Part shown: piece by piece, positions 1-64,000 of the stretch
Layout: the number at the start of each line of letters is the position of its first letter
How positions within the stretch are numbered: the stretch's first letter is position 1
Assembly: GCA_029570385.1 (NCBI GenBank)
Contig: JAKPXD010000010.1
Location: 36,991-100,990, forward strand
Source: a bacterium
GTDB taxonomy: Bacteria > Patescibacteriota > Patescibacteriia > Patescibacteriales > Patescibacteriaceae
Length of the DNA: 64,000 nt
Direction: 5' to 3'
The notes under the pieces: model-generated
What the model was told of the DNA's origin: nothing
The model's database searches: none
The model's input: the letters and a program-made list of their open reading frames with translations, nothing else
Program-made: the position numbers and the translations under genes

Positions 1-542
1 GGTCGCTTAATCAACAGCGGCGAGTTGATGATACGCCCTATGGCGGTGGTCCGGGTATGGTGATGCAAGTTGAGCCGATTGCTCAAGTGCTGAAAGCTAT
101 TAAAACTAAACATAAACACAAAAAAATAGTTCTGCTATCGGCTAAAGGTAAAACATGGACCCAAGCGCGAGCTCGTCAGTATAGTAAATTAGATGAGGTG
201 GTGCTGATTTGCGGTCGCTATGAAGGGGTGGATGAACGAGTTAATAATTTAATTGATGAAGAAATCTCTATCGGTAATTATGTCCTAACCGGCGGCGAGC
301 TGGGGGCGATGATTATACTTGATTCCATCGCTCGCCTTTTGCCCGGCGTTTTAGGTAATGCCGATAGTCTGCTCCAAGAATCTCATAGTCGGGTTGGTCA
401 ATTAGAATATCCGCAGTATACTAAGCCTGAAGTTGTTAATTTAGCTGGCATAGATTATGCTGTGCCCGAGATTTTACTGTCGGGCAATCACCAAGAGATT
501 GCTAAATGGCGTCAGGCGCAGATGAAAAGAATAAAAAAATAG
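1..542 (+). CDS. trmD: tRNA (guanine-N1)-methyltransferase TrmD, 5' truncated by window edge
   Basis: Methylates N1 of G37 in tRNAs with a G at 36, preventing +1 frameshifts. The reading frame is open from the window edge (codons start at base 3), so the gene begins upstream. The frame runs through the TrmD signature [13 protein letters not shown] just before base 65, then [12 protein letters not shown] and the knot-region [15 protein letters not shown], which bind SAM in the trefoil-knot SPOUT fold. The C-terminal part ends with the usual basic tail. The first in-frame ATG (57) lies inside the conserved motif and is not the true start. A hairpin terminator follows the stop codon. Confidence 0.95.
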
Positions 543-578
543 AGCAGATGCCGTATGGCAGAGCTGCTCTTTGTTTCT
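541..578. terminator. Bidirectional terminator between trmD and the HD-domain gene
   Basis: AGAGCAG (541-547) pairs with CTGCTCT (564-570), with an inner TGCC/GGCA stem, followed by TTTGTTTCT. It separates two convergent genes and overlaps the trmD stop codon. Confidence 0.7.
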
Positions 579-587
579 AAATTGTTG

Positions 588-1748
588 TTAGGTGGCCAGC
601 ATATCATGCAGGCCACTGCCTAGTATTGGTAGGTTTTTGGGGAGTTGAGCAATCCGCTCGTCTCCCAATTCCTGGCGCATAAAGCGGATTTGCGCCCGAG
701 TGTGTTCTCGGGCCAGGTTGAGCCCTTTTAGCCAGGCAGTTTTTAGGGGCTCGTCCAGGTTCATAAGGTTATACATGACGACCTTAGCTTCGTTGAGGCC
801 GTCAAAATAGGTTACTTTTTCCACCAGCCATTTTTCCACGGCCAGTTGGTAGCTTTCACCACCGGTGTTGCCGGTGATGAATCTATTATAAATCTCATTA
901 ATTATATCCATCAGCCAAGGGGCGTAAGTTGTTAACACCCGGCGGACATCGCCGTAGTGATAACGGTTCAGCTGACTATGTGTCAGTTGGTTGTTAGCCA
1001 AGGCGGTAAAATGCCGCAGGGCTGATCCGGTTGGGAATTGCCCGTCGACATATTTGATCACCCCTAGCTGATTAATGAAGACGTAGTTGATGACGTCCCA
1101 GATATTAATCAAATATCGGCCTACGAAGAAGCCACTGACACAGTCAGCCTGGTCAATGGCCTTGGTGACATCGCTAGCCACCAGGACCTCTCCGTTGGGA
1201 GCTAGTGTCGGATAGGGAGCCAGCTTATATTCTTGACCACCGACTAACACTGTTCTGTCCTCAGTGTAGAAGGTGTGAGCGGCGGCACTAAAGACGGCCA
1301 TGCCGGCCGCATAAGGATTTTTGGCCGTGAAGCCGATATGTCTAAGGCATAGCCTTAGTAAATATCCGCCAATATCGGCATGGCCGATATTGTTTTTTTC
1401 GGCACAGTTATAGGTGCCGACCGCTAGGTCATGGGTCAGTCCAGCGATTGCCGCCGCCAAGGCATCGTCGGGATGCATTGGGGTGCCGGGCAGCATAATT
1501 AGGGTGTTTAAAACATCCCTAATAATATGTCCACGGCCATGAGCGGCCGTGAAGTTTGAGGAAAACCCACAATCCTTATACCAGTTTAGTATTTCTGGTA
1601 GCCATTGCTTGAAATCTTGCAATGGGCCTTGAGAAACTGGGTTGGTTGGTTTTCTATTACAAAGTCGGGGAAGATCACTTTGGATCTTCTGGACAAACTG
1701 GATGACCTCCAGTTTGAACTGGTCATCGCTAAAAAAGATTTGTTTCAT
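588..1748 (-). CDS. HD-domain (putative metal-dependent phosphohydrolase) protein, 386 aa
   Basis: Probably a metal-dependent phosphohydrolase of the HD superfamily; the substrate is unknown. Visible candidate metal ligands are H70/H74 (AAHGRGH), the H106-D107 pair (LTHDLAVG), H123 (IGHADIG), H158 and acidic residues in ASDVTKAIDQAD (about 192-202), in the order expected for an HD fold. No signal peptide or membrane segment is evident. The gene stands alone on the minus strand. It has an AAGGAG ribosome binding site just upstream of its ATG, unlike nearly all plus-strand genes here, a plausible sigma70 promoter at 1816-1844 and its own terminator. It could equally be a catalytically altered HD protein. 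Superfamily assignment is fairly sure, function is not. Confidence 0.7.
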   Translation of the reverse strand: MKQIFFSDDQFKLEVIQFVQKIQSDLPRLCNRKPTNPVSQGPLQDFKQWLPEILNWYKDCGFSSNFTAAHGRGHIIRDVLNTLIMLPGTPMHPDDALAAAIAGLTHDLAVGTYNCAEKNNIGHADIGGYLLRLCLRHIGFTAKNPYAAGMAVFSAAAHTFYTEDRTVLVGGQEYKLAPYPTLAPNGEVLVASDVTKAIDQADCVSGFFVGRYLINIWDVINYVFINQLGVIKYVDGQFPTGSALRHFTALANNQLTHSQLNRYHYGDVRRVLTTYAPWLMDIINEIYNRFITGNTGGESYQLAVEKWLVEKVTYFDGLNEAKVVMYNLMNLDEPLKTAWLKGLNLAREHTRAQIRFMRQELGDERIAQLPKNLPILGSGLHDMLAT

Positions 1749-1769
1749 TTTTTTCTCCTTTTTTCAATT

Positions 1770-1789
1770 GTTTATGTGCGTTTATGTGC
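1770..1789. repeat. Perfect tandem 10-bp repeat in the leader of the HD gene
   Basis: GTTTATGTGC occurs twice in direct tandem (1770-1779 and 1780-1789), between the putative promoter and the Shine-Dalgarno site of the minus-strand HD gene. Confidence 0.7.
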
Positions 1790-1815
1790 TTTGTTTAGTA
1801 TTAACCAGACCCACC

Positions 1816-1844
1816 ATTAAAACACACAGGATTATAGTTGTCAA
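1816..1844 (-). promoter_or_regulatory. Putative sigma70 promoter of the HD-domain gene
   Basis: On the minus strand TTGACA (complement of 1839-1844) is followed after 17 bp by TTTAAT (complement of 1816-1821). Transcription would start about 60 nt upstream of the ATG. Confidence 0.5.
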
Positions 1845-1848
1845 TTTT

Positions 1849-1883
1849 AAATAGCCTCTCTAGATATACCAGAAAGGCTATTT
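1849..1883 (-). terminator. Putative terminator of tRNA-Leu
   Basis: AAATAGCC (1849-1856) pairs with GGCTATTT (1876-1883), extended by an imperfect CTCT/AGAA segment. It lies directly downstream of the minus-strand tRNA and ends in an AT-rich stretch rather than a long U run. Confidence 0.5.
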
Positions 1884-1889
1884 TGCCTG

Positions 1890-1973
1890 TACCTCGGGAG
1901 AGGCTCGAACTCTCATGAGATCACTCCCACACGATTTTGAGTCGTGCGCGTCTACCAGTTCCGCCACCGAGGC
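1890..1973 (-). tRNA. tRNA-Leu (anticodon CAA)
   Basis: The reverse complement folds as a class II tRNA. The acceptor is GCCTCGG/CCGAGGT, the anticodon loop CTCAAAA has CAA at positions 34-36, there is a long variable arm, and the T arm carries GTTCGAGCC. The discriminator is A and the CCA end is not encoded. A consensus promoter lies immediately upstream at 1984-2012. Confidence 0.92.
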
Positions 1974-1983
1974 AACGAAAGCT

Positions 1984-2012
1984 ATTATAGGTTAGCTGAT
2001 AAAAATTGTCAA
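1984..2012 (-). promoter_or_regulatory. Consensus sigma70 promoter of tRNA-Leu
   Basis: The minus strand reads TTGACA (complement of 2007-2012), 17 bp, then TATAAT (complement of 1984-1989). Both hexamers match the consensus perfectly. Its -35 element overlaps the -35 of the divergent parA promoter by five bases. Confidence 0.8.
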
Positions 2013-2034
2013 AAAATTGGCAATCAGTTATACT
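2006..2034 (+). promoter_or_regulatory. Putative promoter of parAB
   Basis: TTGTCA (2006-2011), 17 bp spacer, TATACT (2029-2034). Transcription would begin about 2041, some 19 nt before the parA ATG, with no Shine-Dalgarno in the leader. Confidence 0.7.
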
Positions 2035-2059
2035 AAAGCAGTAATCATAGCTAGCCATC

Positions 2060-2818
2060 ATGACTAAAATAATCGCTATTGTCAATCAGAAGGGCGGTGT
2101 TGGTAAAACAACGACCGCTGTTAATTTGGCGGCCTATTTAGCTCAGGCCAAACGCCGTGTACTACTAATTGATATTGATCCGCAGGCTAATGCCACCTCT
2201 GGCTCCGGTCTGATTTCAGCTAGCCAAGCTACCGGTCTTTATGAAGCTTTGGTTGGCCAGCAAACTATGGCTGATATTATTATTGATTCGCCGGCCGGTT
2301 ATCGGGTCGCGCCAGCCACCATCAACTTAGCTGGCGCCGGTGTTGAATTGGTTAATCTGCCGGAGCGAGAATTTCGTTTGGCCAAAGTCGTGGACGAAGT
2401 GCGGACTGATTTTGATTATATTATTATTGACGGTCCGCCGTCATTGGGCTTGTTAACCATCAACAGCTTGGTCGCTGCCAGTCATGTGTTAATTCCGGTT
2501 CAAGCTGAATATTATGCTCTGGAAGGATTAAAACAATTATTAGATACCATCAATTTAATCCAAACTCATATTAAGCCCAATTTGGGAATTTTGGGAGCAG
2601 TGATAACGATGTATGATCAGCGTAATCGTCTGGCCCGGGCCGTAGTAAAAGAATTGGAGCAGTTTTTCCCTAATCGGGTCTTTAAAAGTATTATACCGCG
2701 GAATGTTCGTTTAGCTGAAGCCCCTAGTTATGGTCAAACAATTGTTGAATATGATCGTCATTCCAGTGGTAGTCAAGCTTATCAGGCCTTGGCCAAAGAA
2801 ATTTTAGCTTTAGAATAA
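2060..2818 (+). CDS. parA: Chromosome partitioning ATPase ParA/Soj
   Basis: MinD/ParA-family ATPase that, with ParB, moves replicated origins apart on the nucleoid. The deviant Walker A KGGVGKTT is at residues 11-18, followed by the switch segment LLIDIDPQANAT and the Walker B-like YIIIDGPPSLG. At 252 aa it is the normal length for the short chromosomal Soj type, which lacks an N-terminal HTH. It is followed 15 bp later by parB. No recognisable parS palindrome was seen in the window. It is expressed from a promoter divergent to tRNA-Leu. Confidence 0.95.
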   Translation: MTKIIAIVNQKGGVGKTTTAVNLAAYLAQAKRRVLLIDIDPQANATSGSGLISASQATGLYEALVGQQTMADIIIDSPAGYRVAPATINLAGAGVELVNLPEREFRLAKVVDEVRTDFDYIIIDGPPSLGLLTINSLVAASHVLIPVQAEYYALEGLKQLLDTINLIQTHIKPNLGILGAVITMYDQRNRLARAVVKELEQFFPNRVFKSIIPRNVRLAEAPSYGQTIVEYDRHSSGSQAYQALAKEILALE

Positions 2819-2833
2819 TTTTATTATAACGAT

Positions 2834-3679
2834 ATGCCAGCAGGTTTAGGCAAGGGTTTGGGTTCATTGTTAGCGGCTAATCCATTAGTTGAACCGATGG
2901 ACAGTGAACGCATCGTCAATTTAGCGCCGGATTTGATTCAAGTTAATCGCCAGCAGCCGCGGCACGATTTTAATCAAGAAAGTTTGCAAGAGCTAGCTGA
3001 TTCTATTAAAGAATGCGGTATTTTGCAGCCGTTGATTGTGGCTAAAACAACGGCCGGCTATGAATTGATTGCCGGCGAACGGCGTCTGCGAGCTGCCAAA
3101 TTAATCGGTTTAAAAACAGTGCCAGCGATGGTCCGCTCGGTTGATGAACAACAGAAATTAGCCTTGGCTTTAGTGGAAAATATTCAGCGAGAGAATTTAA
3201 GTCCGTTAGAAGAGGCGACGGCTTATCGACGGTTATTAGACGAATTTCAATTAACTCAAGACGAGTTGGCTAGCCGAGTGGGTAAACCGCGTTCAACTAT
3301 TACTAATTTACTGCGTTTACTTAATTTGCCGGTTTCGGCCCAACAAGCGCTGCGTTCAGGCCAAATTAATTTAGGCCAGGCGAAAGTTTTGGCGGGAGTT
3401 GATCCGGCTAAGCAAGATCAGGCTTTGCGTGAAATGACCGCTAAACCGATTACGGTGGCTGACTCCGTTAAAGTAGCGCGCATTTTTAATTCTCGGACTC
3501 AATCTAAGACAACACCGACAGCGAAGGATGTATATAATGATAAAGGTAAAGAATTCTTATTACGGGAATTTTTTCAAACTAAGGTTAAAATTACGCGCCA
3601 AGCCCGTGGTGGCCAAATAATTATTAGCTTTGATAGCGATGACCAATTGTCAGCGCTTATGAACAAGATTCGCCGCTAA
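2834..3679 (+). CDS. parB: Chromosome partitioning protein ParB/Spo0J
   Basis: Centromere-binding CTPase partner of ParA. It starts with the typical MPAGLGKGLGSLL. The ParB/Srx CTP-binding core follows, with GERRLRAA at 81-88 and NIQREN at 116-121. An HTH sits at about 141-161 (TQDELASRVGKPRSTI), and a C-terminal dimerisation segment closes the protein. The length of 281 aa is normal. It is co-transcribed with parA and ends just before a convergent minus-strand operon. Confidence 0.95.
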   Translation: MPAGLGKGLGSLLAANPLVEPMDSERIVNLAPDLIQVNRQQPRHDFNQESLQELADSIKECGILQPLIVAKTTAGYELIAGERRLRAAKLIGLKTVPAMVRSVDEQQKLALALVENIQRENLSPLEEATAYRRLLDEFQLTQDELASRVGKPRSTITNLLRLLNLPVSAQQALRSGQINLGQAKVLAGVDPAKQDQALREMTAKPITVADSVKVARIFNSRTQSKTTPTAKDVYNDKGKEFLLREFFQTKVKITRQARGGQIIISFDSDDQLSALMNKIRR

Positions 3680-3728
3680 CTGTTGGCTTTCCAGCGACCA
3701 TTATTAATAATGATTAAGTTGTTTTTTA

Positions 3729-4250
3729 TTATAAATCAGAAGCTCGATAAAGATAATAAGGAACGCTACCGACCGGTCGCAGTTTTCGTTGTGGTTGGTA
3801 GCCAGCTAAAGGCCAGTCGCCGATTACAATTTTAGTGGCCGGTGATAGCTGACTCTTAAATTTTTTAATTAATTGGGGATAGATTTTAGGCAGTAAAAAG
3901 ACATAGACAGCATCAGCATCATCCAGTCGGTAATGCCAAAGATTAGCCCAGCGGATGGTAACATTAGCTTGCCGTCTCGTCTTCCAAGCGGCCGCCAGGG
4001 CCAGTAGCGGCGATATCTCAAGGCCGATTAAGCGGCTGTCTGGATTTTTTCGGGCTAAATAAGCCAATAAATGGCCATGGCCGCAGCCGATTTCATAAAA
4101 TATTTGTCCAGGCTGTAAATCTAATAATTGATTGATTGCTGCCCAATCGCGTTGTCTGGTGGGCACCCACGGTGCCGCTGACCAAGCTCCGGTGGCCAAA
4201 CTCAATAATATTAAGCTGCTGACAATGGTTAGCCCGGTTAAGAGATCCAT
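3729..4250 (-). CDS. Membrane-anchored class I SAM-dependent methyltransferase, 173 aa
   Basis: Small Rossmann-fold methyltransferase of unknown substrate. An N-terminal hydrophobic segment (about residues 3-24) would tether it to the membrane. Motif I is EIGCGHGH (53-60), and GLEIS supplies the acidic end of strand 2. The remainder is short compared with typical methyltransferases of over 200 aa. It lies one base downstream of the metallophosphoesterase gene on the same strand, so the two probably form an operon. Family is reasonably sure, substrate is not visible. Confidence 0.75.
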   Translation of the reverse strand: MDLLTGLTIVSSLILLSLATGAWSAAPWVPTRQRDWAAINQLLDLQPGQIFYEIGCGHGHLLAYLARKNPDSRLIGLEISPLLALAAAWKTRRQANVTIRWANLWHYRLDDADAVYVFLLPKIYPQLIKKFKSQLSPATKIVIGDWPLAGYQPQRKLRPVGSVPYYLYRASDL

Positions 4251-4251
4251 A

Positions 4252-5121
4252 TTAGTGGTGATTAAAATTAATGGCGACTATCTCTGGATAGGCGTTAATT
4301 CGTTGGTTAAATGAGCTATTACCCAGGCCGCGGTTGATTATTAATCGGCTATTGCCAACTGGTAAATTGCCATAATCATAATCTGGCCATAGTTTTTGGT
4401 TGGGTACATAGATGGCGCCCAGCAGCGGCAGTCTAATTTGGCCGCCATGAGTATGTCCGGCCAAAATGGCAATAGGCTCAATACTTAGATATTCTGGCCA
4501 TAATTCGGGGCGATGAGCCAAGACAATAATCGGTTGATTGACTTTATTTTGATTAATTATCTGGCCTAATTTTTGGCTGGTGATTTTGGCGACGACTGAC
4601 GCTGGTAAGGGTCCGCCAAGACCAGTCGGATCATCCAAGCCGACTAAAGTAATAGTTTGGTTTTGGCTTTGGATAGTTAGAGCCTGATTGCGCACCACTA
4701 TAGCTCCGGCAGCAGTGGCTCGTTCTGCGAGTTCAATGTAGTCATTATTATAAAAATCATGGTTGCCCAAAATAAGGTAAACCGGAGCTAAGTTTTTTAG
4801 CCGATTGATTAAAAATAGGTTGCTTGGAATATTAGTTTGGCGGCTATCAAAAGTATCACCGGTTAAAACGATTAAGTCAGGGGCTAATTTTTCAACGGCC
4901 GCGATAATCTGTCGGTTGCCCGGGCCACTGATAGTCTGGTTATGCAAATCGGATAATTGGACAATTCGCCAACCGGTTAATTCGGCCGGCCAGCGTTGGT
5001 CGTTGATATTATATTGTTTGATGGTTAGATGGCGATTTTGGTAATTTAAAGTCAGCGCGATCGTTAGAGCTAATAACCAAAAAAACAACCACTTTAACCA
5101 GACGGGTAATGGGATAATCAT
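4252..5121 (-). CDS. Membrane-anchored metallophosphoesterase (YkuE/LpxH-like calcineurin fold)
   Basis: Binuclear metallophosphoesterase; members of this family hydrolyse phosphoesters of lipids or nucleotides at the membrane. The fold's ligand motifs appear in order: QLSDLHN (D-x-H), VLTGDTFD (GD), LGNHDFYN (GNHD), LAHRPE and AGHTHGGQIRLP (GHTH). A hydrophobic segment follows the start. I chose the ATG at 5121 because the protein then begins MIIPLPVWLKWLFFWLL, a clean membrane anchor; a GTG 27 bp upstream would add nine polar residues. It forms an operon with the downstream methyltransferase. Confidence 0.85.
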   Translation of the reverse strand: MIIPLPVWLKWLFFWLLALTIALTLNYQNRHLTIKQYNINDQRWPAELTGWRIVQLSDLHNQTISGPGNRQIIAAVEKLAPDLIVLTGDTFDSRQTNIPSNLFLINRLKNLAPVYLILGNHDFYNNDYIELAERATAAGAIVVRNQALTIQSQNQTITLVGLDDPTGLGGPLPASVVAKITSQKLGQIINQNKVNQPIIVLAHRPELWPEYLSIEPIAILAGHTHGGQIRLPLLGAIYVPNQKLWPDYDYGNLPVGNSRLIINRGLGNSSFNQRINAYPEIVAINFNHH

Positions 5122-5153
5122 ATTGTTTCTCTGGTGGCATCTTAGCACAACTA

Positions 5154-5162
5154 TGTTATAAT
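5154..5162 (+). promoter_or_regulatory. Extended -10 promoter directly before the ATG at 5170
   Basis: TGT followed by TATAAT (5157-5162) forms an extended -10 element without a clear -35. The expected start site falls at about 5169-5170, on the ATG itself, which suggests a leaderless mRNA. Confidence 0.55.
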
Positions 5163-5169
5163 TAAAAAT

Positions 5170-6624
5170 ATGTTAATTAAACTTAATCGGCCGGTTAGAT
5201 GGTGGTTTAAGCAAACTAAAGTCGCGCGAGTTTTATTGACAGCTTCGCTTGTTGGTTGGCTGGTATTGCTCTATTTAGCTAGCCGGCCATTTGGTGTTGC
5301 TGTTTATAGTTTAAGCAGCCAGTCTGGTAATTATTTTATCCATAAATTCGGCCCAACTGAACGGTGGTCAACCTCTAGTCCCGATTTAATAATGACCGGC
5401 CAGCCAGGTTATTTTTTTCTGCGGCCGACTCGGCCATTTAATCAAGCTGAGATCACTGTTACTTGGCAAGATCGTCAGCCGGATACCTATTTAGAGGCGG
5501 GGATTTTGATGGATCGGGCTAATTGGCAGTATCAATCACAGCCGTTAAATCATCCCGGCTTAAATAAGCTAGATTGGCCGTTGGTAACCGCCGGCCACCA
5601 TCGTTTGTGGCAAAAAACCCCAGTTTATCAAACCTGGTCAGAGTTTATTGAACGTTTGCCTAATTTTAGTCAGCTAGCTGTTTATAATTGGTCGCCTAGC
5701 TCAACTAAATCAATCAATTTGACCGGTTATCGCTCTCATCAAGTCTGGCAGCAGCTTCCTGGCCAGTGGCGCGGTCTTCAGCAGATAGTTACTTATTTGG
5801 CCGATGATGAACAATTGGCTTGGCGGATAACGGTAACTAGCGATTCTTTACAAGAATTGACTGCTGACGAACGGTTAGTTGAAGTTAATATTACTAATAG
5901 CGTTAATCAGCGCCTGTGGTCTGAGCAACGTCGCTTGGACGATAATCAATTGGAGTGGTTGATTACGGCCGGTCCGTGGTCAGCCGGCGCTTATCGTTTA
6001 GAAATTAAAGCCAGTCGGCAGTTATTACTGAAGTTAGCTACTCAACAGACGGTTTTTGGTTGGCAGGGCCAAGTTTGGCCGGTGGCTTCAGCTGATTATC
6101 ACTGGCGTTTTTGGACTGATGCTCCGGCCATTATCGCGCAAACTATCCAGCCGGCCAGCCGGCAAATAATTTTAGTTAATCAGCGGCCATTAAATTTAGC
6201 TGATACCTATCAGCAATACTCCATTGAAACATTAGCGACTTCCAGTGAAATCAGCTTATCCGGCGGGGATGTTCAGCTAGCTGGCAGTGGTATTTTTTCT
6301 TTACAACCGACTATCTTTAATCCTCAGTGGCGACGCGCTGGTCGGTTATCCGTTGATCAGTTAGCCGGGTTTGATTTTATCGCGGCCGATTATCAACCGC
6401 CGGTTTGTCGCCAGCATTTATGTACCGCCACCGCTAAATTATCTTTGGCCGGAGCCGATTGGCAATCCGGCGATGGCTACCAAATCATGCTGGCGGCCGA
6501 TAATAGTCATTTATCAACTGTCAGTCCGCTGGTTATTCAAGAGATTAGTGTTAAATTACGCGGCGCTAGCCTTTGGCAGTTTCTTCGATCATTGCCGCGT
6601 CGCTTAGTAAACAAGTTGCAATAA
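5170..6624 (+). CDS. Hypothetical membrane-anchored extracytoplasmic protein, 484 aa
   Basis: Not recognised. A basic N terminus is followed by one hydrophobic segment (about residues 22-42), then a long polar region rich in W, Q and beta-type sequence that should lie outside the cell. No second clear membrane segment or catalytic motif is apparent. It heads a plus-strand run leading into dTDP-rhamnose synthesis (the next small gene starts 3 bp after its stop), so a role in surface glycan assembly or display is possible but only inferred. Its promoter suggests leaderless translation. Confidence 0.65.
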   Translation: MLIKLNRPVRWWFKQTKVARVLLTASLVGWLVLLYLASRPFGVAVYSLSSQSGNYFIHKFGPTERWSTSSPDLIMTGQPGYFFLRPTRPFNQAEITVTWQDRQPDTYLEAGILMDRANWQYQSQPLNHPGLNKLDWPLVTAGHHRLWQKTPVYQTWSEFIERLPNFSQLAVYNWSPSSTKSINLTGYRSHQVWQQLPGQWRGLQQIVTYLADDEQLAWRITVTSDSLQELTADERLVEVNITNSVNQRLWSEQRRLDDNQLEWLITAGPWSAGAYRLEIKASRQLLLKLATQQTVFGWQGQVWPVASADYHWRFWTDAPAIIAQTIQPASRQIILVNQRPLNLADTYQQYSIETLATSSEISLSGGDVQLAGSGIFSLQPTIFNPQWRRAGRLSVDQLAGFDFIAADYQPPVCRQHLCTATAKLSLAGADWQSGDGYQIMLAADNSHLSTVSPLVIQEISVKLRGASLWQFLRSLPRRLVNKLQ

Positions 6625-6627
6625 TCT

Positions 6628-6822
6628 ATGAGTATTAGGCGACAAATTAAGATTAAGCAATTAAATGATGATTTGTATTTATGGCTAACCGTCACTATTG
6701 CTGTTTTAATATTTTCCGAGGCGGTTTGGCCGGGCCTGGTTAGCGCTTATTTAAACCTATCATTCTGGTTGCTTTTTTGGTCGGTCAGTGCTATCCTGAA
6801 GGTGGTTTTTGTTAATAAATAA
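6628..6822 (+). CDS. Small two-helix membrane protein, 64 aa
   Basis: Not recognised. After a short basic and polar N terminus it has two hydrophobic helices (about residues 17-38 and 42-61). It begins 3 bp after the preceding membrane gene and ends 18 bp before rmlC, so it is probably co-transcribed with both. I call it real because of this tight spacing and the coherent membrane topology. Confidence 0.55.
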   Translation: MSIRRQIKIKQLNDDLYLWLTVTIAVLIFSEAVWPGLVSAYLNLSFWLLFWSVSAILKVVFVNK

Positions 6823-6840
6823 TATTTTTTCTCTAAATTT

Positions 6841-7293
6841 ATGATTCAAGATGTCATCTTTAAAAAGTTGACCGTCTATGAAGATGCCCGCGGCTGGCTA
6901 GCTGAGATCTACCGCAATGACGAAGACCATTATCAACCAGCTATGGGATATATCAGTGTTACTCGTCCCGGCGTGGCTCGTGGTCCGCACGAACATAAAT
7001 ATCAGGCTGACTGTTTTGTCTTTGTTGGTCCTGGCGATTTTGAATTATATCTTTGGGATCGTCGTGAAAATAGTTCGACCAATGGCCAACATATTAAAGA
7101 AGTGGTGGGCCAAAGTAATCCGACTATGGTGATTGTGCCGGCCGGCGTAGTTCATGGCTACAAGGCGATTGGTAATCAAGATGCCTGGTCGGTCAATTTG
7201 CCAGATAAACTATATCGCGGCGTTGATAAAACTGAAGAGGTTGATGAAATTCGCTGGGAGCAAAATCCTGATTCTCCCTATAAAATCATTTAA
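6841..7293 (+). CDS. rfbC: dTDP-4-dehydrorhamnose 3,5-epimerase-like cupin
   Basis: Third step of dTDP-L-rhamnose synthesis, epimerising C3 and C5 of the 4-keto sugar. RmlC cupin features are DARGWLAEIYR near the N terminus, the catalytic-His segment PGVARGPHEHKYQ, and VPAGVVHGYKAI. At 150 aa it is shorter than the usual 180 or so, losing C-terminal residues, so a related sugar epimerase is possible. Its position as first gene of an rmlC-B-D-A cluster supports the call. Confidence 0.88.
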   Translation: MIQDVIFKKLTVYEDARGWLAEIYRNDEDHYQPAMGYISVTRPGVARGPHEHKYQADCFVFVGPGDFELYLWDRRENSSTNGQHIKEVVGQSNPTMVIVPAGVVHGYKAIGNQDAWSVNLPDKLYRGVDKTEEVDEIRWEQNPDSPYKII

Positions 7294-7309
7294 TTATTAG
7301 TTTAGAGTT

Positions 7310-8287
7310 ATGCGGCTATTAGTAACCGGTGGGGCCGGTTTTATCGGTTCCAATTTTATTCACTATTGGCTCCAAAAACACCCCGAAGATCAACTGATTA
7401 ATCTTGATCTTTTAACCTATGCCGGTAATTTAGCCAACTTGGAGGATATTGCCAATCAGGCTAATTATCGTTTCGTTCAGGGCGATATTGCTGATTACGC
7501 AGTGGTGGATAGTTTGATGGGTCAAGTGGATTGCGTGATTAATTTCGCGGCCGAAACTCATGTCGATCGATCAATTGGTGATAGTTTGTCTTTTGTTAAA
7601 ACTAATATTCAGGGCACAGCCAATCTACTAGAAGCCGCTCGGCGTCATGGTGGCGTTCGTTTTCACCAAATTTCTACCGACGAAGTTTACGGTGACTTAA
7701 CTCGCCACGATCCGAAATTTGATGAAACATCGCCTTATCGTCCCAGCAGTCCTTATAGCGCTTCCAAAGCGGCGGCTGATCATCTGGTGAGGGCCTATTT
7801 CCGAACCTATAAGCTACCGGTGACCATTTCTAATTGTTCTAATAATTACGGCCCCTATCAGTTTCCCGAAAAAGTTATTCCTTTGTTTGTAACTAATTTA
7901 ATTGATGATTTAAAGGTGCCGCTCTATGGCAATGGCGGCAATATTCGCGATTGGATCCACGTTGATGACCACAACGCCGGTATTGAAGCTATTTTACAGC
8001 GCGGCCAAATCGGTGAAACTTATTGCTTGGGTGGCGATCATGAAATTACCAATTTAGAATTGACCAAGCAAATTATCCAATTATTAGGCAAAGACGATAG
8101 TTATATTGAACCAGTTACTGATCGTCTAGGTCATGATTGGCGCTATGCTATTGATTTTAGTAAAGCGACTCGCGATTTGGGTTGGCGACCGGCAATACCT
8201 TTTTCAACAGGGCTAAAGCAGACTGTTCAATGGTACCAAGATCATCCGGAGTGGTGGCGTCCGTTAAAAGAACAAGTCAAGCAATAA
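7310..8287 (+). CDS. rfbB: dTDP-glucose 4,6-dehydratase
   Basis: Extended short-chain dehydrogenase converting dTDP-glucose to the 4-keto-6-deoxy sugar. It has the NAD motif VTGGAGFIGSN at residues 4-14, STDEVYGDL with the catalytic Asp/Glu equivalents, and the YSASKAA (Y-x3-K) motif. RmlB-type sequence continues through NCSNNYGPYQFPEK and GNIRDWIHVDDH. The length of 325 aa is normal. It sits 16 bp after rfbC and 3 bp before rfbD. Confidence 0.96.
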   Translation: MRLLVTGGAGFIGSNFIHYWLQKHPEDQLINLDLLTYAGNLANLEDIANQANYRFVQGDIADYAVVDSLMGQVDCVINFAAETHVDRSIGDSLSFVKTNIQGTANLLEAARRHGGVRFHQISTDEVYGDLTRHDPKFDETSPYRPSSPYSASKAAADHLVRAYFRTYKLPVTISNCSNNYGPYQFPEKVIPLFVTNLIDDLKVPLYGNGGNIRDWIHVDDHNAGIEAILQRGQIGETYCLGGDHEITNLELTKQIIQLLGKDDSYIEPVTDRLGHDWRYAIDFSKATRDLGWRPAIPFSTGLKQTVQWYQDHPEWWRPLKEQVKQ

Positions 8288-8290
8288 TTT

Positions 8291-9154
8291 ATGAAAGTTT
8301 TAATTTTAGGCGGCTTAGGTAATTTAGGTAGTCAACTAGTGGTTACTGGCCAACAGCTTGGTTATGAGATTATCGGCTGGGATCAAGAAGATATTGATTT
8401 AACCGATTGGCCGGCGGTTGAGGCTAAATTAGCTGGCCAGCGCTTTGATGTCGTTATTAATACCGTTGCCTATAATGCGGTTGATGCCTGCGAAAGTCAG
8501 CCCGGTCAGGATTTAGCTTATATTTTGAATGGCGATTTGGTGCGACAGCTGGCCGGCTGGTGTCAGACTAACGGCGCCATCATGGTTCAATATTCCAGTG
8601 ATTATGTTTTTGCTGGCGATCAATTGGCTGGTTATACCGAAACTGATCAACCAAACCCGATTAATGAATATGGCCGCAGCAAATTAGCCGGTGAGCAGGC
8701 CTTAATTAAACAGGGCGAGCAGGGTTTGCAGTACTACCTGATTCGCACTTCTAAATTATTCGGCCCACGGGGCACCAGTCCAGCGACGAAGAGTAGTTTT
8801 TTTGATATTATGCTTAAGCTGGCCGCCACCGAGCCCGAACTTAAAGGTGTTGATGCTGAAGAGAGTTGTTTTACCTATACACCGGATTTGGCTCAAGCGA
8901 CTTGGCAATTATTAGCCGATAAATTCCCACAAGGTATTTATCATATAGTTAATAGCCAGCCAGCCACCTGGTATCAGGCATTACGCACACTTCAGCAACT
9001 AGCTGGATTAACTGTCCCGATTCGGCCGATTACCAGCGCTGATTTGCCGCGGCCGGCGGCTCGTCCGCAACACTCAGTTTTATTAATGACCAAATTACCG
9101 CCTTTGCGATCATATCAGCAGGCGTTACAAGAATATTTAAACAAGTCTAAATAG
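8291..9154 (+). CDS. rfbD: dTDP-4-dehydrorhamnose reductase
   Basis: Final step, NADPH-dependent reduction to dTDP-L-rhamnose. Visible are the nucleotide motif LGGLGNLGSQLV at the N terminus, VINTVAYNAVDACE, YSSDYVFAGD and the catalytic YGRSK. RmlD features such as RTSKLFGPRG are present. The length of 287 aa is typical. It lies between rfbB (3 bp) and rfbA (4 bp), so the two are likely translationally coupled. Confidence 0.95.
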   Translation: MKVLILGGLGNLGSQLVVTGQQLGYEIIGWDQEDIDLTDWPAVEAKLAGQRFDVVINTVAYNAVDACESQPGQDLAYILNGDLVRQLAGWCQTNGAIMVQYSSDYVFAGDQLAGYTETDQPNPINEYGRSKLAGEQALIKQGEQGLQYYLIRTSKLFGPRGTSPATKSSFFDIMLKLAATEPELKGVDAEESCFTYTPDLAQATWQLLADKFPQGIYHIVNSQPATWYQALRTLQQLAGLTVPIRPITSADLPRPAARPQHSVLLMTKLPPLRSYQQALQEYLNKSK

Positions 9155-9158
9155 TTTT

Positions 9159-9884
9159 ATGCGAGGAATTATTTTGTCCGGCGGTAGTGCCACTAGATTG
9201 CGTCCTTGTACGAAGGTTACTTCTAAACAATTATTGCCGATCTATAATCGGCCGATGATTTATTATCCTCTTAATACTTTGGTCAAAGCCGGCATTAAAG
9301 AGATTCTAATTATCGTTTCACCGGAGCGAGCCGGCGATTATCTAAATTTATTGGGCAGTGGCCGCCAATTCGGCATCAAGCTGACTTATGAAGTTCAGGA
9401 TAAGCCGCGCGGCCTAGCTGAGGCTTTTATTATTGGGGAAAATTTTATTGATGATGGTGATGTTACCATGATCTTAGGTGACAATATCTTTGAAGATGAT
9501 TTAACTGACGATATCCGCAACTTCAAGAGTGGCGCTAAGATTTTTGCCAAAAAAGTGCCTGATCCAGAACGCTTTGGTGTTGTGGAAATTGATGATAAAA
9601 TGCAGGCTTTGTCAATAGTGGAAAAACCATTGCAACCGAAAAGTGATTTGGCAATTACCGGTCTGTATATTTACGATCATCGGGTTATTGAGGTGGCCAA
9701 ACAAGTTCAGCCCAGCGCTCGGGGTGAATTAGAGATTGTTGATTTGCATAATTGGTATTTGGAACGCAATGAATTAGAAGTGGCGATGATTAATGGCGAA
9801 TGGATTGATGCCGGCACTTTTGATAGTTTGTTGAGCGCTCAAATATTAGCTCGCGATCGACTGCAAAACAAATTAATTATTTAA
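9159..9884 (+). CDS. rfbA: Glucose-1-phosphate thymidylyltransferase (short form)
   Basis: First step of the dTDP-rhamnose route, joining glucose-1-phosphate and dTTP. The nucleotidyltransferase signature is LSGGSATRLRP followed by TSKQLLPIYNRPMIYYPL. Further conserved pieces are DKPRGLAEAF, LGDNIFEDD and VEKP. At 241 aa it is of the short RmlA type, lacking the C-terminal helices of enterobacterial RmlA. It completes a contiguous four-gene rml set. Confidence 0.94.
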   Translation: MRGIILSGGSATRLRPCTKVTSKQLLPIYNRPMIYYPLNTLVKAGIKEILIIVSPERAGDYLNLLGSGRQFGIKLTYEVQDKPRGLAEAFIIGENFIDDGDVTMILGDNIFEDDLTDDIRNFKSGAKIFAKKVPDPERFGVVEIDDKMQALSIVEKPLQPKSDLAITGLYIYDHRVIEVAKQVQPSARGELEIVDLHNWYLERNELEVAMINGEWIDAGTFDSLLSAQILARDRLQNKLII

Positions 9885-9902
9885 TATTACTATTATTTTA
9901 CT

Positions 9903-10958
9903 ATGCACACCCGAATTATTGCGACGGTTGGTCCGCAGTCTTTCAGTTATCCAGTTCTAAGCAAATTGGTTACCAGCGGCGTTGACATTATCCGTTTGAA
10001 TTTTTCTCACGCCAAGATTGAGCAACTTAATGATTTAAAAAATAATCTGCAGAGAATTAAGGAAGAAACCGATTGTCAAACTAAAATTATGCAAGACTTG
10101 CAGGGACCGCGTATTCGCATCGGTCGCCTTGATCAAGAAATTGAATTGGTTGATGGTGAAACCTATGTTTTTACTGGTGGTCAGGCCAGTCTAGCTAATC
10201 AAGAAATTCCGATTGACGACCCCGATCTTTATCAGGATCTCAGAATTGGTGATCCAATTTTTTTAGCTAATGGTGAATTAGAACTGAAGATTGTTGACAT
10301 TAAAGATAAAATGATTTATGCCCGAGTAGAGCGGGGCGGCCTGTTGATGTCGCATAAGGGCATTAATCTACCGAATACTAATTTAACCAGAGGCGGTTTA
10401 ACTAAAAAAGATATTGCTGATGTTGAGGCGGCCTTTGAATACAATGTTGACTATATTGCCTTATCTTTTGTTCAAAGCGCTGACGATTTGCGAAGATTGC
10501 GTAAGATTATTGGTAATCGGCCGATTGGCTTAATTGCCAAAATTGAACGAGCAATAGCTCTAGAAGTAATTGATGAGATTATTAAAGAATCAGATGGTAT
10601 TATGGTAGCTCGCGGCGATTTAGGTATTGAGTTGCCAATGGAAGATTTGCCAATTATTCAAAAGAATTTAGTGCGTCATGCTCATTGGCATGGCAAGCCG
10701 GCGATTATTGCTACTCAGATGATGACCTCTATGATTGAACATCCGCGGCCAACCAGGGCTGAGGTTAGCGATATTGCCAATGCTGTTTTAGATGGTGCCG
10801 ATGCTTTAATGTTGTCTGACGAAACCGCGGTTGGTCTTTACCCTAATCAGGCCGTTGCGGCCATGAAAAAAATTATTTGTCGTACTGAAAGCTATCTTAA
10901 TAACCGTAATTATTTTGATACTGAAACAGCAGCTTTTTATTGTCATTACGTTAATTAA
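9903..10958 (+). CDS. pyk: Pyruvate kinase lacking the C-terminal domain
   Basis: Catalyses phosphoenolpyruvate plus ADP to pyruvate plus ATP. The A and B domains are intact: IATVGPQS at the start, RLNFSHA, DLQGPRIRIG, the catalytic-lysine segment IAKIERAIA, the metal-binding ARGDLGIELP and ATQMMTSMI. At 351 aa it is about 120 residues shorter than usual. It stops soon after the (beta/alpha)8 barrel, so the C-terminal allosteric domain is missing and fructose-bisphosphate type regulation is unlikely. It sits inside a polysaccharide operon, 18 bp after rfbA and 5 bp before a glycosyltransferase. Confidence 0.93.
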   Translation: MHTRIIATVGPQSFSYPVLSKLVTSGVDIIRLNFSHAKIEQLNDLKNNLQRIKEETDCQTKIMQDLQGPRIRIGRLDQEIELVDGETYVFTGGQASLANQEIPIDDPDLYQDLRIGDPIFLANGELELKIVDIKDKMIYARVERGGLLMSHKGINLPNTNLTRGGLTKKDIADVEAAFEYNVDYIALSFVQSADDLRRLRKIIGNRPIGLIAKIERAIALEVIDEIIKESDGIMVARGDLGIELPMEDLPIIQKNLVRHAHWHGKPAIIATQMMTSMIEHPRPTRAEVSDIANAVLDGADALMLSDETAVGLYPNQAVAAMKKIICRTESYLNNRNYFDTETAAFYCHYVN

Positions 10959-10963
10959 ATTTT

Positions 10964-11992
10964 ATGGCACAAAGCTCTCGCGTCTATGTTGGTTTTTTGG
11001 GCTATGGCCAATCAACCGCTAAATATTTACCGGATTTTTTAGCCAGTTTGCGGCAGCAGACGTTCACTGATTTGGCGATAATAGACGGCGACAATACTCC
11101 ACCCGACCAGGTTAATCCTAATGAGTTAGCTATCAAAGATTTTCCTGAAGTTCGCTACTGGCCAGCCGGGGCTAATCTTGGTTTTGCCAAGGGCTATAAT
11201 CGACTATTCAACTTGGCAATTCGTGAGGGGGCTGAGTATTTTTTAGTGATTAATCCGGATGTTGTTTTAGAGTCAACGGCCATTGAGCAATTGGTTAAAT
11301 ATTTAGACGATAATCAGGCCGTGGCTGCGGTTATGCCCAAAATTCGGCGCTGGGATTTCGTTAATCATAATCTAACCATGCAAATTGATAGTCTGGGCGT
11401 CGGCCTTACCAAACAGGGGGCATTTATAGATATTGGCCAAGGTCAGCTTGATGACAATCATTTGACAGGACCGCAGCCGATATTCGGTTTTACCGGCGCC
11501 GGTGTTTTAATCCGTTTAAGCGCCCTGTCGTCCGTTGCCTTTGATAATGGCCAATCGATTGAATATTTTGATGAATTGATGTTTATGTATAAGGAAGACT
11601 GCGATTTGTCTTACCGTTTGCGTTTGGCTGGTTGGCAGATTATGTTATTGCCAGAGGCGATAATTTATCACGATCGCACGGCCGCCAAGGTCGGTCAATC
11701 AGTTTGGAGTCAATTACGGAATCGTCGTCGTGAGAGCAAGTTAATCCGGCAATGGTCGTATTTGCATCAATTAATGATTTTCTGTAAATATTGGTATTTG
11801 CCCAAAACCTTATCTAGTCGTTGGCAAGAATTATTTTATCAAAAGAAACGATTAGTAGCGGCCATTTTGTTTGAGCCATTTCTTTTGTCTGGCTGGCGTA
11901 AGTTGTGGCAACAGCGGCACTTGGTGGCTGCTCGCCGGCGAGCTTTAGTTATTAAAATCAAGCCATTGTCTTTAGAAGACTGGCGTCAATAA
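10964..11992 (+). CDS. Family 2 glycosyltransferase (rhamnosyltransferase-like) 1
   Basis: GT-A fold inverting glycosyltransferase of 342 aa. Features are NLGFAKGYNRLFN, the DxD-equivalent in FLVINPDVVLES, a GFTGAGVLIR segment and the ED-containing MYKEDCDLSYRLRLAGW. Basic C-terminal helices may contact the membrane. The nucleotide end IIDGDN differs from the usual VVDN. First of four consecutive family 2 genes next to dTDP-rhamnose synthesis, so it probably adds rhamnose or another sugar to a surface glycan. The acceptor is unknown. Confidence 0.85.
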   Translation: MAQSSRVYVGFLGYGQSTAKYLPDFLASLRQQTFTDLAIIDGDNTPPDQVNPNELAIKDFPEVRYWPAGANLGFAKGYNRLFNLAIREGAEYFLVINPDVVLESTAIEQLVKYLDDNQAVAAVMPKIRRWDFVNHNLTMQIDSLGVGLTKQGAFIDIGQGQLDDNHLTGPQPIFGFTGAGVLIRLSALSSVAFDNGQSIEYFDELMFMYKEDCDLSYRLRLAGWQIMLLPEAIIYHDRTAAKVGQSVWSQLRNRRRESKLIRQWSYLHQLMIFCKYWYLPKTLSSRWQELFYQKKRLVAAILFEPFLLSGWRKLWQQRHLVAARRRALVIKIKPLSLEDWRQ

Positions 11993-11996
11993 GCTT

Positions 11997-12860
11997 ATGC
12001 TTGATTTAGCTATTGTTACCGTCCCCTTTAAGGTTAAAGACAAGTTGCGGGATAATTTACGCCAATTATTTGCTAGTCAAGGTGATCTTAATTTTGCGGT
12101 TTGGGCGGTTGATAATAATTCTGGTGACGGTACTGTTGAGATGCTTCAACAAGAATTTCCGCAGGTCCATCTGATTGCCAATCCAGACAATCGTGGCTTT
12201 GCCAAGGCCAATAACCAAGCTTTGCGGGTAATAAGAGCTCGCTATGTTTTATTGCTTAATCCTGATATGCTAGTCGAGCCGGATACTTTGGTTAAAATGT
12301 TGGCTTGGGCTGATGCCAATCCGCAGGCGACTGTTATGGGTTGTCATTTGGTGACTGAAACCGGGGAGACTCTGCTACATGTTCGCCGATTCCCAACTTT
12401 ATGGGATCAATTGGCGATAGTACTGAAGCTACCCCATTTTTTGCCCCATATTTTAGACAAATATCTGCGGACTGATTTTGATTATAGTCAGGCGGCTCCG
12501 GTTGATTCAATACGCGGCGGTTTTTTTTGGATTCGGGCCGATGCCAACGGTCAAGTGCCACTTTTAGATGAGCGTTATTTTATTTGGTTTGAAGAAGTGG
12601 ATTATTGCCGTCAAACTAAGCTGTCAGGTGGTCAGGTCTGGTATACGCCGGCGGCTAATTGCCTTGATTATGTCGGCCAAAGCTTTAAGCAAGTTAAACG
12701 CGGTCGAACTCAGACCTATTTTCGCCAAAGCATGATTAAGTATTTTGCTAAATGGGAGCCGCGCTGGCAATCTTATTTACTGCGTCTAGCCTGGCCGATC
12801 GGCGCTAGTTTGGCTATCATCGGTGAAAAATTAAATTGGCAAGGCCGCGCTAAAACTTAA
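11997..12860 (+). CDS. Family 2 glycosyltransferase 2
   Basis: GT-A glycosyltransferase of 287 aa with a complete motif set: AVDNNSGDGT, NRGFAKANNQA, LLNPDMLVEP (DxD position) and WFEEVDYCRQTKLSG. It resembles the WbbL-type rhamnosyltransferase group. The start follows the previous stop by 4 bp and the next gene follows by 9 bp. Sugar specificity cannot be read from sequence. Confidence 0.88.
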   Translation: MLDLAIVTVPFKVKDKLRDNLRQLFASQGDLNFAVWAVDNNSGDGTVEMLQQEFPQVHLIANPDNRGFAKANNQALRVIRARYVLLLNPDMLVEPDTLVKMLAWADANPQATVMGCHLVTETGETLLHVRRFPTLWDQLAIVLKLPHFLPHILDKYLRTDFDYSQAAPVDSIRGGFFWIRADANGQVPLLDERYFIWFEEVDYCRQTKLSGGQVWYTPAANCLDYVGQSFKQVKRGRTQTYFRQSMIKYFAKWEPRWQSYLLRLAWPIGASLAIIGEKLNWQGRAKT

Positions 12861-12869
12861 AATAAATTT

Positions 12870-13949
12870 ATGACTACCTACAAGATTGCCACTATCTTAA
12901 TCAATTACCAAGATTACGCCAATAAATATTTAGCTGATTGTTGGGCTAGTCTAGAAAAGCTTAATTTAGCTACTGATGATTGGCAAATTGATCACACTAT
13001 TTTTATTGTTGATAATCAGTCCGATGACAAAACTTATCAAACACTGCAGACTATGGCGCCAACAGCTCGCCTGATTCGCAATGCCACCAATGATGGTTTT
13101 GCTAAGGGTAATAATGACGCCATTGCCATCGCTATGGCCGAGGGTTGTGATTTTGTCTGGGTGTTGAATATGGACACCATTGTTGAGCCGGACAGCTTGA
13201 TTGAGTTAGTCAAACCAATGTTAGTTAATCAAAAATTGGGTGCCGCGCAATCCTTAATGCGTTTATGGCCGGATCAAGATCTGATTAACAGTTCGGGTAA
13301 TGCTACGCATTTTTTAGGCTACGGATATTGTCTTGATTATCGTAAGCCAGTCGCAGAACTTAACCTAGCCGCTATTGATGGACAAGCCATAGCTTATCCA
13401 TCGGGGGCTGCAGTACTTTTTCGCTTATCAGCTTTGCGGCAAGTTGGTTTGTTTGATGAGACTTTTTGGATGTATAATGAAGATCAAGACTTAGGTTGGC
13501 GGTTATGGCTAGCTGGTTGGGATTGTCGGTTGGCGGCTCATTCTCAAATTTATCATAAATATCAATTTAGTCGTAGTAGCAGTAAGTATTATTGGCTTGA
13601 TCGTAATCGGCTATTGTCTGGCTGGAAAAACTATCATTGGTTAACCATTATTGTTTTATTACCAGCTCTTTTAAGTAGTGATTTGATTTTAGCTATTATG
13701 TCTTGGCGCGCTGGTCGCCTCAAACACAAATTAAATGCTTGGTGGTATTTTATTAATCCATTGCACTGGCCGATGCTACTCAAGTCGCGCTGGCAATCAC
13801 AACGTTTACGCCGGCGGCCCGATCGACAGATTATTAAGATCTTTAGCGGTCGTATTTTGTTTCAAGAGGTTGATAGCCAAACAGTTCGTTGGGGTAACTG
13901 GTTTCTCAATTTTTATTGGCAAGTCATTAAGCTAATAATTATTTGGTAA
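12870..13949 (+). CDS. Family 2 glycosyltransferase 3
   Basis: GT-A glycosyltransferase of 359 aa: FIVDNQSDDKT, NDGFAKGNNDA, VLNMDTIVEPDS (DxD position) and MYNEDQDLGWRLWLAGW. A C-terminal extension contains a hydrophobic stretch (about residues 252-275) that may associate with the membrane. It ends one base before the next glycosyltransferase, consistent with coupled translation. The substrate is unknown; dTDP-rhamnose is plausible from context. Confidence 0.87.
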   Translation: MTTYKIATILINYQDYANKYLADCWASLEKLNLATDDWQIDHTIFIVDNQSDDKTYQTLQTMAPTARLIRNATNDGFAKGNNDAIAIAMAEGCDFVWVLNMDTIVEPDSLIELVKPMLVNQKLGAAQSLMRLWPDQDLINSSGNATHFLGYGYCLDYRKPVAELNLAAIDGQAIAYPSGAAVLFRLSALRQVGLFDETFWMYNEDQDLGWRLWLAGWDCRLAAHSQIYHKYQFSRSSSKYYWLDRNRLLSGWKNYHWLTIIVLLPALLSSDLILAIMSWRAGRLKHKLNAWWYFINPLHWPMLLKSRWQSQRLRRRPDRQIIKIFSGRILFQEVDSQTVRWGNWFLNFYWQVIKLIIIW

Positions 13950-13950
13950 T

Positions 13951-14769
13951 ATGGATATTAGCGTTTCCATAGTTAATTATTACAGTCAAAAGGTTATCTA
14001 TCGCTGTTTAGAGTCCTTGCGCCAAACTAATTGGCATGGCTTGGAGCATGAAATAATAATTGTTGATAATTCCCACGAAACTGATCTAGCCGCCAAAATA
14101 GCCAAAGAGTGGCCGGAAGTTCGTTATATCGCCAACAGCAACACTGGTTATGGGGCTGGTAATAATTTAGCTTTGCGTCAGGCCACCGGCAAATATTTTT
14201 TAGTTATGAATCCCGATACGGCAGTTGCTCCAGATACTATCAAACGGTTATATGATTTTATGGAGGCTCATCCTCAAGTTGGTATGGTCGGTCCGCGACA
14301 GCGCAATCTTGATGGTAGCCGTCAGGCCTCTTGTTATCGCTGGCATACCTTAGCAACTCCATTTTGCCGTCGCTGGCCGTGGTTGAGTCGATATCGTTGG
14401 GTTCGTCGCGAGCTTAGGCGCTTTCTCTTGGAAGATGTTGACCTGGAACGGACGATGCCGGTTGATTGGTTACTCGGTTCTTTTTTACTGATTAGAGCCG
14501 CAGCGATGCGGCAGGTCGGTTATTTTGATGAGCGTTATAAGTTATATTTTGAAGACACTGATCTTAGTCGGCAGATGTGGTATCACGGTTGGCAGGTGGT
14601 TTACTATCCCGGTACCGAAGTTTTACACAATCATCAACGAGCCAGCGCCCAAGCTGCTTGGTATAAGGTGTTAAATAATCGAGTTGGTCGCCAGCATACG
14701 CTATCTTGGTTTAAGTATTTATTAAAATGGGGTCTAATAGCTAAGTCTAATATTCCTCGTAACCAATAA
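13951..14769 (+). CDS. Family 2 glycosyltransferase 4
   Basis: GT-A glycosyltransferase of 272 aa: IVDNSHETD, NTGYGAGNNLAL, VMNPDTAVAPDT (DxD position), LLGSFLLIRAAAM and LYFEDTDLSRQMWYHGW. This is the WbbL/rhamnosyltransferase-like arrangement and the most canonical of the four neighbours. It is followed 7 bp later by galU. Confidence 0.88.
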   Translation: MDISVSIVNYYSQKVIYRCLESLRQTNWHGLEHEIIIVDNSHETDLAAKIAKEWPEVRYIANSNTGYGAGNNLALRQATGKYFLVMNPDTAVAPDTIKRLYDFMEAHPQVGMVGPRQRNLDGSRQASCYRWHTLATPFCRRWPWLSRYRWVRRELRRFLLEDVDLERTMPVDWLLGSFLLIRAAAMRQVGYFDERYKLYFEDTDLSRQMWYHGWQVVYYPGTEVLHNHQRASAQAAWYKVLNNRVGRQHTLSWFKYLLKWGLIAKSNIPRNQ

Positions 14770-14776
14770 TTTTACT

Positions 14777-15646
14777 ATGCGCAAGATTACTAAAGCTATT
14801 TTACCGGTTGCCGGTTTCGGCACTCGTTTTTTGCCAGCTACTAAGGCACAGCCCAAAGAAATGTTGCCGGTAGTTGACAAGCCGGCGATTCAATACTTGG
14901 TTGAAGATGCGGTCGCCGCCGGCATTGAAGAGATTATTTTTGTTACTGGCCGTGGCAAACGAGCTATTGAGGATCATTTTGATTATTCTTTTGAATTAGA
15001 TAAAACTTTAGTCGAAAAACATAAGCTGGACTTAGTTAAGCAAGTGCGGCGGATTTCCGAAATGGCTAAATTTTCTTATGTCCGCCAACCACTGCCATTG
15101 GGTGACGGTCATGCTTTAGCTTGTGCGGCTCATTTAGTTTATGACGAGCCGGTTTTGGTGATGTTTGGCGATACTCTCTATGATGCCGACGAGGGTCCAG
15201 CTAGCCAAGTTTTAAAAACTTTTGATAAATACGGCGATCCGGTTATTGGTTTGTCGGCGGTTGATCGACAAGAAGTCAGCAAATTCGGCGTTATTGATGG
15301 TTTAGCGTTGGCTGATAATGTTTATGAAATTAAGCAATTTATTGAGAAGCCCAGTCCGCAAGAGGCGCCATCCAATTTGGTGGCCGTCGGCATCTATGTC
15401 ATTACTCCTGATGTTTTACATACTTTGACTATGATGAAACCGCGGCCCAACGGTGAGTTGCGTTTAGCTGATGCTTTTGTGCAAATGTTAGCGGCTGACC
15501 GGCCGTTATATGGGCAAGAACTAATTGGTACCTGGCTAGATACCGGCGATAAGCTTAGCATGATTAAGGCTAATATTCAGCTTGGTCTGAAAAACAAAGA
15601 GATTGGTGCTGATTTGCGTCGCTTTATTGAAGGGATATTGCGTTGA
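14777..15646 (+). CDS. galU: UTP-glucose-1-phosphate uridylyltransferase
   Basis: Makes UDP-glucose for glycan synthesis. The signature VAGFGTRFLPATKAQPKEML is near residue 11. Other conserved segments are KPAIQYLVEDAV, PLGDGHALACA, MFGDTLYD, FIEKP and TWLDTGDK. The length of 289 aa is typical. It closes the polysaccharide block, and its stop codon abuts the stop of the convergent PEGA gene with no intervening terminator. Confidence 0.95.
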   Translation: MRKITKAILPVAGFGTRFLPATKAQPKEMLPVVDKPAIQYLVEDAVAAGIEEIIFVTGRGKRAIEDHFDYSFELDKTLVEKHKLDLVKQVRRISEMAKFSYVRQPLPLGDGHALACAAHLVYDEPVLVMFGDTLYDADEGPASQVLKTFDKYGDPVIGLSAVDRQEVSKFGVIDGLALADNVYEIKQFIEKPSPQEAPSNLVAVGIYVITPDVLHTLTMMKPRPNGELRLADAFVQMLAADRPLYGQELIGTWLDTGDKLSMIKANIQLGLKNKEIGADLRRFIEGILR

Positions 15647-16513
15647 TTATAGGGCCAGAGAAAATAGTCCGCTCTTGGTGCCGATCCGTCCATAAAAATA
15701 GAGCTGGTCGACTTTTTTATTAACCGCTGCCGCCCCGAGTTCGTCAAGTTCGGCTAACTGCCAGATATTGTATCCTTGGCGATCGTCTAATTCAATTAAC
15801 TGCCAGCTGGAGTCGTGGCCATAAATTAAATAATTGCTAGTGTCGGGCAGGCAGATCAATTGATTAATAGTTTGGCTAAAGCGACCGAGTAGTACTTTGG
15901 TTTTATGATCTGGATCGGCTAGCCATAGTTCAAATTGACTGGCATAGGCAATTTTTTTATCAGGCAGTGGACAAGCTAGATGGATTGAGCGAGTGTCTAG
16001 CCAATTGTCAATTAGACTGCTATTGGGTATTAAATCGTTAATCGTGTCGGTAGTTAAATTTTTGTTATTGAGATTAAGCTGGTTATTACCTAATAAACTA
16101 GCAGTATCCACGGTGCTGCTAGCCGGCAAATCAGCTTGCCATTGCGGTTCAGCCTGCTTAAATAGCCGGACATCTTTAGCAAAAGTTGTTTCAGCCGGTT
16201 TAATGGTTAGAATTTTTCGCCAGCTATGGTAGCCGTCTAAACTGAGATTAACTGTGTAATTACTTGGTCGTAGATTTTTTAGCTTAAAGGGGGTGTTTAG
16301 ATTTTTAGGTTTACTGAACCAAGCTCGTAATTCTTCAATATTGACCTGAGCGCCGCTGGGAATAGTCTTTATTTCTAGTAGGCCGGTTTTTTCTAGCTTA
16401 AGATTGCGCCAATTAATGTGATAGCCGGTAGCATAGGCTAACACTAACGGTGTTATTATTAAAAACAAGAGAATAAATAAACGCGATAGCCATTGTCGCT
16501 GAAGGAGGCTCAT
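15647..16513 (-). CDS. PEGA-domain membrane-anchored protein, 288 aa
   Basis: An N-terminal membrane segment (about residues 11-28) is followed by a PEGA domain, recognisable by GLLEIKTIPSGAQVNI and NLRPSNYTVNLSLDGYHSW (about 44-105). The remaining C-terminal part looks like an irregular beta-propeller-like region facing outside. PEGA proteins are thought to bind the cell surface or act as anchors; the precise role is unknown. It lies 5 bp downstream of murA on the same strand, so it is probably expressed with that gene. Confidence 0.75.
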   Translation of the reverse strand: MSLLQRQWLSRLFILLFLIITPLVLAYATGYHINWRNLKLEKTGLLEIKTIPSGAQVNIEELRAWFSKPKNLNTPFKLKNLRPSNYTVNLSLDGYHSWRKILTIKPAETTFAKDVRLFKQAEPQWQADLPASSTVDTASLLGNNQLNLNNKNLTTDTINDLIPNSSLIDNWLDTRSIHLACPLPDKKIAYASQFELWLADPDHKTKVLLGRFSQTINQLICLPDTSNYLIYGHDSSWQLIELDDRQGYNIWQLAELDELGAAAVNKKVDQLYFYGRIGTKSGLFSLAL

Positions 16514-16518
16514 AATAT

Positions 16519-17778
16519 TTATTCAACTCGTTCAATGTCGGCGCCAATCGCCCGCAATCTTTCGGCAATTTGTTGATAGCCGCGTTCTATTTGATAGATA
16601 TTGTCAATTTCTGTTTTACCTTCAGCAATTAAGGCTGCCATAACCATAGCCATGCCGGCTCGCAAATCGGGCGAAGTTAGTTTGCGACCATGTAGCGGCG
16701 TTGGCCCATTAATAACCACTCGATGCGGATCGCACATAATTATATTAGCCCCCATTTGGGTCAGCATATCGGTAAACAATAAGCGGCGGTCATAAATAGT
16801 TTCATGAACAATACTGGATCCTTGCGCCTGGGTCATTAAAACGGTGTATGGTGACTGCAAATCAGTCGGGAAACCGGGATATTCGTGAGTTTTAATACTA
16901 TAGGCCGTAATATTTTTACTCGGCAGCATCTTTAGCCAATTGTCGCCTCGTTCAAAATTAACACCCTGCTTACGAAAAATATTTAATAAAACACTGATAT
17001 GATCTGGAAAACAATCGGTAATTAATAATTCGCAACGGCTGGCTGCCGCCAGTAAAGCAAAGGTGCCGGTTTCAATCCGATCAGGCATGACGGTAAAAGC
17101 GCCACCACCGATTGATTGTACGCCGTTAACAATAATAGTTGATGTGCCGGCTCCGCTGATGTCGGCGCCCTGGCTATTAAGATAATCAGCCAAAGCGACA
17201 ATTTCTGGCTCCATGGCGCAGTTCTCTAAGACGGTTTGACCGGCGGCCAGAACAGCCGTCATCATTAGAGCTTCGGTTCCGGTTACACTGATAGTGGTAA
17301 AAAAGTAGTTGGCTCCGGATAATTGCTTAGCCGCCAAATGATAGTAGCCATCAGCAAATTCTATCTGCGCACCAAAAGAGCGAAAGCCTTCTAAAAATAA
17401 ATCAATCGGCCGAGTGCCGGCTCCGATGACACAGCCGCCAGGGTGTGGAAAGCTAACCTGGCCCATTCGGGCTAGAATCGGACCGACAAACATAATTGAA
17501 GCCCGTAGCTTATTAGCTAGTTCGGCGGGAATAATCGTTGTTGCCAGGTTTTTGGTTTGGATCCGGCATTGATCAGTCTGCCGATCAACTAGACCGCCCA
17601 GCGATTTAATAATTTCTAGCGATCGTTTGATGTCTTCAATATCAGGCAGATTATCAATAATGATCGGTTGATCAGACAGCAGACTGGCTGGAATAATTTT
17701 GAGCGCTAAATTTTTTGCTCCGCCAACCTTGATCTGGCCACCCAGCGGTTGTCGGCCGTTAATAATGAATTTACTCAT
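16519..17778 (-). CDS. murA: UDP-N-acetylglucosamine 1-carboxyvinyltransferase
   Basis: First committed step of peptidoglycan synthesis, adding enolpyruvate from PEP to UDP-GlcNAc. The N terminus FIINGRQPLGGQIKVGGAKN contains the conserved Lys-Asn pair. The loop that carries the PEP-binding and fosfomycin-reactive Cys reads PHPGGCVIGAGTRPID, so Cys is retained. MurA-type YPGFPTDLQSP and RAGMAMVMAALIAEG are present. I chose the ATG at 17778 because upstream in-frame codons add an unconserved tail and would overlap the -10 element. The promoter is at 17804-17832. Confidence 0.96.
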   Translation of the reverse strand: MSKFIINGRQPLGGQIKVGGAKNLALKIIPASLLSDQPIIIDNLPDIEDIKRSLEIIKSLGGLVDRQTDQCRIQTKNLATTIIPAELANKLRASIMFVGPILARMGQVSFPHPGGCVIGAGTRPIDLFLEGFRSFGAQIEFADGYYHLAAKQLSGANYFFTTISVTGTEALMMTAVLAAGQTVLENCAMEPEIVALADYLNSQGADISGAGTSTIIVNGVQSIGGGAFTVMPDRIETGTFALLAAASRCELLITDCFPDHISVLLNIFRKQGVNFERGDNWLKMLPSKNITAYSIKTHEYPGFPTDLQSPYTVLMTQAQGSSIVHETIYDRRLLFTDMLTQMGANIIMCDPHRVVINGPTPLHGRKLTSPDLRAGMAMVMAALIAEGKTEIDNIYQIERGYQQIAERLRAIGADIERVE

Positions 17779-17803
17779 AAATTGTAATGATTTAATTATT
17801 ATC

Positions 17804-17832
17804 ATCATAGACTACTTTGTTGATTCTTTCAA
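17804..17832 (-). promoter_or_regulatory. Promoter of murA
   Basis: The minus strand reads TTGAAA (complement of 17827-17832), 17 bp, TATGAT (complement of 17804-17809). It interleaves with the divergent promoter of the S41 protease. Confidence 0.65.
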
Positions 17833-17848
17833 CTTATGTTAATATAAT
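17820..17848 (+). promoter_or_regulatory. Promoter of the S41 protease gene
   Basis: TTGATT (17820-17825), 17 bp, TATAAT (17843-17848). The transcript would have a leader of about 20 nt without a Shine-Dalgarno. Confidence 0.7.
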
Positions 17849-17874
17849 AAAAGATTAATAATAATTTATTTTTT

Positions 17875-19146
17875 ATGTTTCAGCGTCGCTCAACGAAATG
17901 TTGGGGTCGTTTTTTGGGTTGGTTATTTTTAGTGGCGATAATCGCCAGCGGTGGTTTTTTATTTGGCTTATTTTATGGTCAAAGGGCTGAATTAGCCCGT
18001 CGGCTTTCTGATTCGCAGGCGGTTTTTTTGGGGCGCTTAACTGGAATTTATCAACAAGATCAACAAGGTCGTTTAATTAGTGATATTGATTTTTCTTTAT
18101 TTTGGCAAACTTGGGATTTGATTAAAGCTAACTATGTTGATCAGGACAAGCTGACTGATAAGCAGATGTTTTATGGTGCTCTTAGCGGTTTGGTTAGTTC
18201 GGTTGATGATCCTTATACCGTCTTTATGAATCCAGAAGAATCCAAGCTGTTTAATGAGGATTTGACCGGCACTTTTTCGGGAATTGGCGCTGAAGTTGGT
18301 CTGCGTAATGATGTTATAACTATCATTGCGCCGTTAGCTGGCACTCCAGCGGAACGGGCCGGTTTGCGTTCTGGCGACAAAGTTTACGCTATTGATAAAC
18401 AATCTACCGTTGGCTTGACTGTTGACGAAGCGGTTAAAAAAATTCGTGGCGAGAAAGGCACAACTGTTATCCTGACTATTGCGCGCAATGGTGATAAACT
18501 GCGCGATATCAGTATTACTCGCGATACTATCGTCGTGAAGAGCGTGGCCACTGACTATGATCAAACTAGTGGTCTGTATACTATTACTGTTAGTAATTTT
18601 AATGCTGACACCGAGCCTCTTTTTCAGGCGGCTGTTCAAGATATTGAACATCAGAAACCGCGCGGCTTGATTCTTGATTTGCGCAATAACCCAGGTGGTT
18701 ATCTTGATGCGGCCGTGGCTATTGCCAGTTTTTGGATTAGCGATGGAGTAATTGTTAGCGAACAATTTTCTAATCAGTCGGCAATTCAATCACAACATGC
18801 CCGCGGCTTAGCGCCGTTAGCTGATCTACCAACCGTAGTGTTGATTAACCAAGGCAGCGCTTCGGCTTCGGAAATTGTGGCTGGAGCTTTAATGGATCAT
18901 CAGCAGGCGACCATTATCGGCAAAACAACTTATGGCAAGGGCTCGGTGCAAGTTGTTCGCGATCTGCCTGACGGTTCAATGATTAAAATAACTACTGCTA
19001 AATGGTTGACACCGAATGGTACTTCTATCAACGATAAAGGTATTAAGCCCAATATTGAAGTTGAGTTGACCGAAGATGATTTTAATAAGAATATTGATCC
19101 GCAGATGGTTAAAGCTCGCCAATTTTTATTACAAGAGGATAAATAA
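17875..19146 (+). CDS. C-terminal processing peptidase, S41 family
   Basis: Membrane-anchored serine protease that trims extracytoplasmic proteins. It has an N-terminal membrane segment (about residues 13-33) and a PDZ domain (about 130-215, FSGIGAEVGL and GTPAERAGLRSGDKVYAID). The S41 core follows, with RNNPGGYLDAAV, the nucleophile segment GSASASEIVAGAL and the general-base lysine in TTYGKGSVQ. The length of 423 aa is normal for CtpA/CtpB. It is monocistronic between its own promoter and a bidirectional terminator. The exact paralogue name cannot be settled. Confidence 0.94.
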   Translation: MFQRRSTKCWGRFLGWLFLVAIIASGGFLFGLFYGQRAELARRLSDSQAVFLGRLTGIYQQDQQGRLISDIDFSLFWQTWDLIKANYVDQDKLTDKQMFYGALSGLVSSVDDPYTVFMNPEESKLFNEDLTGTFSGIGAEVGLRNDVITIIAPLAGTPAERAGLRSGDKVYAIDKQSTVGLTVDEAVKKIRGEKGTTVILTIARNGDKLRDISITRDTIVVKSVATDYDQTSGLYTITVSNFNADTEPLFQAAVQDIEHQKPRGLILDLRNNPGGYLDAAVAIASFWISDGVIVSEQFSNQSAIQSQHARGLAPLADLPTVVLINQGSASASEIVAGALMDHQQATIIGKTTYGKGSVQVVRDLPDGSMIKITTAKWLTPNGTSINDKGIKPNIEVELTEDDFNKNIDPQMVKARQFLLQEDK

Positions 19147-19167
19147 TTATTAGTTTGTTCAATAAAA

Positions 19168-19195
19168 AAACACCGCCTCAAGCGGTGTTTTTTGT
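19168..19195. terminator. Bidirectional terminator between the S41 protease and rpmA
   Basis: AAACACCGC pairs with GCGGTGTTT around loop CTCAA (19177-19181), with A-runs on the left and T-runs on the right. It serves both convergent genes. Confidence 0.9.
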
Positions 19196-19206
19196 CATTG
19201 GTCTAA

Positions 19207-19479
19207 TTAACCAACCTCAACAATCTTAGTATTTTTGAGATGGCTATCAAAGCGGCGTAATTTTTTAGTACGGAATTTGATGGGTCCAGCGGCAGTGGCA
19301 AATAATGTATGATCATTGCCAACAGCTACATTATTTCCAGCGCGATATTTGGTGCCGCGTTGACGAACGATAATAGAGCCGGCCTTAGCAATCTGACCGT
19401 CTTGTAATTTAACGCCGAGGCGCTTACTTTGTGAGTCGCGTCCAAGCGATGTGGAGCCACCGGCTTTCTTGTGTGCCAT
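19207..19479 (-). CDS. rpmA: Ribosomal protein L27
   Basis: 50S protein whose N terminus reaches the peptidyl transferase centre. It begins [24 protein letters not shown], diagnostic of L27, without the cleavable N-terminal extension seen in Firmicutes. The length is 90 aa. L21 (rplU), its usual partner, is not adjacent. The start at 19479 is fixed by the conserved AHKKAGGS. The leader carries a hairpin plus U-run just after the predicted transcription start. Confidence 0.96.
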
Positions 19480-19504
19480 AATAGTAAAACTAAACAATAA
19501 AAAA

Positions 19505-19523
19505 TCAGCTGTCTTTTAGCTGA
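19505..19523 (-). promoter_or_regulatory. 5'-terminal hairpin with U-tract in the rpmA leader
   Basis: On the minus strand TCAGCT and AGCTGA pair around AAAAGAC and are followed by six Ts. The predicted start site (about 19522) falls at the 5' edge of the stem, so the mRNA would begin with this terminator-like structure. Confidence 0.5.
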
Positions 19524-19528
19524 CCACT

Positions 19529-19557
19529 ACTATAACAAAGGCTGACCAGCTTGTCAA
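19529..19557 (-). promoter_or_regulatory. Promoter of rpmA
   Basis: The minus strand reads TTGACA (complement of 19552-19557), 17 bp, TATAGT (complement of 19529-19534). The -35 overlaps that of the divergent membrane protein gene. Confidence 0.75.
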
Positions 19558-19578
19558 TTGCGCCTGGTCTGATATAAT
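19551..19578 (+). promoter_or_regulatory. Promoter of the 544-aa membrane protein gene
   Basis: TTGTCA (19551-19556), 16 bp, TATAAT (19573-19578). It shares the TTGTCAA heptamer with the rpmA promoter on the other strand. Confidence 0.65.
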
Positions 19579-19614
19579 AAAATTATTAATTATCATTAGC
19601 TTAAACTTATTCCC

Positions 19615-21249
19615 ATGACCAAACCGTTAATCACCAGCAAATTTTTTAATCGCTGGTTAATTAGTCTGTTAATAATTTTTGGTTTTTTATTGCTGTTAAG
19701 GAATAGTTTTAGTTATCTTGATCCTGATTTTGGCTGGCATTATCGGGTCGGTCAAGAGATTTGGCAAAGTCGTCAATTGCCACGGATTGAACATCATATT
19801 TTTCCAGTGGCTGGTCAGAACTGGGTTGATCACGAATGGTTGTCTAACTTATTGTTGTTTTTAATAACCGATCTAGGTGGTTATTTCCTGCTCAGTCTGC
19901 TTTTCGCCGGCTTAATTATTCTAACCTGGTGGCTGTTAGCTCGATCAACTATCCGACATTGGCTTGATGGTCACGGTGACTGCCTAATATTCTGGCTGCT
20001 TTTAATTATTGGTTTTGTAGCCTGTTTGTCTAATTTTGGCATCCGTATTCAGGAAATAACTGTTTTGTTTTTGTTGATTTTAAATTTGTGGCTAGCTAAG
20101 GTTACCCGACAACGATTATGGCGGCCGTGGGAAATAATTGCTTTACCAGTCTTTTTTTGGTTGTGGGCCTGTCTGCATGGTGGATTTTTAATTGGTTTAG
20201 CCGTGATTATAACTTGGACATTTTTTCGCGGAATTCTTTATTATTTACATCGTCATCAGCGGTCAGCGGTTAGTCCGACCAATTTGCTACCACTGAAAAC
20301 TATTAAACAGTCAACCATCGTTGCTGGTTTATCTTTAGTAGCTACCTTTTTAACGCCGTATGGTTGGCGTCTGTATAGTTTTCTGGCTGATTATCAGAGT
20401 AACCGGGCTTATTTAAAGTTTATCCAAGAATGGCAGCCAATGACTGAAGCTATTTGGAGCTGGCGAATGCTTTATAGTTTATTTTTTGGAATGGCTTTAG
20501 TGCTATTGTATTTTCATCGGCGCAACCAAGCCAAAACTGATCGGCAAATTATTCAATGGTTATGGCAGCAAGATTGGTGGTCGTTACTATTGTCTTTGAT
20601 AATGTTTATAGCGGCTTGGCGTTCTTTGCGCCATTTCCCATTATTTTTTGTAGTTTCTTTACCGTGGTTAGCCGGCTTTTATTATCACTCTTGGCAGGAT
20701 TGCCATTTTCAGCCGAGTCGTTGGCCGGCTTATCTAAAATGGTTTATTTCGGCGGTAGCTATCTTGTCAATCGTCATTATACCGATAAGCACTCATTGGA
20801 CAAATCAGCCAACCACTGATTATTGTGCCAAATATCCCTGTTCCGCTTTAGATTACTTGCGCCAATCGCCTTATCATAATTGGCCAACCATTGTTGATTA
20901 TGGTTGGGGTGGTTATTTTTATTGGCAATGGCCAGAGAAATCCATTTTCATTGATGGCCGTTTGCCACAATACCCTTGGCGCGACCGGACGCTCATTGAA
21001 CATTATAGCCGTTTCTTTATTGAGTCGGATATTAAGGATGCCTTAAATGATTATGATTTATCAGTTATCGTTTTAGCTCAACCGGCGCCTGTTAAGTTTA
21101 ACTGGTTAGAAACTTGGTTGCTTGGCCGTGGCCAGCAAACTACAGATTATGAAACTTCTCAGGAAGTATTCCGTCGAGCTATGCTGAAATTACCAAATTG
21201 GCGCTTAGTTTATTCTGATATGGTAGCCACGGTTTATGTCCGGCAATAA
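19615..21249 (+). CDS. Polytopic membrane protein, probable GT-C type glycosyltransferase, 544 aa
   Basis: About ten hydrophobic segments with a large C-terminal extracytoplasmic part. The first loop reads DPDFGWHYRVGQEI followed by WVDHEWLSNLL, a pattern typical of predicted GT-C/PMT-like membrane proteins in which acidic residues of the first loop are catalytic. These enzymes transfer sugars from polyprenyl-phosphate carriers. The gene overlaps the following GT2 gene by 14 bp; such a GT2 could charge the lipid carrier that this protein uses. The specific substrate is unknown and the family call rests on loop pattern and topology. Confidence 0.65.
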   Translation: MTKPLITSKFFNRWLISLLIIFGFLLLLRNSFSYLDPDFGWHYRVGQEIWQSRQLPRIEHHIFPVAGQNWVDHEWLSNLLLFLITDLGGYFLLSLLFAGLIILTWWLLARSTIRHWLDGHGDCLIFWLLLIIGFVACLSNFGIRIQEITVLFLLILNLWLAKVTRQRLWRPWEIIALPVFFWLWACLHGGFLIGLAVIITWTFFRGILYYLHRHQRSAVSPTNLLPLKTIKQSTIVAGLSLVATFLTPYGWRLYSFLADYQSNRAYLKFIQEWQPMTEAIWSWRMLYSLFFGMALVLLYFHRRNQAKTDRQIIQWLWQQDWWSLLLSLIMFIAAWRSLRHFPLFFVVSLPWLAGFYYHSWQDCHFQPSRWPAYLKWFISAVAILSIVIIPISTHWTNQPTTDYCAKYPCSALDYLRQSPYHNWPTIVDYGWGGYFYWQWPEKSIFIDGRLPQYPWRDRTLIEHYSRFFIESDIKDALNDYDLSVIVLAQPAPVKFNWLETWLLGRGQQTTDYETSQEVFRRAMLKLPNWRLVYSDMVATVYVRQ

Positions 21250-21988
21250 GCGGATAACTCTTGATTTATGTCTGCCGGTTTATAATGAGGCAGCTATCTT
21301 AGCGAGTAATGTCCAGAGAATTGTAGACTTTATTAGTAGCAATCAATTAGCCGTTGACTGTCGTCTTATTATTTTAGTAAATGGTTCAACTGATCAGTCA
21401 CTTCAGATTGCTCAAGAATTAAGTCAGCGCTGGCCAAACCTTGTTAGTTATAAAAATTATGAAGTGGCTAGTCGCGGGTCAGCTTTATTGGCTTACGCTG
21501 ATATTAGTCCGGCTGATTGGTGGGGTTTTATGGATATTGATTTGGCAGTTGATTTGGCTAGTCTACAGCAATTTTTTAAGTTGATGGTTGATCAGTCAGC
21601 CGATGTTTTGTTAGCTTCTAGATTAATGCCCCAAAGTTCTTATAAGCACAAACTGACCAGAAAAATTATATCAGTAGTTTATAATCAGTTAGCTCGTTTT
21701 GCTTTAAAAACTTCAGTTAAAGATCATCAATGTGGTTTTAAATTCATTAGCCAATCATGGTGGAAAACTCTCCGACCATATTTACAAGATTCTCGTTGGT
21801 TTTTAGATACAGAAATTATTGCCTGGACGACCAAATTAGGTGGTAGAATAGTTGAAATACCGGTTGATTGGGTTAACAATCGCTATCATATTCGGCCGAC
21901 TAAAATTAAATTAATTCGCGATATAAGCAATTTTTTAATTAATCTATATTGTTTAAGAAAGCGCCTGCGCGCTCATCGCTCATCATAA
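21236..21988 (+). CDS. Family 2 glycosyltransferase, polyprenyl-phosphate sugar synthase-like, 250 aa
   Basis: GT-A domain of the DPM1/ALG5 type: CLPVYNEAAILASNV, ILVNGSTDQS, the GFMDIDLAVDLASL segment carrying the DxD, LLASRLMP and KDHQCGFKFIS. Such enzymes make polyprenyl-phosphate sugars at the cytoplasmic face. It overlaps the end of the preceding GT-C-like gene, fitting a donor-maker and user pair. No membrane helices are appended. Confidence 0.82.
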   Translation: MSGNKRITLDLCLPVYNEAAILASNVQRIVDFISSNQLAVDCRLIILVNGSTDQSLQIAQELSQRWPNLVSYKNYEVASRGSALLAYADISPADWWGFMDIDLAVDLASLQQFFKLMVDQSADVLLASRLMPQSSYKHKLTRKIISVVYNQLARFALKTSVKDHQCGFKFISQSWWKTLRPYLQDSRWFLDTEIIAWTTKLGGRIVEIPVDWVNNRYHIRPTKIKLIRDISNFLINLYCLRKRLRAHRSS

Positions 21989-22087
21989 TCGTAACTTGAA
22001 TTAGAATTAATTTAAGAAGTTTTAAGCTATTGCCTTTTTAATATTTCTTTGATAAAGTTGAGCCAGCAATTTTGAAATTGCTTTTTT

Positions 22088-22160
22088 GCGCCGTTAGCTC
22101 AGTTGGTAGAGCAACTGCCTTTTAAGCAGATGGTCACTGGTTCGAGTCCAGTACGGCGTA
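22088..22160 (+). tRNA. tRNA-Lys (anticodon TTT)
   Basis: Acceptor GCGCCGT/ACGGCGT, D arm GCTCAGTTGGTAGAGC, anticodon stem CTGC...GCAG with loop CTTTTAA, and T arm ACTGG-TTCGAGT-CCAGT. Discriminator A; CCA is not encoded. Confidence 0.95.
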
Positions 22161-22183
22161 CTCAATGAATCACCTGGCGTTAA

Positions 22184-22259
22184 GCCACCCTAGCTCAGTT
22201 GGCAGAGCAACGGTTTTGTAAACCGTAGGTCGTCGGTTCAAGCCCGACGGGTGGCTCCA
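22184..22259 (+). tRNA. tRNA-Thr (anticodon TGT)
   Basis: Acceptor GCCACCC/GGGTGGC, anticodon loop TTTGTAA between ACGGT and ACCGT, T arm GTCGG-TTCAAGC-CCGAC. Discriminator T followed by an encoded CCA. It lies 23 bp after tRNA-Lys, probably on the same transcript. Confidence 0.95.
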
Positions 22260-22270
22260 AATCATAAAAA

Positions 22271-22297
22271 AACAACCCAATCCGGGTTGTTTTTTTA
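22271..22297. terminator. Bidirectional terminator between the tRNA pair and rpmB
   Basis: AACAACCC (22271-22278) pairs with GGGTTGTT (22284-22291) around AATCC, with A-run before and T-run after. Confidence 0.9.
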
Positions 22298-22312
22298 TTG
22301 AAGAAATCAAGA

Positions 22313-22495
22313 TTATTCTTTACCTTCCCATTTTTTAGCAGTTTTTAGGCAACTGGTACAAACCTTAATAGTGCCGCCGTCAACTTTACAATTTTGTAGG
22401 TTGATGCCTTGGCGGCGGATAGTTTTAATATTGGAGTGGGAGCGGCTAGCGCCCTTGGTGGCGCTGCGCTGGCAAATATCGCATTGCTTAGCCAT
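22313..22495 (-). CDS. rpmB: Ribosomal protein L28, zinc-binding form
   Basis: 50S protein of 60 aa. It begins MAKQCDICQR, has the L28 motif SHSNIKTIRRQ and ends with VCTSCLKT. Cysteines at 5, 8, 46 and 49 form a zinc ribbon (C+ type). Monocistronic with promoter at 22549-22577. Confidence 0.95.
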   Translation of the reverse strand: MAKQCDICQRSATKGASRSHSNIKTIRRQGINLQNCKVDGGTIKVCTSCLKTAKKWEGKE

Positions 22496-22548
22496 AATTT
22501 TAGATTTATTATCAAAAAATAAACTAATTTAACCATTAGTCTTTAACT

Positions 22549-22577
22549 ACCATAGCAAGTTTTGCTAAAATAATCAA
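22549..22577 (-). promoter_or_regulatory. Putative promoter of rpmB
   Basis: The minus strand reads TTGATT (complement of 22572-22577), 17 bp, TATGGT (complement of 22549-22554). Confidence 0.5.
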
Positions 22578-22590
22578 GGCGTGTTAATCT
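22562..22590 (+). promoter_or_regulatory. Putative promoter of the M50 protease gene
   Basis: TTGCTA (22562-22567), 17 bp, TAATCT (22585-22590). A weak match, divergent from and overlapping the rpmB promoter. Confidence 0.35.
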
Positions 22591-22613
22591 GAGAACAGTT
22601 AATAATCAAGTTT

Positions 22614-23210
22614 ATGATTAGTTTATTTCAAATCATTATTTTTTTATTGTCAGCTATTTTGCATGAATATGGCCATGCCTGGATGGCGATGCGCCTAGGT
22701 GATGATACTGCCGAGCGAGCTGGCCGATTAACCCTTAATCCATTGGCCCATCTAGATTTGTTTGGTTCTTTATTATTGCCGGGTATATTAATTTTAACAG
22801 GATCGCCGGTAGTTTTTGGTTATGCCAAGCCAGTGCCGATTAATTTACATAATTTGCGTGGCGGATTGGCTGGCCAGGCTAAAGTCGCTTTAGCAGGACC
22901 GGCGGCTAATTTGTTGTTAGCTCTAGCGGCCGCCGGGTCTATTCGTTACTTGGCGGGCGGTCTAATCTCGGAGTGGGGGCAGCTTTTAGCGGTGGTTGTC
23001 TTGATTAATTTAGTGTTGATGGTTTTTAATTTATTGCCGATTCCGCCGCTGGATGGTTCTAAAATTTTAGTAACTATTTTGCCAAAATCGTGGCGCTATT
23101 CTTATCTAGCGACCGAGCGCTGGGGTTTCTTTATTTTATTAGCGATTATGTTAACTTGGCCGGAGCTGCTTTATTATCCGGTTAGTTGGCTGCTCAGCAT
23201 TCTCTTGTAA
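22614..23210 (+). CDS. Site-2 protease family (M50) intramembrane metalloprotease, 198 aa
   Basis: Polytopic zinc protease that cleaves substrates within the membrane. The zinc motif HEYGH is near residue 18 and the third-ligand motif NLLPIPPLDGSKIL is in the C-terminal half. RLTLNPLAHLDLFGSLLLPG and VALAGPAANLLLALA are conserved in this compact YwhC/rseP-like group without a PDZ domain. It has about five hydrophobic segments. It stands between the rpmB promoter region and the str operon promoter; its substrates are unknown. Confidence 0.92.
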   Translation: MISLFQIIIFLLSAILHEYGHAWMAMRLGDDTAERAGRLTLNPLAHLDLFGSLLLPGILILTGSPVVFGYAKPVPINLHNLRGGLAGQAKVALAGPAANLLLALAAAGSIRYLAGGLISEWGQLLAVVVLINLVLMVFNLLPIPPLDGSKILVTILPKSWRYSYLATERWGFFILLAIMLTWPELLYYPVSWLLSILL

Positions 23211-23214
23211 AGCC

Positions 23215-23243
23215 TTGACTTCCCGATTCCTTTCTGCTAAATT
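23215..23243 (+). promoter_or_regulatory. Promoter of the str (rpsL) operon
   Basis: TTGACT (23215-23220), 17 bp, TAAATT (23238-23243), giving a leader of about 80 nt before rpsL. Confidence 0.65.
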
Positions 23244-23265
23244 AATAAGCAACTAAGCACAATTC

Positions 23266-23282
23266 CTGGCTCGGATTGCCAG
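23266..23282 (+). promoter_or_regulatory. Hairpin in the rpsL leader
   Basis: CTGGC pairs with GCCAG around TCGGATT, followed by a T-rich stretch (ATTTATTTTAATTTTT). It may act as an attenuator or r-protein binding element. Confidence 0.4.
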
Positions 23283-23328
23283 ATTTATTTTAATTTTTAA
23301 GAAGAAAACTTAGGTTTTTATTGTTATT

Positions 23329-23751
23329 ATGCCAACTATTAATCAGTTAGTCCGTAAGCCGCGCACGACCATCAGCCAGAAGAGCAAGTCGCCAGCCATG
23401 CAGGTTACAATGGATTCGTTGCATCGCAAGCGAAATATTATTCAACAAGGTTCGCCATTTAAGCGCGGCGTTTGTTTAAAAGTAACCACCACCACGCCGA
23501 AGAAACCGAACTCCGCTTTACGTAAGATTGCTCGTGTCCGCTTGTCTAATGGCATGGAGGTTACCGCTTACATTCCGGGCGTTGGTCATAATTTACAAGA
23601 ACACTCCATTGTTTTAATCAAGGGCGGCCGCACTAAAGATTTGCCCGGTGTCCGCTATAAGGTTATTCGTGGTGTTTATGATACTCAGGGTGTTGACGGC
23701 CGTCGCCAGAGCCGTAGTCTCTATGGCGCCAAAGCCCCTAAAGCTAAATAA
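23329..23751 (+). CDS. rpsL: Ribosomal protein S12
   Basis: 30S decoding-centre protein. It opens with [13 protein letters not shown], followed by the universally conserved [22 protein letters not shown] and [12 protein letters not shown], which carry the lysines and modifiable Asp of the streptomycin region in their usual (sensitive-type) state. The length of 140 aa includes a short insertion after residue 15 relative to E. coli. First gene of the str operon, 14 bp before rpsG. Confidence 0.97.
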
Positions 23752-23765
23752 TTTTGTAGACTAAT

Positions 23766-24236
23766 ATGCGAGGAAAACAGGCGCCTAAGCGCGAAATAGT
23801 CGGTGATCCGAAGTATAATGATTTGGAAATCGCCAAACTAATTAATTATTTAATGAAAAACGGCAAGAAAACTACTGCTGAACGTATCGTTTACGATTGT
23901 TTTGATATCTTAAAAGAAGAAACCAAGCAAGAGCCGCGTCATATCTTTAATAAAGGCTTAAAAATGATTTGTCCGTTAGTGGAAGTTCGTAGCCGTCGGG
24001 TTGGTGGGTCTAATTATCAGGTACCGCATCAGGTGCGCGGCGATCGTCGTTTTACTTTAGGCTGCCGTTGGTTATTGACAGCTGCTCGGGCTCGTAAAGG
24101 TCGTTCCATGGCTGAAAAATTAGCTGCCGAGATTCTGGACAGCATCAAGGGTGAGAGCGCTTCGGTTAAAAAGAAGCTAGACGTTCATCGTATGGCTGAA
24201 GCCAATAAGGCTTTTGCTCATTTTGCCCGCCACTAG
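23766..24236 (+). CDS. rpsG: Ribosomal protein S7
   Basis: Primary 16S rRNA binding protein of the 30S head. It has the S7 core LINYLMKNGKKTTAERIVYD, VEVRSRRVGGSNYQVP and the C-terminal HRMAEANKAFAHF. The length of 156 aa is standard. A hairpin with T-run follows, so fusA is partly insulated. Confidence 0.97.
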   Translation: MRGKQAPKREIVGDPKYNDLEIAKLINYLMKNGKKTTAERIVYDCFDILKEETKQEPRHIFNKGLKMICPLVEVRSRRVGGSNYQVPHQVRGDRRFTLGCRWLLTAARARKGRSMAEKLAAEILDSIKGESASVKKKLDVHRMAEANKAFAHFARH

Positions 24237-24246
24237 TTTTTATTAA

Positions 24247-24281
24247 AACCGACCGATTTTTGACGAGTTCGTCGGTTTTTT
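24247..24281 (+). terminator. Terminator-like hairpin between rpsG and fusA
   Basis: AACCGAC (24247-24253) pairs with GTCGGTT (24271-24277) and is followed by Ts. It may attenuate transcription into fusA. Confidence 0.65.
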
Positions 24282-24312
24282 AATCTGCAAATTTTATTTT
24301 ACTTTAATTTTT

Positions 24313-26388
24313 ATGCGTGAATTCAAGTTAGAAAACACTAGGAATATCGGAATCATGGCTCACATTGACGCCGGTAAAACTACTTTTACTGAGCGGGTTC
24401 TTTTTTATACTGGCAAGAAGCACAAAATCGGTGAAACTCATGATGGTCAAGCCGATATGGATTGGATGGAACAGGAGAAAGAGCGGGGAATTACTATTAC
24501 CTCAGCCGCCACGACTTGTTTTTGGAAAAATAATCGGATTAATATTATTGATACTCCCGGTCACGTTGATTTTACAGTTGAAGTTGAACGATCGTTACGG
24601 GTGCTAGACGGCGCGGTGGCGGTTTTTGATGGCGCGGCCGGTGTCGAGCCACAATCAGAAACGGTTTGGCGTCAGGCGGATAAATATCACGTGCCACGTT
24701 TATGCTTCGTTAACAAGATGGACAAGATGGGGGCTGATTTTATTATGAGCTTAAACTCTATCCGCGATCGCCTTAACTCCAAAGCGGTCGCTATCCAATT
24801 ACCGATTGGCGCTGAAGATAATTTAGTCGGTATTATTGATTTATTACTTGAAAAGGCTTATGAATTTCATGGCCAGAATGGCGAGCAAATTACCGAGATT
24901 GAAATACCGGCTAATCTTAAAGATAAGGTTGCCAAATATCGCCATGAGATGATTGAAAAGATTGTTGAGTTGGATGAATCGTTAACGGAAAAATATCTTA
25001 ATGGTGATGAGGTTAATGTTGACGACCTTAAGAAAGCTTTGCGCAAGGGAGTTGTTAATAATGAGATTTATCCGGTTCTCTGCGGCGCTGCTTTAAAAAA
25101 TATTGGTATCCAGCAGGTTTTAGACGCAGTTAATGAATATTTACCATCACCGCTTGATGTTCCCGAGATTGAGGCCCACGAGGTTGGCGATGATAGCAAG
25201 AAAATTATTATCAAACCAGACGACAATGGTCCTTTTGTAGCTCTGGCTTTTAAAATTGCCACTGATCCGTTTGTCGGTCGCTTGTGCTTTGTTCGTGTTT
25301 ATAGCGGCGTCTTGCGTTCTGGATCTTATGTTACTAATTCCGCCAATGGCCGCAAAGAAAGAATCGGTCGTTTGGTCCGGATGCACGCCAATCATCGCGA
25401 AGAAATTAACGAAATTTATTCCGGCGACATCGCCGCAGTTATCGGCTTAAAGGAAACTATTACCGGCAATACTTTATGCGATGAAGGTCAAAATATTTGT
25501 CTAGAATCAATTAGTTTTCCGGAACCGGTCATTAAAATTGCCGTTGAACCAAAAACTAAAGTTGATCAAGAGAAGATGGGTATCGCTTTGGGGCGTCTAG
25601 CTGAAGAAGATCCGACCTTCCTAGTTGAGACTGATGGAGAGACTAATCAAACTTTGATTTCTGGTATGGGCGAGCTGCATTTGGATATTATTGTTGACCG
25701 CATGCGTCGTGAATTTGGTGTTGAAGCTAATGTTGGCCAGCCGCAGGTTTCTTATCGTGAAACTATCCGTCAAGATGCCGAAGCCGAAGGTAAATATATC
25801 AAGCAGTCAGGCGGTCGCGGTCAGTATGGCCATTGCTGGTTACGCATCGGGCCACAGGCTGAAGGCCAGGGCTCTGAGTTCGTTGATGAAGTTAAAGGCG
25901 GCGTTATTCCGCGCGAATATATTCCAGCTATTGAAAAAGGCTTTCGTGAAGCTTTAGATAAAGGTGTTTTGGCTGGTTATCCCATAGTTGATGTTCGATG
26001 TGCTGTTTATGACGGTTCCTACCATGAAGTTGATTCTAGCGAGGCAGCCTTTAAGATGGCGGCCGTTATGGCCTTTAAAGATGCCTGCCGTAAAGCTCGT
26101 CCGGTTTTGTTAGAGCCAATTATGAAAGTTGAGGTAACTACTCCGGAAGAATACATGGGCAATGTCATTGGTGATTTAAATGCTAAACGCGGGCAGATTG
26201 ACCATATGTCTGATCGTGGTAAACTAAAAATTATTGATGCTAAAGTACCGTTGGCGGAAATGTTTGGTTATGCCACTCAATTGCGGTCAATGAGCCAAGG
26301 CCGCGCTAATTATAGCATGGAATTTTTACATTATAACGAGGTGCCAAGAAATGTCGCCGAGCAGATTATCGGCAAGTCCGGTAAATAA
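24313..26388 (+). CDS. fusA: Elongation factor G
   Basis: Translocation GTPase. G1 is [14 protein letters not shown]3 is DTPGHVDF and G4 is NKMD, followed by domains II to V. The [12 protein letters not shown] switch I segment and [15 protein letters not shown] are conserved. The length of 691 aa is standard. The start follows an AT-rich leader without a Shine-Dalgarno. Confidence 0.98.
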
Positions 26389-26422
26389 GTAGCTGGCCGT
26401 GGTTTGGCTCTCCCCCTAGCCT

Positions 26423-26737
26423 ATGATTAAGAATATTGATCAAATTTTGCGTTTAGCTCAATTAACCGGCGACCGGTTGATTGTTGCTGACCAACAGAAT
26501 CCGGAGCGTAGTTTGGCCGTGCTATCGTTGAGCGATTATGAAGAATTATTGTCTCTTGCCGGCTTGACAAAGAAGCAGGGCTTTGCTAAAGTAGACAATA
26601 ATGTTGCCAGCCAAGAGGCTGGTAATGTTGCTGTTAATTCCAGTTTTGTGCAAAAACTTGGCCAAAGCCAGGGTAAAAAATCACCGTGGTCAATTCCGGC
26701 TAGCCGACAGGCGGCACAAAAAAATATTGATGATTAA
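26423..26737 (+). CDS. Conserved-looking hypothetical protein between fusA and tuf, 104 aa
   Basis: Not recognised with certainty. Residues 15-42 (RLIVADQQNPERSLAVLSLS, then DYEELL) resemble the strand-helix core of Phd/YefM-type proteins in which a beta pair is followed by a [LM]s-x-x-[DE]YE helix. The remainder is low-complexity and polar, with a Q/N/S-rich C-terminal half. No toxin gene is adjacent. Its place between two elongation factor genes, 34 bp after fusA and 70 bp before tuf, implies co-expression with translation genes. Confidence 0.65.
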   Translation: MIKNIDQILRLAQLTGDRLIVADQQNPERSLAVLSLSDYEELLSLAGLTKKQGFAKVDNNVASQEAGNVAVNSSFVQKLGQSQGKKSPWSIPASRQAAQKNIDD

Positions 26738-26807
26738 TAATTTTATTTAATAAAACTTAATAACCACCCAGCTGGCTAAGCAGCTGTCTGGTGTTAATCA
26801 AGAAACT

Positions 26808-27995
26808 ATGACTGACAAGTACGAACGCAGTAAGCCCCATGTCAATGTCGGCACCATCGGCCATGTTGATCATGGTAAGACCACTTTGACTGCGGCTATG
26901 TTGACTGTTTTAACTGCCGCTGGCCGCAAGACCAGCCAAAAGAGCGTTGATCAGATTGACTCCGCTCCAGAGGAAAAGGCTCGCGGTATTACGATTGCCA
27001 CTACTCATGTTGAATATGAGTCAGAAAATCGTCACTATGCTCACGTTGACTGTCCTGGTCACGCCGATTATGTCAAGAATATGATTACTGGCGCTGCTCA
27101 GATGGACGGCGCTATTCTCGTTGTGGCTGCCACTGATGGTCCAATGCCTCAGACTCGCGAGCATATCTTGCTAGCCAGACAGGTTGGCGTGCCTTATATT
27201 GTCGTCTTTTTAAACAAGTGCGACATGGTTGAGGATAAAGAGTTGATTGATTTGGTTGAAGAAGAGGTTCGTGATTTATTAAACAAATACAGTTTCCCTG
27301 GCGATACCACCCCAATTATTCGTGGTTCTGCTTTGCAGGCTTTACAGAATCCAACTGGTGAGTATGCTAAATCTATCATGGAACTGATTGACACTTTGGA
27401 TACTTATATTCCTGAACCACAACGCCAAGTTGACAAAGATTTCTTAATGCCGATTGAAGATATTTTTTCCATTGAAGGTCGCGGCACTGTGGTTACCGGT
27501 AGAATTGAACGCGGTATCGTCAAGGTTAGCGACGAAGTTGAGTTAGTTGGCTTAGGTGATACTCGCAAGATTGTAGTTACCGGTGTGGAAATGTTTAACA
27601 AGTCCTTGGATCAAGGTATGGCTGGTGATAATGCCGGTATTCTTTTGCGCGGTATCAAGAAAGATGAAGTTGAACGCGGTCAAGTTTTAGCCAAGACCGG
27701 CTCCATCACTCCGCATACCGAATTTGAGGCCGAGATTTATGTCTTAACCAAGGAAGAGGGTGGCCGTCATAAGCCGTTCTTTAAGGGCTATAAGCCGCAA
27801 TTCTATATTCGCACCACTGATGTGACCGGTGAAATAGAATTACCTGAAGGAACTGAGATGGTTATGCCTGGCGATACTGTTACTTTAAAAGTTAAATTAA
27901 TTACCCCAATCGCGCTAGAGGACAAGATGCGCTTCGCCATTCGCGAAGGCGGTCGGACTGTTGGTTGTGGTGTGATTTCCAAGATTATTAAATAG
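26808..27995 (+). CDS. tuf: Elongation factor Tu
   Basis: GTPase delivering aminoacyl-tRNA. G1 is [11 protein letters not shown], switch I is [18 protein letters not shown]3 is [20 protein letters not shown] and G4 is NKCDM. Domains II and III are complete, ending in [13 protein letters not shown]. The length of 395 aa is standard. It is followed by a hairpin terminator, which separates it from the S10 cluster. Confidence 0.98.
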
Positions 27996-28011
27996 AAGAT
28001 AGATAGTCCTG

Positions 28012-28047
28012 CTGCCACGCCTGGTGGCAGGATTATTCTGTTTTTTT
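28012..28047 (+). terminator. Terminator after tuf
   Basis: CTGCCAC (28012-28018) pairs perfectly with GTGGCAG (28024-28030). A run of seven Ts begins about 10 nt later, so some read-through into rpsJ is likely. Confidence 0.6.
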
Positions 28048-28071
28048 ATAGATTAATAAACAGCTAAAAAC

Positions 28072-28407
28072 ATGCCTGACAAGAAAGCCGCACCTGCCGA
28101 CTACAAGCAGAGGATTAGAATTAAAATTCGCGCTTTTGATCACAAGATTATCGATCAATCAACTAAAACGATTATCGATACTGTGCAACGGACTGGCGCC
28201 AAAATTTATGGGCCGATTCCGTTGCCAACTGAAAAAAAGAAATATACTGTCAACAGCTCAACCTTTGTTCATAAGAATGCTCGCGACCAGTATGAGATGC
28301 GCATTCATAAGCGTTTATTAGATATTATTGATCCGGCTACTAAGACGGTGGAATCATTGATGAATTTGAGCTTACCAGCCGGTGTTGATTTGGAAATTAA
28401 GATGTAA
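28072..28407 (+). CDS. rpsJ: Ribosomal protein S10
   Basis: 30S protein and NusE-type antitermination factor. The core [19 protein letters not shown] and [14 protein letters not shown] are diagnostic. The length of 111 aa includes a short N-terminal extension. It is separated from rplC by a 224-nt gap with regulatory-looking structure, whereas in most bacteria the two are adjacent. Confidence 0.96.
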
Positions 28408-28631
28408 AATACCAATTTATTTGGTTTTTAGATAGTTTTTGGTTTAGTCAGGGTTTAAAAAACCTCGCGGATTTTTTCCGCCGAGAAGTCTTTGAACCGA
28501 CAGCTGAACCAATGGGAGAAATTTTTCGTTAAATTCAGTTCAACAAAATTAGATCAACCTCTATGGTTAATTGGTTTTGCGGTGCTGGTTTTTGCGGAAA
28601 AGCCAGTTTTTATTTTTAAGGTGATCCGGTT
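28408..28631 (+). promoter_or_regulatory. Structured leader between rpsJ and rplC
   Basis: A 224-nt non-coding gap. It holds a CTCGCGG/CCGCCGAG-type hairpin near 28463-28485 and, near the end, CTGG (28585-28588) with CCAG (28603-28606) followed by a T-rich tract (28607-28617). The latter hairpin lies within a possible 18-codon reading frame (28563-28619, beginning MVNWFCGAG). An AAGGTGAT sequence, one of the few Shine-Dalgarno-like sites here, precedes rplC. Likely a control region for the rest of the S10 operon. Confidence 0.45.
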
Positions 28632-29498
28632 ATGAAGTTTATTTTAGGCAAAAAATTGTCCATGACCCAGATTTGGCGCAATAACCTTGTTGTCCCGGTG
28701 ACTCGTATTCAGGTGGAACCCTGCGTGATTACGCAGATTAAAACTGTTGCAACTGATGGTTACCGAGCCGTTCAGTTGGCTACCGGTAAGCGCAAAATCA
28801 AAAATATCGCCAAGCCGCAACGTGGTCATTTTGGTGCTTGGGGCAATTTTCAATACCTGCGCGAATTCAATTTAGATCAAGAGAAGGAACAGCCAGAAGC
28901 CAATTGGCAAGCTGGACAACAAGTTGCGATTAACAGTTTTATTCCCGGTGATCGGGTTCAAGTAACATCAACTAGCAAGGGCCGTGGTTTTCAGGGCGGC
29001 GTTAAGCGGCATGGTTTTCGTGGTCAAGGTCGCACCCATGGTGTTAAAGATCAGCAGAGAATGCCTGGTTCAGTCGGAGCGACTGGTCCAGCCCACATTT
29101 TTAAAGGAACACGCATGGCTGGCCGTATGGGTGGTGAGCAAGTGACTATTAAGAATTTAGAGGTTGTTGAGGTTGATGAAGCTAATAGTTTTATTTATTT
29201 GAAGGGGGCGGTGCCCGGTTGGACTAATGGTTGGGTGTCAATTGTTGGATCTGGCGATTTATTGATTGTCGAGCCGGCGGCTGCCGTTGAAGAAGTTGAG
29301 ACACCAGTTATGGAAGATATTGTCGAAGCAGCTGCTCATGATACCGAAGGAAGTGTTAATCCAGAAGAAAACGCTGATTCGATTGTTGAAGATGCTATTG
29401 AATCAGCAACTAAGGAGGAACCGGCGGCCGAAACCGAGGCTGATGCTGAAGAAAAAGCAGTGGCTGAGGAAGCGGCGGCCAATGAACCAGCAGCTTAA
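28632..29498 (+). CDS. rplC: Ribosomal protein L3 with long acidic C-terminal extension
   Basis: Early-assembly 50S protein. The L3 core (about residues 1-215) has LGKKLSMTQIW, TSKGRGFQGGVKRHGFRG and GSVGATGPAHIFKGTRMAGRMG. Residues 216-288 form an Ala/Glu-rich acidic tail absent from most bacterial L3 proteins, which end near 210. The tail is opposite in charge to the rest and may be unstructured. It starts after a long structured leader. Confidence 0.96.
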   Translation: MKFILGKKLSMTQIWRNNLVVPVTRIQVEPCVITQIKTVATDGYRAVQLATGKRKIKNIAKPQRGHFGAWGNFQYLREFNLDQEKEQPEANWQAGQQVAINSFIPGDRVQVTSTSKGRGFQGGVKRHGFRGQGRTHGVKDQQRMPGSVGATGPAHIFKGTRMAGRMGGEQVTIKNLEVVEVDEANSFIYLKGAVPGWTNGWVSIVGSGDLLIVEPAAAVEEVETPVMEDIVEAAAHDTEGSVNPEENADSIVEDAIESATKEEPAAETEADAEEKAVAEEAAANEPAA

Positions 29499-29521
29499 TT
29501 TGCTTAGCTAAATTAACCGTT

Positions 29522-30190
29522 ATGATTAAATATCAAGTTTACAATCAACAGGCTGAAGTCGTTGGCGATCAAGAGCTAAGCCAAGAGGTTTTTGGTGTGG
29601 CTATTAATCCAGCTTTAGTTCATCAAGCGATGGTCGCTCAGCTAGCCAACACTCGTTCAGTGATTGCCGATACTAAGGATCGCAGCGAAGTCAGAGGTGG
29701 CGGCAAGAAGCCATGGAAGCAGAAAGGCACTGGCCGCGCTCGGGCTGGTTCTAACCGTAGTCCGATTTGGATTGGTGGTGGTGTCACTTTCGGTCCGACT
29801 AATGATCGTAATTTTACTAAAAAGATTAATAAAAAAATGCTGAGTAAGGCCATCTGTATGGTTTTTAGCGATCGGGTCGCCAGTCATGATTTGATTATTG
29901 TTGATGATTTGACGGTTAAAGACGGCAAGACCAAGGAATTAAAAGCAATTATTGAAAAATTATTAGCGGCTGATCAGCAAGGTAGTCAAGTGGCTAAGCC
30001 GCGGACTCTTATTTTGACCGGCAGCAGCATTGACTCTGTCAAGTTGGCTGGCCGCAATTTGCCACGAGTTCAGATTTTGAATGATCAGAATATTAATGTG
30101 GTCAGCTTGCTGCGGGCTAATAAATTTATTATTAGTCAGCAGGCGATTGCCAGTCTGCAGCAGCGTTACGGCACTGTGGCCGCTAAATAA
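29522..30190 (+). CDS. rplD: Ribosomal protein L4
   Basis: 50S tunnel protein that in some bacteria represses the S10 operon. The conserved loop RSEVRGGGKKPWKQKGTGRARAG is intact, followed by SPIWIGGGVTFGP. The length of 222 aa is slightly above usual. It sits 23 bp after rplC and 21 bp before rplW. Confidence 0.97.
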   Translation: MIKYQVYNQQAEVVGDQELSQEVFGVAINPALVHQAMVAQLANTRSVIADTKDRSEVRGGGKKPWKQKGTGRARAGSNRSPIWIGGGVTFGPTNDRNFTKKINKKMLSKAICMVFSDRVASHDLIIVDDLTVKDGKTKELKAIIEKLLAADQQGSQVAKPRTLILTGSSIDSVKLAGRNLPRVQILNDQNINVVSLLRANKFIISQQAIASLQQRYGTVAAK

Positions 30191-30211
30191 GCTATTTGTT
30201 AAGATATCAGT

Positions 30212-30571
30212 ATGGAAAAGCAGAATAATAGTACGGCGGTTGTTGATGAGAAGATCGCCCAAGCCGATCGTCAGACGATTCGCCGCGGCCAATTGGCTGG
30301 AGTATTGATTAAGCCAGTGGTGACTGAGAAAGCGACGGCTGTCAATCATTTAAATCAATATGTTTTTATGGTGGCTAATAAGGCCAATAAGATTGATATT
30401 GCTAAAGCTGTGCTGGTTTTTTATGGTATTGAACCGGTCGCGGTCAATATTATCAATGTGGCTGGCAAAAAAGTAGCGCGCGGCAAGATCAAGGGCCAGC
30501 GTAATGATTGGAAAAAAGCCATTGTGACTTTGCCGGCTGGCAAGACCATTCAGATTTATGAGGGTGTGTAA
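30212..30571 (+). CDS. rplW: Ribosomal protein L23
   Basis: 50S protein at the tunnel exit and docking site for trigger factor and SRP. The core begins at about residue 29 (VLIKPVVTEKAT) and includes YVFMVANKANKIDI and the loop GKKVARGKIKGQRNDWKKA. A 28-residue polar N-terminal extension is unusual. The total is 119 aa against about 95 in most bacteria. Confidence 0.95.
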   Translation: MEKQNNSTAVVDEKIAQADRQTIRRGQLAGVLIKPVVTEKATAVNHLNQYVFMVANKANKIDIAKAVLVFYGIEPVAVNIINVAGKKVARGKIKGQRNDWKKAIVTLPAGKTIQIYEGV

Positions 30572-30595
30572 TATTTACTAAGTTAAGCGATGATT

Positions 30596-31435
30596 ATGCC
30601 TATCAGAAAAGTTAAACCGACAACTTCTGGCCTGCGTGGATCCAGTTTTGATAATTTTAGTGATATTACCAGCACCACTCCGGAGCGTCGGTTATTAGTT
30701 ATTCGTAAACAAAAAGGTGGTCGCAATAATCAAGGTAAAATTACTGTCCGTCATCGCGGCGGCGGCCACAAGCGTTATATTAGAATCGTTGATTTCAAGC
30801 GCGATAAATTTGATATTCCTGGCCAGGTTATGACCATTGAGTATGATCCTAATCGCGGTGCTCGCTTAGCTTTAGTGCGTTATGCCGATGGCGAAAAACG
30901 TTATATTATTGCTCCAGTTGATTTGCAAGTTGGTCAGACAATTTTAAGCTCTAAGAAATTAATTGAAATTAAAACGGGTAATGCTTTGCCATTAGAGTAT
31001 ATTCCCGCCGGCATGCCGGTTCACAATGTTGAATTACGGCCTGGGTTCGGCGGCAAGCTAGCCCGATCGGCTGGTAACGCTTTGTATGTTATGGGCGTGG
31101 AAAAGAAATTTGCTCAATTAAAAATGCCGTCTGGCGAAATCCGTTTAGTCAGCAAGGCCTGTTTGTGCACCGTCGGTCAAGTTGGCAACCAGGACATTGC
31201 CCGGATTAATTTGGGCAAAGCCGGCCGAAATCGTCATTTAGGTATTCGTCCGACAGTTCGTGGTACTGCCATGAATCCGGTTGATCATCCACATGGCGGC
31301 GGCGAAGGCAATCAGCCGATTGGTTTGAAATATCCTAAGACCCCTTGGGGTAAGCATGCTTTGGGTGTTCGCACTCGCGACCCGAAAGCGTCCAGTAATT
31401 ATTTAATTATCCAACGCCGCAAGAAGAAGCGTTAA
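30596..31435 (+). CDS. rplB: Ribosomal protein L2
   Basis: Core 50S protein near the peptidyl transferase centre. It begins MPIRKVKPTTSGLRGSS and contains GRNNQGKITVRHRGGGHKR and VRGTAMNPVDHPHGGGEG with the essential His. I chose the second of two close ATGs (30590 and 30596) because it aligns with the usual N terminus. The length is 279 aa. Confidence 0.97.
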   Translation: MPIRKVKPTTSGLRGSSFDNFSDITSTTPERRLLVIRKQKGGRNNQGKITVRHRGGGHKRYIRIVDFKRDKFDIPGQVMTIEYDPNRGARLALVRYADGEKRYIIAPVDLQVGQTILSSKKLIEIKTGNALPLEYIPAGMPVHNVELRPGFGGKLARSAGNALYVMGVEKKFAQLKMPSGEIRLVSKACLCTVGQVGNQDIARINLGKAGRNRHLGIRPTVRGTAMNPVDHPHGGGEGNQPIGLKYPKTPWGKHALGVRTRDPKASSNYLIIQRRKKKR

Positions 31436-31462
31436 ACTTTGTTAATTTATATTGACTAGCCT

Positions 31463-31747
31463 ATGTCCAGAAGTTTAAAAAAAGGCCCTTATATTAATGA
31501 ACGGTTGATTGCGAAAATCAAGAAATTGGCCGTTGGCGATAAAACTGTTATCAAAACCTGGGATCGTGCTTGCACTATCACTCCAGAAATGATCGGTTTT
31601 GTTATCGGTGTTCATAATGGTCGTCAGCATATACCGGTGTTGATTAGCGAGAGCATGATCGGCCACAAGCTTGGTGAGTTTTCACCAACTCGTAAATTCG
31701 TCAGTCATGGCGGCAAGATGGCCAAGGCTCAGGCTAAGGGCAAGTAA
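31463..31747 (+). CDS. rpsS: Ribosomal protein S19
   Basis: 30S head protein. It starts [15 protein letters not shown] and has [21 protein letters not shown] and [17 protein letters not shown]. At 94 aa it is the standard size. Confidence 0.97.
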
Positions 31748-31773
31748 TTTATTAGCTAACTAAGATTCAGTAT

Positions 31774-32331
31774 ATGGAGATTACCGCACAAGCCAAACAT
31801 ATTCGCATTTCGCCCCGCAAAGCCGGCCTAGTTGCTAGTTTAGTTCGCGGCCGCCAAGTCAATGAAGCGTTAGCTCAATTAAAATTTGTCAATAAAAAGG
31901 CCGGTCGTTTTATTAGCAAATTATTGGTATCAGCTATTGCTAACGCCAAGCATAATTATGATTTGACCGCCGACAATCTGACTATTAAACAAATTTGGGT
32001 CGGCAAAGGCGCTACTTTTCATCGCTGGATGCCTAAGGCGCACGGTCGGGCCACTCCAATCAATAAAACCACTAGCCATATTACTATCGTTCTGGGCGAA
32101 ATTAAGGATAGCGGTTTAAAAATTGCTCGGAGAGTTGAGGCTGAAGTGCCGATTAAGTTAAGTGAATTAGCCAGTAAAGGCGAGAGCAAGAATTTAGATA
32201 AGGCTGATCAGGCTAAAGAATTAGCTAATGAAGCCGAAGCCAAGGCTGAGACCTTTGAACAAGCGGCCAAGCGTGATGGTGGTTCTAAGTCTGGTTTTGT
32301 GAAGAAAGTTTTTCAGCGTAAAGCCGGTTAA
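31774..32331 (+). CDS. rplV: Ribosomal protein L22 with C-terminal extension
   Basis: 50S tunnel protein. The core (about residues 1-112) has RISPRKAGLVASLVRGR and KGATFHRWMPKAHGRATPI. Residues 113-185 form a charged Ala/Glu/Lys-rich extension absent from most L22 proteins (about 110 aa). Confidence 0.96.
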   Translation: MEITAQAKHIRISPRKAGLVASLVRGRQVNEALAQLKFVNKKAGRFISKLLVSAIANAKHNYDLTADNLTIKQIWVGKGATFHRWMPKAHGRATPINKTTSHITIVLGEIKDSGLKIARRVEAEVPIKLSELASKGESKNLDKADQAKELANEAEAKAETFEQAAKRDGGSKSGFVKKVFQRKAG

Positions 32332-32344
32332 TTAAATTATTCTT

Positions 32345-33034
32345 ATGGGACACAAAGTTAATCCAAAAATTTTCCGTATTGGCATCATTAAGACTTGGCC
32401 ATCCAAATGGTTCAAGCAAGGCCAGCAGTATATCAAGAATTTACAGCAAGATGTCAAGTTGCGTGATTTTCTTTTCAGTAATTTACGGGTCGCCGGCTTG
32501 GATCGGGTTGAGATTGAACGTAGCGCTAATAAGGTTTCAGTCAGTCTGTTCGTGGCTAAGCCTGGCTTAGTTATCGGCCATGGCGGTACTGGCGCTGAAG
32601 ATTTAAAGAAAAAATTACATAGTCAATTCTTAAAGAATTTTCGTTTGCATGATATCAGTTTAAATATTGGTGAAGTTAATCGGCCCAATTTGAGTGCCAA
32701 TATTTTAGCTCAGACCATGGCTTTAGAATTGGAACAGCGGGCGCCTTTTCGCAAAATAATGAAACAGACCATCAACCGCGCTGAGCGTTCTGGCGCTTTA
32801 GGGGTTAAGGTTATGGTCAGCGGACGGTTAAATGGCGCTGAAATTGCTCGGACCGAGGTTTTAACTTCTGGTAAAGTTCCTTTGCATACTTTACGCGCTG
32901 ATATAGATTATGCCCGCAGCACTGCCTATACCACCTTTGGTACTATCGGTATCAAAGTCTGGGTTTATCGCGGCGAAGTTTTTGATAATATTGAGGAGGT
33001 TAAAGGCGAAGTCGTTGGCCAGCGGCTGCGTTAG
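32345..33034 (+). CDS. rpsC: Ribosomal protein S3
   Basis: 30S protein at the mRNA entry site. It begins MGHKVNPKIFRIGI, carries a KH domain with PGLVIGHGGTGAEDLKKKL, and has a C-terminal domain with GVKVMVSGRLNGAEIARTE. The length is 229 aa. Confidence 0.97.
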   Translation: MGHKVNPKIFRIGIIKTWPSKWFKQGQQYIKNLQQDVKLRDFLFSNLRVAGLDRVEIERSANKVSVSLFVAKPGLVIGHGGTGAEDLKKKLHSQFLKNFRLHDISLNIGEVNRPNLSANILAQTMALELEQRAPFRKIMKQTINRAERSGALGVKVMVSGRLNGAEIARTEVLTSGKVPLHTLRADIDYARSTAYTTFGTIGIKVWVYRGEVFDNIEEVKGEVVGQRLR

Positions 33035-33058
33035 TTTATAAAAGTTAAGCAGACCAGT

Positions 33059-33475
33059 ATGTTAATGCCCAAGAAAACTAAATATCGTAAATCACATAAA
33101 GCCAAGCGCGGCGGTGTGGCTACTCGTGGCACTACTATCAGTTTTGGCAGTTATGGCTTAAAAGCCACTACCGCTTGCTGGGTGACCGCTCGTCAAATTG
33201 AGGCGGCTCGTCGAGTTATTACCCGTTATGTCCAGCGGACTGGCAAATTATGGATTCGTATTTTTCCAGATCGTCCGGTTACTGCTAAAGGTGGCGAAAT
33301 TCCGATGGGTAAGGGTAAAGGAGCCGTTGATCATTATATTGTTCCAGTCAAGCCCGGTGTTATTATGTTTGAGATTGAAGGTATTGATGAAAAGCGTGCC
33401 CGCGAGGCTATGAATTTAGCTGCTTACAAATTACCAGTTAAGTGTCAGTTTGTCGGCCGCGATCAGCTTAACTAA
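33059..33475 (+). CDS. rplP: Ribosomal protein L16
   Basis: 50S protein near the A site. The start MLMPKKTKYRKSHK is canonical, so the first ATG is preferred. Internal segments FGSYGLKATTACWVTARQIEAARR and RIFPDRPVTAKGGEIPMGKGK (shown in part) fit L16. The length is 138 aa. Confidence 0.97.
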   Translation: MLMPKKTKYRKSHKAKRGGVATRGTTISFGSYGLKATTACWVTARQIEAARRVITRYVQRTGKLWIRIFPDRPVTAKGGEIPMGKGKGAVDHYIVPVKPGVIMFEIEGIDEKRAREAMNLAAYKLPVKCQFVGRDQLN

Positions 33476-33493
33476 TTGTTTATTGTGAAGACT

Positions 33494-33682
33494 ATGGAAT
33501 ATCGAGATTTACAAACCAAGAGCGAGCACGAATTGCAACTGATGTTGGCCGAAAAACGCGCCGAATTAAAAGATCTGCGTTTTAAGAATGCCAGTCATCA
33601 GCTGAAGGCAGTGCGGCATATTAGAGCGGTCCGCCAAACAGTGGCTCGCCTGTTAACTTTATTAAATAATCGCCAGAAATAA
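33494..33682 (+). CDS. rpmC: Ribosomal protein L29
   Basis: Small helical 50S protein at the tunnel exit. It begins [18 protein letters not shown] and contains [17 protein letters not shown] and [14 protein letters not shown]. The length is 62 aa from the ATG at 33494; the upstream in-frame TTG at 33476 is less likely. Confidence 0.95.
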
Positions 33683-33684
33683 TT

Positions 33685-33957
33685 ATGACCAAGCAGAATC
33701 AGGTCGCTGCCCCTAAACAGGCCATGCGCAAAAAATTTCGTGGTGTTGTTGTCAGCGATAAGATGGAAAAAACCATTGTGGTTAAAGTGGAACGGGTGAA
33801 AGTTCATCCCAAGTATCACAAGCGTTATACTGTTAGCCGCAAATATAAGGTTCATGACGAGGCTGGAACTTGCCAGCTTGGCGATCAGGTAACCTTTGTG
33901 GAGTGCCGTCCGTTATCTAAAGATAAGCGCTGGCGAGTTTTGGTTAATAGCCGTTAA
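33685..33957 (+). CDS. rpsQ: Ribosomal protein S17
   Basis: 30S protein with OB fold. The S17 pattern is [28 protein letters not shown] and [15 protein letters not shown]. The length is 90 aa. The start is 2 bp after the rpmC stop. Confidence 0.96.
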
Positions 33958-33980
33958 TTTGTTAATTAGTTATCATCCGT

Positions 33981-34352
33981 ATGATTCAAGTTCAAACCGT
34001 ATTAAAAGTAGCTGATAACTCTGGCGCTAAGAAAGTGCAGTGCATTCGTTTAATGAAGGGTTATCGACGGCACTATGCTAGTGTTGGCGATATGATCATG
34101 GTGACTGTTAAAGAAGCGGTGCCGCATGCGGCTGTGAAAAAAAGCGATGTCTTGCCGGCGGTTATTGTCCGGACGACCAAAGAAATTCGTCGGGCCGATG
34201 GTAGCTATATCCGTTTTGATGAAAACGCCTGTGTTATTGTTGATAAAAAAAATCATGAACCGCGCGGAAGCCGTATTTTTGGGCCAATCCCTCGTGAAGT
34301 CCGCCGGGCCGGCTTTGTTAAGATTGCTTCATTGGCGCCGGAAGTCTTATAA
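33981..34352 (+). CDS. rplN: Ribosomal protein L14
   Basis: 50S interface protein. It begins [20 protein letters not shown] and has GRPIPREVR-type segments ([17 protein letters not shown]). The length of 123 aa is standard. Confidence 0.97.
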
Positions 34353-34370
34353 TCAGTAATTAATCCAGTT

Positions 34371-34703
34371 ATGAAGATTAAAAAGAATGATAAAGTATTA
34401 ATTTTAGCTGGCAAAGATCGCGGCAAGACCGGCAAGGTATTGCAAGCTTTTCCTCGTCAGCAAAGAGCCAGCGTTGAAGGTATCAATTTACTGATAAAGC
34501 ATATCCGGCCGCAACGCCGCGGCGAACATGGTCAGCGGATTGAATTTCCAGCCCCGCTGCATATTTCTAATTTGCAATTGATTTGTCCGCAGTGCGGTAA
34601 GCCGGCGCGGGTCGGTTATAAATATTTGGCAGTCAAAGAGGGCGATAAAACCAAGGCTCGCAAGGTCAGATTGTGTCGCCGCTGCCAACAATTGATTGAC
34701 TAG
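34371..34703 (+). CDS. rplX: Ribosomal protein L24 with zinc-ribbon-like tail
   Basis: 50S assembly initiator. The KOW motif is at the N terminus (KIKKNDKVLILAGKDRGKTG). The C-terminal half contains CPQCGKPARVGYK and CRRCQ, two CxxC pairs that can bind zinc. The length of 110 aa is standard. Its stop lies 14 bp before the rplE ATG. Confidence 0.96.
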   Translation: MKIKKNDKVLILAGKDRGKTGKVLQAFPRQQRASVEGINLLIKHIRPQRRGEHGQRIEFPAPLHISNLQLICPQCGKPARVGYKYLAVKEGDKTKARKVRLCRRCQQLID

Positions 34704-34716
34704 TAAACATTATTTT

Positions 34717-35256
34717 ATGCGCTTGAAAGAAAAATACAACAAAGAAATAATCCCGGCCTTAAAAAAGGAATTTAAGTACGCCAATCTTTTTGATGTACCT
34801 AAATTAACTAAAGCGGTGGTTAATGTTGGTGTTGGCCGATTTACCAAAGACAAGGCCTATATTGAGAATGTTTGTGAAACGCTAGCTAAGATTACCGGTC
34901 AGCAGCCAATACTAAACCCGGCTCGCAAATCAATTTCCGCTTTTAAAATTCGTGAAGGCATGATTGTTGGAGTATCAGTAACTTTGCGCGGTCAGCGCAT
35001 GTATGATTTTATTGAAAAATTGGTGGCTGTTTCGTTGCCGAGAATTCGTGATTTTCGCGGTTTGAACAGCAAACTAGTTGATCGTAGCGGTAATTTAAGT
35101 ATTGGCATTAAAGAAAGCTCTTGTTTTCCAGAAATCCGCTCCGATGAAATTGAAAAATCTCATGGGTTAGAAATATGTTTGGCAACCACTGCCAAAACTA
35201 GAGAGGAAGGGTTAGCCTTGTTTAAATTGATGGGTTTTCCTTTCAAGACTGAATAA
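34717..35256 (+). CDS. rplE: Ribosomal protein L5
   Basis: 50S central protuberance protein that binds 5S rRNA. It begins MRLKEKYNKEIIPALKKEF. Conserved segments include KAVVNVGVG, RKSISAFKIREGMIVGVSVT and LPRIRDFRGL. I prefer the ATG at 34717 over an upstream in-frame TTG inside rplX. The length is 179 aa. Confidence 0.97.
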   Translation: MRLKEKYNKEIIPALKKEFKYANLFDVPKLTKAVVNVGVGRFTKDKAYIENVCETLAKITGQQPILNPARKSISAFKIREGMIVGVSVTLRGQRMYDFIEKLVAVSLPRIRDFRGLNSKLVDRSGNLSIGIKESSCFPEIRSDEIEKSHGLEICLATTAKTREEGLALFKLMGFPFKTE

Positions 35257-35282
35257 GTTTTATTAACTACTAGAAGAAGACT

Positions 35283-35468
35283 ATGGCCAGAAGAGCGTTA
35301 ATTGTCAAAGCCAAAAAAACCCCTAAATTTTCCAGTCGGATTGTGCGCCGCTGTTGGCGCTGTGGGCGTAATCATGGCTATATGCGGGATTTTGGAATCT
35401 GCCGCATTTGTTTTCGGGAGTTAGCTAGCAATGGCGACTTACCGGGTATTACTAAGTCCAGTTGGTAA
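35283..35468 (+). CDS. rpsN: Ribosomal protein S14, zinc-binding type (S14Z)
   Basis: 30S head protein, 61 aa. It has the C-x2-C...C-x2-C zinc ribbon at C24, C27, C40 and C43 ([20 protein letters not shown]), the short zinc form of S14. Confidence 0.97.
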
Positions 35469-35505
35469 ATTATATATTTTTACAAATTCCTAAGTTCACC
35501 TTATT

Positions 35506-35919
35506 ATGATAGATCCAATTTCCGACATGCTGTCTCGTATCAGGAATGCCGCGGCTGTTAAAAAGGCCGAGGTTGTCCTGCCGATGAGCAAGTTGAAATA
35601 TAATATTGCCAAAATATTGGAACGCGAAGGCTTTCTGGCTGGCGTTGAGATTATTAACCCAGATTCGGCTAAAAATAAAACCGCCGCTTTTGCTGAATTG
35701 CGCTTAGTTTTGAAATATCACAACAACGGTCAATCAGTCATTACGGCCATCAACCGGATTAGTCGTCCAGGTCGGCGAGTTTATTCTGGCAAAGAAAAAT
35801 TGCCAGTAGTGGTTAATAATTTCGGTATCGCCATTATTTCTACTTCCGCTGGCCTGTTGACCAATAAAGAAGCGCGCCAGAAAGGAATAGGCGGTGAAGT
35901 TTTGTGTAGCGTCTATTAA
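35506..35919 (+). CDS. rpsH: Ribosomal protein S8
   Basis: 30S protein and in many bacteria the spc operon repressor. It begins MIDPISDMLSRIRNA and ends with the conserved STSAGLLTNKEARQKGIGGE. The length is 137 aa. Confidence 0.97.
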   Translation: MIDPISDMLSRIRNAAAVKKAEVVLPMSKLKYNIAKILEREGFLAGVEIINPDSAKNKTAAFAELRLVLKYHNNGQSVITAINRISRPGRRVYSGKEKLPVVVNNFGIAIISTSAGLLTNKEARQKGIGGEVLCSVY

Positions 35920-35942
35920 TTTGTTGATAATTGATTAAGCAT

Positions 35943-36482
35943 ATGTCAAGATTAGGAAAATTACCGATTATTTTGCCAGCCGGCACCACTGCCGTTTTGG
36001 ATAAGGGAATTCTAACGGTTAATGGTCCCAAGGGCCAACTCCAGCAAGCCATCCACAAATTTATTAAGGTGGTTATTGAGGACGGCGCTATTATGGTTAA
36101 TGTTGACAATAAAGACGAACGTCAGCAGCGAGCTTTTTGGGGATTATTTCATAAGTTGATCGGTAATATGGTTATCGGTGTTAGTCAGGGTTATGAAAAG
36201 AAGCTGGAGATTAACGGTGTTGGTTATCGGGTTAGTATTGCTGGCCAGAAACTAACTCTCAACCTAGGTTTTTCTCATCCAGTTGATTTTATTTTGCCTG
36301 ATGGTATCAAGGGGCAGGTGGAGGCCAATATTATTACTTTGACCGGTATTGATAAGCAATTGGTCGGGGAGATTGCCGCCCAGATTCGTCGCCAGAGAAA
36401 GCCGGAGCCATACAAAGGGAAAGGTATCAAATATATTGATGAAGTTATCCGTCGCAAGGCCGGCAAGACTTCAGCTAAATAA
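35943..36482 (+). CDS. rplF: Ribosomal protein L6
   Basis: 50S protein near the GTPase centre. It begins MSRLGKLPIILPAGT with GKGIKYIDEVIRRKAGKT at the C terminus (L6 signature PEPYKGKGIKY). I chose the ATG at 35943 over the upstream in-frame TTG. The length is 179 aa. Confidence 0.96.
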   Translation: MSRLGKLPIILPAGTTAVLDKGILTVNGPKGQLQQAIHKFIKVVIEDGAIMVNVDNKDERQQRAFWGLFHKLIGNMVIGVSQGYEKKLEINGVGYRVSIAGQKLTLNLGFSHPVDFILPDGIKGQVEANIITLTGIDKQLVGEIAAQIRRQRKPEPYKGKGIKYIDEVIRRKAGKTSAK

Positions 36483-36503
36483 GCTAGCTAATTTTAGAAT
36501 GAT

Positions 36504-36854
36504 ATGAGCAGTACAAGTAAAACAGCTAAAAAAATTAGACGCCATAATCGCGTTCGGGCTAAAATTAGCGGGACAGCTGATTGTCCGCGGTTGAGTGTTT
36601 TCCGGTCGAATCGGGGTATGTATCTGCAAGCCATTGACGATACTAAGGGTTTAACGCTAGCTAGCGCTCATAGCCGTGAGGTTAAGGTTAAGGGCAATAA
36701 AACTGAAGTTAGTCAGGCTCTCGGTGTTTTAATGGCCGAAAAATTATTAGCCAAAAAAATTAGTAAAATAGTTTTTGATCGGGGCAGTAGCGCCTATCAT
36801 GGCCGTGTTCAAGCTGCCGCTGAAGGCGCTCGCCAGGCTGGCTTGCAATTTTAG
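36504..36854 (+). CDS. rplR: Ribosomal protein L18
   Basis: 5S rRNA-binding protein. Conserved segments are [34 protein letters not shown] and [20 protein letters not shown]. The length of 116 aa is standard. Confidence 0.96.
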
Positions 36855-36870
36855 TTAATTAGCATCAAGT

Positions 36871-37539
36871 ATGACTGAAGTTAAAGATACTATCGTCAGC
36901 GAAAAACAAGCCGTTCCAGAGGCTGTGTCCGCTGTCACTGAAAATCAGGCGACTGAACGTCCTAGCCGCAGTAGTAATCGCGGTCAACGAGGCAATGCTG
37001 GCGGCCGCGGCCGCGGTGATCGCCGGTCTAATGATCGTCAATCTCAGGATGAGTTTGATCAAAAGATTTTGGACATCGCTCGAGTTACTAGAGTTATGGC
37101 GGGCGGTAAAAGAATGCGTTTCCGCGCCTGTGTCGCTATTGGTGATCGCAAGGGACGCGTCGCTATTGGTTTAGCCAAGGGGCTAGATGTTACTATTGCA
37201 GTCAACAAAGCAGTTAATCAGGCTAAAAAGAATTTGGTTACTGTGCCGATGATTGATAAAACTATCCCTCATGAAATTAAACAGAAATCTGATTCGGCTG
37301 TTATTATCTTAAAACCGGCCAAACAGGGTCGCGGTATTATTGCCGGTAGCGTGGTGCGGATTATTTTAGAATTAGCCGGTATTAATAATGTTACTAGCAA
37401 GATGCTAGGATCGCATAATAAGATTAATAATGCGAAGTGTGTTATTAAGGCCTTGCGTAACCTGAAAAAACCGGCGGCCAATCATCGTTCAGTTAGTAAG
37501 CCAGCCGTTGCCATTAAGACCGAAACCGGGGCCGAATAG
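36871..37539 (+). CDS. rpsE: Ribosomal protein S5 with N-terminal extension
   Basis: 30S fidelity protein. The S5 core runs from about residue 62 (FDQKILDIARVTRVMAGGKR, then FRACVAIGDRKGRVAIG). The preceding 60 residues are a low-complexity Arg/Gly/Ser-rich extension not found in E. coli S5. The total is 222 aa against about 166. rplO follows directly, without rpmD (L30). Confidence 0.96.
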   Translation: MTEVKDTIVSEKQAVPEAVSAVTENQATERPSRSSNRGQRGNAGGRGRGDRRSNDRQSQDEFDQKILDIARVTRVMAGGKRMRFRACVAIGDRKGRVAIGLAKGLDVTIAVNKAVNQAKKNLVTVPMIDKTIPHEIKQKSDSAVIILKPAKQGRGIIAGSVVRIILELAGINNVTSKMLGSHNKINNAKCVIKALRNLKKPAANHRSVSKPAVAIKTETGAE

Positions 37540-37560
37540 TAAATTAATTAATTTCTTTTT

Positions 37561-37998
37561 ATGTTGACACTCCACACATTAAAACCGGCGATTGGTTCCA
37601 GCAAACAGCGCAAGCGAGTCGGACGAGGTAATGCTTCCGGACACGGTAATTACAGCGGTAAAGGCATGAAGGGACAGAAATCTCGTTCGGGCGTCAGCGG
37701 TATTAAGCGCATGGCCCTAAAAAAGGCGATGTTACAAATTCCTAAATTGCGTGGTTTCCAATCCAATAAGCCTAAATATCAAGTAGTTAATTTATCCACC
37801 CTGAGCCGCAGTTTTGCCGATGGTGCTATAATTTCGGCCGATAGCTTACTTAAGGCCGGATTGGTTAGTCAGGCCAAAAATATTAAGATTTTGGCTAACG
37901 GTGAATTAAAATTAAAGAATTTACAGATTAAGGGTTTAAAGCTCAGCGCGGCCGCTCAGGAACAGCTGACTAAAATGGGTGGAAAAATAGTTGAATAA
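37561..37998 (+). CDS. rplO: Ribosomal protein L15
   Basis: 50S protein. The Gly-rich N terminus RVGRGNASGHGNYSGKGMKG is characteristic, followed by GFQSNKPKYQVVNL. The length is 145 aa. It directly follows rpsE; the L30 gene that usually separates them is missing. Confidence 0.96.
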   Translation: MLTLHTLKPAIGSSKQRKRVGRGNASGHGNYSGKGMKGQKSRSGVSGIKRMALKKAMLQIPKLRGFQSNKPKYQVVNLSTLSRSFADGAIISADSLLKAGLVSQAKNIKILANGELKLKNLQIKGLKLSAAAQEQLTKMGGKIVE

Positions 37999-38007
37999 AT
38001 TACTTTT

Positions 38008-39276
38008 ATGGAAAAATTACTAAAAATTTGGCGGATTCGTGAATTGAGAAACAATATTTTGTTTGTCATTGCCATGCTGGTAATTTTTCGGCTGGCGGCT
38101 CATTTACCAGTGCCTGGCGTCAATGCTCAAGCTTTGCGTGATCTGTTTGCTTCCAATCAATTTTTAGGTTTGATGAATCTGTTTTCCGGCGGCGGTATGC
38201 AAAATTTTTCCATCGTTATGATGGGAGTAGCGCCGTATATTACGGCTTCGATCATCTTTCAGCTGTTAGGAATGATTGTCCCGTCAATTGAAGAAATGAA
38301 TAAAGAAGAAGCTGGTCGGCAAAAGATTAATATGTGGACTCGTTGGGCCACAGTGCCATTGGCGGTGATCCAGTCTTACGGCATGATTGCTTTATTGCGT
38401 CGCTCCAGTTATCAGATTCTCGGCTCAATTGATTGGCTTAACTATGTTACCATTATCGTTACCATTACAGCTGGCACTGTTTTTTTGATGTGGCTCGGTG
38501 AATTGATTACCGAAAGAAAGACCGGCAACGGCATTTCTATGTTGATTTTTGCCGGTATTATCGCTGGCGTGCCGCAGTCAATTCAGCAATTAATCTTGAC
38601 TTATGATAGTTCCAAGCTGTTTATGGTTATCGGTTTTGTTGTTATTGCGATTTTAACGATTGTAGGCGTTATTTATATTAGTGAGGGCCAGCGCAATATT
38701 CCGGTGCAATATGCCCGTCAAATGCATGGCGGCCATAGCTATGGCGGCAGCACCACTCATTTGCCTCTCCGAGTTAATATGGCCGGAGTCATTCCGATTA
38801 TTTTTGCTGTGTCAGTTATTCTTTTTCCGTCAATGATTGCTCAATTCTTTGTGACTAGCAAAGTGTCTTGGTTAGCTAAAGCTTCAACCTGGGTTATCGG
38901 TTTGTTGGCCAATCAGTGGTTCTATGGTATTAGCTACTTTATTTTAGTGGTTGCTTTTACTTATTTTTATACTGAAGTGGTTTTCCATCCTAACCAAGTA
39001 GCAGAAAATTTACAAAAACAGGGTGGTTTTGTGCCCGGTATTCGTCCCGGTCAACAGACCAGTCGTTATTTATCTGGCGTGCTTCATAAGATTACGCTAG
39101 CTGGCGCTTTATTTTTGGGTATTATTGCGATTTTACCGTTAATTATGAAATCAATTACCGGTATGCAGTCGCTAGCTATTGGCGGCACCTCTCTTTTGAT
39201 TGTCGTTTCGGTGGTTATTGAAACTGTTAAACAGATTGAAGCACAGATGACTATGCGGCAATACGATGGATATTAG
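38008..39276 (+). CDS. secY: Preprotein translocase subunit SecY
   Basis: Channel of the general secretion pathway with ten membrane helices. It begins at the usual INNPDLR-like region (WRIRELRNNILFVIAML). The plug and pore region contains LPVPGVNAQAL, NLFSGGGMQNFSIVMMGVAPYI, and later GGSTTHLPLRVNMAGVIPIIFA and FVPGIRPGQQTSRYL. The length of 422 aa is standard. It is followed by a strong terminator, so the spc operon ends here. Confidence 0.97.
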   Translation: MEKLLKIWRIRELRNNILFVIAMLVIFRLAAHLPVPGVNAQALRDLFASNQFLGLMNLFSGGGMQNFSIVMMGVAPYITASIIFQLLGMIVPSIEEMNKEEAGRQKINMWTRWATVPLAVIQSYGMIALLRRSSYQILGSIDWLNYVTIIVTITAGTVFLMWLGELITERKTGNGISMLIFAGIIAGVPQSIQQLILTYDSSKLFMVIGFVVIAILTIVGVIYISEGQRNIPVQYARQMHGGHSYGGSTTHLPLRVNMAGVIPIIFAVSVILFPSMIAQFFVTSKVSWLAKASTWVIGLLANQWFYGISYFILVVAFTYFYTEVVFHPNQVAENLQKQGGFVPGIRPGQQTSRYLSGVLHKITLAGALFLGIIAILPLIMKSITGMQSLAIGGTSLLIVVSVVIETVKQIEAQMTMRQYDGY

Positions 39277-39299
39277 ACTTTAGCTAGATTATTGATAGG

Positions 39300-39326
39300 C
39301 AGGCTCGCTAGCGAGCCTGTTTTGTT
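39300..39326 (+). terminator. Terminator after secY
   Basis: A 9-bp perfect stem, CAGGCTCGC (39299-39308 region) against GCGAGCCTG (39311-39319), with a two-base apex, followed by TTTTGTTTT. Confidence 0.85.
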
Positions 39327-39337
39327 TTAATGGATTG

Positions 39338-39346
39338 TGGTATAGT
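39338..39346 (+). promoter_or_regulatory. Extended -10 promoter of the adk operon
   Basis: TGG followed by TATAGT (39341-39346), directly downstream of the secY terminator and 30 bp before the adk ATG. No -35 match. Confidence 0.45.
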
Positions 39347-39375
39347 AAAAGAGTTAAATTAATAATTTTTTGGCT

Positions 39376-40047
39376 ATGGCCAGATTAGTTTTGTTTTTTT
39401 TCGGCCCGCCGGGTTCGGGCAAAGGAACGCAATCAGCTAATTTATCGCAACAGCTCGGTTTGCCAGCAATTTCGACCGGCAATCTTTTGCGCCAGCATTA
39501 TCAATCAATAGGTGAGCATAATGCTGCCATGAATGAAGGGCAATTAGTGAGCGATGATCTGATTAATAAGTTGCTGGTTGAGCGCTTAAATCAGCCCGAT
39601 GCACAAAGCGGGTTTATTTTAGATGGCTATCCTCGTAATAAGACTCAATTTGATTATTTTTATAATAATATCATTAACCCCGACGATAAAATTTGCGCTA
39701 TTGAGATTAGTGTTAGCGATCAGGAAGTGCAGCATCGTATAGCTGGTCGACGTTTTTGCCCCAAGTGCGGCGCTGGTTACCATTTAACTTACAAGCCAAG
39801 TCTTCAAGCTGACCGTTGTGATGATTGTCAAACAAGATTAGAACAACGCCCTGATGATAGTCCAGAAACTATCCAAGAACGGTTGGCGCTTTATCGGCGC
39901 ACTATGGGACCGTTAGTGGTTTCGTGGTGGCAATTAGGCGAACTGATTATTATTAATGGCGAAAAAAATATTGACAGTGTTTATCATGATATTTTATCAG
40001 TTTTACAAGAACGAGGCTTGGTGCCGCCAAAGTCAGAGATTGTATGA
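39376..40047 (+). CDS. adk: Adenylate kinase, zinc-lid form
   Basis: Interconverts ATP plus AMP with two ADP. The P-loop is FFGPPGSGKGTQ and the NMP-binding segment is GNLLRQ. LDGYPRNKTQ and a zinc-type lid with FCPKCGAGYH and CDDCQ follow. The ATG at 39376 is chosen over a TTG two codons upstream. The length is 223 aa. Its stop overlaps the map start by 4 bp (ATGA). Confidence 0.96.
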   Translation: MARLVLFFFGPPGSGKGTQSANLSQQLGLPAISTGNLLRQHYQSIGEHNAAMNEGQLVSDDLINKLLVERLNQPDAQSGFILDGYPRNKTQFDYFYNNIINPDDKICAIEISVSDQEVQHRIAGRRFCPKCGAGYHLTYKPSLQADRCDDCQTRLEQRPDDSPETIQERLALYRRTMGPLVVSWWQLGELIIINGEKNIDSVYHDILSVLQERGLVPPKSEIV

Positions 40048-40880
40048 TTCGTTATAAAAATCCTGAACAAATTGCTTTATTGCATGAAGGCGGTCAAAAA
40101 TTAGGCCGAATTACTGCTCAATTAGCTGCTGCGGTTCGTCCGGGCGTGACCACAGCCGATTTAGAAGAATTATTGTTGCAGTTGATTGCCGAAGCTGGTG
40201 GTGCGCCAGCTTTTAAGGGTTATAAGTCTAGCCATCGCAGCCGAGCTTTTCCCACCGCTTTATGCGCCTCTATTAATCAACAGATTGTTCATGGACCGGC
40301 CATCCCCGGTCGAGTTTTAAAATCTGGTGATATTATTAGCCTAGATTTAGGCATGGAATATCCGCTCAAGAAACCGGGAATAGTCTCAGATTGGCCGATC
40401 AATCCTAACTCGCCTCATGGCGGTTATTTTACTGATATGGCCGTGACAGTGCCGATTGGCAAGGTTAGCCAAGTGGTTCAGAAATTGATTAATACTACTA
40501 GACAATCATTACAACTAGCCATTGCTCAGGCTTTGCCTGGTAATACTTTATTACAGATCGCTCAGGCTATTCAGTCATTTGTGGAAAAACGGGGTTTTAG
40601 CGTGGTGCGTGATTTAGTCGGTCATGGTGTTGGTTTAGCTGTTCATGAAGACCCGCAGATTCCTCATTATGTCTGTAATCAATATGGCGAACAAGACATT
40701 GTTTTAAAACCAGGCATGGTTATCGCCATTGAGCCGATGATTAGTTTAGGCAGCCCAGATATTACCACCGGTCGCGATGGTTTTTCATTTGAAACGATTG
40801 ACGGCAGCTGGAGTGCTCATTTTGAGCACACTATTGCTATTACTGCGACTGGTCAGCAGATTTTAACGCTACCCGAATGA
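40044..40880 (+). CDS. map: Methionine aminopeptidase, type I, with an insertion
   Basis: Removes initiator methionine. Metal-site segments are SLDLGMEY and FTDMAVTV (two Asp), GHGVGLAVHEDP (His), MVIAIEPM (Glu) and FEHTIAIT. Between the first two Asp ligands there is an extra loop of about 19 residues rich in Pro and Asn (30 residues apart instead of the usual 11). The length is 278 aa. ATGA overlaps join it to adk and to ruvX. Confidence 0.95.
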   Translation: MIRYKNPEQIALLHEGGQKLGRITAQLAAAVRPGVTTADLEELLLQLIAEAGGAPAFKGYKSSHRSRAFPTALCASINQQIVHGPAIPGRVLKSGDIISLDLGMEYPLKKPGIVSDWPINPNSPHGGYFTDMAVTVPIGKVSQVVQKLINTTRQSLQLAIAQALPGNTLLQIAQAIQSFVEKRGFSVVRDLVGHGVGLAVHEDPQIPHYVCNQYGEQDIVLKPGMVIAIEPMISLGSPDITTGRDGFSFETIDGSWSAHFEHTIAITATGQQILTLPE

Positions 40881-41272
40881 TTGAACCGATTATTTATTTA
40901 GGTATTGATTGGGGGATTAGTAAAATTGGCCTAGCCATTGGTGATAGTCAAACCAAACTGGCTTTGCCCTATGGTCGAGTGGCTAGCTGGTCAGAGGTGG
41001 AAAAAGTTATTCAGCGTGAAAAAATTGATCAATTAATCATCGGTTGGCCGCGCCATTTAGCCGATCAGACCATTGATCCTCATCCTGGCTGGCAATATTT
41101 TGTTGATCAAGCCGAAACCAGCGGTTATCCTGTTCATTTAGTCGATGAACGGCTGACTACGGTTGCCGCTGATCGTCTGATTAATCATCAAAAAGCGGCC
41201 GCCGATCAAGATGCTATTGCCGCCATGTTGATTTTGCAAAGTTTTTTTGATAATTATGCGGCGCACTACTAG
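40877..41272 (+). CDS. ruvX: RuvX/YqgF-family putative Holliday junction resolvase
   Basis: RNase H-fold nuclease implicated in 16S rRNA 5' processing and Holliday junction resolution. Motifs are YLGIDWGISKIGLAIGD (first Asp), VHLVDERLTTVAAD (Glu) and AADQDAIAAMLILQ (last Asp). The length of 131 aa is normal. It overlaps map by 4 bp and recO by 17 bp. Confidence 0.94.
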   Translation: MIEPIIYLGIDWGISKIGLAIGDSQTKLALPYGRVASWSEVEKVIQREKIDQLIIGWPRHLADQTIDPHPGWQYFVDQAETSGYPVHLVDERLTTVAADRLINHQKAAADQDAIAAMLILQSFFDNYAAHY

Positions 41273-41975
41273 CGAGCGCTTGTTGATTTTACAGCGTCGC
41301 CAATGTCAGGAACAAGATGCCATTATTACCGCTTTTAGTCCGCAGCGTGGATTACTAAGGCTTTGGTGCCGTGGTTTATTCAAACCTCAATCCAAGTTAG
41401 CCGGTCATGTGGAGCCCCTAACCATCATTGACGGGTTGATTGTTTGGGGACAGCGGCCGTTATTGAGTGCGGCCGTCAGCCGTCAATCCTTCGGCCAGCT
41501 AAAGAGTCAGTTAGCGGCGGTTGTGGTGGCCAGTCAGATTATTAACCGCTATCAGCGTTGGTTGACAACCGGTCAAGTCGTCGCTGAGGCTTGGTCAGAT
41601 TTGAACGAGCTTTTAACTGATTGGGATCGACAGCCGCTGAGTTTAAATATTTTAACTGCTGGTTCGCAGGCTATTCAGTGGCGGTTGGGCAATCGGCTTG
41701 GCTATGCCCCTGATTTAGAGCGGTGTGTTAATTGTCAACAGCTATTTTCAACCTCAGTCTGGTGGCGACCATTTGATGGCGGACTAGTTTGCTCAAATTG
41801 CCGGCCAGCCGCCGCCAATTTAGAATTATCAGCCGTGGCCCGGCAATATTGGTTAAGACTTTTAACTGACGAGTGGCTTGAATTGACGAAATCGCCCCTA
41901 TCGCCTACAATTTTAGAGCAGCAAACCGGCTTTTTTAATGAGTGGGTTAATTTTTTAGATCACTATATATGTTAA
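41256..41975 (+). CDS. recO: DNA repair protein RecO
   Basis: Recombination mediator that loads RecA with RecR. The N-terminal OB domain begins ERLLILQRRQCQEQDAIITA and includes GLLRLWCRGLFKPQSKLAGH. A C-terminal zinc site has CVNCQQLF and GGLVCSNC. The length of 239 aa is typical. The start ATG at 41256 lies within ruvX and the end overlaps aspS by 7 bp. Confidence 0.92.
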   Translation: MRRTTSERLLILQRRQCQEQDAIITAFSPQRGLLRLWCRGLFKPQSKLAGHVEPLTIIDGLIVWGQRPLLSAAVSRQSFGQLKSQLAAVVVASQIINRYQRWLTTGQVVAEAWSDLNELLTDWDRQPLSLNILTAGSQAIQWRLGNRLGYAPDLERCVNCQQLFSTSVWWRPFDGGLVCSNCRPAAANLELSAVARQYWLRLLTDEWLELTKSPLSPTILEQQTGFFNEWVNFLDHYIC

Positions 41976-43756
41976 GAACACATAATTGTGGCCAATTGCG
42001 TTTAGTTGATAACGGCCAGACGGTTACTTTAGCCGGCTGGGTGCAATCCTGTCGTAATTTAGGCGGCTTATTATTTATTGCTTTACGTGATCATGACGGT
42101 TTGACCCAATTAGTGATTGATTTAACTAGCCAGCCGCAAATTGCTGCTTTAGCCCAGGAATTGCGTGATGAATTTGTTATTAAGGCTAGCGGTCAAGTGC
42201 GTCCACGGCCGGCCGCCATGATTAACCCTGACATGGTTACCGGTGAAATTGAAGTAGCGGTTGATAGTTTGGAAATTCTTAATCGGTCCTTACCATTACC
42301 TTTTAATTTAAGCGAGGATAAAGTTGGCTTAGCCAGTGAAAGTTTACGTTTACAGTATCGTTTTTTAGATTTACGCCGACCCAATTTACAGGCCATGCTA
42401 GCAGCCAAAGATCAGTTAATTCGTCAGATGCGTTATTATTTTCAAGCCCGTAATTTTATTGAAATTCAGACACCGATTTTAGCCAATTCGTCACCAGAAG
42501 GCGCCCGCGACTTTTTGATTCCTTCGCGTTTATTTCCGGGTCAATGTTATGCTTTACCGCAAGCCCCGCAGCAATTTAAGCAGCTGTTGATGATTGGCGG
42601 CTTAGATCGTTATTTTCAGATTGCTCCTTGCTTTCGCGATGAAGATAGTCGTCAGGACCGTCATTATGGCGAGTTCTACCAGCTGGATATGGAAATGAGT
42701 TTTATTGATAGCGAAGAAGATATTTGGCAGATTATGGAGCCATTAATGATTCAATTAACTAATGAATTTAGCGATAAACAAATTATTGGCCTGGTTGATG
42801 GTCGTTTGCCAAAATTGACTTGGCACCAAGCGATGACTGATTATGGCTCAGACAAACCGGATTTGCGCTTTGATCTCAAGATTGAGCCGGTGAGCCATAT
42901 AGTGGCTAATAGCAGCTTGGCTATTTTTCAGACAGTTATTAATGATGGTGGAGTTATCCATAGCTTAGCGGTACCAGGCGACCATAAATTAAGTCGCAAA
43001 CAACTGGATGAATTGGTTGATTTAGCTAAGCTTAAAGGGTTGAGCGGCTTAGGTTATTTAATCTATAATGGGGATAATTGGCAAGGGAGTCTAGCTAAAA
43101 ATTTAGAATCGGCTATCTTGCAGGAATTAGTCAGCGCTTTGAAGTTGGAAGTTGGTCAGACCGTTTTAATAGCTGCCGGTCAATGGCTGCCGGTTTGTCA
43201 AGCCTTAGGGGCTATCCGTAGCCAAATAGCTCAATGGTTTGCTTTGGCTGACCACAAGCTGGCCGCTTGGTGCTGGGTGATTGATTTTCCATTTTATGAG
43301 GTCGGTAACACTGTTACTGGTTTCGATTTTTCCCATAATCCATTTTCTATGCCCAAGGGCGGTCTTGATGCTTTAAAAAATCAGCCGCCGCTAGAAATTG
43401 TTGCCCATCAATTTGACTTAGTTTTAAATGGCGTAGAAATATCCAGCGGGGCCATTCGCAATCATCAGCCGGAAATTATGTATGAAGCTTTCCGTCTAGT
43501 TGGCTATGAACAGGCTGAAGTTGACCGCCGTTTTGGAGCGATGATTGAAGCTTTTAAATATGGCGCGCCGCCTCACGGTGGCAATGCTCCCGGCATCGAT
43601 CGTCTTTTAATGGTGCTCAAGGATTATGATTCAATTCGGGATATTTATGCTTTTCCGAAAGACGGCCAAGGCCGCGACTTGATGATGGGTAGCCCCAGTC
43701 CGGTTGATCAGCATCAATTAACTGACCTAAATTTACAATGGTCAAAAAATAAATAA
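41969..43756 (+). CDS. aspS: Aspartyl-tRNA synthetase (bacterial type)
   Basis: Class II synthetase charging tRNA-Asp (or also tRNA-Asn, if the organism lacks asnS; this cannot be decided here). An N-terminal OB anticodon-binding domain begins MLRTHNCGQLR with LAGWVQSCRN. Motif 2 is FRDEDSRQDRHYGEFYQLD and motif 3 is GAPPHGGNAPGIDRLLM. A GAD insertion domain occupies about 270-400. The length of 595 aa is standard. It overlaps recO by 7 bp and precedes alr by 5 bp. Confidence 0.95.
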   Translation: MLRTHNCGQLRLVDNGQTVTLAGWVQSCRNLGGLLFIALRDHDGLTQLVIDLTSQPQIAALAQELRDEFVIKASGQVRPRPAAMINPDMVTGEIEVAVDSLEILNRSLPLPFNLSEDKVGLASESLRLQYRFLDLRRPNLQAMLAAKDQLIRQMRYYFQARNFIEIQTPILANSSPEGARDFLIPSRLFPGQCYALPQAPQQFKQLLMIGGLDRYFQIAPCFRDEDSRQDRHYGEFYQLDMEMSFIDSEEDIWQIMEPLMIQLTNEFSDKQIIGLVDGRLPKLTWHQAMTDYGSDKPDLRFDLKIEPVSHIVANSSLAIFQTVINDGGVIHSLAVPGDHKLSRKQLDELVDLAKLKGLSGLGYLIYNGDNWQGSLAKNLESAILQELVSALKLEVGQTVLIAAGQWLPVCQALGAIRSQIAQWFALADHKLAAWCWVIDFPFYEVGNTVTGFDFSHNPFSMPKGGLDALKNQPPLEIVAHQFDLVLNGVEISSGAIRNHQPEIMYEAFRLVGYEQAEVDRRFGAMIEAFKYGAPPHGGNAPGIDRLLMVLKDYDSIRDIYAFPKDGQGRDLMMGSPSPVDQHQLTDLNLQWSKNK

Positions 43757-43761
43757 TTTTT

Positions 43762-44883
43762 ATGGAAGTGCGGACTTGGTTAGAATTAGATCGGGCGGCC
43801 ATCGCCAATAATTATCAGCTTCTCAAAGATCGTTTGCGATCAGACTGTTTAGTGATGGGTGTGGTTAAATCTAATGCTTACGGCCATGGTCTGGTAGATT
43901 TTTCACAGCAATTAGCCCAACTAGGTGTTAATTGGCTAGGTGTTGACTCTATTACTGAAGGGCTGGCTTTACGGCGAGCGGGTATTAATCAACCGATTTT
44001 AATTTTGGGCTATACTTTGCCTAATTTATTAGCCCAAGCGCGTCAAAGTAATTGTAGCGTGACGATTTCTAGCTGGGATAATCTGCGCGCCTGGGCGGCG
44101 CTGCCGGTTGATCAGCGGCCAGCGGTTCACTTGAAGCTAGATACTGGCATGACTCGTCAGGGTTTTGTGGAGCAGGATTGGTCCAAGGTTTTGGCCTTCT
44201 GGCAACAGCAAGCCGGTCATAATTCTTTAGAGGGAATATATACTCATTTGGCAGCTGCCAAGAACCCATCTTTTCCGCAATTCACTCAACAACAGCTCAG
44301 CGCCTTTAATCGTGCTATCCAGCTAGCTAAGCAATTTCAGCAAACGCCTTTAAGCCATGCCGCTGCTACGGCCGGCGCCATAGTTTTTCCGGAAGCCCAA
44401 TTGGACATGGTCCGTTATGGTATTGGTCTTTATGGTTTGTGGCCAGCTTTAGCCGTTCGCGAATTTTTGGTTGAACAGTTGCCGTTGCGGCCAGTTCTGA
44501 GTTGGCGCAGCTTGATTGCGGAAATAAAAATAGTATCAGCCGGCGCCAGTATCGGCTATGATGGTGCTGAAAAAATGTGGCGTGATGGCCGGCTAGCCAT
44601 TGTGCCGGTTGGTTATTGGCAGGGTTTTGATCGCGGACTATCCAGTATTGGCCATGTTTTGGTTCATGGTCACCGAGCCAGAGTGGTCGGCCGTGTTTCT
44701 ATGGATATGATTACTATTGATATTACCGATATTCCAGAAGCACAAGTCGGCCAAATGGTTACTTTATTGGGCCGTGATGGCCAGCAAGAAATTACGGCCG
44801 ACGAGATTGCTTTGTTGATTGATACTAGCTGTTATGAAGTAGTTACCAGATTAAATCCGCTAATGAAAAAAGTTTTAAATTAA
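43762..44883 (+). CDS. alr: Alanine racemase
   Basis: PLP enzyme making D-alanine for peptidoglycan. The PLP lysine segment is VVKSNAYGHGL near residue 35. The substrate segment is KLDTGMTRQGF and the C-terminal domain has IGYDGAEKMW (Tyr), VPVGYWQGFDRG and VVGRVSMDMITIDIT. The length of 373 aa is standard. A 4-bp gap leads to the next gene. Confidence 0.96.
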   Translation: MEVRTWLELDRAAIANNYQLLKDRLRSDCLVMGVVKSNAYGHGLVDFSQQLAQLGVNWLGVDSITEGLALRRAGINQPILILGYTLPNLLAQARQSNCSVTISSWDNLRAWAALPVDQRPAVHLKLDTGMTRQGFVEQDWSKVLAFWQQQAGHNSLEGIYTHLAAAKNPSFPQFTQQQLSAFNRAIQLAKQFQQTPLSHAAATAGAIVFPEAQLDMVRYGIGLYGLWPALAVREFLVEQLPLRPVLSWRSLIAEIKIVSAGASIGYDGAEKMWRDGRLAIVPVGYWQGFDRGLSSIGHVLVHGHRARVVGRVSMDMITIDITDIPEAQVGQMVTLLGRDGQQEITADEIALLIDTSCYEVVTRLNPLMKKVLN

Positions 44884-44887
44884 TTTT

Positions 44888-46192
44888 ATGGAGAAGATTG
44901 GTCGTTATCCAGAGCCATTTAATGTCCAAGAAAAACCACTGACGGAAAAATTAGAGACCACTAATAAGCAGGAGCAATCTGATTTATTAGATCAAGCTAT
45001 TTTTGCAATACAGCTTTTTCAAGCTGATCGTGAATATCAGTTAGCGGGCCAGGTCGGCAATCTGTCTGATAGTTTTGATAATTTTAAGCATTTTACTGAC
45101 GATCTGCAAACGGCTGCTCGTTTGGCAGCTGAAAAAAAACAAGACTCAAGTCAGACGGATATTATTTATCAAGGATATTTGAAGGAAATTGACAGGATTT
45201 ATCAAAGTTTACCAGCGTATCACCTTGATCAGGCTTATAATGAACAATATTTTCAAACCAGAAAATCGGAATTAACAGCCGTTACTAGTTTTATTAATGA
45301 GATTATCAGTAAAGCCAAGCAAGAGCGCCCCGAACTTTTTATTGATGATCGAAGCACCAATGAACGAGCCGGCCTTTTAGATTATAATTTATTACAACCA
45401 ACAATCATCAGTGGTCGTGAGCATAATCCTGTATTGGCTGAAATTTTAAAAAAGCAAGGAGTCAGCCCGTTAGATAATTTGTTACAGATTCATTTTCAAC
45501 CTCTGTTTAAACAAGAAGGGACTGGCAATCGCTTGGCTAAAATAAAAGATTCTTTGGCTGAATTAGCTAAAGTAATTGTTGATAAATATCCTCAAGTTCA
45601 AGGTGTCACTGGCACTTCTTGGCTTTTAGATAATGAAGCAGTTTGTCGATTAATTGGCTTTAAAGCCATCGGTCAAGTTGAGTATGGCAATTGGAATCAA
45701 TTAATTGATCACACTGGGCAAATCAATCAGGAGCGGCTGTCTCAGCTGGTTAAGACTGGCCATTTGCCAATGAAGAATGTAATCGGTTATATTAGCGTAG
45801 TGGATTTTTTGCAGAAATTTTTACCATCAGAGTACCGCGGGGTAGTTAATCTGGTAAAACTAGACTCCAATTGGGCCGAAGATTATAATAATTTTAAAAA
45901 TAATTTTCAAATTGAGAGGCAGCAATTATTAAAATTATTTATCGCTAACCAAATTAATAGTGAGGCCGAATTAAGACAACAGCTTGATCATTGCACCACT
46001 TTTAAAATGATTTTGAGTCAGGCTGGTGTTTTAGATGATTTTATTGAATTATTGGATAAGCATAATTATCAACTTAACCAAATAGAAAAAAATAGTCCGC
46101 AGGAGACTAAAATAATAGCGGAAAAAATTAATAATTTAATTGTTTTAAAGCAACAGAAAAAAGAAATTAGTTATCAAGTGGAAATTAATTAA
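44888..46192 (+). CDS. Hypothetical protein, 434 aa, predominantly helical
   Basis: Not recognised. Soluble: no signal peptide or membrane helix is evident. It is rich in Gln, Asn and Leu, with long helix-like stretches, an internal TGTSWLLDNEAVCRLIGFKA segment (about 238-257) that looks like the most ordered part, and charged coiled-coil-like ends. It follows alr by 4 bp and a membrane gene follows by 13 bp. Base composition is more AT-rich than its neighbours, which may mean faster evolution or later gain. Confidence 0.6.
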   Translation: MEKIGRYPEPFNVQEKPLTEKLETTNKQEQSDLLDQAIFAIQLFQADREYQLAGQVGNLSDSFDNFKHFTDDLQTAARLAAEKKQDSSQTDIIYQGYLKEIDRIYQSLPAYHLDQAYNEQYFQTRKSELTAVTSFINEIISKAKQERPELFIDDRSTNERAGLLDYNLLQPTIISGREHNPVLAEILKKQGVSPLDNLLQIHFQPLFKQEGTGNRLAKIKDSLAELAKVIVDKYPQVQGVTGTSWLLDNEAVCRLIGFKAIGQVEYGNWNQLIDHTGQINQERLSQLVKTGHLPMKNVIGYISVVDFLQKFLPSEYRGVVNLVKLDSNWAEDYNNFKNNFQIERQQLLKLFIANQINSEAELRQQLDHCTTFKMILSQAGVLDDFIELLDKHNYQLNQIEKNSPQETKIIAEKINNLIVLKQQKKEISYQVEIN

Positions 46193-46205
46193 CTAGTTTA
46201 AAAAT

Positions 46206-47117
46206 ATGTCAGCCAAGTTAACTAATAATCAATTGCCGAAGTTTGGTTTTTTTTATTTATTATCGCTAATTTCTCTAATCTTTACCGCTATTCCGGCCGG
46301 ATTAGTCGCTTTTCAGCTAATTAACAAATGGCTGCCCGATCCGCTGAGCGGCTATACAGTCAGCTATACTTCCAGCAGCTTAAAATTTGGTTTAGCAGCG
46401 CTATTAATTGCCGTACCGGTTTATTTTTGGACTAATCATCAAATCAATCGCGGTCTTTTAAAAAAAGAATTAGATCGTCGAGCTGATTTGCGGCGGTGGT
46501 TGATTTATTTTATTTTATTGGTAACAGCCGTGGTCATGTTGAGCTGGTTGATTGCTATTTTTTATCGTTATTTAGATGGTGAATTAACCGGCCAATTTTT
46601 GGCTAAGTCAGCTGTGGCTATTATTATCGCCGCCGTCATATTTTTGTTCTATCGCTATGATTTACGTCGCGACCCTAAAAAAGCCAGTGATGCTCGCTAT
46701 CTGCGCTGGTTTGCCTGGCCGGTTATTATTATGTTGGTTATTTTATTTATCAGCGGTTTTATGATTGCCGAAAGCCCAAAACAGGCGCGTCAGCGTCGCT
46801 ATGATGAAAAGCTAATCGGCAATTTTTATCAAATTGATAGCGTTTTAAGTACTTATTATCAGCATAATAATCGTTTGCCCGATAGTTTGGATGAATTATT
46901 GTCGACGCCATATTTTTTAGATCGTCAAGCTTTGCAAGCCAGTGATGGTCAAAAGATTAGCTATAAGCCGCTCGGTGGCGCCAAGTATCAGCTATGCGCC
47001 ACCTGGCAGACCAGTAATTTGGACAATAACGATGGTGTCCGAACTATTGGTATTGAAAAATGGCCGCACCAGAGCGGTTGGCAGTGCTTGGAACAAACTA
47101 TCTGGAGTGATGTTTAA
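46206..47117 (+). CDS. DUF5671-like membrane protein with pilin-like C-terminal domain, 303 aa
   Basis: Five to six hydrophobic helices in the first 190 residues, beginning PKFGFFYLLSLISLIFTAIP, resemble the DUF5671 family I associate with Patescibacteria. After the last helix, residues 205-295 resemble the globular part of pseudopilins (IDSVLSTYYQHNNRLPDSLD and the segment ending YQLCATW). The combination suggests a membrane sensor or assembly protein; the function is unknown. It is followed by the D,D-peptidase gene. Confidence 0.6.
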   Translation: MSAKLTNNQLPKFGFFYLLSLISLIFTAIPAGLVAFQLINKWLPDPLSGYTVSYTSSSLKFGLAALLIAVPVYFWTNHQINRGLLKKELDRRADLRRWLIYFILLVTAVVMLSWLIAIFYRYLDGELTGQFLAKSAVAIIIAAVIFLFYRYDLRRDPKKASDARYLRWFAWPVIIMLVILFISGFMIAESPKQARQRRYDEKLIGNFYQIDSVLSTYYQHNNRLPDSLDELLSTPYFLDRQALQASDGQKISYKPLGGAKYQLCATWQTSNLDNNDGVRTIGIEKWPHQSGWQCLEQTIWSDV

Positions 47118-47150
47118 GAAACTATTGACGTTTGTTCGTTGCAGTCAAGC

Positions 47151-48035
47151 ATGTCGGTTCAGCGCATCACCATTATTTTGTTATTTAACCTAACTTTGTG
47201 GTTAGGGACTGGTTGGTGGTCAGCGCAACAATCAGCCGCTCCGGATGTGCCTCAGTTTGTTTGGCCAAATCGTTGGCCAGAAATTAAGGTGTGGCCGGCC
47301 AGCAGCACGGTTGTCTGGTCGCCGCAACAGGGGAAATTAATCAGTCAGAATAGTCAGCAATTAAGACCAATCGCCAGCTTAAGCAAGATGGTAACAGCTT
47401 TGGTGGTGTTGGGCGAAAAACCGCAGTGGTCAGCTTCGTATACTTTAAAGAATGAAGATCAGCGTTATGGCAATATCGTTTACCTCTATCCTGGCGAAAC
47501 TGTAACCATTAAAGATTTATGGCAAGCTAGTTTAATGGCTTCCGATAATACCGCTACTCAGGCTTTGATTCGGGCTGTCGGTTTGAGTGATGATCAATAT
47601 CGGCAGAAAGTGACCGAACTGGCTGGACGGCTGCAAATTAGTGATTTGCAGATTAAAGAACCAACCGGCTTAAATCCCGATAATCAAGCTAGCGCTATGG
47701 CTATTGCTCAGATTACCAATGAAGCTCTCAATCAACCGGAGATTCAACAGTCAGCTTTGCTTGATCGCTATACATTCACCACCAAGTCCGGCCGACAGCA
47801 GTTGATTACTAATACTGATGGTTTTGTTCGCGGTTCAGCCGTTTTGCCGTCAGATTGGCAGATTGAGGGCGGTAAAACCGGCTATATTGATGAGGCCGGT
47901 TATTGTTTTGCAGCTTTGTGGAAGAATTCTGCTGATCAGCAATTGGTTAGTGTTGTATTGGGGGCACCGACCAAAGAGGGGAGATTCACCATTACCAAGG
48001 CGCTAGTGGATTATGTTCAACAAAAATATTATTAG
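47151..48035 (+). CDS. D-alanyl-D-alanine carboxypeptidase/endopeptidase (S11 family)
   Basis: Penicillin-binding protein acting on peptidoglycan stem peptides. An N-terminal signal or anchor segment (about residues 5-22) precedes the three active-site motifs: SLSK (SxxK, in IASLSKMVTALVV), SDN (MASDNTATQ) and KTG (GGKTGYIDEAG). The start is ATG 47151; an upstream TTG overlaps nothing useful. At 295 aa it lacks the C-terminal domain of DacA, closer to PbpG/DacC-like catalytic cores. Confidence 0.93.
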   Translation: MSVQRITIILLFNLTLWLGTGWWSAQQSAAPDVPQFVWPNRWPEIKVWPASSTVVWSPQQGKLISQNSQQLRPIASLSKMVTALVVLGEKPQWSASYTLKNEDQRYGNIVYLYPGETVTIKDLWQASLMASDNTATQALIRAVGLSDDQYRQKVTELAGRLQISDLQIKEPTGLNPDNQASAMAIAQITNEALNQPEIQQSALLDRYTFTTKSGRQQLITNTDGFVRGSAVLPSDWQIEGGKTGYIDEAGYCFAALWKNSADQQLVSVVLGAPTKEGRFTITKALVDYVQQKYY

Positions 48036-48040
48036 CTAGC

Positions 48041-48068
48041 TGGTCAAATTGTTGAACTGTGATAAAAT
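48041..48068 (+). promoter_or_regulatory. Putative promoter of tpiA
   Basis: TGGTCA (48041-48046), 16 bp, extended -10 TGA-TAAAAT (48060-48068). Confidence 0.4.
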
Positions 48069-48088
48069 ATTAAAAATAGATATTCAAT

Positions 48089-48832
48089 ATGAAAAAATTA
48101 ATTATCGGTAATTGGAAAATGGCCCTGGGCTATCAACAAAGCCTGGAGTTAGCTGAAAATTTAGTGCTGAGCCAGCCGCCGCGGCCGTTATTGGCTGAGG
48201 TCGTAGTTTGTCCCAGCCCGGTAGCTATCTCGTCGGTTGCGAATATTTTAGAGGGCACGGCCATTTTTTGGGGCGCTCAAGATGCCGCTGAGCAAACACC
48301 CGGCGCTTTGACTGGTGAAACCAGTTTGGAGAGTTTGGTTGAGCTGGATTGTCGTTTTATTTTGCTGGGTCACAGCGAGCGGCGCCAGTTTTTTAATGAA
48401 ACTGATGCTATTATTAATGCGAAGCTGCGAGCCGTTATTGAACGAACAACGATCAAGCCAGTGGTTTGTCTGGGTGAAGATTTAGCTACTCGCCAATTTG
48501 GTCAGGCCGAAGAGAAAGTTAGTCGGCAGTTGCAGGCTGTTTTGGCTGGAATTATTCTACCGGCTGATCGCGAATTAATTATCGCTTATGAACCGATTTG
48601 GGCTATTGGCACCGGCCAGACTAGCACTCCCGAACAGGCGCAAGCCATGCATCAATTTATTCGTCAAGAATTAGAGCAATTGGGCTATCCCAATAACCGT
48701 TTGCTTTATGGCGGCAGCGTTAAACCGGATAATGCCGCCAGTTTGCTAGCGATGCCGGATATTGACGGCCTGCTGGTTGGTGGCGCCAGTTTGACCGCTG
48801 ACAGTTTTTGGCCCATCGTTTTTGCTCAATAA
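48089..48832 (+). CDS. tpiA: Triosephosphate isomerase
   Basis: Interconverts dihydroxyacetone phosphate and glyceraldehyde-3-phosphate. Catalytic pieces are IGNWKMAL (Asn, Lys), LLGHSERRQFF (His), AYEPIWAIGTG (Glu) and loop-region LLYGGSVKPDN. The length of 247 aa is normal. Followed 3 bp later by the TPR protein. Confidence 0.97.
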   Translation: MKKLIIGNWKMALGYQQSLELAENLVLSQPPRPLLAEVVVCPSPVAISSVANILEGTAIFWGAQDAAEQTPGALTGETSLESLVELDCRFILLGHSERRQFFNETDAIINAKLRAVIERTTIKPVVCLGEDLATRQFGQAEEKVSRQLQAVLAGIILPADRELIIAYEPIWAIGTGQTSTPEQAQAMHQFIRQELEQLGYPNNRLLYGGSVKPDNAASLLAMPDIDGLLVGGASLTADSFWPIVFAQ

Positions 48833-48835
48833 TTT

Positions 48836-49669
48836 ATGTTATTATTTTGGCTTAGTCTTATTTTAGTAGCGGTTGCTTTAACAGTTTTGTTTTTTATTTT
48901 TTTCCATAAGATGCCGCTGCTAGCTAATATTGATATTGCCAATTTACCGGCCGAACGCGAAGCCGCCAAAAAACAGGCGATTATTGATGAACGGATTCGT
49001 CGCCAATTGGCCCGACATGGCTGGTGGTGGCGTAATTTACTAGGACCATTTTATCAGCGCTTAAAAAATCTTTTTTGGCGCGGTTACGGCCAATTGCAAA
49101 AACTAGATCGTCAACACCTCAAAGCTCGTCTGCAAGCTCAGGGTTTGAATTGGCAGCGGGCCAAACAGTTATTAGCCGACGCTGAAGAGGCTTTAAAAAA
49201 TAATGATTTAGTTCAAGCTGAGAAATTGGCGGTTGAGTCGCTTGAGCTAGATAAAAGCCAACTTGATAGTTTTATTATTTTAGCTGAGATTTATCAAGAA
49301 CAGAAAAAATACCAAGAAGCGGAAGAAACTTGGATTTATGCTATCAAGCGCTTGAGTCAGAAGTATCGGGCTGATCAATCGCGCGGCCGGCAAGAGGAAG
49401 CTCGGGAAACCGGCCGGCGGCTGGCTGAATATCAATATAGTCTAGGGCAGCTATATCTACGCCAAGATAATCCTGATCGCGCCGACTACTATTTAAAGCA
49501 GGCTTTAAAGATTGAACCGAAGAATCCGCGTTATCTTGACACACTGTTGGAAATTAGTATAATTAGAAAAGATCGCGTTACTGCGGTATTAATTTTTGGT
49601 ACTTTATCTGAGGTCGACCCTAGCAATGCCGGTCTGGCCGAGTATCAAGAAAAAATCCGTCAATTATAA
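48836..49669 (+). CDS. Membrane-anchored TPR-repeat protein, 277 aa
   Basis: An N-terminal hydrophobic segment (about residues 1-25) is followed by a basic linker and several tetratricopeptide repeats: about 104-168 (ADAEEALKNNDLVQAEKLAV, ILAEIYQEQKKYQEAEETW) and about 196-270 (YSLGQLYLRQDNPDRADYYL). TPR arrays bind partner proteins, here probably on the cytoplasmic side. No specific partner is visible. It shares an operon with tpiA. Confidence 0.8.
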   Translation: MLLFWLSLILVAVALTVLFFIFFHKMPLLANIDIANLPAEREAAKKQAIIDERIRRQLARHGWWWRNLLGPFYQRLKNLFWRGYGQLQKLDRQHLKARLQAQGLNWQRAKQLLADAEEALKNNDLVQAEKLAVESLELDKSQLDSFIILAEIYQEQKKYQEAEETWIYAIKRLSQKYRADQSRGRQEEARETGRRLAEYQYSLGQLYLRQDNPDRADYYLKQALKIEPKNPRYLDTLLEISIIRKDRVTAVLIFGTLSEVDPSNAGLAEYQEKIRQL

Positions 49670-49675
49670 TATCGC

Positions 49676-49748
<73 letters not shown>

Positions 49749-49757
49749 CCCCTTAAG

Positions 49758-49780
49758 ACAAGCTGTCACAGCTTGTTTTT
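49758..49780 (+). terminator. Terminator after tRNA-Thr(GGT)
   Basis: ACAAGCT (49758-49764) pairs with AGCTTGT (49770-49776) around GTCAC, followed by TTTT. Confidence 0.75.
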
Positions 49781-49794
49781 AAAAATTAGCGCCT

Positions 49795-51564
49795 GTGTCA
49801 ACCATTATCTTATTTTTTACTGCCGCTATTTGGGCTTATGTCGGCCACTTAGCTACCTTTCAGTGGACCGGACTCGGATTGACTCGCTGGTCTTATATTC
49901 CGGACTTAGCCGCTTTAATATTGCTAGTTATCATTCGGCAGCCGTTTTGTCGCCGCCGTGGCTGGTTGATTATTGAGCAAGGCTTGCTAGCTACTTATTT
50001 TTATCTTAGTCAGATTATTAAATTGCGCTTTTTTGGTTGGCCATTAATGCCCAGTGATTTTTCGGCGGCTGCTAGTTTTTGGCGAATTTTAGGCGATATT
50101 AATCCTTGGTGGCAGATCGCGTTAATTGGGCCACTGGTTTTGTGGCTAAGTTTAATTATTATCAATTGGCGCTGGCCGCGGCCGCAGATCTGGTTTCGCT
50201 TAGGTTTGGCTAGCTTGGTATTGATTACTATTTTTCAATATCCAGCCCGACCGTTAGCCGCCCTAGATAAGCTGTTTGGTAATTCCTATTGGGATCAGAA
50301 AACTAATTATGCCCAACGCGGCCCTTGGTTGTATTTATTACAAGAGAGTTGGCGACAACAATTAGCCTTTCAGCTGCCGAGTCGGATTGAAGTGGAACAG
50401 GCGGCGGCCCAACTGGATTATCGGCCAATTTCTACAGTAACCACCGGCAGTTCTACTCCCAATATTTATTTTATTGTTGTCGAATCTTTGTGGCAGCCAG
50501 ATTTGCCAGCCGTGCAATTTAATCGTTCACCCTGGGCCGATAACTGGCAACAGCAAGCCAATTTAGGTTTAGGTCAGGCTCTTAGTCCAACTTTTGGCGG
50601 CAAGACAGCTAACGCCGAATTTGAGCTACTCTGCGGTTGGCCCAATGTTCAGGCGGGTATGATTTTTAATGGCGGTATTAAACAATCGGTGCCATGTCTG
50701 CCTAATTATTTAAAGCAATTAGGCTACCGGACCGTGGCCTTTCACGCCAATGTACCGGCTTTTTGGAACCGACACAATATTTACCCATTGCTCGGCTTTG
50801 ATCATTTTTATAGTCTAGCTGATTATCGTCAGGACGATATGAATGACGAATTTATGGCTGATAGTAGTTTTTATCAACAAACTTTAGATAAGATTAAGGC
50901 TCAAGATCAAAGCCAGCCCAGCTTTAATTATTTATTGACTTATTCCAATCATTTAGGTTATCCGCTTAATGCCAACCGGCCGGCGATTATTAGTACTACC
51001 CCAGCCATTGCCGCTGTGGCTGAACGCTATTTTAATTCCCTCTATTATACTACCAAGGAATTGGCGGAGTTTTTAGAACAACTCCACCAGATTGACCCGG
51101 CCGCCGTTGTAATGGTTGTTGGCGATCATTGGCCATTTTTGGGTGATGATAATATTGGCTATCGTCAAGGTGGTTGGTGGCCGGATGGTCAGTTGAGCGC
51201 CCAGCAGATTTGGCAGCGATCCATAACGCCGCTATGGGCTCGCCAGGCTAATGATTATTGGCTAAAAGATCGACAGTTAGCTTTTTATCAATTGCCTGAT
51301 GCGCTTTGGCAACAGCTGGGTTTTGGTAATAGCCCATTTGCCACCTGGTCGGCTAGTTTGAACGCCAACTGGCGGCCATTAGATTCACTGGGCGAACCCG
51401 GAGTAATTAAAAATCAAGAAGGAGATTATCAGTTTTGTTATCCTGGGGCTAACGATGATCAATGCTCAATAATTAATCATCAACATCAGGCGACTCGAAC
51501 CTTAATTTTAGATATTTTTCGCGGTCGACAAGATAGTCAAATTAGCATTGACGAGGCTGGTTGA
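49795..51564 (+). CDS. LTA synthase-like sulfatase-fold membrane protein
   Basis: About five membrane helices (residues 1-150) are followed by an extracytoplasmic alkaline-phosphatase-superfamily domain like LtaS/OpgB phosphoglycerol transferases. Candidate catalytic features are the metal-binding Glu in FIVVESLW, the nucleophile Thr in FGGKTANAEFELL, the FHANVPAFWNR segment and the metal pair in VVGDHWPF. Such enzymes transfer glycerol phosphate or phosphoethanolamine to cell-wall polymers or lipids. The start is a GTG. The polymer made by this organism is unknown. Confidence 0.88.
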   Translation: MSTIILFFTAAIWAYVGHLATFQWTGLGLTRWSYIPDLAALILLVIIRQPFCRRRGWLIIEQGLLATYFYLSQIIKLRFFGWPLMPSDFSAAASFWRILGDINPWWQIALIGPLVLWLSLIIINWRWPRPQIWFRLGLASLVLITIFQYPARPLAALDKLFGNSYWDQKTNYAQRGPWLYLLQESWRQQLAFQLPSRIEVEQAAAQLDYRPISTVTTGSSTPNIYFIVVESLWQPDLPAVQFNRSPWADNWQQQANLGLGQALSPTFGGKTANAEFELLCGWPNVQAGMIFNGGIKQSVPCLPNYLKQLGYRTVAFHANVPAFWNRHNIYPLLGFDHFYSLADYRQDDMNDEFMADSSFYQQTLDKIKAQDQSQPSFNYLLTYSNHLGYPLNANRPAIISTTPAIAAVAERYFNSLYYTTKELAEFLEQLHQIDPAAVVMVVGDHWPFLGDDNIGYRQGGWWPDGQLSAQQIWQRSITPLWARQANDYWLKDRQLAFYQLPDALWQQLGFGNSPFATWSASLNANWRPLDSLGEPGVIKNQEGDYQFCYPGANDDQCSIINHQHQATRTLILDIFRGRQDSQISIDEAG

Positions 51565-51584
51565 TTATGCTAATTTAGGGATAC

Positions 51585-51605
51585 GGCGTTAACGCCTAAT
51601 TTTTT
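51585..51605 (+). terminator. Possible terminator upstream of tRNA-Tyr
   Basis: GGCG (51585-51588) and CGCC (51593-51596) pair around TTAA, with outer TTAGG/CCTAA complementarity and a T6 tract (51600-51605). Confidence 0.5.
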
Positions 51606-51691
51606 GGGTCGGTACCAAAGCGGTCAACTGGGGCAGACTGTAAATCTGCTGGCTTATGTCTTCGTAGGTTCGAATCCTACCCGGCCCACCA
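51606..51691 (+). tRNA. tRNA-Tyr (anticodon GTA)
   Basis: Class II tRNA. Acceptor GGGTCGG/CCGGCCC, anticodon loop CTGTAAA between GCAGA and TCTGC, a long variable arm, T arm GTAGG-TTCGAAT-CCTAC. Discriminator A and encoded CCA. Confidence 0.95.
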
Positions 51692-51723
51692 TTTAATTCT
51701 CATTTATTATTAAGTTTATTTTT

Positions 51724-52257
51724 ATGTCAAAATTAGGACCCAAAACCGCAAAAAATCTCCAAGATGCTCTTGCCGGCGAAGCAATAGCCCGCAATAAATA
51801 TAATTTTTTCGCCTCAGTCGCTCGCAAGGCCGGTTATGTCCAAATTGCCAATATTTTTGAAGAAACGGCCAATAATGAAAAAGAGCATGCTAAATTATGG
51901 GCCAAAGCGCTGGGTTTAATTGGCGATACTGCGGTCAATCTGCAGGCGGCGATTAGCGGTGAGAATTATGAAAATCAGATTATGTATCCGAAAATGGCAG
52001 AAGAAGCGGAAGAAGAAGGCGAGAGTGAGCTGGCTGAGGCTTTTCGCAGAGTCGGTGAAGCGGAAAAAGCCCATGAAGCCCGCTATCGCCAGTTGCTGAT
52101 TAATTTAAATAATGACAAGGTCTTTAAGAAAGATCAGCCGGTTCGTTGGAAATGCAATAATTGTGGTTATATCCATGAAGGTTTAGAAGCGCCAGAAGAA
52201 TGCCCAGCTTGCCAGCATCCGCGAGCTTATTTTGAAATCTTTGCAGAAACTTACTAA
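51724..52257 (+). CDS. rbr: Rubrerythrin
   Basis: Non-haem di-iron peroxidase that removes H2O2. The ferritin-like four-helix domain (residues 1-135) has iron ligand motifs LAGEAIARNKY, EETANNEKEHA and GEAEKAHEARY. A C-terminal rubredoxin-like domain has CNNCGYIHEG and CPACQHPRAYF. The length of 177 aa is normal. It is followed 10 bp later by superoxide reductase. Confidence 0.95.
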   Translation: MSKLGPKTAKNLQDALAGEAIARNKYNFFASVARKAGYVQIANIFEETANNEKEHAKLWAKALGLIGDTAVNLQAAISGENYENQIMYPKMAEEAEEEGESELAEAFRRVGEAEKAHEARYRQLLINLNNDKVFKKDQPVRWKCNNCGYIHEGLEAPEECPACQHPRAYFEIFAETY

Positions 52258-52267
52258 TATTATTGAT

Positions 52268-52648
52268 ATGACTGAATTGCGCCAAGTTTATCGCTGCAAT
52301 ATCTGCGGCAATATCATTGAAGTTCGCCAGACCGGCGGCGGTGAATTAGTTTGTTGCGGCCAGCCGATGGAATTATTAGTGCCCAATACGATTGATGCTA
52401 GTCAAGAAAAACATGTGCCGGTCATTACAGCTGTTGATGGCGGTATTAAAGTGACAGTCGGCCTTGAAGCGCATCCGATGGAAGCGACCCATTATATTAA
52501 GTGGATTGAGTATATTGTTGGCGCTACCAGCTATTTTCAAGAATTATTGCCTGGTCAGGCGCCAGAAGCCCTGTTCGCCGGCGCGCCCATCGGCGGGCAA
52601 GCCCGTTGCTATTGCAATATTCATAGCCATTGGGCTAGTATGAAGTAA
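52268..52648 (+). CDS. dfx: Desulfoferrodoxin-type superoxide reductase
   Basis: Reduces superoxide to H2O2 without making O2. The N-terminal rubredoxin-like centre has YRCNICGNIIEV and VCCGQPM. The catalytic iron site has EKHVPVI, EAHPMEATHYIKWIEY and CYCNIHSHW (His and Cys ligands). The length is 126 aa from ATG 52268. With rubrerythrin it forms a two-step superoxide to water route. Confidence 0.95.
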   Translation: MTELRQVYRCNICGNIIEVRQTGGGELVCCGQPMELLVPNTIDASQEKHVPVITAVDGGIKVTVGLEAHPMEATHYIKWIEYIVGATSYFQELLPGQAPEALFAGAPIGGQARCYCNIHSHWASMK

Positions 52649-52677
52649 ATTTTAGTTAAGCAGATAATCATCCGTTT

Positions 52678-52833
52678 ATGTCTCAAGATAATATGATCAA
52701 GCTGGAGTGCACGGTTTGCAAGTCAATCAACTACTTTTCTCACAAGAATAAGAAGGTGATTAAGGATCGCTTGGTAATGAAAAAGTATTGCCCCAAATGC
52801 AACCAGCACACCGAGCACAAAGAGACTAAGTAG
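52678..52833 (+). CDS. rpmG: Ribosomal protein L33, zinc-binding form
   Basis: 50S protein of 51 aa. Translation from ATG 52678 gives [20 protein letters not shown], then [20 protein letters not shown] and ending HKETK, with the L33 KKYCPKC motif. Cysteines 11, 14, 38 and 41 form a zinc ribbon (C+ form). It lies between superoxide reductase and tRNA-Trp. Confidence 0.93.
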
Positions 52834-52858
52834 TTTCAGTCGGCCCTAGCGGCCTGCT

Positions 52859-52929
52859 GCGGGATTCGTATAGTGGTAGTACGGAGGTCTCCAAAACCTT
52901 TGGCGGGGGTTCGATTCCCTCATCCCGTG
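52859..52929 (+). tRNA. tRNA-Trp (anticodon CCA)
   Basis: Acceptor GCGGGAT/ATCCCGT, short D arm, anticodon stem GAGGT/ACCTT with loop CTCCAAA, and T arm with TTCGATT. Discriminator G; CCA not encoded. Confidence 0.93.
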
Positions 52930-52938
52930 CATTATTTC

Positions 52939-52968
52939 AACTAACCCTAAAATAGGGTTAGTTTTTGT
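52939..52968 (+). terminator. Terminator after tRNA-Trp
   Basis: AACTAACCCTA (52939-52949) pairs over 11 bp with TAGGGTTAGTT (52953-52963) around AAA, followed by Ts. Confidence 0.88.
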
Positions 52969-52996
52969 TGAGCCGTTTTTACTAACAGAATGTACG

Positions 52997-53005
52997 TGTT
53001 ATAAT
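52997..53005 (+). promoter_or_regulatory. Extended -10 promoter of the 194-aa gene
   Basis: TGT followed by TATAAT (53000-53005). A five-codon frame (ATG at 53018) lies near the predicted start site, before the main ATG at 53071. Confidence 0.45.
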
Positions 53006-53070
53006 GATAATATAAAAATGAACTACAAAACCTAGTAAAAAATTAAAAAAACCGCTCGGCAGTTATATTT

Positions 53071-53655
53071 ATGGAAAAATTGAATTTTTTACAGCCGCCT
53101 AATCAAGAAGTTATCCACTCCATTGAGAAAAAGATGGATGATTTTTTTGATCAGTTAGCGCCTGAAAATACTGATAATATTATTAAAATTAGCGCAGACC
53201 AGGTCAAGCATTTAGAGGCTGAAGGCATTAAGTTGGAAGCTTTCTTAGACCACATCTGTGCTAAGCATGGTTATTTAATGCATGGTTCACTAACTGAGAT
53301 TAAGGATAAATATTTAAAGTCTCAATTTGGCAAAGTTTTTGCTTCCAATAGATCGGCGATTGCTATTATGCGTTCAATTTACTCTAATCGTAATGTCAAT
53401 TTAGCGTATCCTTATCAATATAATGATCAACATCCATTAAAGTTAGTGGTCCATACTCCAGAGAATGGCCGATATATTAGCCAAGATAATGGTTTTATCT
53501 ATTTAGTTAAAAAAGATGGTTTTTTAAATGAACCGGCTGGTTCATGGCAATTTATTAGTCAATCGCCCGAAGTCAATTATTTTATAGTTGTGGAAACTAA
53601 AAGGGCCGACTTTAATTATCCAGTAGAATTTAAAAATGATTTAGACCAAGAATAG
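53071..53655 (+). CDS. Hypothetical protein, 194 aa
   Basis: Not recognised. Soluble, mixed alpha/beta, without signal peptide or membrane helix. The first 100 residues look helical and acidic (KKMDDFFDQLAPENTDNIIK), and the second half has strand-rich segments (HPLKLVVHTPENGRYISQDN). First gene of an accessory stretch with an AT-richer composition than the ribosomal block. No function is assigned. Confidence 0.6.
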   Translation: MEKLNFLQPPNQEVIHSIEKKMDDFFDQLAPENTDNIIKISADQVKHLEAEGIKLEAFLDHICAKHGYLMHGSLTEIKDKYLKSQFGKVFASNRSAIAIMRSIYSNRNVNLAYPYQYNDQHPLKLVVHTPENGRYISQDNGFIYLVKKDGFLNEPAGSWQFISQSPEVNYFIVVETKRADFNYPVEFKNDLDQE

Positions 53656-53778
53656 TCAAACCATCTGGATTGGCATCGTTTTTATGTTTGAGCAGAATAA
53701 ATAGTTGATCATTAAATAACCAAAAATTAACCATAAATTTATGGCTACCGATTTCTATCAACTTGATGATATTCCTGT

Positions 53779-54438
53779 ATGGATCAGCGATTAGCCGCTA
53801 TGTATAGCCAGTTAGAGATTACCACGCCTGGACTGGCTGTTGATATTGATGAAACTTTATCTTGGACGGTTGGTTTTTGGGTAGAGGCGATGCAACAGAA
53901 ATTTGGCAATCCGGAAAATTTGACAATTAAAGAAATGGTTGCCAAATATCGCTATACCCAAAATGTGCCTTATTGGCAAAGCCCGGAAGCGCTAGAGTGG
54001 ATGGCCGCTAAAATTAATTCTAATGAGATACAAGAAGGCTTGCCACTAATTGATGGTTCCAGCGTCTATTTAAATAAAATAAAACAAATTATTCCTATTG
54101 TTGCTTATATTACTGTCCGGCCGGTAAAAGTTCTGGAAGGGACCAAAAATTGGCTAAAGAAACATAATTTTCCCTTAGCGCCGGTTATTTGTCGGCCCAA
54201 TGACATTGATCATGGTGATGGCCATCAGTGGAAAGCGACTGTTTTAGAGAGTTTATATCCGAATGTTTTGGGTATAATTGACGATAATCCTAAGCTACTT
54301 AGTTTTTTAAATAAAAATTACCGAGGCAAGGTTTTTTTATACGACCATCATGATAATTTTGGTCTTTCCTTTGTGATTGCTTGTCGGGATTGGCCAACAA
54401 CTTATCAAGCCGTTAAAAAGACATTCATTAAAGTATAA
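53779..54438 (+). CDS. HAD-superfamily hydrolase, 219 aa
   Basis: Probable phosphatase or nucleotidase. HAD motif I is LAVDIDETLSW (residues 18-28, DxDxT). Motif II Thr is in AYITVRPVKV, a Lys-containing region follows, and motif IV is VLGIIDDNPK. Between I and II is a helical cap. A 17-codon frame (53741-53794) overlaps its start by 16 bp and may be a leader peptide or a remnant N terminus. The substrate is unknown. Confidence 0.75.
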   Translation: MDQRLAAMYSQLEITTPGLAVDIDETLSWTVGFWVEAMQQKFGNPENLTIKEMVAKYRYTQNVPYWQSPEALEWMAAKINSNEIQEGLPLIDGSSVYLNKIKQIIPIVAYITVRPVKVLEGTKNWLKKHNFPLAPVICRPNDIDHGDGHQWKATVLESLYPNVLGIIDDNPKLLSFLNKNYRGKVFLYDHHDNFGLSFVIACRDWPTTYQAVKKTFIKV

Positions 54439-54459
54439 GTTAAATTATTCACATCGCAC

Positions 54460-54905
54460 ATGAAAAACGCAAATATACAATCAAGCTAAGTATTATGAAA
54501 TTGCTTTTAGCTTTATTGATGTCAAAAAGCAGGTGGATTTATTGGAACAATTTATTAAAAAGTTTAGTAAAATAGGAGTAACGACTGTGTTGGATATATG
54601 TTGTGGTACCGCTTTACAGCTTCGAGAGCTGGCGCTACGAGGCTATCGATCAATCGGTTTAGACGCTAGTCTTAAAATGCTTAACTATTTGCAGAAAGAG
54701 GCGCAACGGGAAGGCGTTATTGTAGAAAGCGTGTTAGCCGATATGAATAATTTTAAGTTAAGACAAAATTATTTCACCAGAAGAGTTTAAACTTTTGGTT
54801 GAGAAAAATGGAAAATTTGAATTTATTGGTTTTTTTGAGAGAAGCCGGACTCAATTACTGAAAAAGGTGTCATCTAATAATATCGTTTTGCTTAGAAAGA
54901 AATAG
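54460..54905 (+). pseudogene. Decayed class I SAM-dependent methyltransferase
   Basis: Three pieces of one methyltransferase in different frames. From ATG 54460 the frame breaks after nine codons at an A5 run (54463-54467). One base fewer there would join it to an intact frame with YNQAKYYEIAFSF and motif I VLDICCGTALQLRELALRGY. This ends at 54790 after ADMNNF. A second frame then supplies a normal C terminus (SPEEFKLLVEKNGKFEFIGF ending VLLRKK) to the stop at 54905. The middle part of the fold is missing, so there was an internal deletion as well. Only an 85-aa frame starting GTG 54533 remains open. Confidence 0.75.
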
Positions 54906-54955
54906 TTTAATATTATTTTTGCAAGTTAATTTTTAGATATGTTAATCAGCTTATA

Positions 54956-54984
54956 AAAATAACCCATCGCCAAATAGCGATGGG
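54956..54984 (-). terminator. Terminator of the minus-strand 125-aa gene
   Basis: CCCATCGC (54963-54970) pairs with GCGATGGG (54977-54984) around CAAATA. On the minus strand a TTATTTTT tract follows. Confidence 0.8.
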
Positions 54985-55003
54985 CAAGTTGTTGAGTTTT
55001 TTG

Positions 55004-55381
55004 TTAGTAGTAGGTGATATTCACCTCTACTTTTCTGATTTTTCGGGCGATGGCTCTGACCAAGCTCTCGCCCTTGTTAAAGTCGCCAGGTTGGCGGTCA
55101 CCCTCGCTAACCTCAATGGTTAGCAGGTGAATGGGCTGCAACCCGCTAGCTACCAGATTAGCTAGCACATCTTTGGGCGCAACCAGGGCGATTTCATCAT
55201 ATCCGCCCTGTCGATACCGCCGCATAATTTCGGCGGCATCATTAAATCTTTGACTGTCCATAGTTATTAGACAGTCATCGCCACACTCTCTTTTGATTGT
55301 GGCGAACTGCTGGTAACTGGGATAGTGCCTGGAGATTACCAGGACTTTTTTTCTCGTCGGTTCATCTAATAACTCAATCAT
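55004..55381 (-). CDS. Hypothetical protein, 125 aa, with strong Shine-Dalgarno
   Basis: Not recognised. It looks like a small alpha/beta domain: strand KVLVISRHYP, helix, strand DEIALVAPKDVLANLVASGL and strand PIHLLTIEVSE, with a basic C terminus. It has an AAGGAGG site about 6 bp before its ATG and its own hairpin terminator, making a free-standing minus-strand unit like the HD gene and the 219-aa gene in this window. A weak promoter candidate (TTGACT, 17 bp, AAGATA) lies at 55413-55441. Confidence 0.6.
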   Translation of the reverse strand: MIELLDEPTRKKVLVISRHYPSYQQFATIKRECGDDCLITMDSQRFNDAAEIMRRYRQGGYDEIALVAPKDVLANLVASGLQPIHLLTIEVSEGDRQPGDFNKGESLVRAIARKIRKVEVNITYY

Positions 55382-55481
55382 CTTTTTCCTCCTTTTCAGA
55401 GTTTTGTGCCGTTATCTTGCCATAATTTATGAAAAAGTCAAGCTATGCCGGTAACGCCCACTTAAAATTATTAGATTTATT

Positions 55482-55490
55482 TGTTATACT
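55482..55490 (+). promoter_or_regulatory. Extended -10 promoter directly before the CYTH gene
   Basis: TGT followed by TATACT (55485-55490). The predicted start site lies 1-2 nt before the ATG at 55499, suggesting a leaderless transcript. Confidence 0.5.
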
Positions 55491-55498
55491 TTTTCTAT

Positions 55499-56077
55499 AT
55501 GCAAATTGAATACGAGGCAACTTTTATTAATGTGGACAAAGATGATGTTCACCAGCGTTTAATTGCAACCGGCGCTGTGTTGGTCAAGCCAGAGTTTTTG
55601 CAGCGGCGGATTATTTTTGATTTGCCGCCGGGAAAACAAGATCCCAGTCGTTGGTTGCGAGTCCGTGATGAGGGTGATCGGATCACCTTAAGCCTAAAGG
55701 TAGTTGATGGCGATCGGATTGATAATCAACAAGAATTGTGTTTAATAGTCAATAATATGGATGCTGCTGCTGAATTGTTGACTGCTATTGGTTGTCGGAC
55801 CAAGGCCTACCAAGAGAGCAAGCGGGAGCTTTGGCGGCTAAATGATGTGGAGATAACTATTGATGAATGGCCGCACCTGGACCCATTTGTTGAAGTGGAA
55901 GGACCATCTGAAGCCGTCGTTCAAGCAGCCAGTCGCCAAATCGGTTTTGATTATTCGCAAGCCTTGTTCTGCGCGGTGGATAAGTTATATGAATTAAAAT
56001 ATGGCATTGCTAAAGACGTAATTAATTATCAGACGCCACGTTTAGTTTTTGACCAAGTTAATCCATTTGTTAGTTAA
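55499..56077 (+). CDS. CYTH-domain protein (CyaB/thiamine triphosphatase-like)
   Basis: Triphosphate tunnel enzyme family acting on triphosphorylated substrates with Mg. The N-terminal EYEATF is the ExExK-like signature (here E-x-E-x-T, so the Lys is replaced). Strand residues RRIIFDLP, WLRVRDEGDRITLSLK, and the EITIDEWPHLDPFVEVEG segment are class IV adenylate cyclase/CyaB-like. The length of 192 aa is normal. The substrate is unknown. Start ATG 55499 is chosen because it begins with the conserved strand and matches the promoter position. Confidence 0.82.
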   Translation: MQIEYEATFINVDKDDVHQRLIATGAVLVKPEFLQRRIIFDLPPGKQDPSRWLRVRDEGDRITLSLKVVDGDRIDNQQELCLIVNNMDAAAELLTAIGCRTKAYQESKRELWRLNDVEITIDEWPHLDPFVEVEGPSEAVVQAASRQIGFDYSQALFCAVDKLYELKYGIAKDVINYQTPRLVFDQVNPFVS

Positions 56078-56101
56078 GAAATTATGTTAAAAAATAATAT
56101 T

Positions 56102-56419
56102 ATGAAAAAATCATTAATTGTGCCTTTATTATTGACAGTCTGGCTGCTGGGCGGCTGTTCTTTGCACAATCAGGCCAAAGCGCCAGTTAATAATGATTCA
56201 GCCATTGAGCCGTTTGAAGAAGTTGTGCCTGAACCGGCGCCTGAGCCGGTGCCAATGGCGGAGATACTTGATCAATCAGTGCCAGCCCCTCAGCCGCCAG
56301 TTGATGATCCAATTGATTCAGATTCAGCCGTGGCTTGTCCTTTGGATGCGCAAATTTGTTCTGATGGTTCAGTGGTGAGTCGGGTAGCGCCCGATTGTCA
56401 GTTTGCGCCTTGCCCTTGA
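56102..56419 (+). CDS. Small lipoprotein, Pro/Glu-rich, 105 aa
   Basis: A type II signal sequence MKKSLIVPLLLTVWLLGGCS has a lipobox LLGGC, so it would be lipidated and surface exposed. The mature chain is acidic with alternating Pro (EEVVPEPAPEPVP) as in cell-wall spacers. The end has four Cys (SAVACPLDAQICSDG and QFAPCP) resembling the Cys-patterned CPLDAQICSDGS motif seen in Kazal-like or proteinase-inhibitor-like peptides. The function is unknown. Confidence 0.7.
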   Translation: MKKSLIVPLLLTVWLLGGCSLHNQAKAPVNNDSAIEPFEEVVPEPAPEPVPMAEILDQSVPAPQPPVDDPIDSDSAVACPLDAQICSDGSVVSRVAPDCQFAPCP

Positions 56420-56450
56420 TCAATAAATTATTATTTTCTAACAATAAACT

Positions 56451-56480
56451 AAACCCCGTCAGTAAGTGACGGGGTTTATA
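56451..56480. terminator. Bidirectional terminator between the lipoprotein and the 219-aa gene
   Basis: AAACCCCGTCA (56451-56461) pairs over 11 bp with TGACGGGGTTT (56467-56477) around GTAAG. Confidence 0.85.
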
Positions 56481-56489
56481 GTTCGGCGT

Positions 56490-57149
56490 TTACTCCATTA
56501 TTTCATAGAGTCGCCGAATTAATTGTTCTTGCATGTCCCATGGAAGCGGAATTTCATTCCTAATCTTCCATAGTTCCTGTGTATTATTAATATTGGGAAT
56601 AGTTCTTTCTAGGACCGCATGAAGTCTGCTCCTCGCTTCCAGAACTAATTCCCGGCTAATTGGATTTCGAGAATCCAATTTTTGGGTAAGAGAAAATAGC
56701 TCTGGCCAGCTTGAAGAGTTATTAATAAACTCTTTAGCTTGCTGCACTATTGTCTCTCTGAGACTGCCTTGAAGCCATTCTGGTGAACAATAGTAAATGT
56801 TCACCTTGTCTACAATATTGCTGGCTTCATTGAGCTCTTGTTTAGCTCTAGCCGTCCATTGAATAATGGGATCGGCTATAAGCTCGCGGCCGTATTTCGG
56901 GACCAGTTTTTTCAACAATGGGAAAATTTTGGCCCATTGTTTGGTTGTTTCGACGAATTGAAGACATCTTTTTAAATTATTGATGTCAAAACAATCGTCG
57001 TTGTCGTTGATAGCGGTTGCTAAGTAGTTAATAGCATCGTCAAAAGACAAGACGATTTCTTCGATATTATCGGTGAGTAATCGTCTTATTTCGATTTTTG
57101 CTAGACCAAAGACCTCGCTGAGTCTTTTTACTTTCTTTTCGTCTAACAT
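56490..57149 (-). CDS. Hypothetical helical protein, 219 aa, with strong Shine-Dalgarno
   Basis: Not recognised. All-helical, acidic-to-neutral, with repeated helix pairs that look like an alpha-solenoid, for example NNLKRCLQFVETTKQWAKIF and NSSSWPELFSLTQKLDSRNP. No membrane segment. It has a perfect GGAGG site before its ATG and a terminator behind it. Third of the isolated minus-strand units with strong ribosome binding sites. No function is assigned. Confidence 0.6.
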   Translation of the reverse strand: MLDEKKVKRLSEVFGLAKIEIRRLLTDNIEEIVLSFDDAINYLATAINDNDDCFDINNLKRCLQFVETTKQWAKIFPLLKKLVPKYGRELIADPIIQWTARAKQELNEASNIVDKVNIYYCSPEWLQGSLRETIVQQAKEFINNSSSWPELFSLTQKLDSRNPISRELVLEARSRLHAVLERTIPNINNTQELWKIRNEIPLPWDMQEQLIRRLYEIME

Positions 57150-57180
57150 TTACTCCTCCTTGAGTTGTTAGTTATTGATT

Positions 57181-57271
57181 AAATATCCGGGGTGTGACCG
57201 CCGCGGACGGAAATAACTTGACCAGCCGGTTACCGGCCTGATCAATCGCTTGAGATTGACGGGATTTTTTT
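57181..57271. promoter_or_regulatory. GC-rich structured intergenic element
   Basis: Within a 294-bp gap between divergent genes (57150-57443). It contains CCGG-TTA-CCGG (57226-57236) and TCAATC/GATTGA (57242-57259) followed by CGGG and a T7 tract, preceded by a GC-rich stretch (57188-57210). It could be a small RNA with terminator on the plus strand or the 5' leader of the minus-strand 219-aa gene. The rest of the gap (57272-57443) is AT-rich with no gene. Confidence 0.4.
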
Positions 57272-57443
57272 ATTTCATTTTTAATAATACTTATCCGTAT
57301 CTCAGCATAAATTAGGTCTATCGTCAATGATAGTTAATGTTAATAATTTATTTTTAACCCAGTTAATTTATAACCAGCATTTACGATAATTGTTTTTATT
57401 ATAGTTTGAATATGTTATTATTTAAGTAGCGATTTTTATCTTT

Positions 57444-59633
57444 ATGTCAATTGCTGATATTTACGATTTAGCGATAATTTTTCCTTGCTATAACGAAGCT
57501 AACCGCGTTGGACGAACGGTGGTGGCTTATCGTGATTATTTGCTGAACCAGCCGTCGTTATCCCAACAGAAGGTGGTTTTAGTTTTTGTTAATGACGGTA
57601 GCACTGATCACACCAGCGCAGTCTTAAATAAATTTGTTGGTCAACCGTCGGCCAATTTAACGATTCAAGTGGTTGATTATGCGGTTAATCGCGGTAAGGG
57701 TGGAGCGATTAAGGCTGGCGTGGCGGCGGTTCAGGCAAAAAATTATGGTTTTGTTGACGCTGATTTAGCCTATGGGCCGGAATTATTACCGGCCATACTA
57801 GATAAGCTCCAACATAGCGATTTTGTTTTAGCGCAGCGGCAACATGGTTTGACAGCTAATTTTTATCAGCGCTGGCGTAATTTTTTATCTAGTAGTTTAC
57901 AGAGGGTAACTAACTATTTAGTTGGTCTGCCCAAAATAGAAACTCAGCGCGGCTGTAAGTTTTTTACAGCTAAGGTGGCTCGGGAGGTTATTCTGCCAAC
58001 CATGGAAAATCATTTTGCTTTTGATGTTGAAGCCATCGCGCGAGCTCTTCAGTTAAAGTTCCGCCTGTCTTTGATACCGGTTAATTTTAAACACGGCCTT
58101 GGCTCAACCGTTACTTGGCGTGATGGTTGGCGCTATTTATTGGCTGTCGTAGCCATCGCTGATCGCCGGCATCGTCAAACCGATCGTCGATTTTGGTGGC
58201 ATTTGGCTGGCTGGTTAGGATTAATAATTATTGCGCTCTTCGGCTGGCTAGTAGTTTATGGTTATTTTTTTGCTGATGATTTTACTTGGCTGTGGTACGG
58301 CCACAAGGTCGGTTGGTCACTAACTAAGATTTGGACCTACCGAATGTCAACTTTTTTTTCGCCGGTTTTAAATTCTTTCTATACGATTTTTTATCATGTT
58401 TTTGGTTATCGGGCCTCAATTTATCTGTTAACCGGTTTAATTATTCACTGGATTAATGCTTTATTAGCTGGAATTTTAGCTTGGCAATTAAGTCGTTCAC
58501 GGCTGGTGGCCGTTTTAGTTAGTTTAATGGTGGCTGGGGTCGGTGGTGCTTACGAGCCATTAGTTTGGATAGCGGCTAATTTACATACCATTGCCACACT
58601 GTGGATTCTTTTGGCCCTGGTTAGTTATCAACAATTTTTAACTAGCGGCCGGCGACAATGGTTAGTGTGGTCCTATCTGGCGGCACTTTTAGTTTTTGGC
58701 ACTAAAGAAATTGCCATCGTTGTTGGCCCCTTGCTTTTGGTAACAGCTTTAGCGTCTTGGCCAGCGGTCAAGTCACGGCTGGCTGATTGGTTCCATCGCG
58801 CCTATTGGCTGGCATTATTATTAGTGACAATTGGCTATAGTTGGCAGCAATATTTATGGCAAAAAGATAGTATTTGGGTAACTGCCGGCCATTGGCATCT
58901 GTCAATTGATAAGATTTTTAAGATTCCGCTGGTTATTGCCGACATGCTGGTTCCATTATTGCCTTTGGCTAAAATAATAAATAGTCATCAGGCGGCGCTA
59001 TTAATTGTTATTATTTCTTTGGTATTTTTAGTAATCATTTGGCACTATCGCCGTTTACGTTTAGTTTGGCTAGGTTTGGCTTGGTCCTTAATCAGCATCG
59101 CTCCAACTTTATTATTTATTACGGCGCGCTGGTGGGATCCCTTAGCCTCGCGTTATACTTATTTGCCGCGATTAGGGATAGTCTTGATCTTGGCAGTCAT
59201 TATTCAGCATCATATTGTCAATAATCGGAGATGGCGGGTAATTAGTCCAATGGTCTTGGTTATTGCGGGTTGTTTAATCGCTCAACTAATTTTAATGTAT
59301 CAGGCGATTTTTCAAGAATATCCTTTTGTTTATCAGGCGGGACGATCACTGCATCAAGTTTTAGCGCAAGCTGCCGAGCACCAGCCGAATAAAATATATT
59401 GGCGCTGGGGGCGACCCTTTGAAACAAATCATGCACATATTATTGGAGCCGCTGCGACTATTGCCAACTTGGAAGAAAGCCAATTGATTTTCTTGGAGAA
59501 TGGCGCCAGTGAAGCGCGAGATAACGGCGATGTTTTAATTTATTGGGATGGTCCGGCCCGGGAATATCGCTTAATCGTTAATTATGCGTGTTCCCATGGA
59601 TTTTGTTCCGATTCTGGATTTATCACAAAATAG
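57444..59633 (+). CDS. GT2 glycosyltransferase fused to a polytopic membrane domain, 729 aa
   Basis: The N-terminal 240 residues are a GT-A domain of the polyprenyl-phosphate sugar synthase type: IFPCYNEANRVGRTVV, FVNDGSTDHTS, NRGKGGAIKAGV, GFVDADLAYGPE (DxD) and KIETQRGCKFFT. Residues about 250-640 have around ten membrane helices, starting with a loop FADDFTWLWYGHK that resembles the acidic first loop of GT-C enzymes. One polypeptide may thus both make and use a lipid-linked sugar. The C-terminal 90 residues are soluble and outside. The substrate is unknown. Confidence 0.78.
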   Translation: MSIADIYDLAIIFPCYNEANRVGRTVVAYRDYLLNQPSLSQQKVVLVFVNDGSTDHTSAVLNKFVGQPSANLTIQVVDYAVNRGKGGAIKAGVAAVQAKNYGFVDADLAYGPELLPAILDKLQHSDFVLAQRQHGLTANFYQRWRNFLSSSLQRVTNYLVGLPKIETQRGCKFFTAKVAREVILPTMENHFAFDVEAIARALQLKFRLSLIPVNFKHGLGSTVTWRDGWRYLLAVVAIADRRHRQTDRRFWWHLAGWLGLIIIALFGWLVVYGYFFADDFTWLWYGHKVGWSLTKIWTYRMSTFFSPVLNSFYTIFYHVFGYRASIYLLTGLIIHWINALLAGILAWQLSRSRLVAVLVSLMVAGVGGAYEPLVWIAANLHTIATLWILLALVSYQQFLTSGRRQWLVWSYLAALLVFGTKEIAIVVGPLLLVTALASWPAVKSRLADWFHRAYWLALLLVTIGYSWQQYLWQKDSIWVTAGHWHLSIDKIFKIPLVIADMLVPLLPLAKIINSHQAALLIVIISLVFLVIIWHYRRLRLVWLGLAWSLISIAPTLLFITARWWDPLASRYTYLPRLGIVLILAVIIQHHIVNNRRWRVISPMVLVIAGCLIAQLILMYQAIFQEYPFVYQAGRSLHQVLAQAAEHQPNKIYWRWGRPFETNHAHIIGAAATIANLEESQLIFLENGASEARDNGDVLIYWDGPAREYRLIVNYACSHGFCSDSGFITK

Positions 59634-59664
59634 TATTTTAATTAATCATAATAGCGGGCGGTTT

Positions 59665-59693
59665 TTTACAAGAACCTATTTTTTTGCTATGCT
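59665..59693 (+). promoter_or_regulatory. Promoter of the CaCA antiporter gene
   Basis: TTTACA (59665-59670), 17 bp, TATGCT (59688-59693). Confidence 0.5.
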
Positions 59694-59728
59694 GAAGTTA
59701 AGTTAATCAGCTGATTACTATTTTTATT

Positions 59729-60757
59729 ATGTCTAACGGCGTGCTGATCGGGGGGTTAATCATTTCGTTTTTAGTCTTAGCTCAAGGAGCTGATATCTTA
59801 GTGACTAATATCAAGGCGTTGGCCGCTCGCCTTAAGGTGCCGATTTTTTTTCTGGGCCTATTGCTTGGCCTATTTACTAGTATGCCGGAATTGATTTTGG
59901 GTATCAGTTCATCACGCTACAACTTAAATAATGTCGCTTTAGGCAATCTGCTCGGCGGCATTATTGTTCTTTTTGGCTTCGTTCTGGGCTTGGCGATTAT
60001 TTTTAATCGACAAATTAAAACTGATGGCAATTTAGCCACCGTCGCTCCCGGCCCTTTATTATTCTTACTGCCGTTAATTTTAGGACTTAAGGGCTGGCTT
60101 AACCGCTGGGACGGTTTGGTAATGATTATCGCTTATCTAATGGTTGCTTATTATAATTATAGCCACCATCAATCAGCGGCTGGCAATTCGCCCGATAAAT
60201 TATTAGCGGCTGTTGATGCTCGGCCGCGCAGTCGGTGGCGGCGCTTTTTAGATAGTCTGTATCGAGTTGTTTATAGTTTTAAAAATATCAAGCTTAGGCG
60301 TTTATTAGTCAATCGTCATTTATGGCTGGGAGTCTTTGGTTTTTTATTAATTTCTTTTTCCAGCCAGCTGATTATTAATTTTTCCTCTGAATTATTACAA
60401 CGCTGGGGTTGGCCGCCGCTGTTAGTTGGCGTATTGATTTTTTCTATCGGTACTAATTTGCCAGAGATTACCGTTACCATGCGGGCGTTAATTAAAAAAG
60501 CCGGCGCCTTATCAATTAGCCATTTAATCGGCTCGGCGGTCAGCAATGTGTTGATTATCGGTATCCTGTTGCAATTCGGCCGTATTCCGACTAAACCAGC
60601 CCTATCTTTTGGCTTGTCCGCCGGGACCATTTTAGTGACTAGCGGTCTTTTCTTAATTTTTTATAAAACGGACAAATGTTTTCATCGCTGGGAAGGGGTT
60701 ACTTTATTGGCGGTTTACTTGATATTTTTAGCTAGTCAATTAATTTGGGCGACTTAA
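59729..60757 (+). CDS. Ca2+/cation antiporter (CaCA) family membrane protein
   Basis: About ten helices in two inverted halves. Each half carries an alpha-repeat: first FTSMPELILGISSS with NLLGGIIVLFG, second SIGTNLPEITVTMR with HLIGSAVSNVLIIG. The Glu of each motif is the cation ligand in NCX/YrbG-type exchangers. The length of 342 aa is normal for YrbG-like proteins. It exchanges Na+ or H+ for Ca2+ or another cation; the direction is not predictable. Confidence 0.88.
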   Translation: MSNGVLIGGLIISFLVLAQGADILVTNIKALAARLKVPIFFLGLLLGLFTSMPELILGISSSRYNLNNVALGNLLGGIIVLFGFVLGLAIIFNRQIKTDGNLATVAPGPLLFLLPLILGLKGWLNRWDGLVMIIAYLMVAYYNYSHHQSAAGNSPDKLLAAVDARPRSRWRRFLDSLYRVVYSFKNIKLRRLLVNRHLWLGVFGFLLISFSSQLIINFSSELLQRWGWPPLLVGVLIFSIGTNLPEITVTMRALIKKAGALSISHLIGSAVSNVLIIGILLQFGRIPTKPALSFGLSAGTILVTSGLFLIFYKTDKCFHRWEGVTLLAVYLIFLASQLIWAT

Positions 60758-60797
60758 TTTAATTATAAGCTAAAATAGATTTACTAATTTTATTTTT

Positions 60798-62843
60798 ATG
60801 AACAACAAGCATTGGTTAGGTATTTTGCTGGCTTTAGCCGGCAGCTGGCTAACGGTCGGAGCGGCTCAGGCGGCCACCACTATCTCCGGCAATATTATTA
60901 GCCCCAACTGGACAGCCGCCAATAGCCCTTATATTGTTAGCGAGAATATTGAAGTTGCGCCGGGCGCAACTTTGACGATTGAGGCGGGAACAGTAGTTAA
61001 GTTTAAGAAAAATAAAGGCATTACTGTTCGCGGCACGCTGAAGATTAATGGCAACAATAGTAATATAGTAGTTTTAACTTCAGCTGAAGCGACCACTACG
61101 CGCGGTGATTGGGCCGGCATTACTTTTGCCGACGAGTCAGTTGATGCCGAGTTTGATTCCAACGGTAACTATATTGGCGGCAGTATTATTAAATATGCTG
61201 TTTTTAACCATAGTCAGGGTCTCAAGCTGGACAATAGTCATCCTTATATTGTCAACAGTAATTTTTTAAATAATACAACGGCCATTACAATCAGTGGAAC
61301 GGCGCCAGTTGATACCTCCCTTAATGCGGCCGTTGATAATCACAAGCTGTTGATTAGCCGTAATAATATTACTAATAATACCATTGGCTTAATTATTAAT
61401 CGTGCCTTTTTAGCCCCGCCGATGATTTTTGATCCCAGCGGTCTGGCCGCTAATCAGATTAAGGCTAATATCGTTATTGACGGTAATGCCATCAATTATA
61501 ATCAAGAGGGGATTTGGTTGCAGCAAGCTCAGCGGGCGGCGATTTTAAACAATCAGCTTAACTTTAATAATAATTATGGGCTAAAAATTAGCGCCGGCGC
61601 CCCTAATGCCATTGTTCAGCATAACACCATTAATTACAATAATATTGGTCTAGAGCTGGCGGCTCGTGGCGCCAATATCGTTAAGAATGCTATTGCTTAC
61701 AATAATCAAGCCGGCCTGAATTTTCTGAACACCAATAACCAGATTAATAATAACAATATTTATGGTAATCTGGGCTATGATCTGCGCAGCCCCTTGGCTG
61801 GCGGCTCTTTGGCCAATAATTATTGGGGAGTGGCCACACCCATCAATGCCAGTTTGCCGACCAGCTCCAGTTTTACCATTGAACCGAGATTGATCGAACC
61901 GACTGATATCGCTAGTCTGGCTACGCCGACTATTAATGATTTTGCCACCTCCACCATCCTGGATAAAATTTTAGTTAGTGGCACTAAAGATGCTAGCGCC
62001 GATATCTGGATTAATGGTCGTCAGGCGGTCGCCTTGGACAGTGAAGTCACCTGGAGCTATAGTCTGCCCCTAGAGATGGGGACCAATGATTTTAGCCTGC
62101 TATCCAAAGATGCTTCCGGCAAGGTCAGTCCAACCGTCAACTTCACCATCAGCCGGCTAGAGAATAAATTTGTGCCCGTGCCGACTATTAATAGTTTTAA
62201 GCCGACCACCGATCAAACCACTCAGGCGCTAAGCGGCAGCAAAGACATCAATACCGCCATTATGATTAACGGCCAAGAGGCGGTAGCGCTAGACAATAAG
62301 ACTACTTGGCAAGCGACAGTTGTCCTGAAATACGGCCGCAATGATTTTACCATCGTTGCCCAAAGCGCTGCCGGTTATCAAAGCGATTCGCTAGCTATTT
62401 CCATCCAGCGGCCGGATACGACTGGCCAGCAGGTTTTGACCGCTGAAGCGCAAGCGTCAGCCGGTATTGCTACCGATACTGCTTTGACCAAGAAAATGGC
62501 CGGCCGTATTTTATTACAAGTTGAGGCCAATGGTGAGGCTTGGTATGTTAATCCGCTCAATGGTCAGCGTTATTTCTTGGCCGGCCCGACTAACGCTTTT
62601 AACCTGATGCGCCAACTGGGTTTAGGTGTTAAGCATAGCGTTATTACTACCAAAATAACCGATAATAAATTATTGGGTCGTATCCTGATTGATGTTGATG
62701 ATAGCGGCAAAGCCTATTATGTTCACCCCATCACTAAGAAGTTATATTATCTAGGCCGTCCGGCGGATGCTTTGCGGGTGATGCGTCAAGTCGGTTTGGG
62801 TATCAATAATCAGAATCTGCGTAAAATTAAATTAGCCCAATAA
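60798..62843 (+). CDS. Secreted right-handed beta-helix surface protein with tandem C-terminal repeats
   Basis: A signal peptide ends about residue 26 (AQAATT). Residues 30-370 have Asn-rich, PbH1-type beta-helix turns (NNITNNTIGLIINR, LNFNNNYGLKISAG) starting with the GTVVKFKKNKGITVRGTL cap. Two Ig-like repeats follow (VSGTKDASADIWINGRQAVA and LSGSKDINTAIMINGQEAVA, about 385-560). The end has two copies of a 60-residue module (GRILLQVEANGEAWYVNP and GRILIDVDDSGKAYYVHP, each ending near MRQLGLG). A cell-surface adhesin or glycan-binding role is plausible. Confidence 0.8.
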   Translation: MNNKHWLGILLALAGSWLTVGAAQAATTISGNIISPNWTAANSPYIVSENIEVAPGATLTIEAGTVVKFKKNKGITVRGTLKINGNNSNIVVLTSAEATTTRGDWAGITFADESVDAEFDSNGNYIGGSIIKYAVFNHSQGLKLDNSHPYIVNSNFLNNTTAITISGTAPVDTSLNAAVDNHKLLISRNNITNNTIGLIINRAFLAPPMIFDPSGLAANQIKANIVIDGNAINYNQEGIWLQQAQRAAILNNQLNFNNNYGLKISAGAPNAIVQHNTINYNNIGLELAARGANIVKNAIAYNNQAGLNFLNTNNQINNNNIYGNLGYDLRSPLAGGSLANNYWGVATPINASLPTSSSFTIEPRLIEPTDIASLATPTINDFATSTILDKILVSGTKDASADIWINGRQAVALDSEVTWSYSLPLEMGTNDFSLLSKDASGKVSPTVNFTISRLENKFVPVPTINSFKPTTDQTTQALSGSKDINTAIMINGQEAVALDNKTTWQATVVLKYGRNDFTIVAQSAAGYQSDSLAISIQRPDTTGQQVLTAEAQASAGIATDTALTKKMAGRILLQVEANGEAWYVNPLNGQRYFLAGPTNAFNLMRQLGLGVKHSVITTKITDNKLLGRILIDVDDSGKAYYVHPITKKLYYLGRPADALRVMRQVGLGINNQNLRKIKLAQ

Positions 62844-62897
62844 TATTGGCGATTCGTGGTTTTTTTCAGCTCACCCCTTGTTTTTATTGATTAACAC

Positions 62898-62926
62898 TTG
62901 TCAGCTTTTCAGTAAAGGTATATAAT
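62898..62926 (+). promoter_or_regulatory. Strong sigma70 promoter of the HU gene
   Basis: TTGTCA (62898-62903), 17 bp, TATAAT (62921-62926), one mismatch to consensus. Confidence 0.8.
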
Positions 62927-62937
62927 ATCAATAAGAA

Positions 62938-62954
62938 TGGCAGGTTTACTGCCA
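62938..62954 (+). promoter_or_regulatory. 5'-terminal hairpin in the HU mRNA leader
   Basis: TGGCAG (62938-62943) pairs with CTGCCA (62949-62954) around GTTTA, starting about 5 nt after the predicted start site (62933). Confidence 0.45.
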
Positions 62955-62974
62955 GGTAATAAATTATTACACCT

Positions 62975-63253
62975 ATGTCTATGACAAAGGCTCAATTGGT
63001 TGATGGTTTAGCTAAGAATTGCAACCTTAGCAAGAAAGCCGTCAACGATGTCTTGAACGAAATGTCCACTATGGCCTACAAAGAGGTCAAAAAGAATGGT
63101 GAATTTATCGTTCCAGGTATTGGTAAATTGGTTAAGGTTCAGCGCAAAGCGCGCATGGGCCGCAACCCAGCGACTGGCGCTCAGATTAAGATCCCGGCCA
63201 AGACCGTGGTCAAGTTCCGTGTCGCCAAGGCAGCTAAAGACGCGGTGGCTTAG
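62975..63253 (+). CDS. hup: HU-family DNA-binding protein
   Basis: Nucleoid-associated protein. The 92-aa HU fold has TKAQLVDGLAKNCNLSKKAV, then the beta-arm GIGKLVKVQRKARMGRNPATG with the Pro at its tip, and a basic end KIPAKTVVKFRVAKAAKDAV. Two start ATGs lie 6 bp apart (62975 and 62981). Strong promoter and bidirectional terminator make it monocistronic. Confidence 0.95.
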   Translation: MSMTKAQLVDGLAKNCNLSKKAVNDVLNEMSTMAYKEVKKNGEFIVPGIGKLVKVQRKARMGRNPATGAQIKIPAKTVVKFRVAKAAKDAVA

Positions 63254-63280
63254 TTTACTGCCGCTCGTTTCTTTACCAAA

Positions 63281-63318
63281 AATCACCAACCCCCATAAAG
63301 GGTTGGTGATTTTATTTA
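63281..63318. terminator. Bidirectional terminator between HU and the HTH gene
   Basis: AATCACCAACCC (63281-63292) pairs over 12 bp with GGGTTGGTGATT (63300-63311) around CCATAAA, with T-rich sequence after it and A-rich before. Confidence 0.9.
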
Positions 63319-63324
63319 TTGAAC

Positions 63325-63633
63325 TTATTCAACCCAGCCGCTCACATATTGCCCTAGACCGGCTTTGGTTAATTTGTTGTGCAATTTAGTACGCGAACGC
63401 AAAAAGGCGAGTAGCGAGCCCAGGTCAATTAAGTAGCGATTACCGCGAATGCGGTAGGTAATCAGCTGGCCGCCAATGGCTCGGCGAATGGTTTTACTTT
63501 GGACGCCGCCCAGCTTAGCCGCTTCCGACACCGATACCCATAGCGGATTGACTATAGTGTGGTTAGTCATGGCCGGCGTGGTGACCGGACTGGCTTTGAG
63601 AGTATGATCGGTGGCGGCAGTAATTCTCGGCAT
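63325..63633 (-). CDS. Excisionase-like helix-turn-helix DNA-binding protein, 102 aa
   Basis: A small putative regulator with one winged-HTH-like domain (about residues 31-80): WVSVSEAAKLGGVQSKTIRR, AIGGQLITYRIRGNRYLIDL, SLLAFLR, matching the HTH_17/excisionase pattern (S-x-x-E-A-A, R-x-x-x-x-Y, L-x-x-[FL]L). The N-terminal 28 residues are Thr-rich and probably disordered, and a second ATG exists at residue 22. Directly upstream are four inverted repeats (63636-63827), likely its operators, so autoregulation is probable. Confidence 0.72.
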   Translation of the reverse strand: MPRITAATDHTLKASPVTTPAMTNHTIVNPLWVSVSEAAKLGGVQSKTIRRAIGGQLITYRIRGNRYLIDLGSLLAFLRSRTKLHNKLTKAGLGQYVSGWVE

Positions 63634-63635
63634 AT

Positions 63636-63827
63636 AGTCTAGGAATAGTTAGACTTTAATCAAGGGTGGTTGGCGGTGTTTAGTTATTTTTCGACTTTAG
63701 TCTAGATATACTTAGACTAAAGATAAGAAATCAGCCATTATTGCAGAATTTAAGTCTAGGTTTATGTAGACTTAAATAAAGAACATTTTTGCTTTTTTGT
63801 CAAATAAAGTCTAGTCTAATCTGGACA
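63636..63827. repeat. Array of four AGTCTA-N8-TAGACT inverted repeats
   Basis: Perfect 6-bp inverted repeats with exactly 8-bp spacers occur at 63636-63655, 63699-63718 and 63753-63772. A fourth degenerate copy is at 63808-63827 (AGTCTA then TGGACA). Arms extend to 9-10 bp in the second and third copies. The first ends 2 bp before the HTH ATG. Centre spacings are 63, 54 and 55 bp. Confidence 0.8.
63775..63803 (-). promoter_or_regulatory. Putative promoter of the HTH gene, flanked by repeats
   Basis: The minus strand reads TTGACA (complement of 63798-63803), 17 bp, TTTATT (complement of 63775-63780). It lies exactly between the third (63753-63772) and fourth (63808-63827) inverted repeats. 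Confidence 0.45.
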
Positions 63828-63860
63828 AAACATTGGATTTTCTATTGTAGACCACTGGCC

Positions 63861-63908
63861 AAAAAAAAGCAAGCCCTGGACCGATAGCCGCTGATTGGCT
63901 TGTTTTTC
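63861..63908. terminator. Possible terminator near the right window edge
   Basis: CAAGCC (63870-63875) pairs with GGCTTG (63897-63902), extended by A/T pairs, with A8 on the left and T5 on the right. No gene lies between 63634 and 63990; an ATG at 63991 opens a frame cut by the edge that is too short to support. Confidence 0.5.
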
Positions 63909-64000
63909 TGTCGGCTTTATGATTAAATAAATAACACTATTTGACTGTAACACTTATCCATTTTTATCGTATATATAATCGTAGCCGAACATGACGAAAT

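Follow-up and report, generated by a model that had tools for sequence, protein, structure and literature searches.

A palindrome array as the probable operator of a small winged helix-turn-helix gene in Patescibacteria, with matching sites beside DnaA boxes in relatives

An array of four inverted repeats in the genome of a patescibacterium is probably the operator of the small winged helix-turn-helix (wHTH) gene next to it, here called hth, and the product of this gene probably also acts on the adjoining sigma factor operon and, in relatives, at the origin of replication. The parts of this reading differ in strength. Judged from the DNA, it is very likely that hth regulates itself through the array, and there is good reason to think that the same protein sits at the origin. 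That it also controls the initiation of replication is a more tentative proposal. More tentative again is the general form of the reading, in which hth could encode a cell-cycle regulator present across the class of ABY1-type Patescibacteria as one copy per genome, joining self-control at the array to an ECF-sigma/DUF5667 surface-layer switch and to a composite element with DnaA boxes at a two-part dnaA-yidC origin. If true, a streamlined cell would tie chromosome initiation to surface building through one small protein. To our knowledge, it is still an open question by what means Patescibacteria, whose genomes are small and whose regulators are few, time their replication and the building of their surface. 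No such regulator was found among the titles and abstract openings listed from the open-access literature on Patescibacteria/CPR regulation, sigma factors, S-layers, DnaA, and origins.

A conserved palindrome array precedes hth

The window, by which we mean the whole 64,000-nucleotide stretch of DNA that was analyzed, contains three perfect copies of AGTCTA-N8-TAGACT at positions 63636, 63699, and 63753 and a copy with two mismatches at 63808, which upholds the original prediction of three exact six-base cores with an 8-bp spacer. When up to two mismatches were allowed, seven matches occurred in the window, compared to a mean of 1.0 (largest, 4) in shuffled sequence. A genome-wide search, proposed earlier as a check, showed that the perfect motif was confined to the three array copies in the entire 654,490-bp assembly (G000; 31 contigs, 89.65% complete) and was not scattered at background frequency; a reversed-pattern control gave no matches in that assembly. 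One relaxed match, ATGTCCAGAGAATTGTAGACTT, stands isolated at positions 21309 to 21330 of the window.

The half-site extends beyond the six-base core, to (A/T)AGTC(T/C)A, and at this length the palindromes, which have no strand, occupy positions 63635 to 63656 (copy 1), 63698 to 63719 (copy 2), 63752 to 63773 (copy 3), and 63807 to 63828 (copy 4). The genome of a sister species (G001) also has four copies, again with start-to-start spacings of 63, 54, and 55 bp, and the palindrome arms form conserved islands in an alignment with the window. Copy 1, which has an aligned counterpart in the sister genome, touches the start region of hth as had been claimed, its core ending 2 bp ahead of the start codon. 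Copy 2 has one altered arm base in the sister species (one mismatch), while copy 3 is perfect in both. The fourth copy, with two mismatches in the sister as well, does vary in one arm, but to call it degenerate is misleading: the variant TGGACAA arm is identical in the sister genome and is seen again elsewhere in the genus.

Between copies 4 and 3 lies TTGACA, a possible -35 element of hth (63798 to 63803, minus strand), which reads TAGACA in the sister genome. Rather than exactly between the two, as first described, it stands much nearer to copy 4 (4 bp away) than to the core of copy 3 (25 bp away), and a promoter scan did not report it at these positions. The spacings of 63, 54, and 55 bp were correct, but their proximity to whole helical turns did not survive as a general rule. 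Spacings in relatives include 62, 44, 66, 61, 76, and 58 bp, among others, and helical phasing was set aside on account of these differences.

For comparison with relatives, we used the best 80 of 122 hth loci from a scan of a genome collection. In this set, AGTCYA-Nk-TRGACT (the letters of Falkowbacteria; at most one mismatch) occurred 94 times at k = 8, in 40 of the 80 loci, versus never at k = 4 to 7 or 9 to 12, four times at k = 13, and once at k = 14; the reversed control at k = 8 gave no matches. Other lineages have the same layout in different letters, namely TTGTATA-N8-TATACAA, TTGTCTA-N8-TAGACAA, and TAGTCAA-N8-TTGACTA. With lineage-specific letters, at least one site preceded hth in 70 of these 80 loci and two or more did so in 54, so the comparison suggested in the original prediction found the repeats kept ahead of the gene. 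Sites before hth were absent from the other 10 of the 80 loci and from 16 of 90 in a second set, eight of those 16 being R47 loci. The claim of an 8-bp spacer rests on the motif-based test, because a letter-free count of palindromes did not single out spacer 8. Rfam searches of 12 and of 8 loci returned tRNAs only.

A divergent sigma factor operon lies across the array

In the window, hth (63325 to 63633, minus strand) is convergent with a gene for an HU-family protein (62975 to 63253, plus strand; PF00216, 87.2 bits). The HU neighbor had been remarked on before, and it is real here, but it is not a conserved partner, lying within 1.1 kb in 17 of the 74 relatives with enough flanking sequence (best 80 of 122 loci). 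On the other side, the contig stops at the probable start codon of an ECF sigma factor gene (63991 to 64000, plus strand, truncated), which is why the divergent sigma operon was missed at first. We infer this start for the window from synteny with the sister genome (L012:5519-6142) and with the relatives.

In the sister genome, the far side of the array carries an ECF-type sigma factor with region 2 and region 4 domains (PF04542, 39.8 bits; PF08281, 55.5 bits), followed by a DUF5667 protein and then a very large surface-like protein that matches no Pfam family. This order of genes recurs. Among the best 80 of 122 loci, and counting those with enough flank, the divergent ECF sigma gene was present in 72 of 72, the DUF5667 gene in 65 of 66, and the gene for the surface-like protein in 57 of 57. 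The word DUF5667 had no match in the open-access literature searched. Two more of these giant surface-like proteins, of 1260 and 1306 aa (L092:3894-7676 and L093:3226-7146, both minus strand), close the sigma operon in their loci and likewise had no Pfam match. A contig filed as Helarchaeota, an Asgard archaeon (L140, SUPR01000179.1), carries a bacterial hth/sigma/DUF5667 locus and likely reflects a binning error.

Facing the sigma gene is TGTAAC-N16-CGT (63946 to 63970, plus strand), which has the -35/-10 form of an ECF promoter and lies 45 bp ahead of the probable sigma start codon. The same form is common at the sigma starts of relatives: 54 of 73 start regions contained TGTAA(C/T)-N16-CG(A/T) (each region running from 150 bp upstream to 90 bp downstream of the called start; best 80 of 122 loci), with a shuffled mean of 0.20. 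In 30 regions of this set, the promoter stands 34 bp ahead of the called start, a distance that suggests a leaderless sigma message. It is likely that the sigma factor drives its own, often leaderless, promoter.

Arm letters follow a residue of the predicted recognition helix

The 102-aa product of hth, the candidate array binder, reached the gathering cutoff of the Pfam family HTH_17 (PF12728; 28.6 versus 27 bits). Its AF2 monomer model (mean pLDDT, 83.8) ends in two short helices, at residues 82 to 91 and 94 to 100, and contains no long coiled coil and no sensor, receiver, or effector domain. A sequence profile search of the PDB gave one weak match (4j2n; E = 0.68). The hth profile matched 229 of 380 genomes of the class (201 of 318 of good quality), each with a single copy except G206, which had two matches. 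Falkow-, Magasanik-, Buchanan-, and Uhrbacteria make up most of the named carriers, whose class we take to be ABY1.

Residues K47 to R51 (codons at 63481 to 63495, minus strand) fall within the predicted recognition helix, residues 46 to 54 of the model, and residue 47 covaries with base 5 of the palindrome arm. With base 5 left free and bases 3, 4, and 7 fixed, a first set of loci gave C178/T2 for K47, C16/T2 for R47, A106/C4/G3/T2 for Q47, and A1/C1 for H47. A second set, which has some genomes in common with the first, gave C78/A4 for K47, C48 for R47, A79/G3/C2 for Q47, A5/C3 for H47, and T3/G1 for M47, the last from one locus. Thus, K47 and R47 go with GTC, Q47 goes with GTA, H47 occurs with both, and M47 occurs with T or G. 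After merging and deduplication (139 loci, 26 of which were dropped because they lacked a site, gave a tie, or had none of K, R, and Q at residue 47), 111 of 113 loci agreed with the pattern, and both exceptions carry R51Q. Among the His-47 homologs, L200, L228, and L234 have palindromes with one GTCTA and one GTATA arm, and L235 has two GTATA arms.

In recognition-helix contacts, lysine and arginine prefer G and glutamine prefers A. A tree of the sigma factors showed four changes at residue 47 versus three in the arms, and with only about three to four changes a sign test had no power. The apparent match between residue and arm is therefore chemically neat and statistically thin, with few independent lineages. 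By four-residue spacing and fold, K47 and R51 may be equivalent to Lys26 and Arg30, through which the recognition helix of BldC reads bases according to the available portion of PMC5859096. That the arm letters track this helix, and that the arrays precede the gene, speaks for the original idea of autoregulation by the small HTH protein.

Related sites flank DnaA boxes near the probable origin of relatives

A strict form of the motif matched 293 times across 58 genomes of the order, 54 of which had a match, versus 6 times in the reversed control. The stretches that we inspected numbered 26 from the family, 10 from Q47 lineages, and, among the matches listed, 20 from 11 of the order genomes. 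Beyond hth, the sites recur in two places. One follows tRNA-Cys, either before a dksA-like gene and lspA or between the convergent 3D-like and yidC genes; the other follows tRNA-Arg or tRNA-Ala and precedes (trxB)-rnhB-methyltransferase-YraN. Exceptions were a site in L299 away from both places, an intragenic Q47 site in L377, and sites of the window's genus (g1) that lie by SpoIID or within genes. Pfam searches of single examples confirmed dksA, lspA, trxA, a trxB-type flavoprotein, rnhB, dnaN, dnaA, yidC, and YraN; the 3D protein remained below its cutoff (21 versus 23.8 bits), and that of one relative had no Pfam match.

In G398, the two places bracket dnaN, dnaA, yidD, and yidC, and the GC skew of G010 reverses at the site region and again near 410 kb. 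Such gene content and such a flip in skew are the expected marks of an origin region. The sites and the gene do not always occur together: three family genomes in 50 to 80 contigs have sites and no detected hth (G002, G005, and G006), two have neither (G003 and G004), one has a single relaxed match (G012), and G301 has hth and no strict site. Relaxed sites inside valS, lepB, and recQ/folD, genes named by eye, were not taken as targets. Contig C1 of G010 has an identical trio of sites at its two ends, 858,159 bp apart, probably as an untrimmed circular overlap.

At these places the sites keep company with DnaA boxes, the consensus of which we take to be TTATNCACA. Among the matches listed for the order, 19 boxes fell in the 8,685 bp by the sites, versus 1 in 73,181 bp elsewhere. 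Corresponding counts were 22 in 7,264 bp versus 8 in 107,747 bp for the family (15 loci, five of them from genus g1) and 11 in 3,345 bp versus 9 in 75,608 bp for the Q47 lineages; checked separately from these 15 family loci were L068 to L081 and also L085, which duplicates L084 at the opposite end of the contig. A box lay within 150 bp of a site not belonging to hth in 12 of 20 order loci (among the matches listed), 9 of 10 family loci, and 8 of 10 Q47 loci. Of 2,000 circular shifts, none reached the observed number of boxes in any of the three sets. Few boxes were near the hth arrays themselves (5 in 17,848 bp). Sites without a box were seen in 8 of the 20 order loci (among the matches listed) and in L263 to L266, where L265 (G406:C6) and L263 (G372:C3) are single sites.

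The boxes stand at preferred distances. In 69 site-box pairs from 30 K/R loci, gaps of 11 bp (8 pairs), 31 bp (8 pairs), and 15 bp (7 pairs) dominated, and not one pair overlapped; the sites flank the boxes. An arrangement of site, 11 bp, box, 11 bp, box (at most one mismatch per box) was present in nine loci from nine genomes among 42 loci scanned, and L273, L277, and L278 have the same offsets. Rows for L303, L090, and L091 were end-of-sequence artifacts and were excluded from the gap scan. In the Q47 set, no gap dominated, whether 11, 31, or 15 bp or another, and two sites had a box at 31 to 32 bp. The strongest argument for binding at the origin comes from this set, through the way protein, arm letters, and box location go together. 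The arms of the Q47 sites have changed along with the protein, yet the sites are still found at DnaA boxes.

The genus of the window departs from this picture. None of its five loci had a strict box near the sites, nor did the other g1 stretches (L068 to L081), and genome-wide positions of TTATCCACA in G000, G001, and G002 were not near any relaxed site. Sites by DnaA-box clusters, a trait of oriC-binding regulators, are thus present in the order, family, and Q47 relatives and absent in the window's genus. In G001 and G002, the tRNA-Cys and tRNA-Ala sites are kept, with one-mismatch boxes noted there by eye. In the 31 contigs of G000 (89.65% complete), no origin-side site was found; of its nine relaxed matches, four belong to the array, one precedes SpoIID, and at least three of the remaining four are intragenic. 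A role at the origin in the window's organism is therefore projected from its relatives.

Alternative explanations

The most serious competitor, though unlikely, is that hth is an ordinary regulator of itself and of the sigma/surface operon. The origin-side copies would then be operators of adjacent housekeeping and cell-wall genes (dksA-lspA, trxB-rnhB, and the 3D-like, M23, and SpoIID genes), with boxes nearby only because these genes are located at the origin. Origin-side sites do occupy promoter-like gaps, about 81 to 110 bp before trxB and in pairs 46 to 48 bp apart in 7 of 8 such loci, and in genus g1 they lie by M23 and SpoIID genes with no strict boxes. However, location at the origin would not readily account for the fixed 11-bp offsets in nine loci or for the retention of sites between the convergent yidC and 3D-like genes. 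Furthermore, the association with boxes exceeds that of intergenic placement: with the sites placed at random between genes, 0, 0, and 1 of 2,000 trials (order, family without g1, and Q47) gave at least as many boxes as observed.

It is improbable that the sites organize or anchor the chromosome, with the hth protein marking the origin for segregation in the manner of RacA or a partition system. Against this, a separate ParB is encoded in 12 of 13 family genomes (in the window, a ParB-family gene at 2912 to 3415, G000:C7:39902-40405), and parS-like words occur in several of the loci concerned. Order genomes contain only 0 to 13 strict sites each, and the array before hth in G010, whose chromosome measures about 858 kb, is about 598 kb from the origin. 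ParB-parS partition itself is not supported: the motif differs from the canonical parS consensus, and ParB is separate. GTTTCACGTGAAAC (at most one mismatch) occurred in 2 of 13 family genomes, and TGTTTCACGTGAAACA (at most two mismatches) was not found in the window. Of the earlier suggestion of a nucleoprotein or partition site, the nucleoprotein half gains from the position of relatives' sites at DnaA-box clusters of the origin, and the partition half loses to the separate ParB.

That hth belongs to a mobile element as its excisionase-like directionality factor is very improbable, as the original prediction had already sensed. The product scored 20.2 bits against the excisionase profile TIGR01764, below the cutoff of 28.8; in all carrier genomes but one, hth is single copy; and, in a search of the neighborhood for sigma, DUF5667, surface-protein, and HU genes, its divergent neighbors are fixed. 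Scarcely credible is the idea that the repeats work in RNA, as hairpins for termination or processing. They are inverted repeats and often follow tRNA genes, but arms with one C and one T are seen in either orientation relative to hth (26 and 19 unique sites), and one of the two orientations would give a C-A mismatch in RNA. In addition, the arm letters track a protein residue, and the arrays stand upstream of hth.

A proposed mechanism and its parallels

Under the operator reading, a dimer of the hth protein would sit on each palindrome and, through the array, shut down its own promoter. The layout would suit self-repression, with copy 1 directly at the start codon and TTGACA framed by copies 3 and 4. 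The ECF promoter is about 120 bp past copy 4, so expression of the sigma factor could go up or down under the regulator, acting across the intergenic region that the two genes share. At the origin of relatives, dimers flanking a box pair, with 11 bp to a DnaA box, could either favor or hinder the assembly of DnaA. The level of a single protein would then govern envelope expression and initiation alike, as with oriC-binding master regulators elsewhere. For work in vitro, with no need to culture the organism, the system offers a single protein with its sharp operator, a candidate specificity residue, and the composite element with DnaA boxes.

The hth protein may thus work like an oriC-binding master regulator; the likeness is drawn from sequence and is not a claim of class membership. 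Set against the fold families of CtrA, Spo0A, AdpA, and MtrA, hth encodes what looks like a lone MerR-like wHTH protein, modeled with no receiver or effector domain, and is a predicted binder. The available portions of PMC4285127 and PMC3411110 describe these four as transcription regulators, linked to the cell cycle or to development, with sites among or over DnaA boxes, and the former describes one protein serving both genes and the origin. MtrA boxes are dispersed between DnaA boxes, like the hth sites in relatives, in contrast to Spo0A, CtrA, and AdpA sites, which overlap DnaA boxes in the available portion of PMC4285127; the hth-type sites flank them.

Classical MerR proteins have a wHTH, as predicted for hth, and occupy palindromic sites as symmetric dimers (PMC5859096, available portion), but the hth model has just two short C-terminal helices in place of a long coiled coil or sensor domain. 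BldC, a small MerR-like protein of Streptomyces, binds head to tail on direct repeats of variable number according to the same portion of that paper, whereas the conserved hth sites form inverted repeats whose spacer is fixed at 8 bp. Relative to phage Xis/RdfS excisionases, hth has a conserved sigma neighbor and one copy per genome, and whereas RdfS sites have no consensus in the literature excerpts available, hth sites have a sharp one. Autoregulated ECF sigma operons resemble the relatives' divergent ECF-type sigma gene (PF04542/PF08281) with its TGTAAC-N16-CGT promoter; the difference is the pairing here with a wHTH regulator and a DUF5667 protein.

Other features near the origin-side sites

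Parallel to the sites, several further elements were seen in the origin region. The parS-like words, of the form GTTNCA(C/T)GTGNAAC or GTTNCAC(A/G)TGNAAC, lie about 65 to 690 bp from origin-side sites in L013, L300, L302, L378, and L381, and one lies by the tRNA-Cys/tRNA-Ala sites of G001. The element (C/T)TAATATTAG(C) occurred 22 times in 15,305 bp near origin-side sites, compared to 39 times in 158,936 bp elsewhere (L284 to L303, ten family loci, L013, and L037). In L285, L287, L291, L295, L298, and L301, the gap from tRNA-Cys to the dksA-like gene holds a similar noncoding stretch of several hundred bases, with a promoter-like pair, TTGAC(A/T/C)-N17-TATATT, and a GC-rich, terminator-like end noted by eye. 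This stretch is possibly an unnamed small RNA; for five of the six loci (all but L287), Rfam returned tRNA only.
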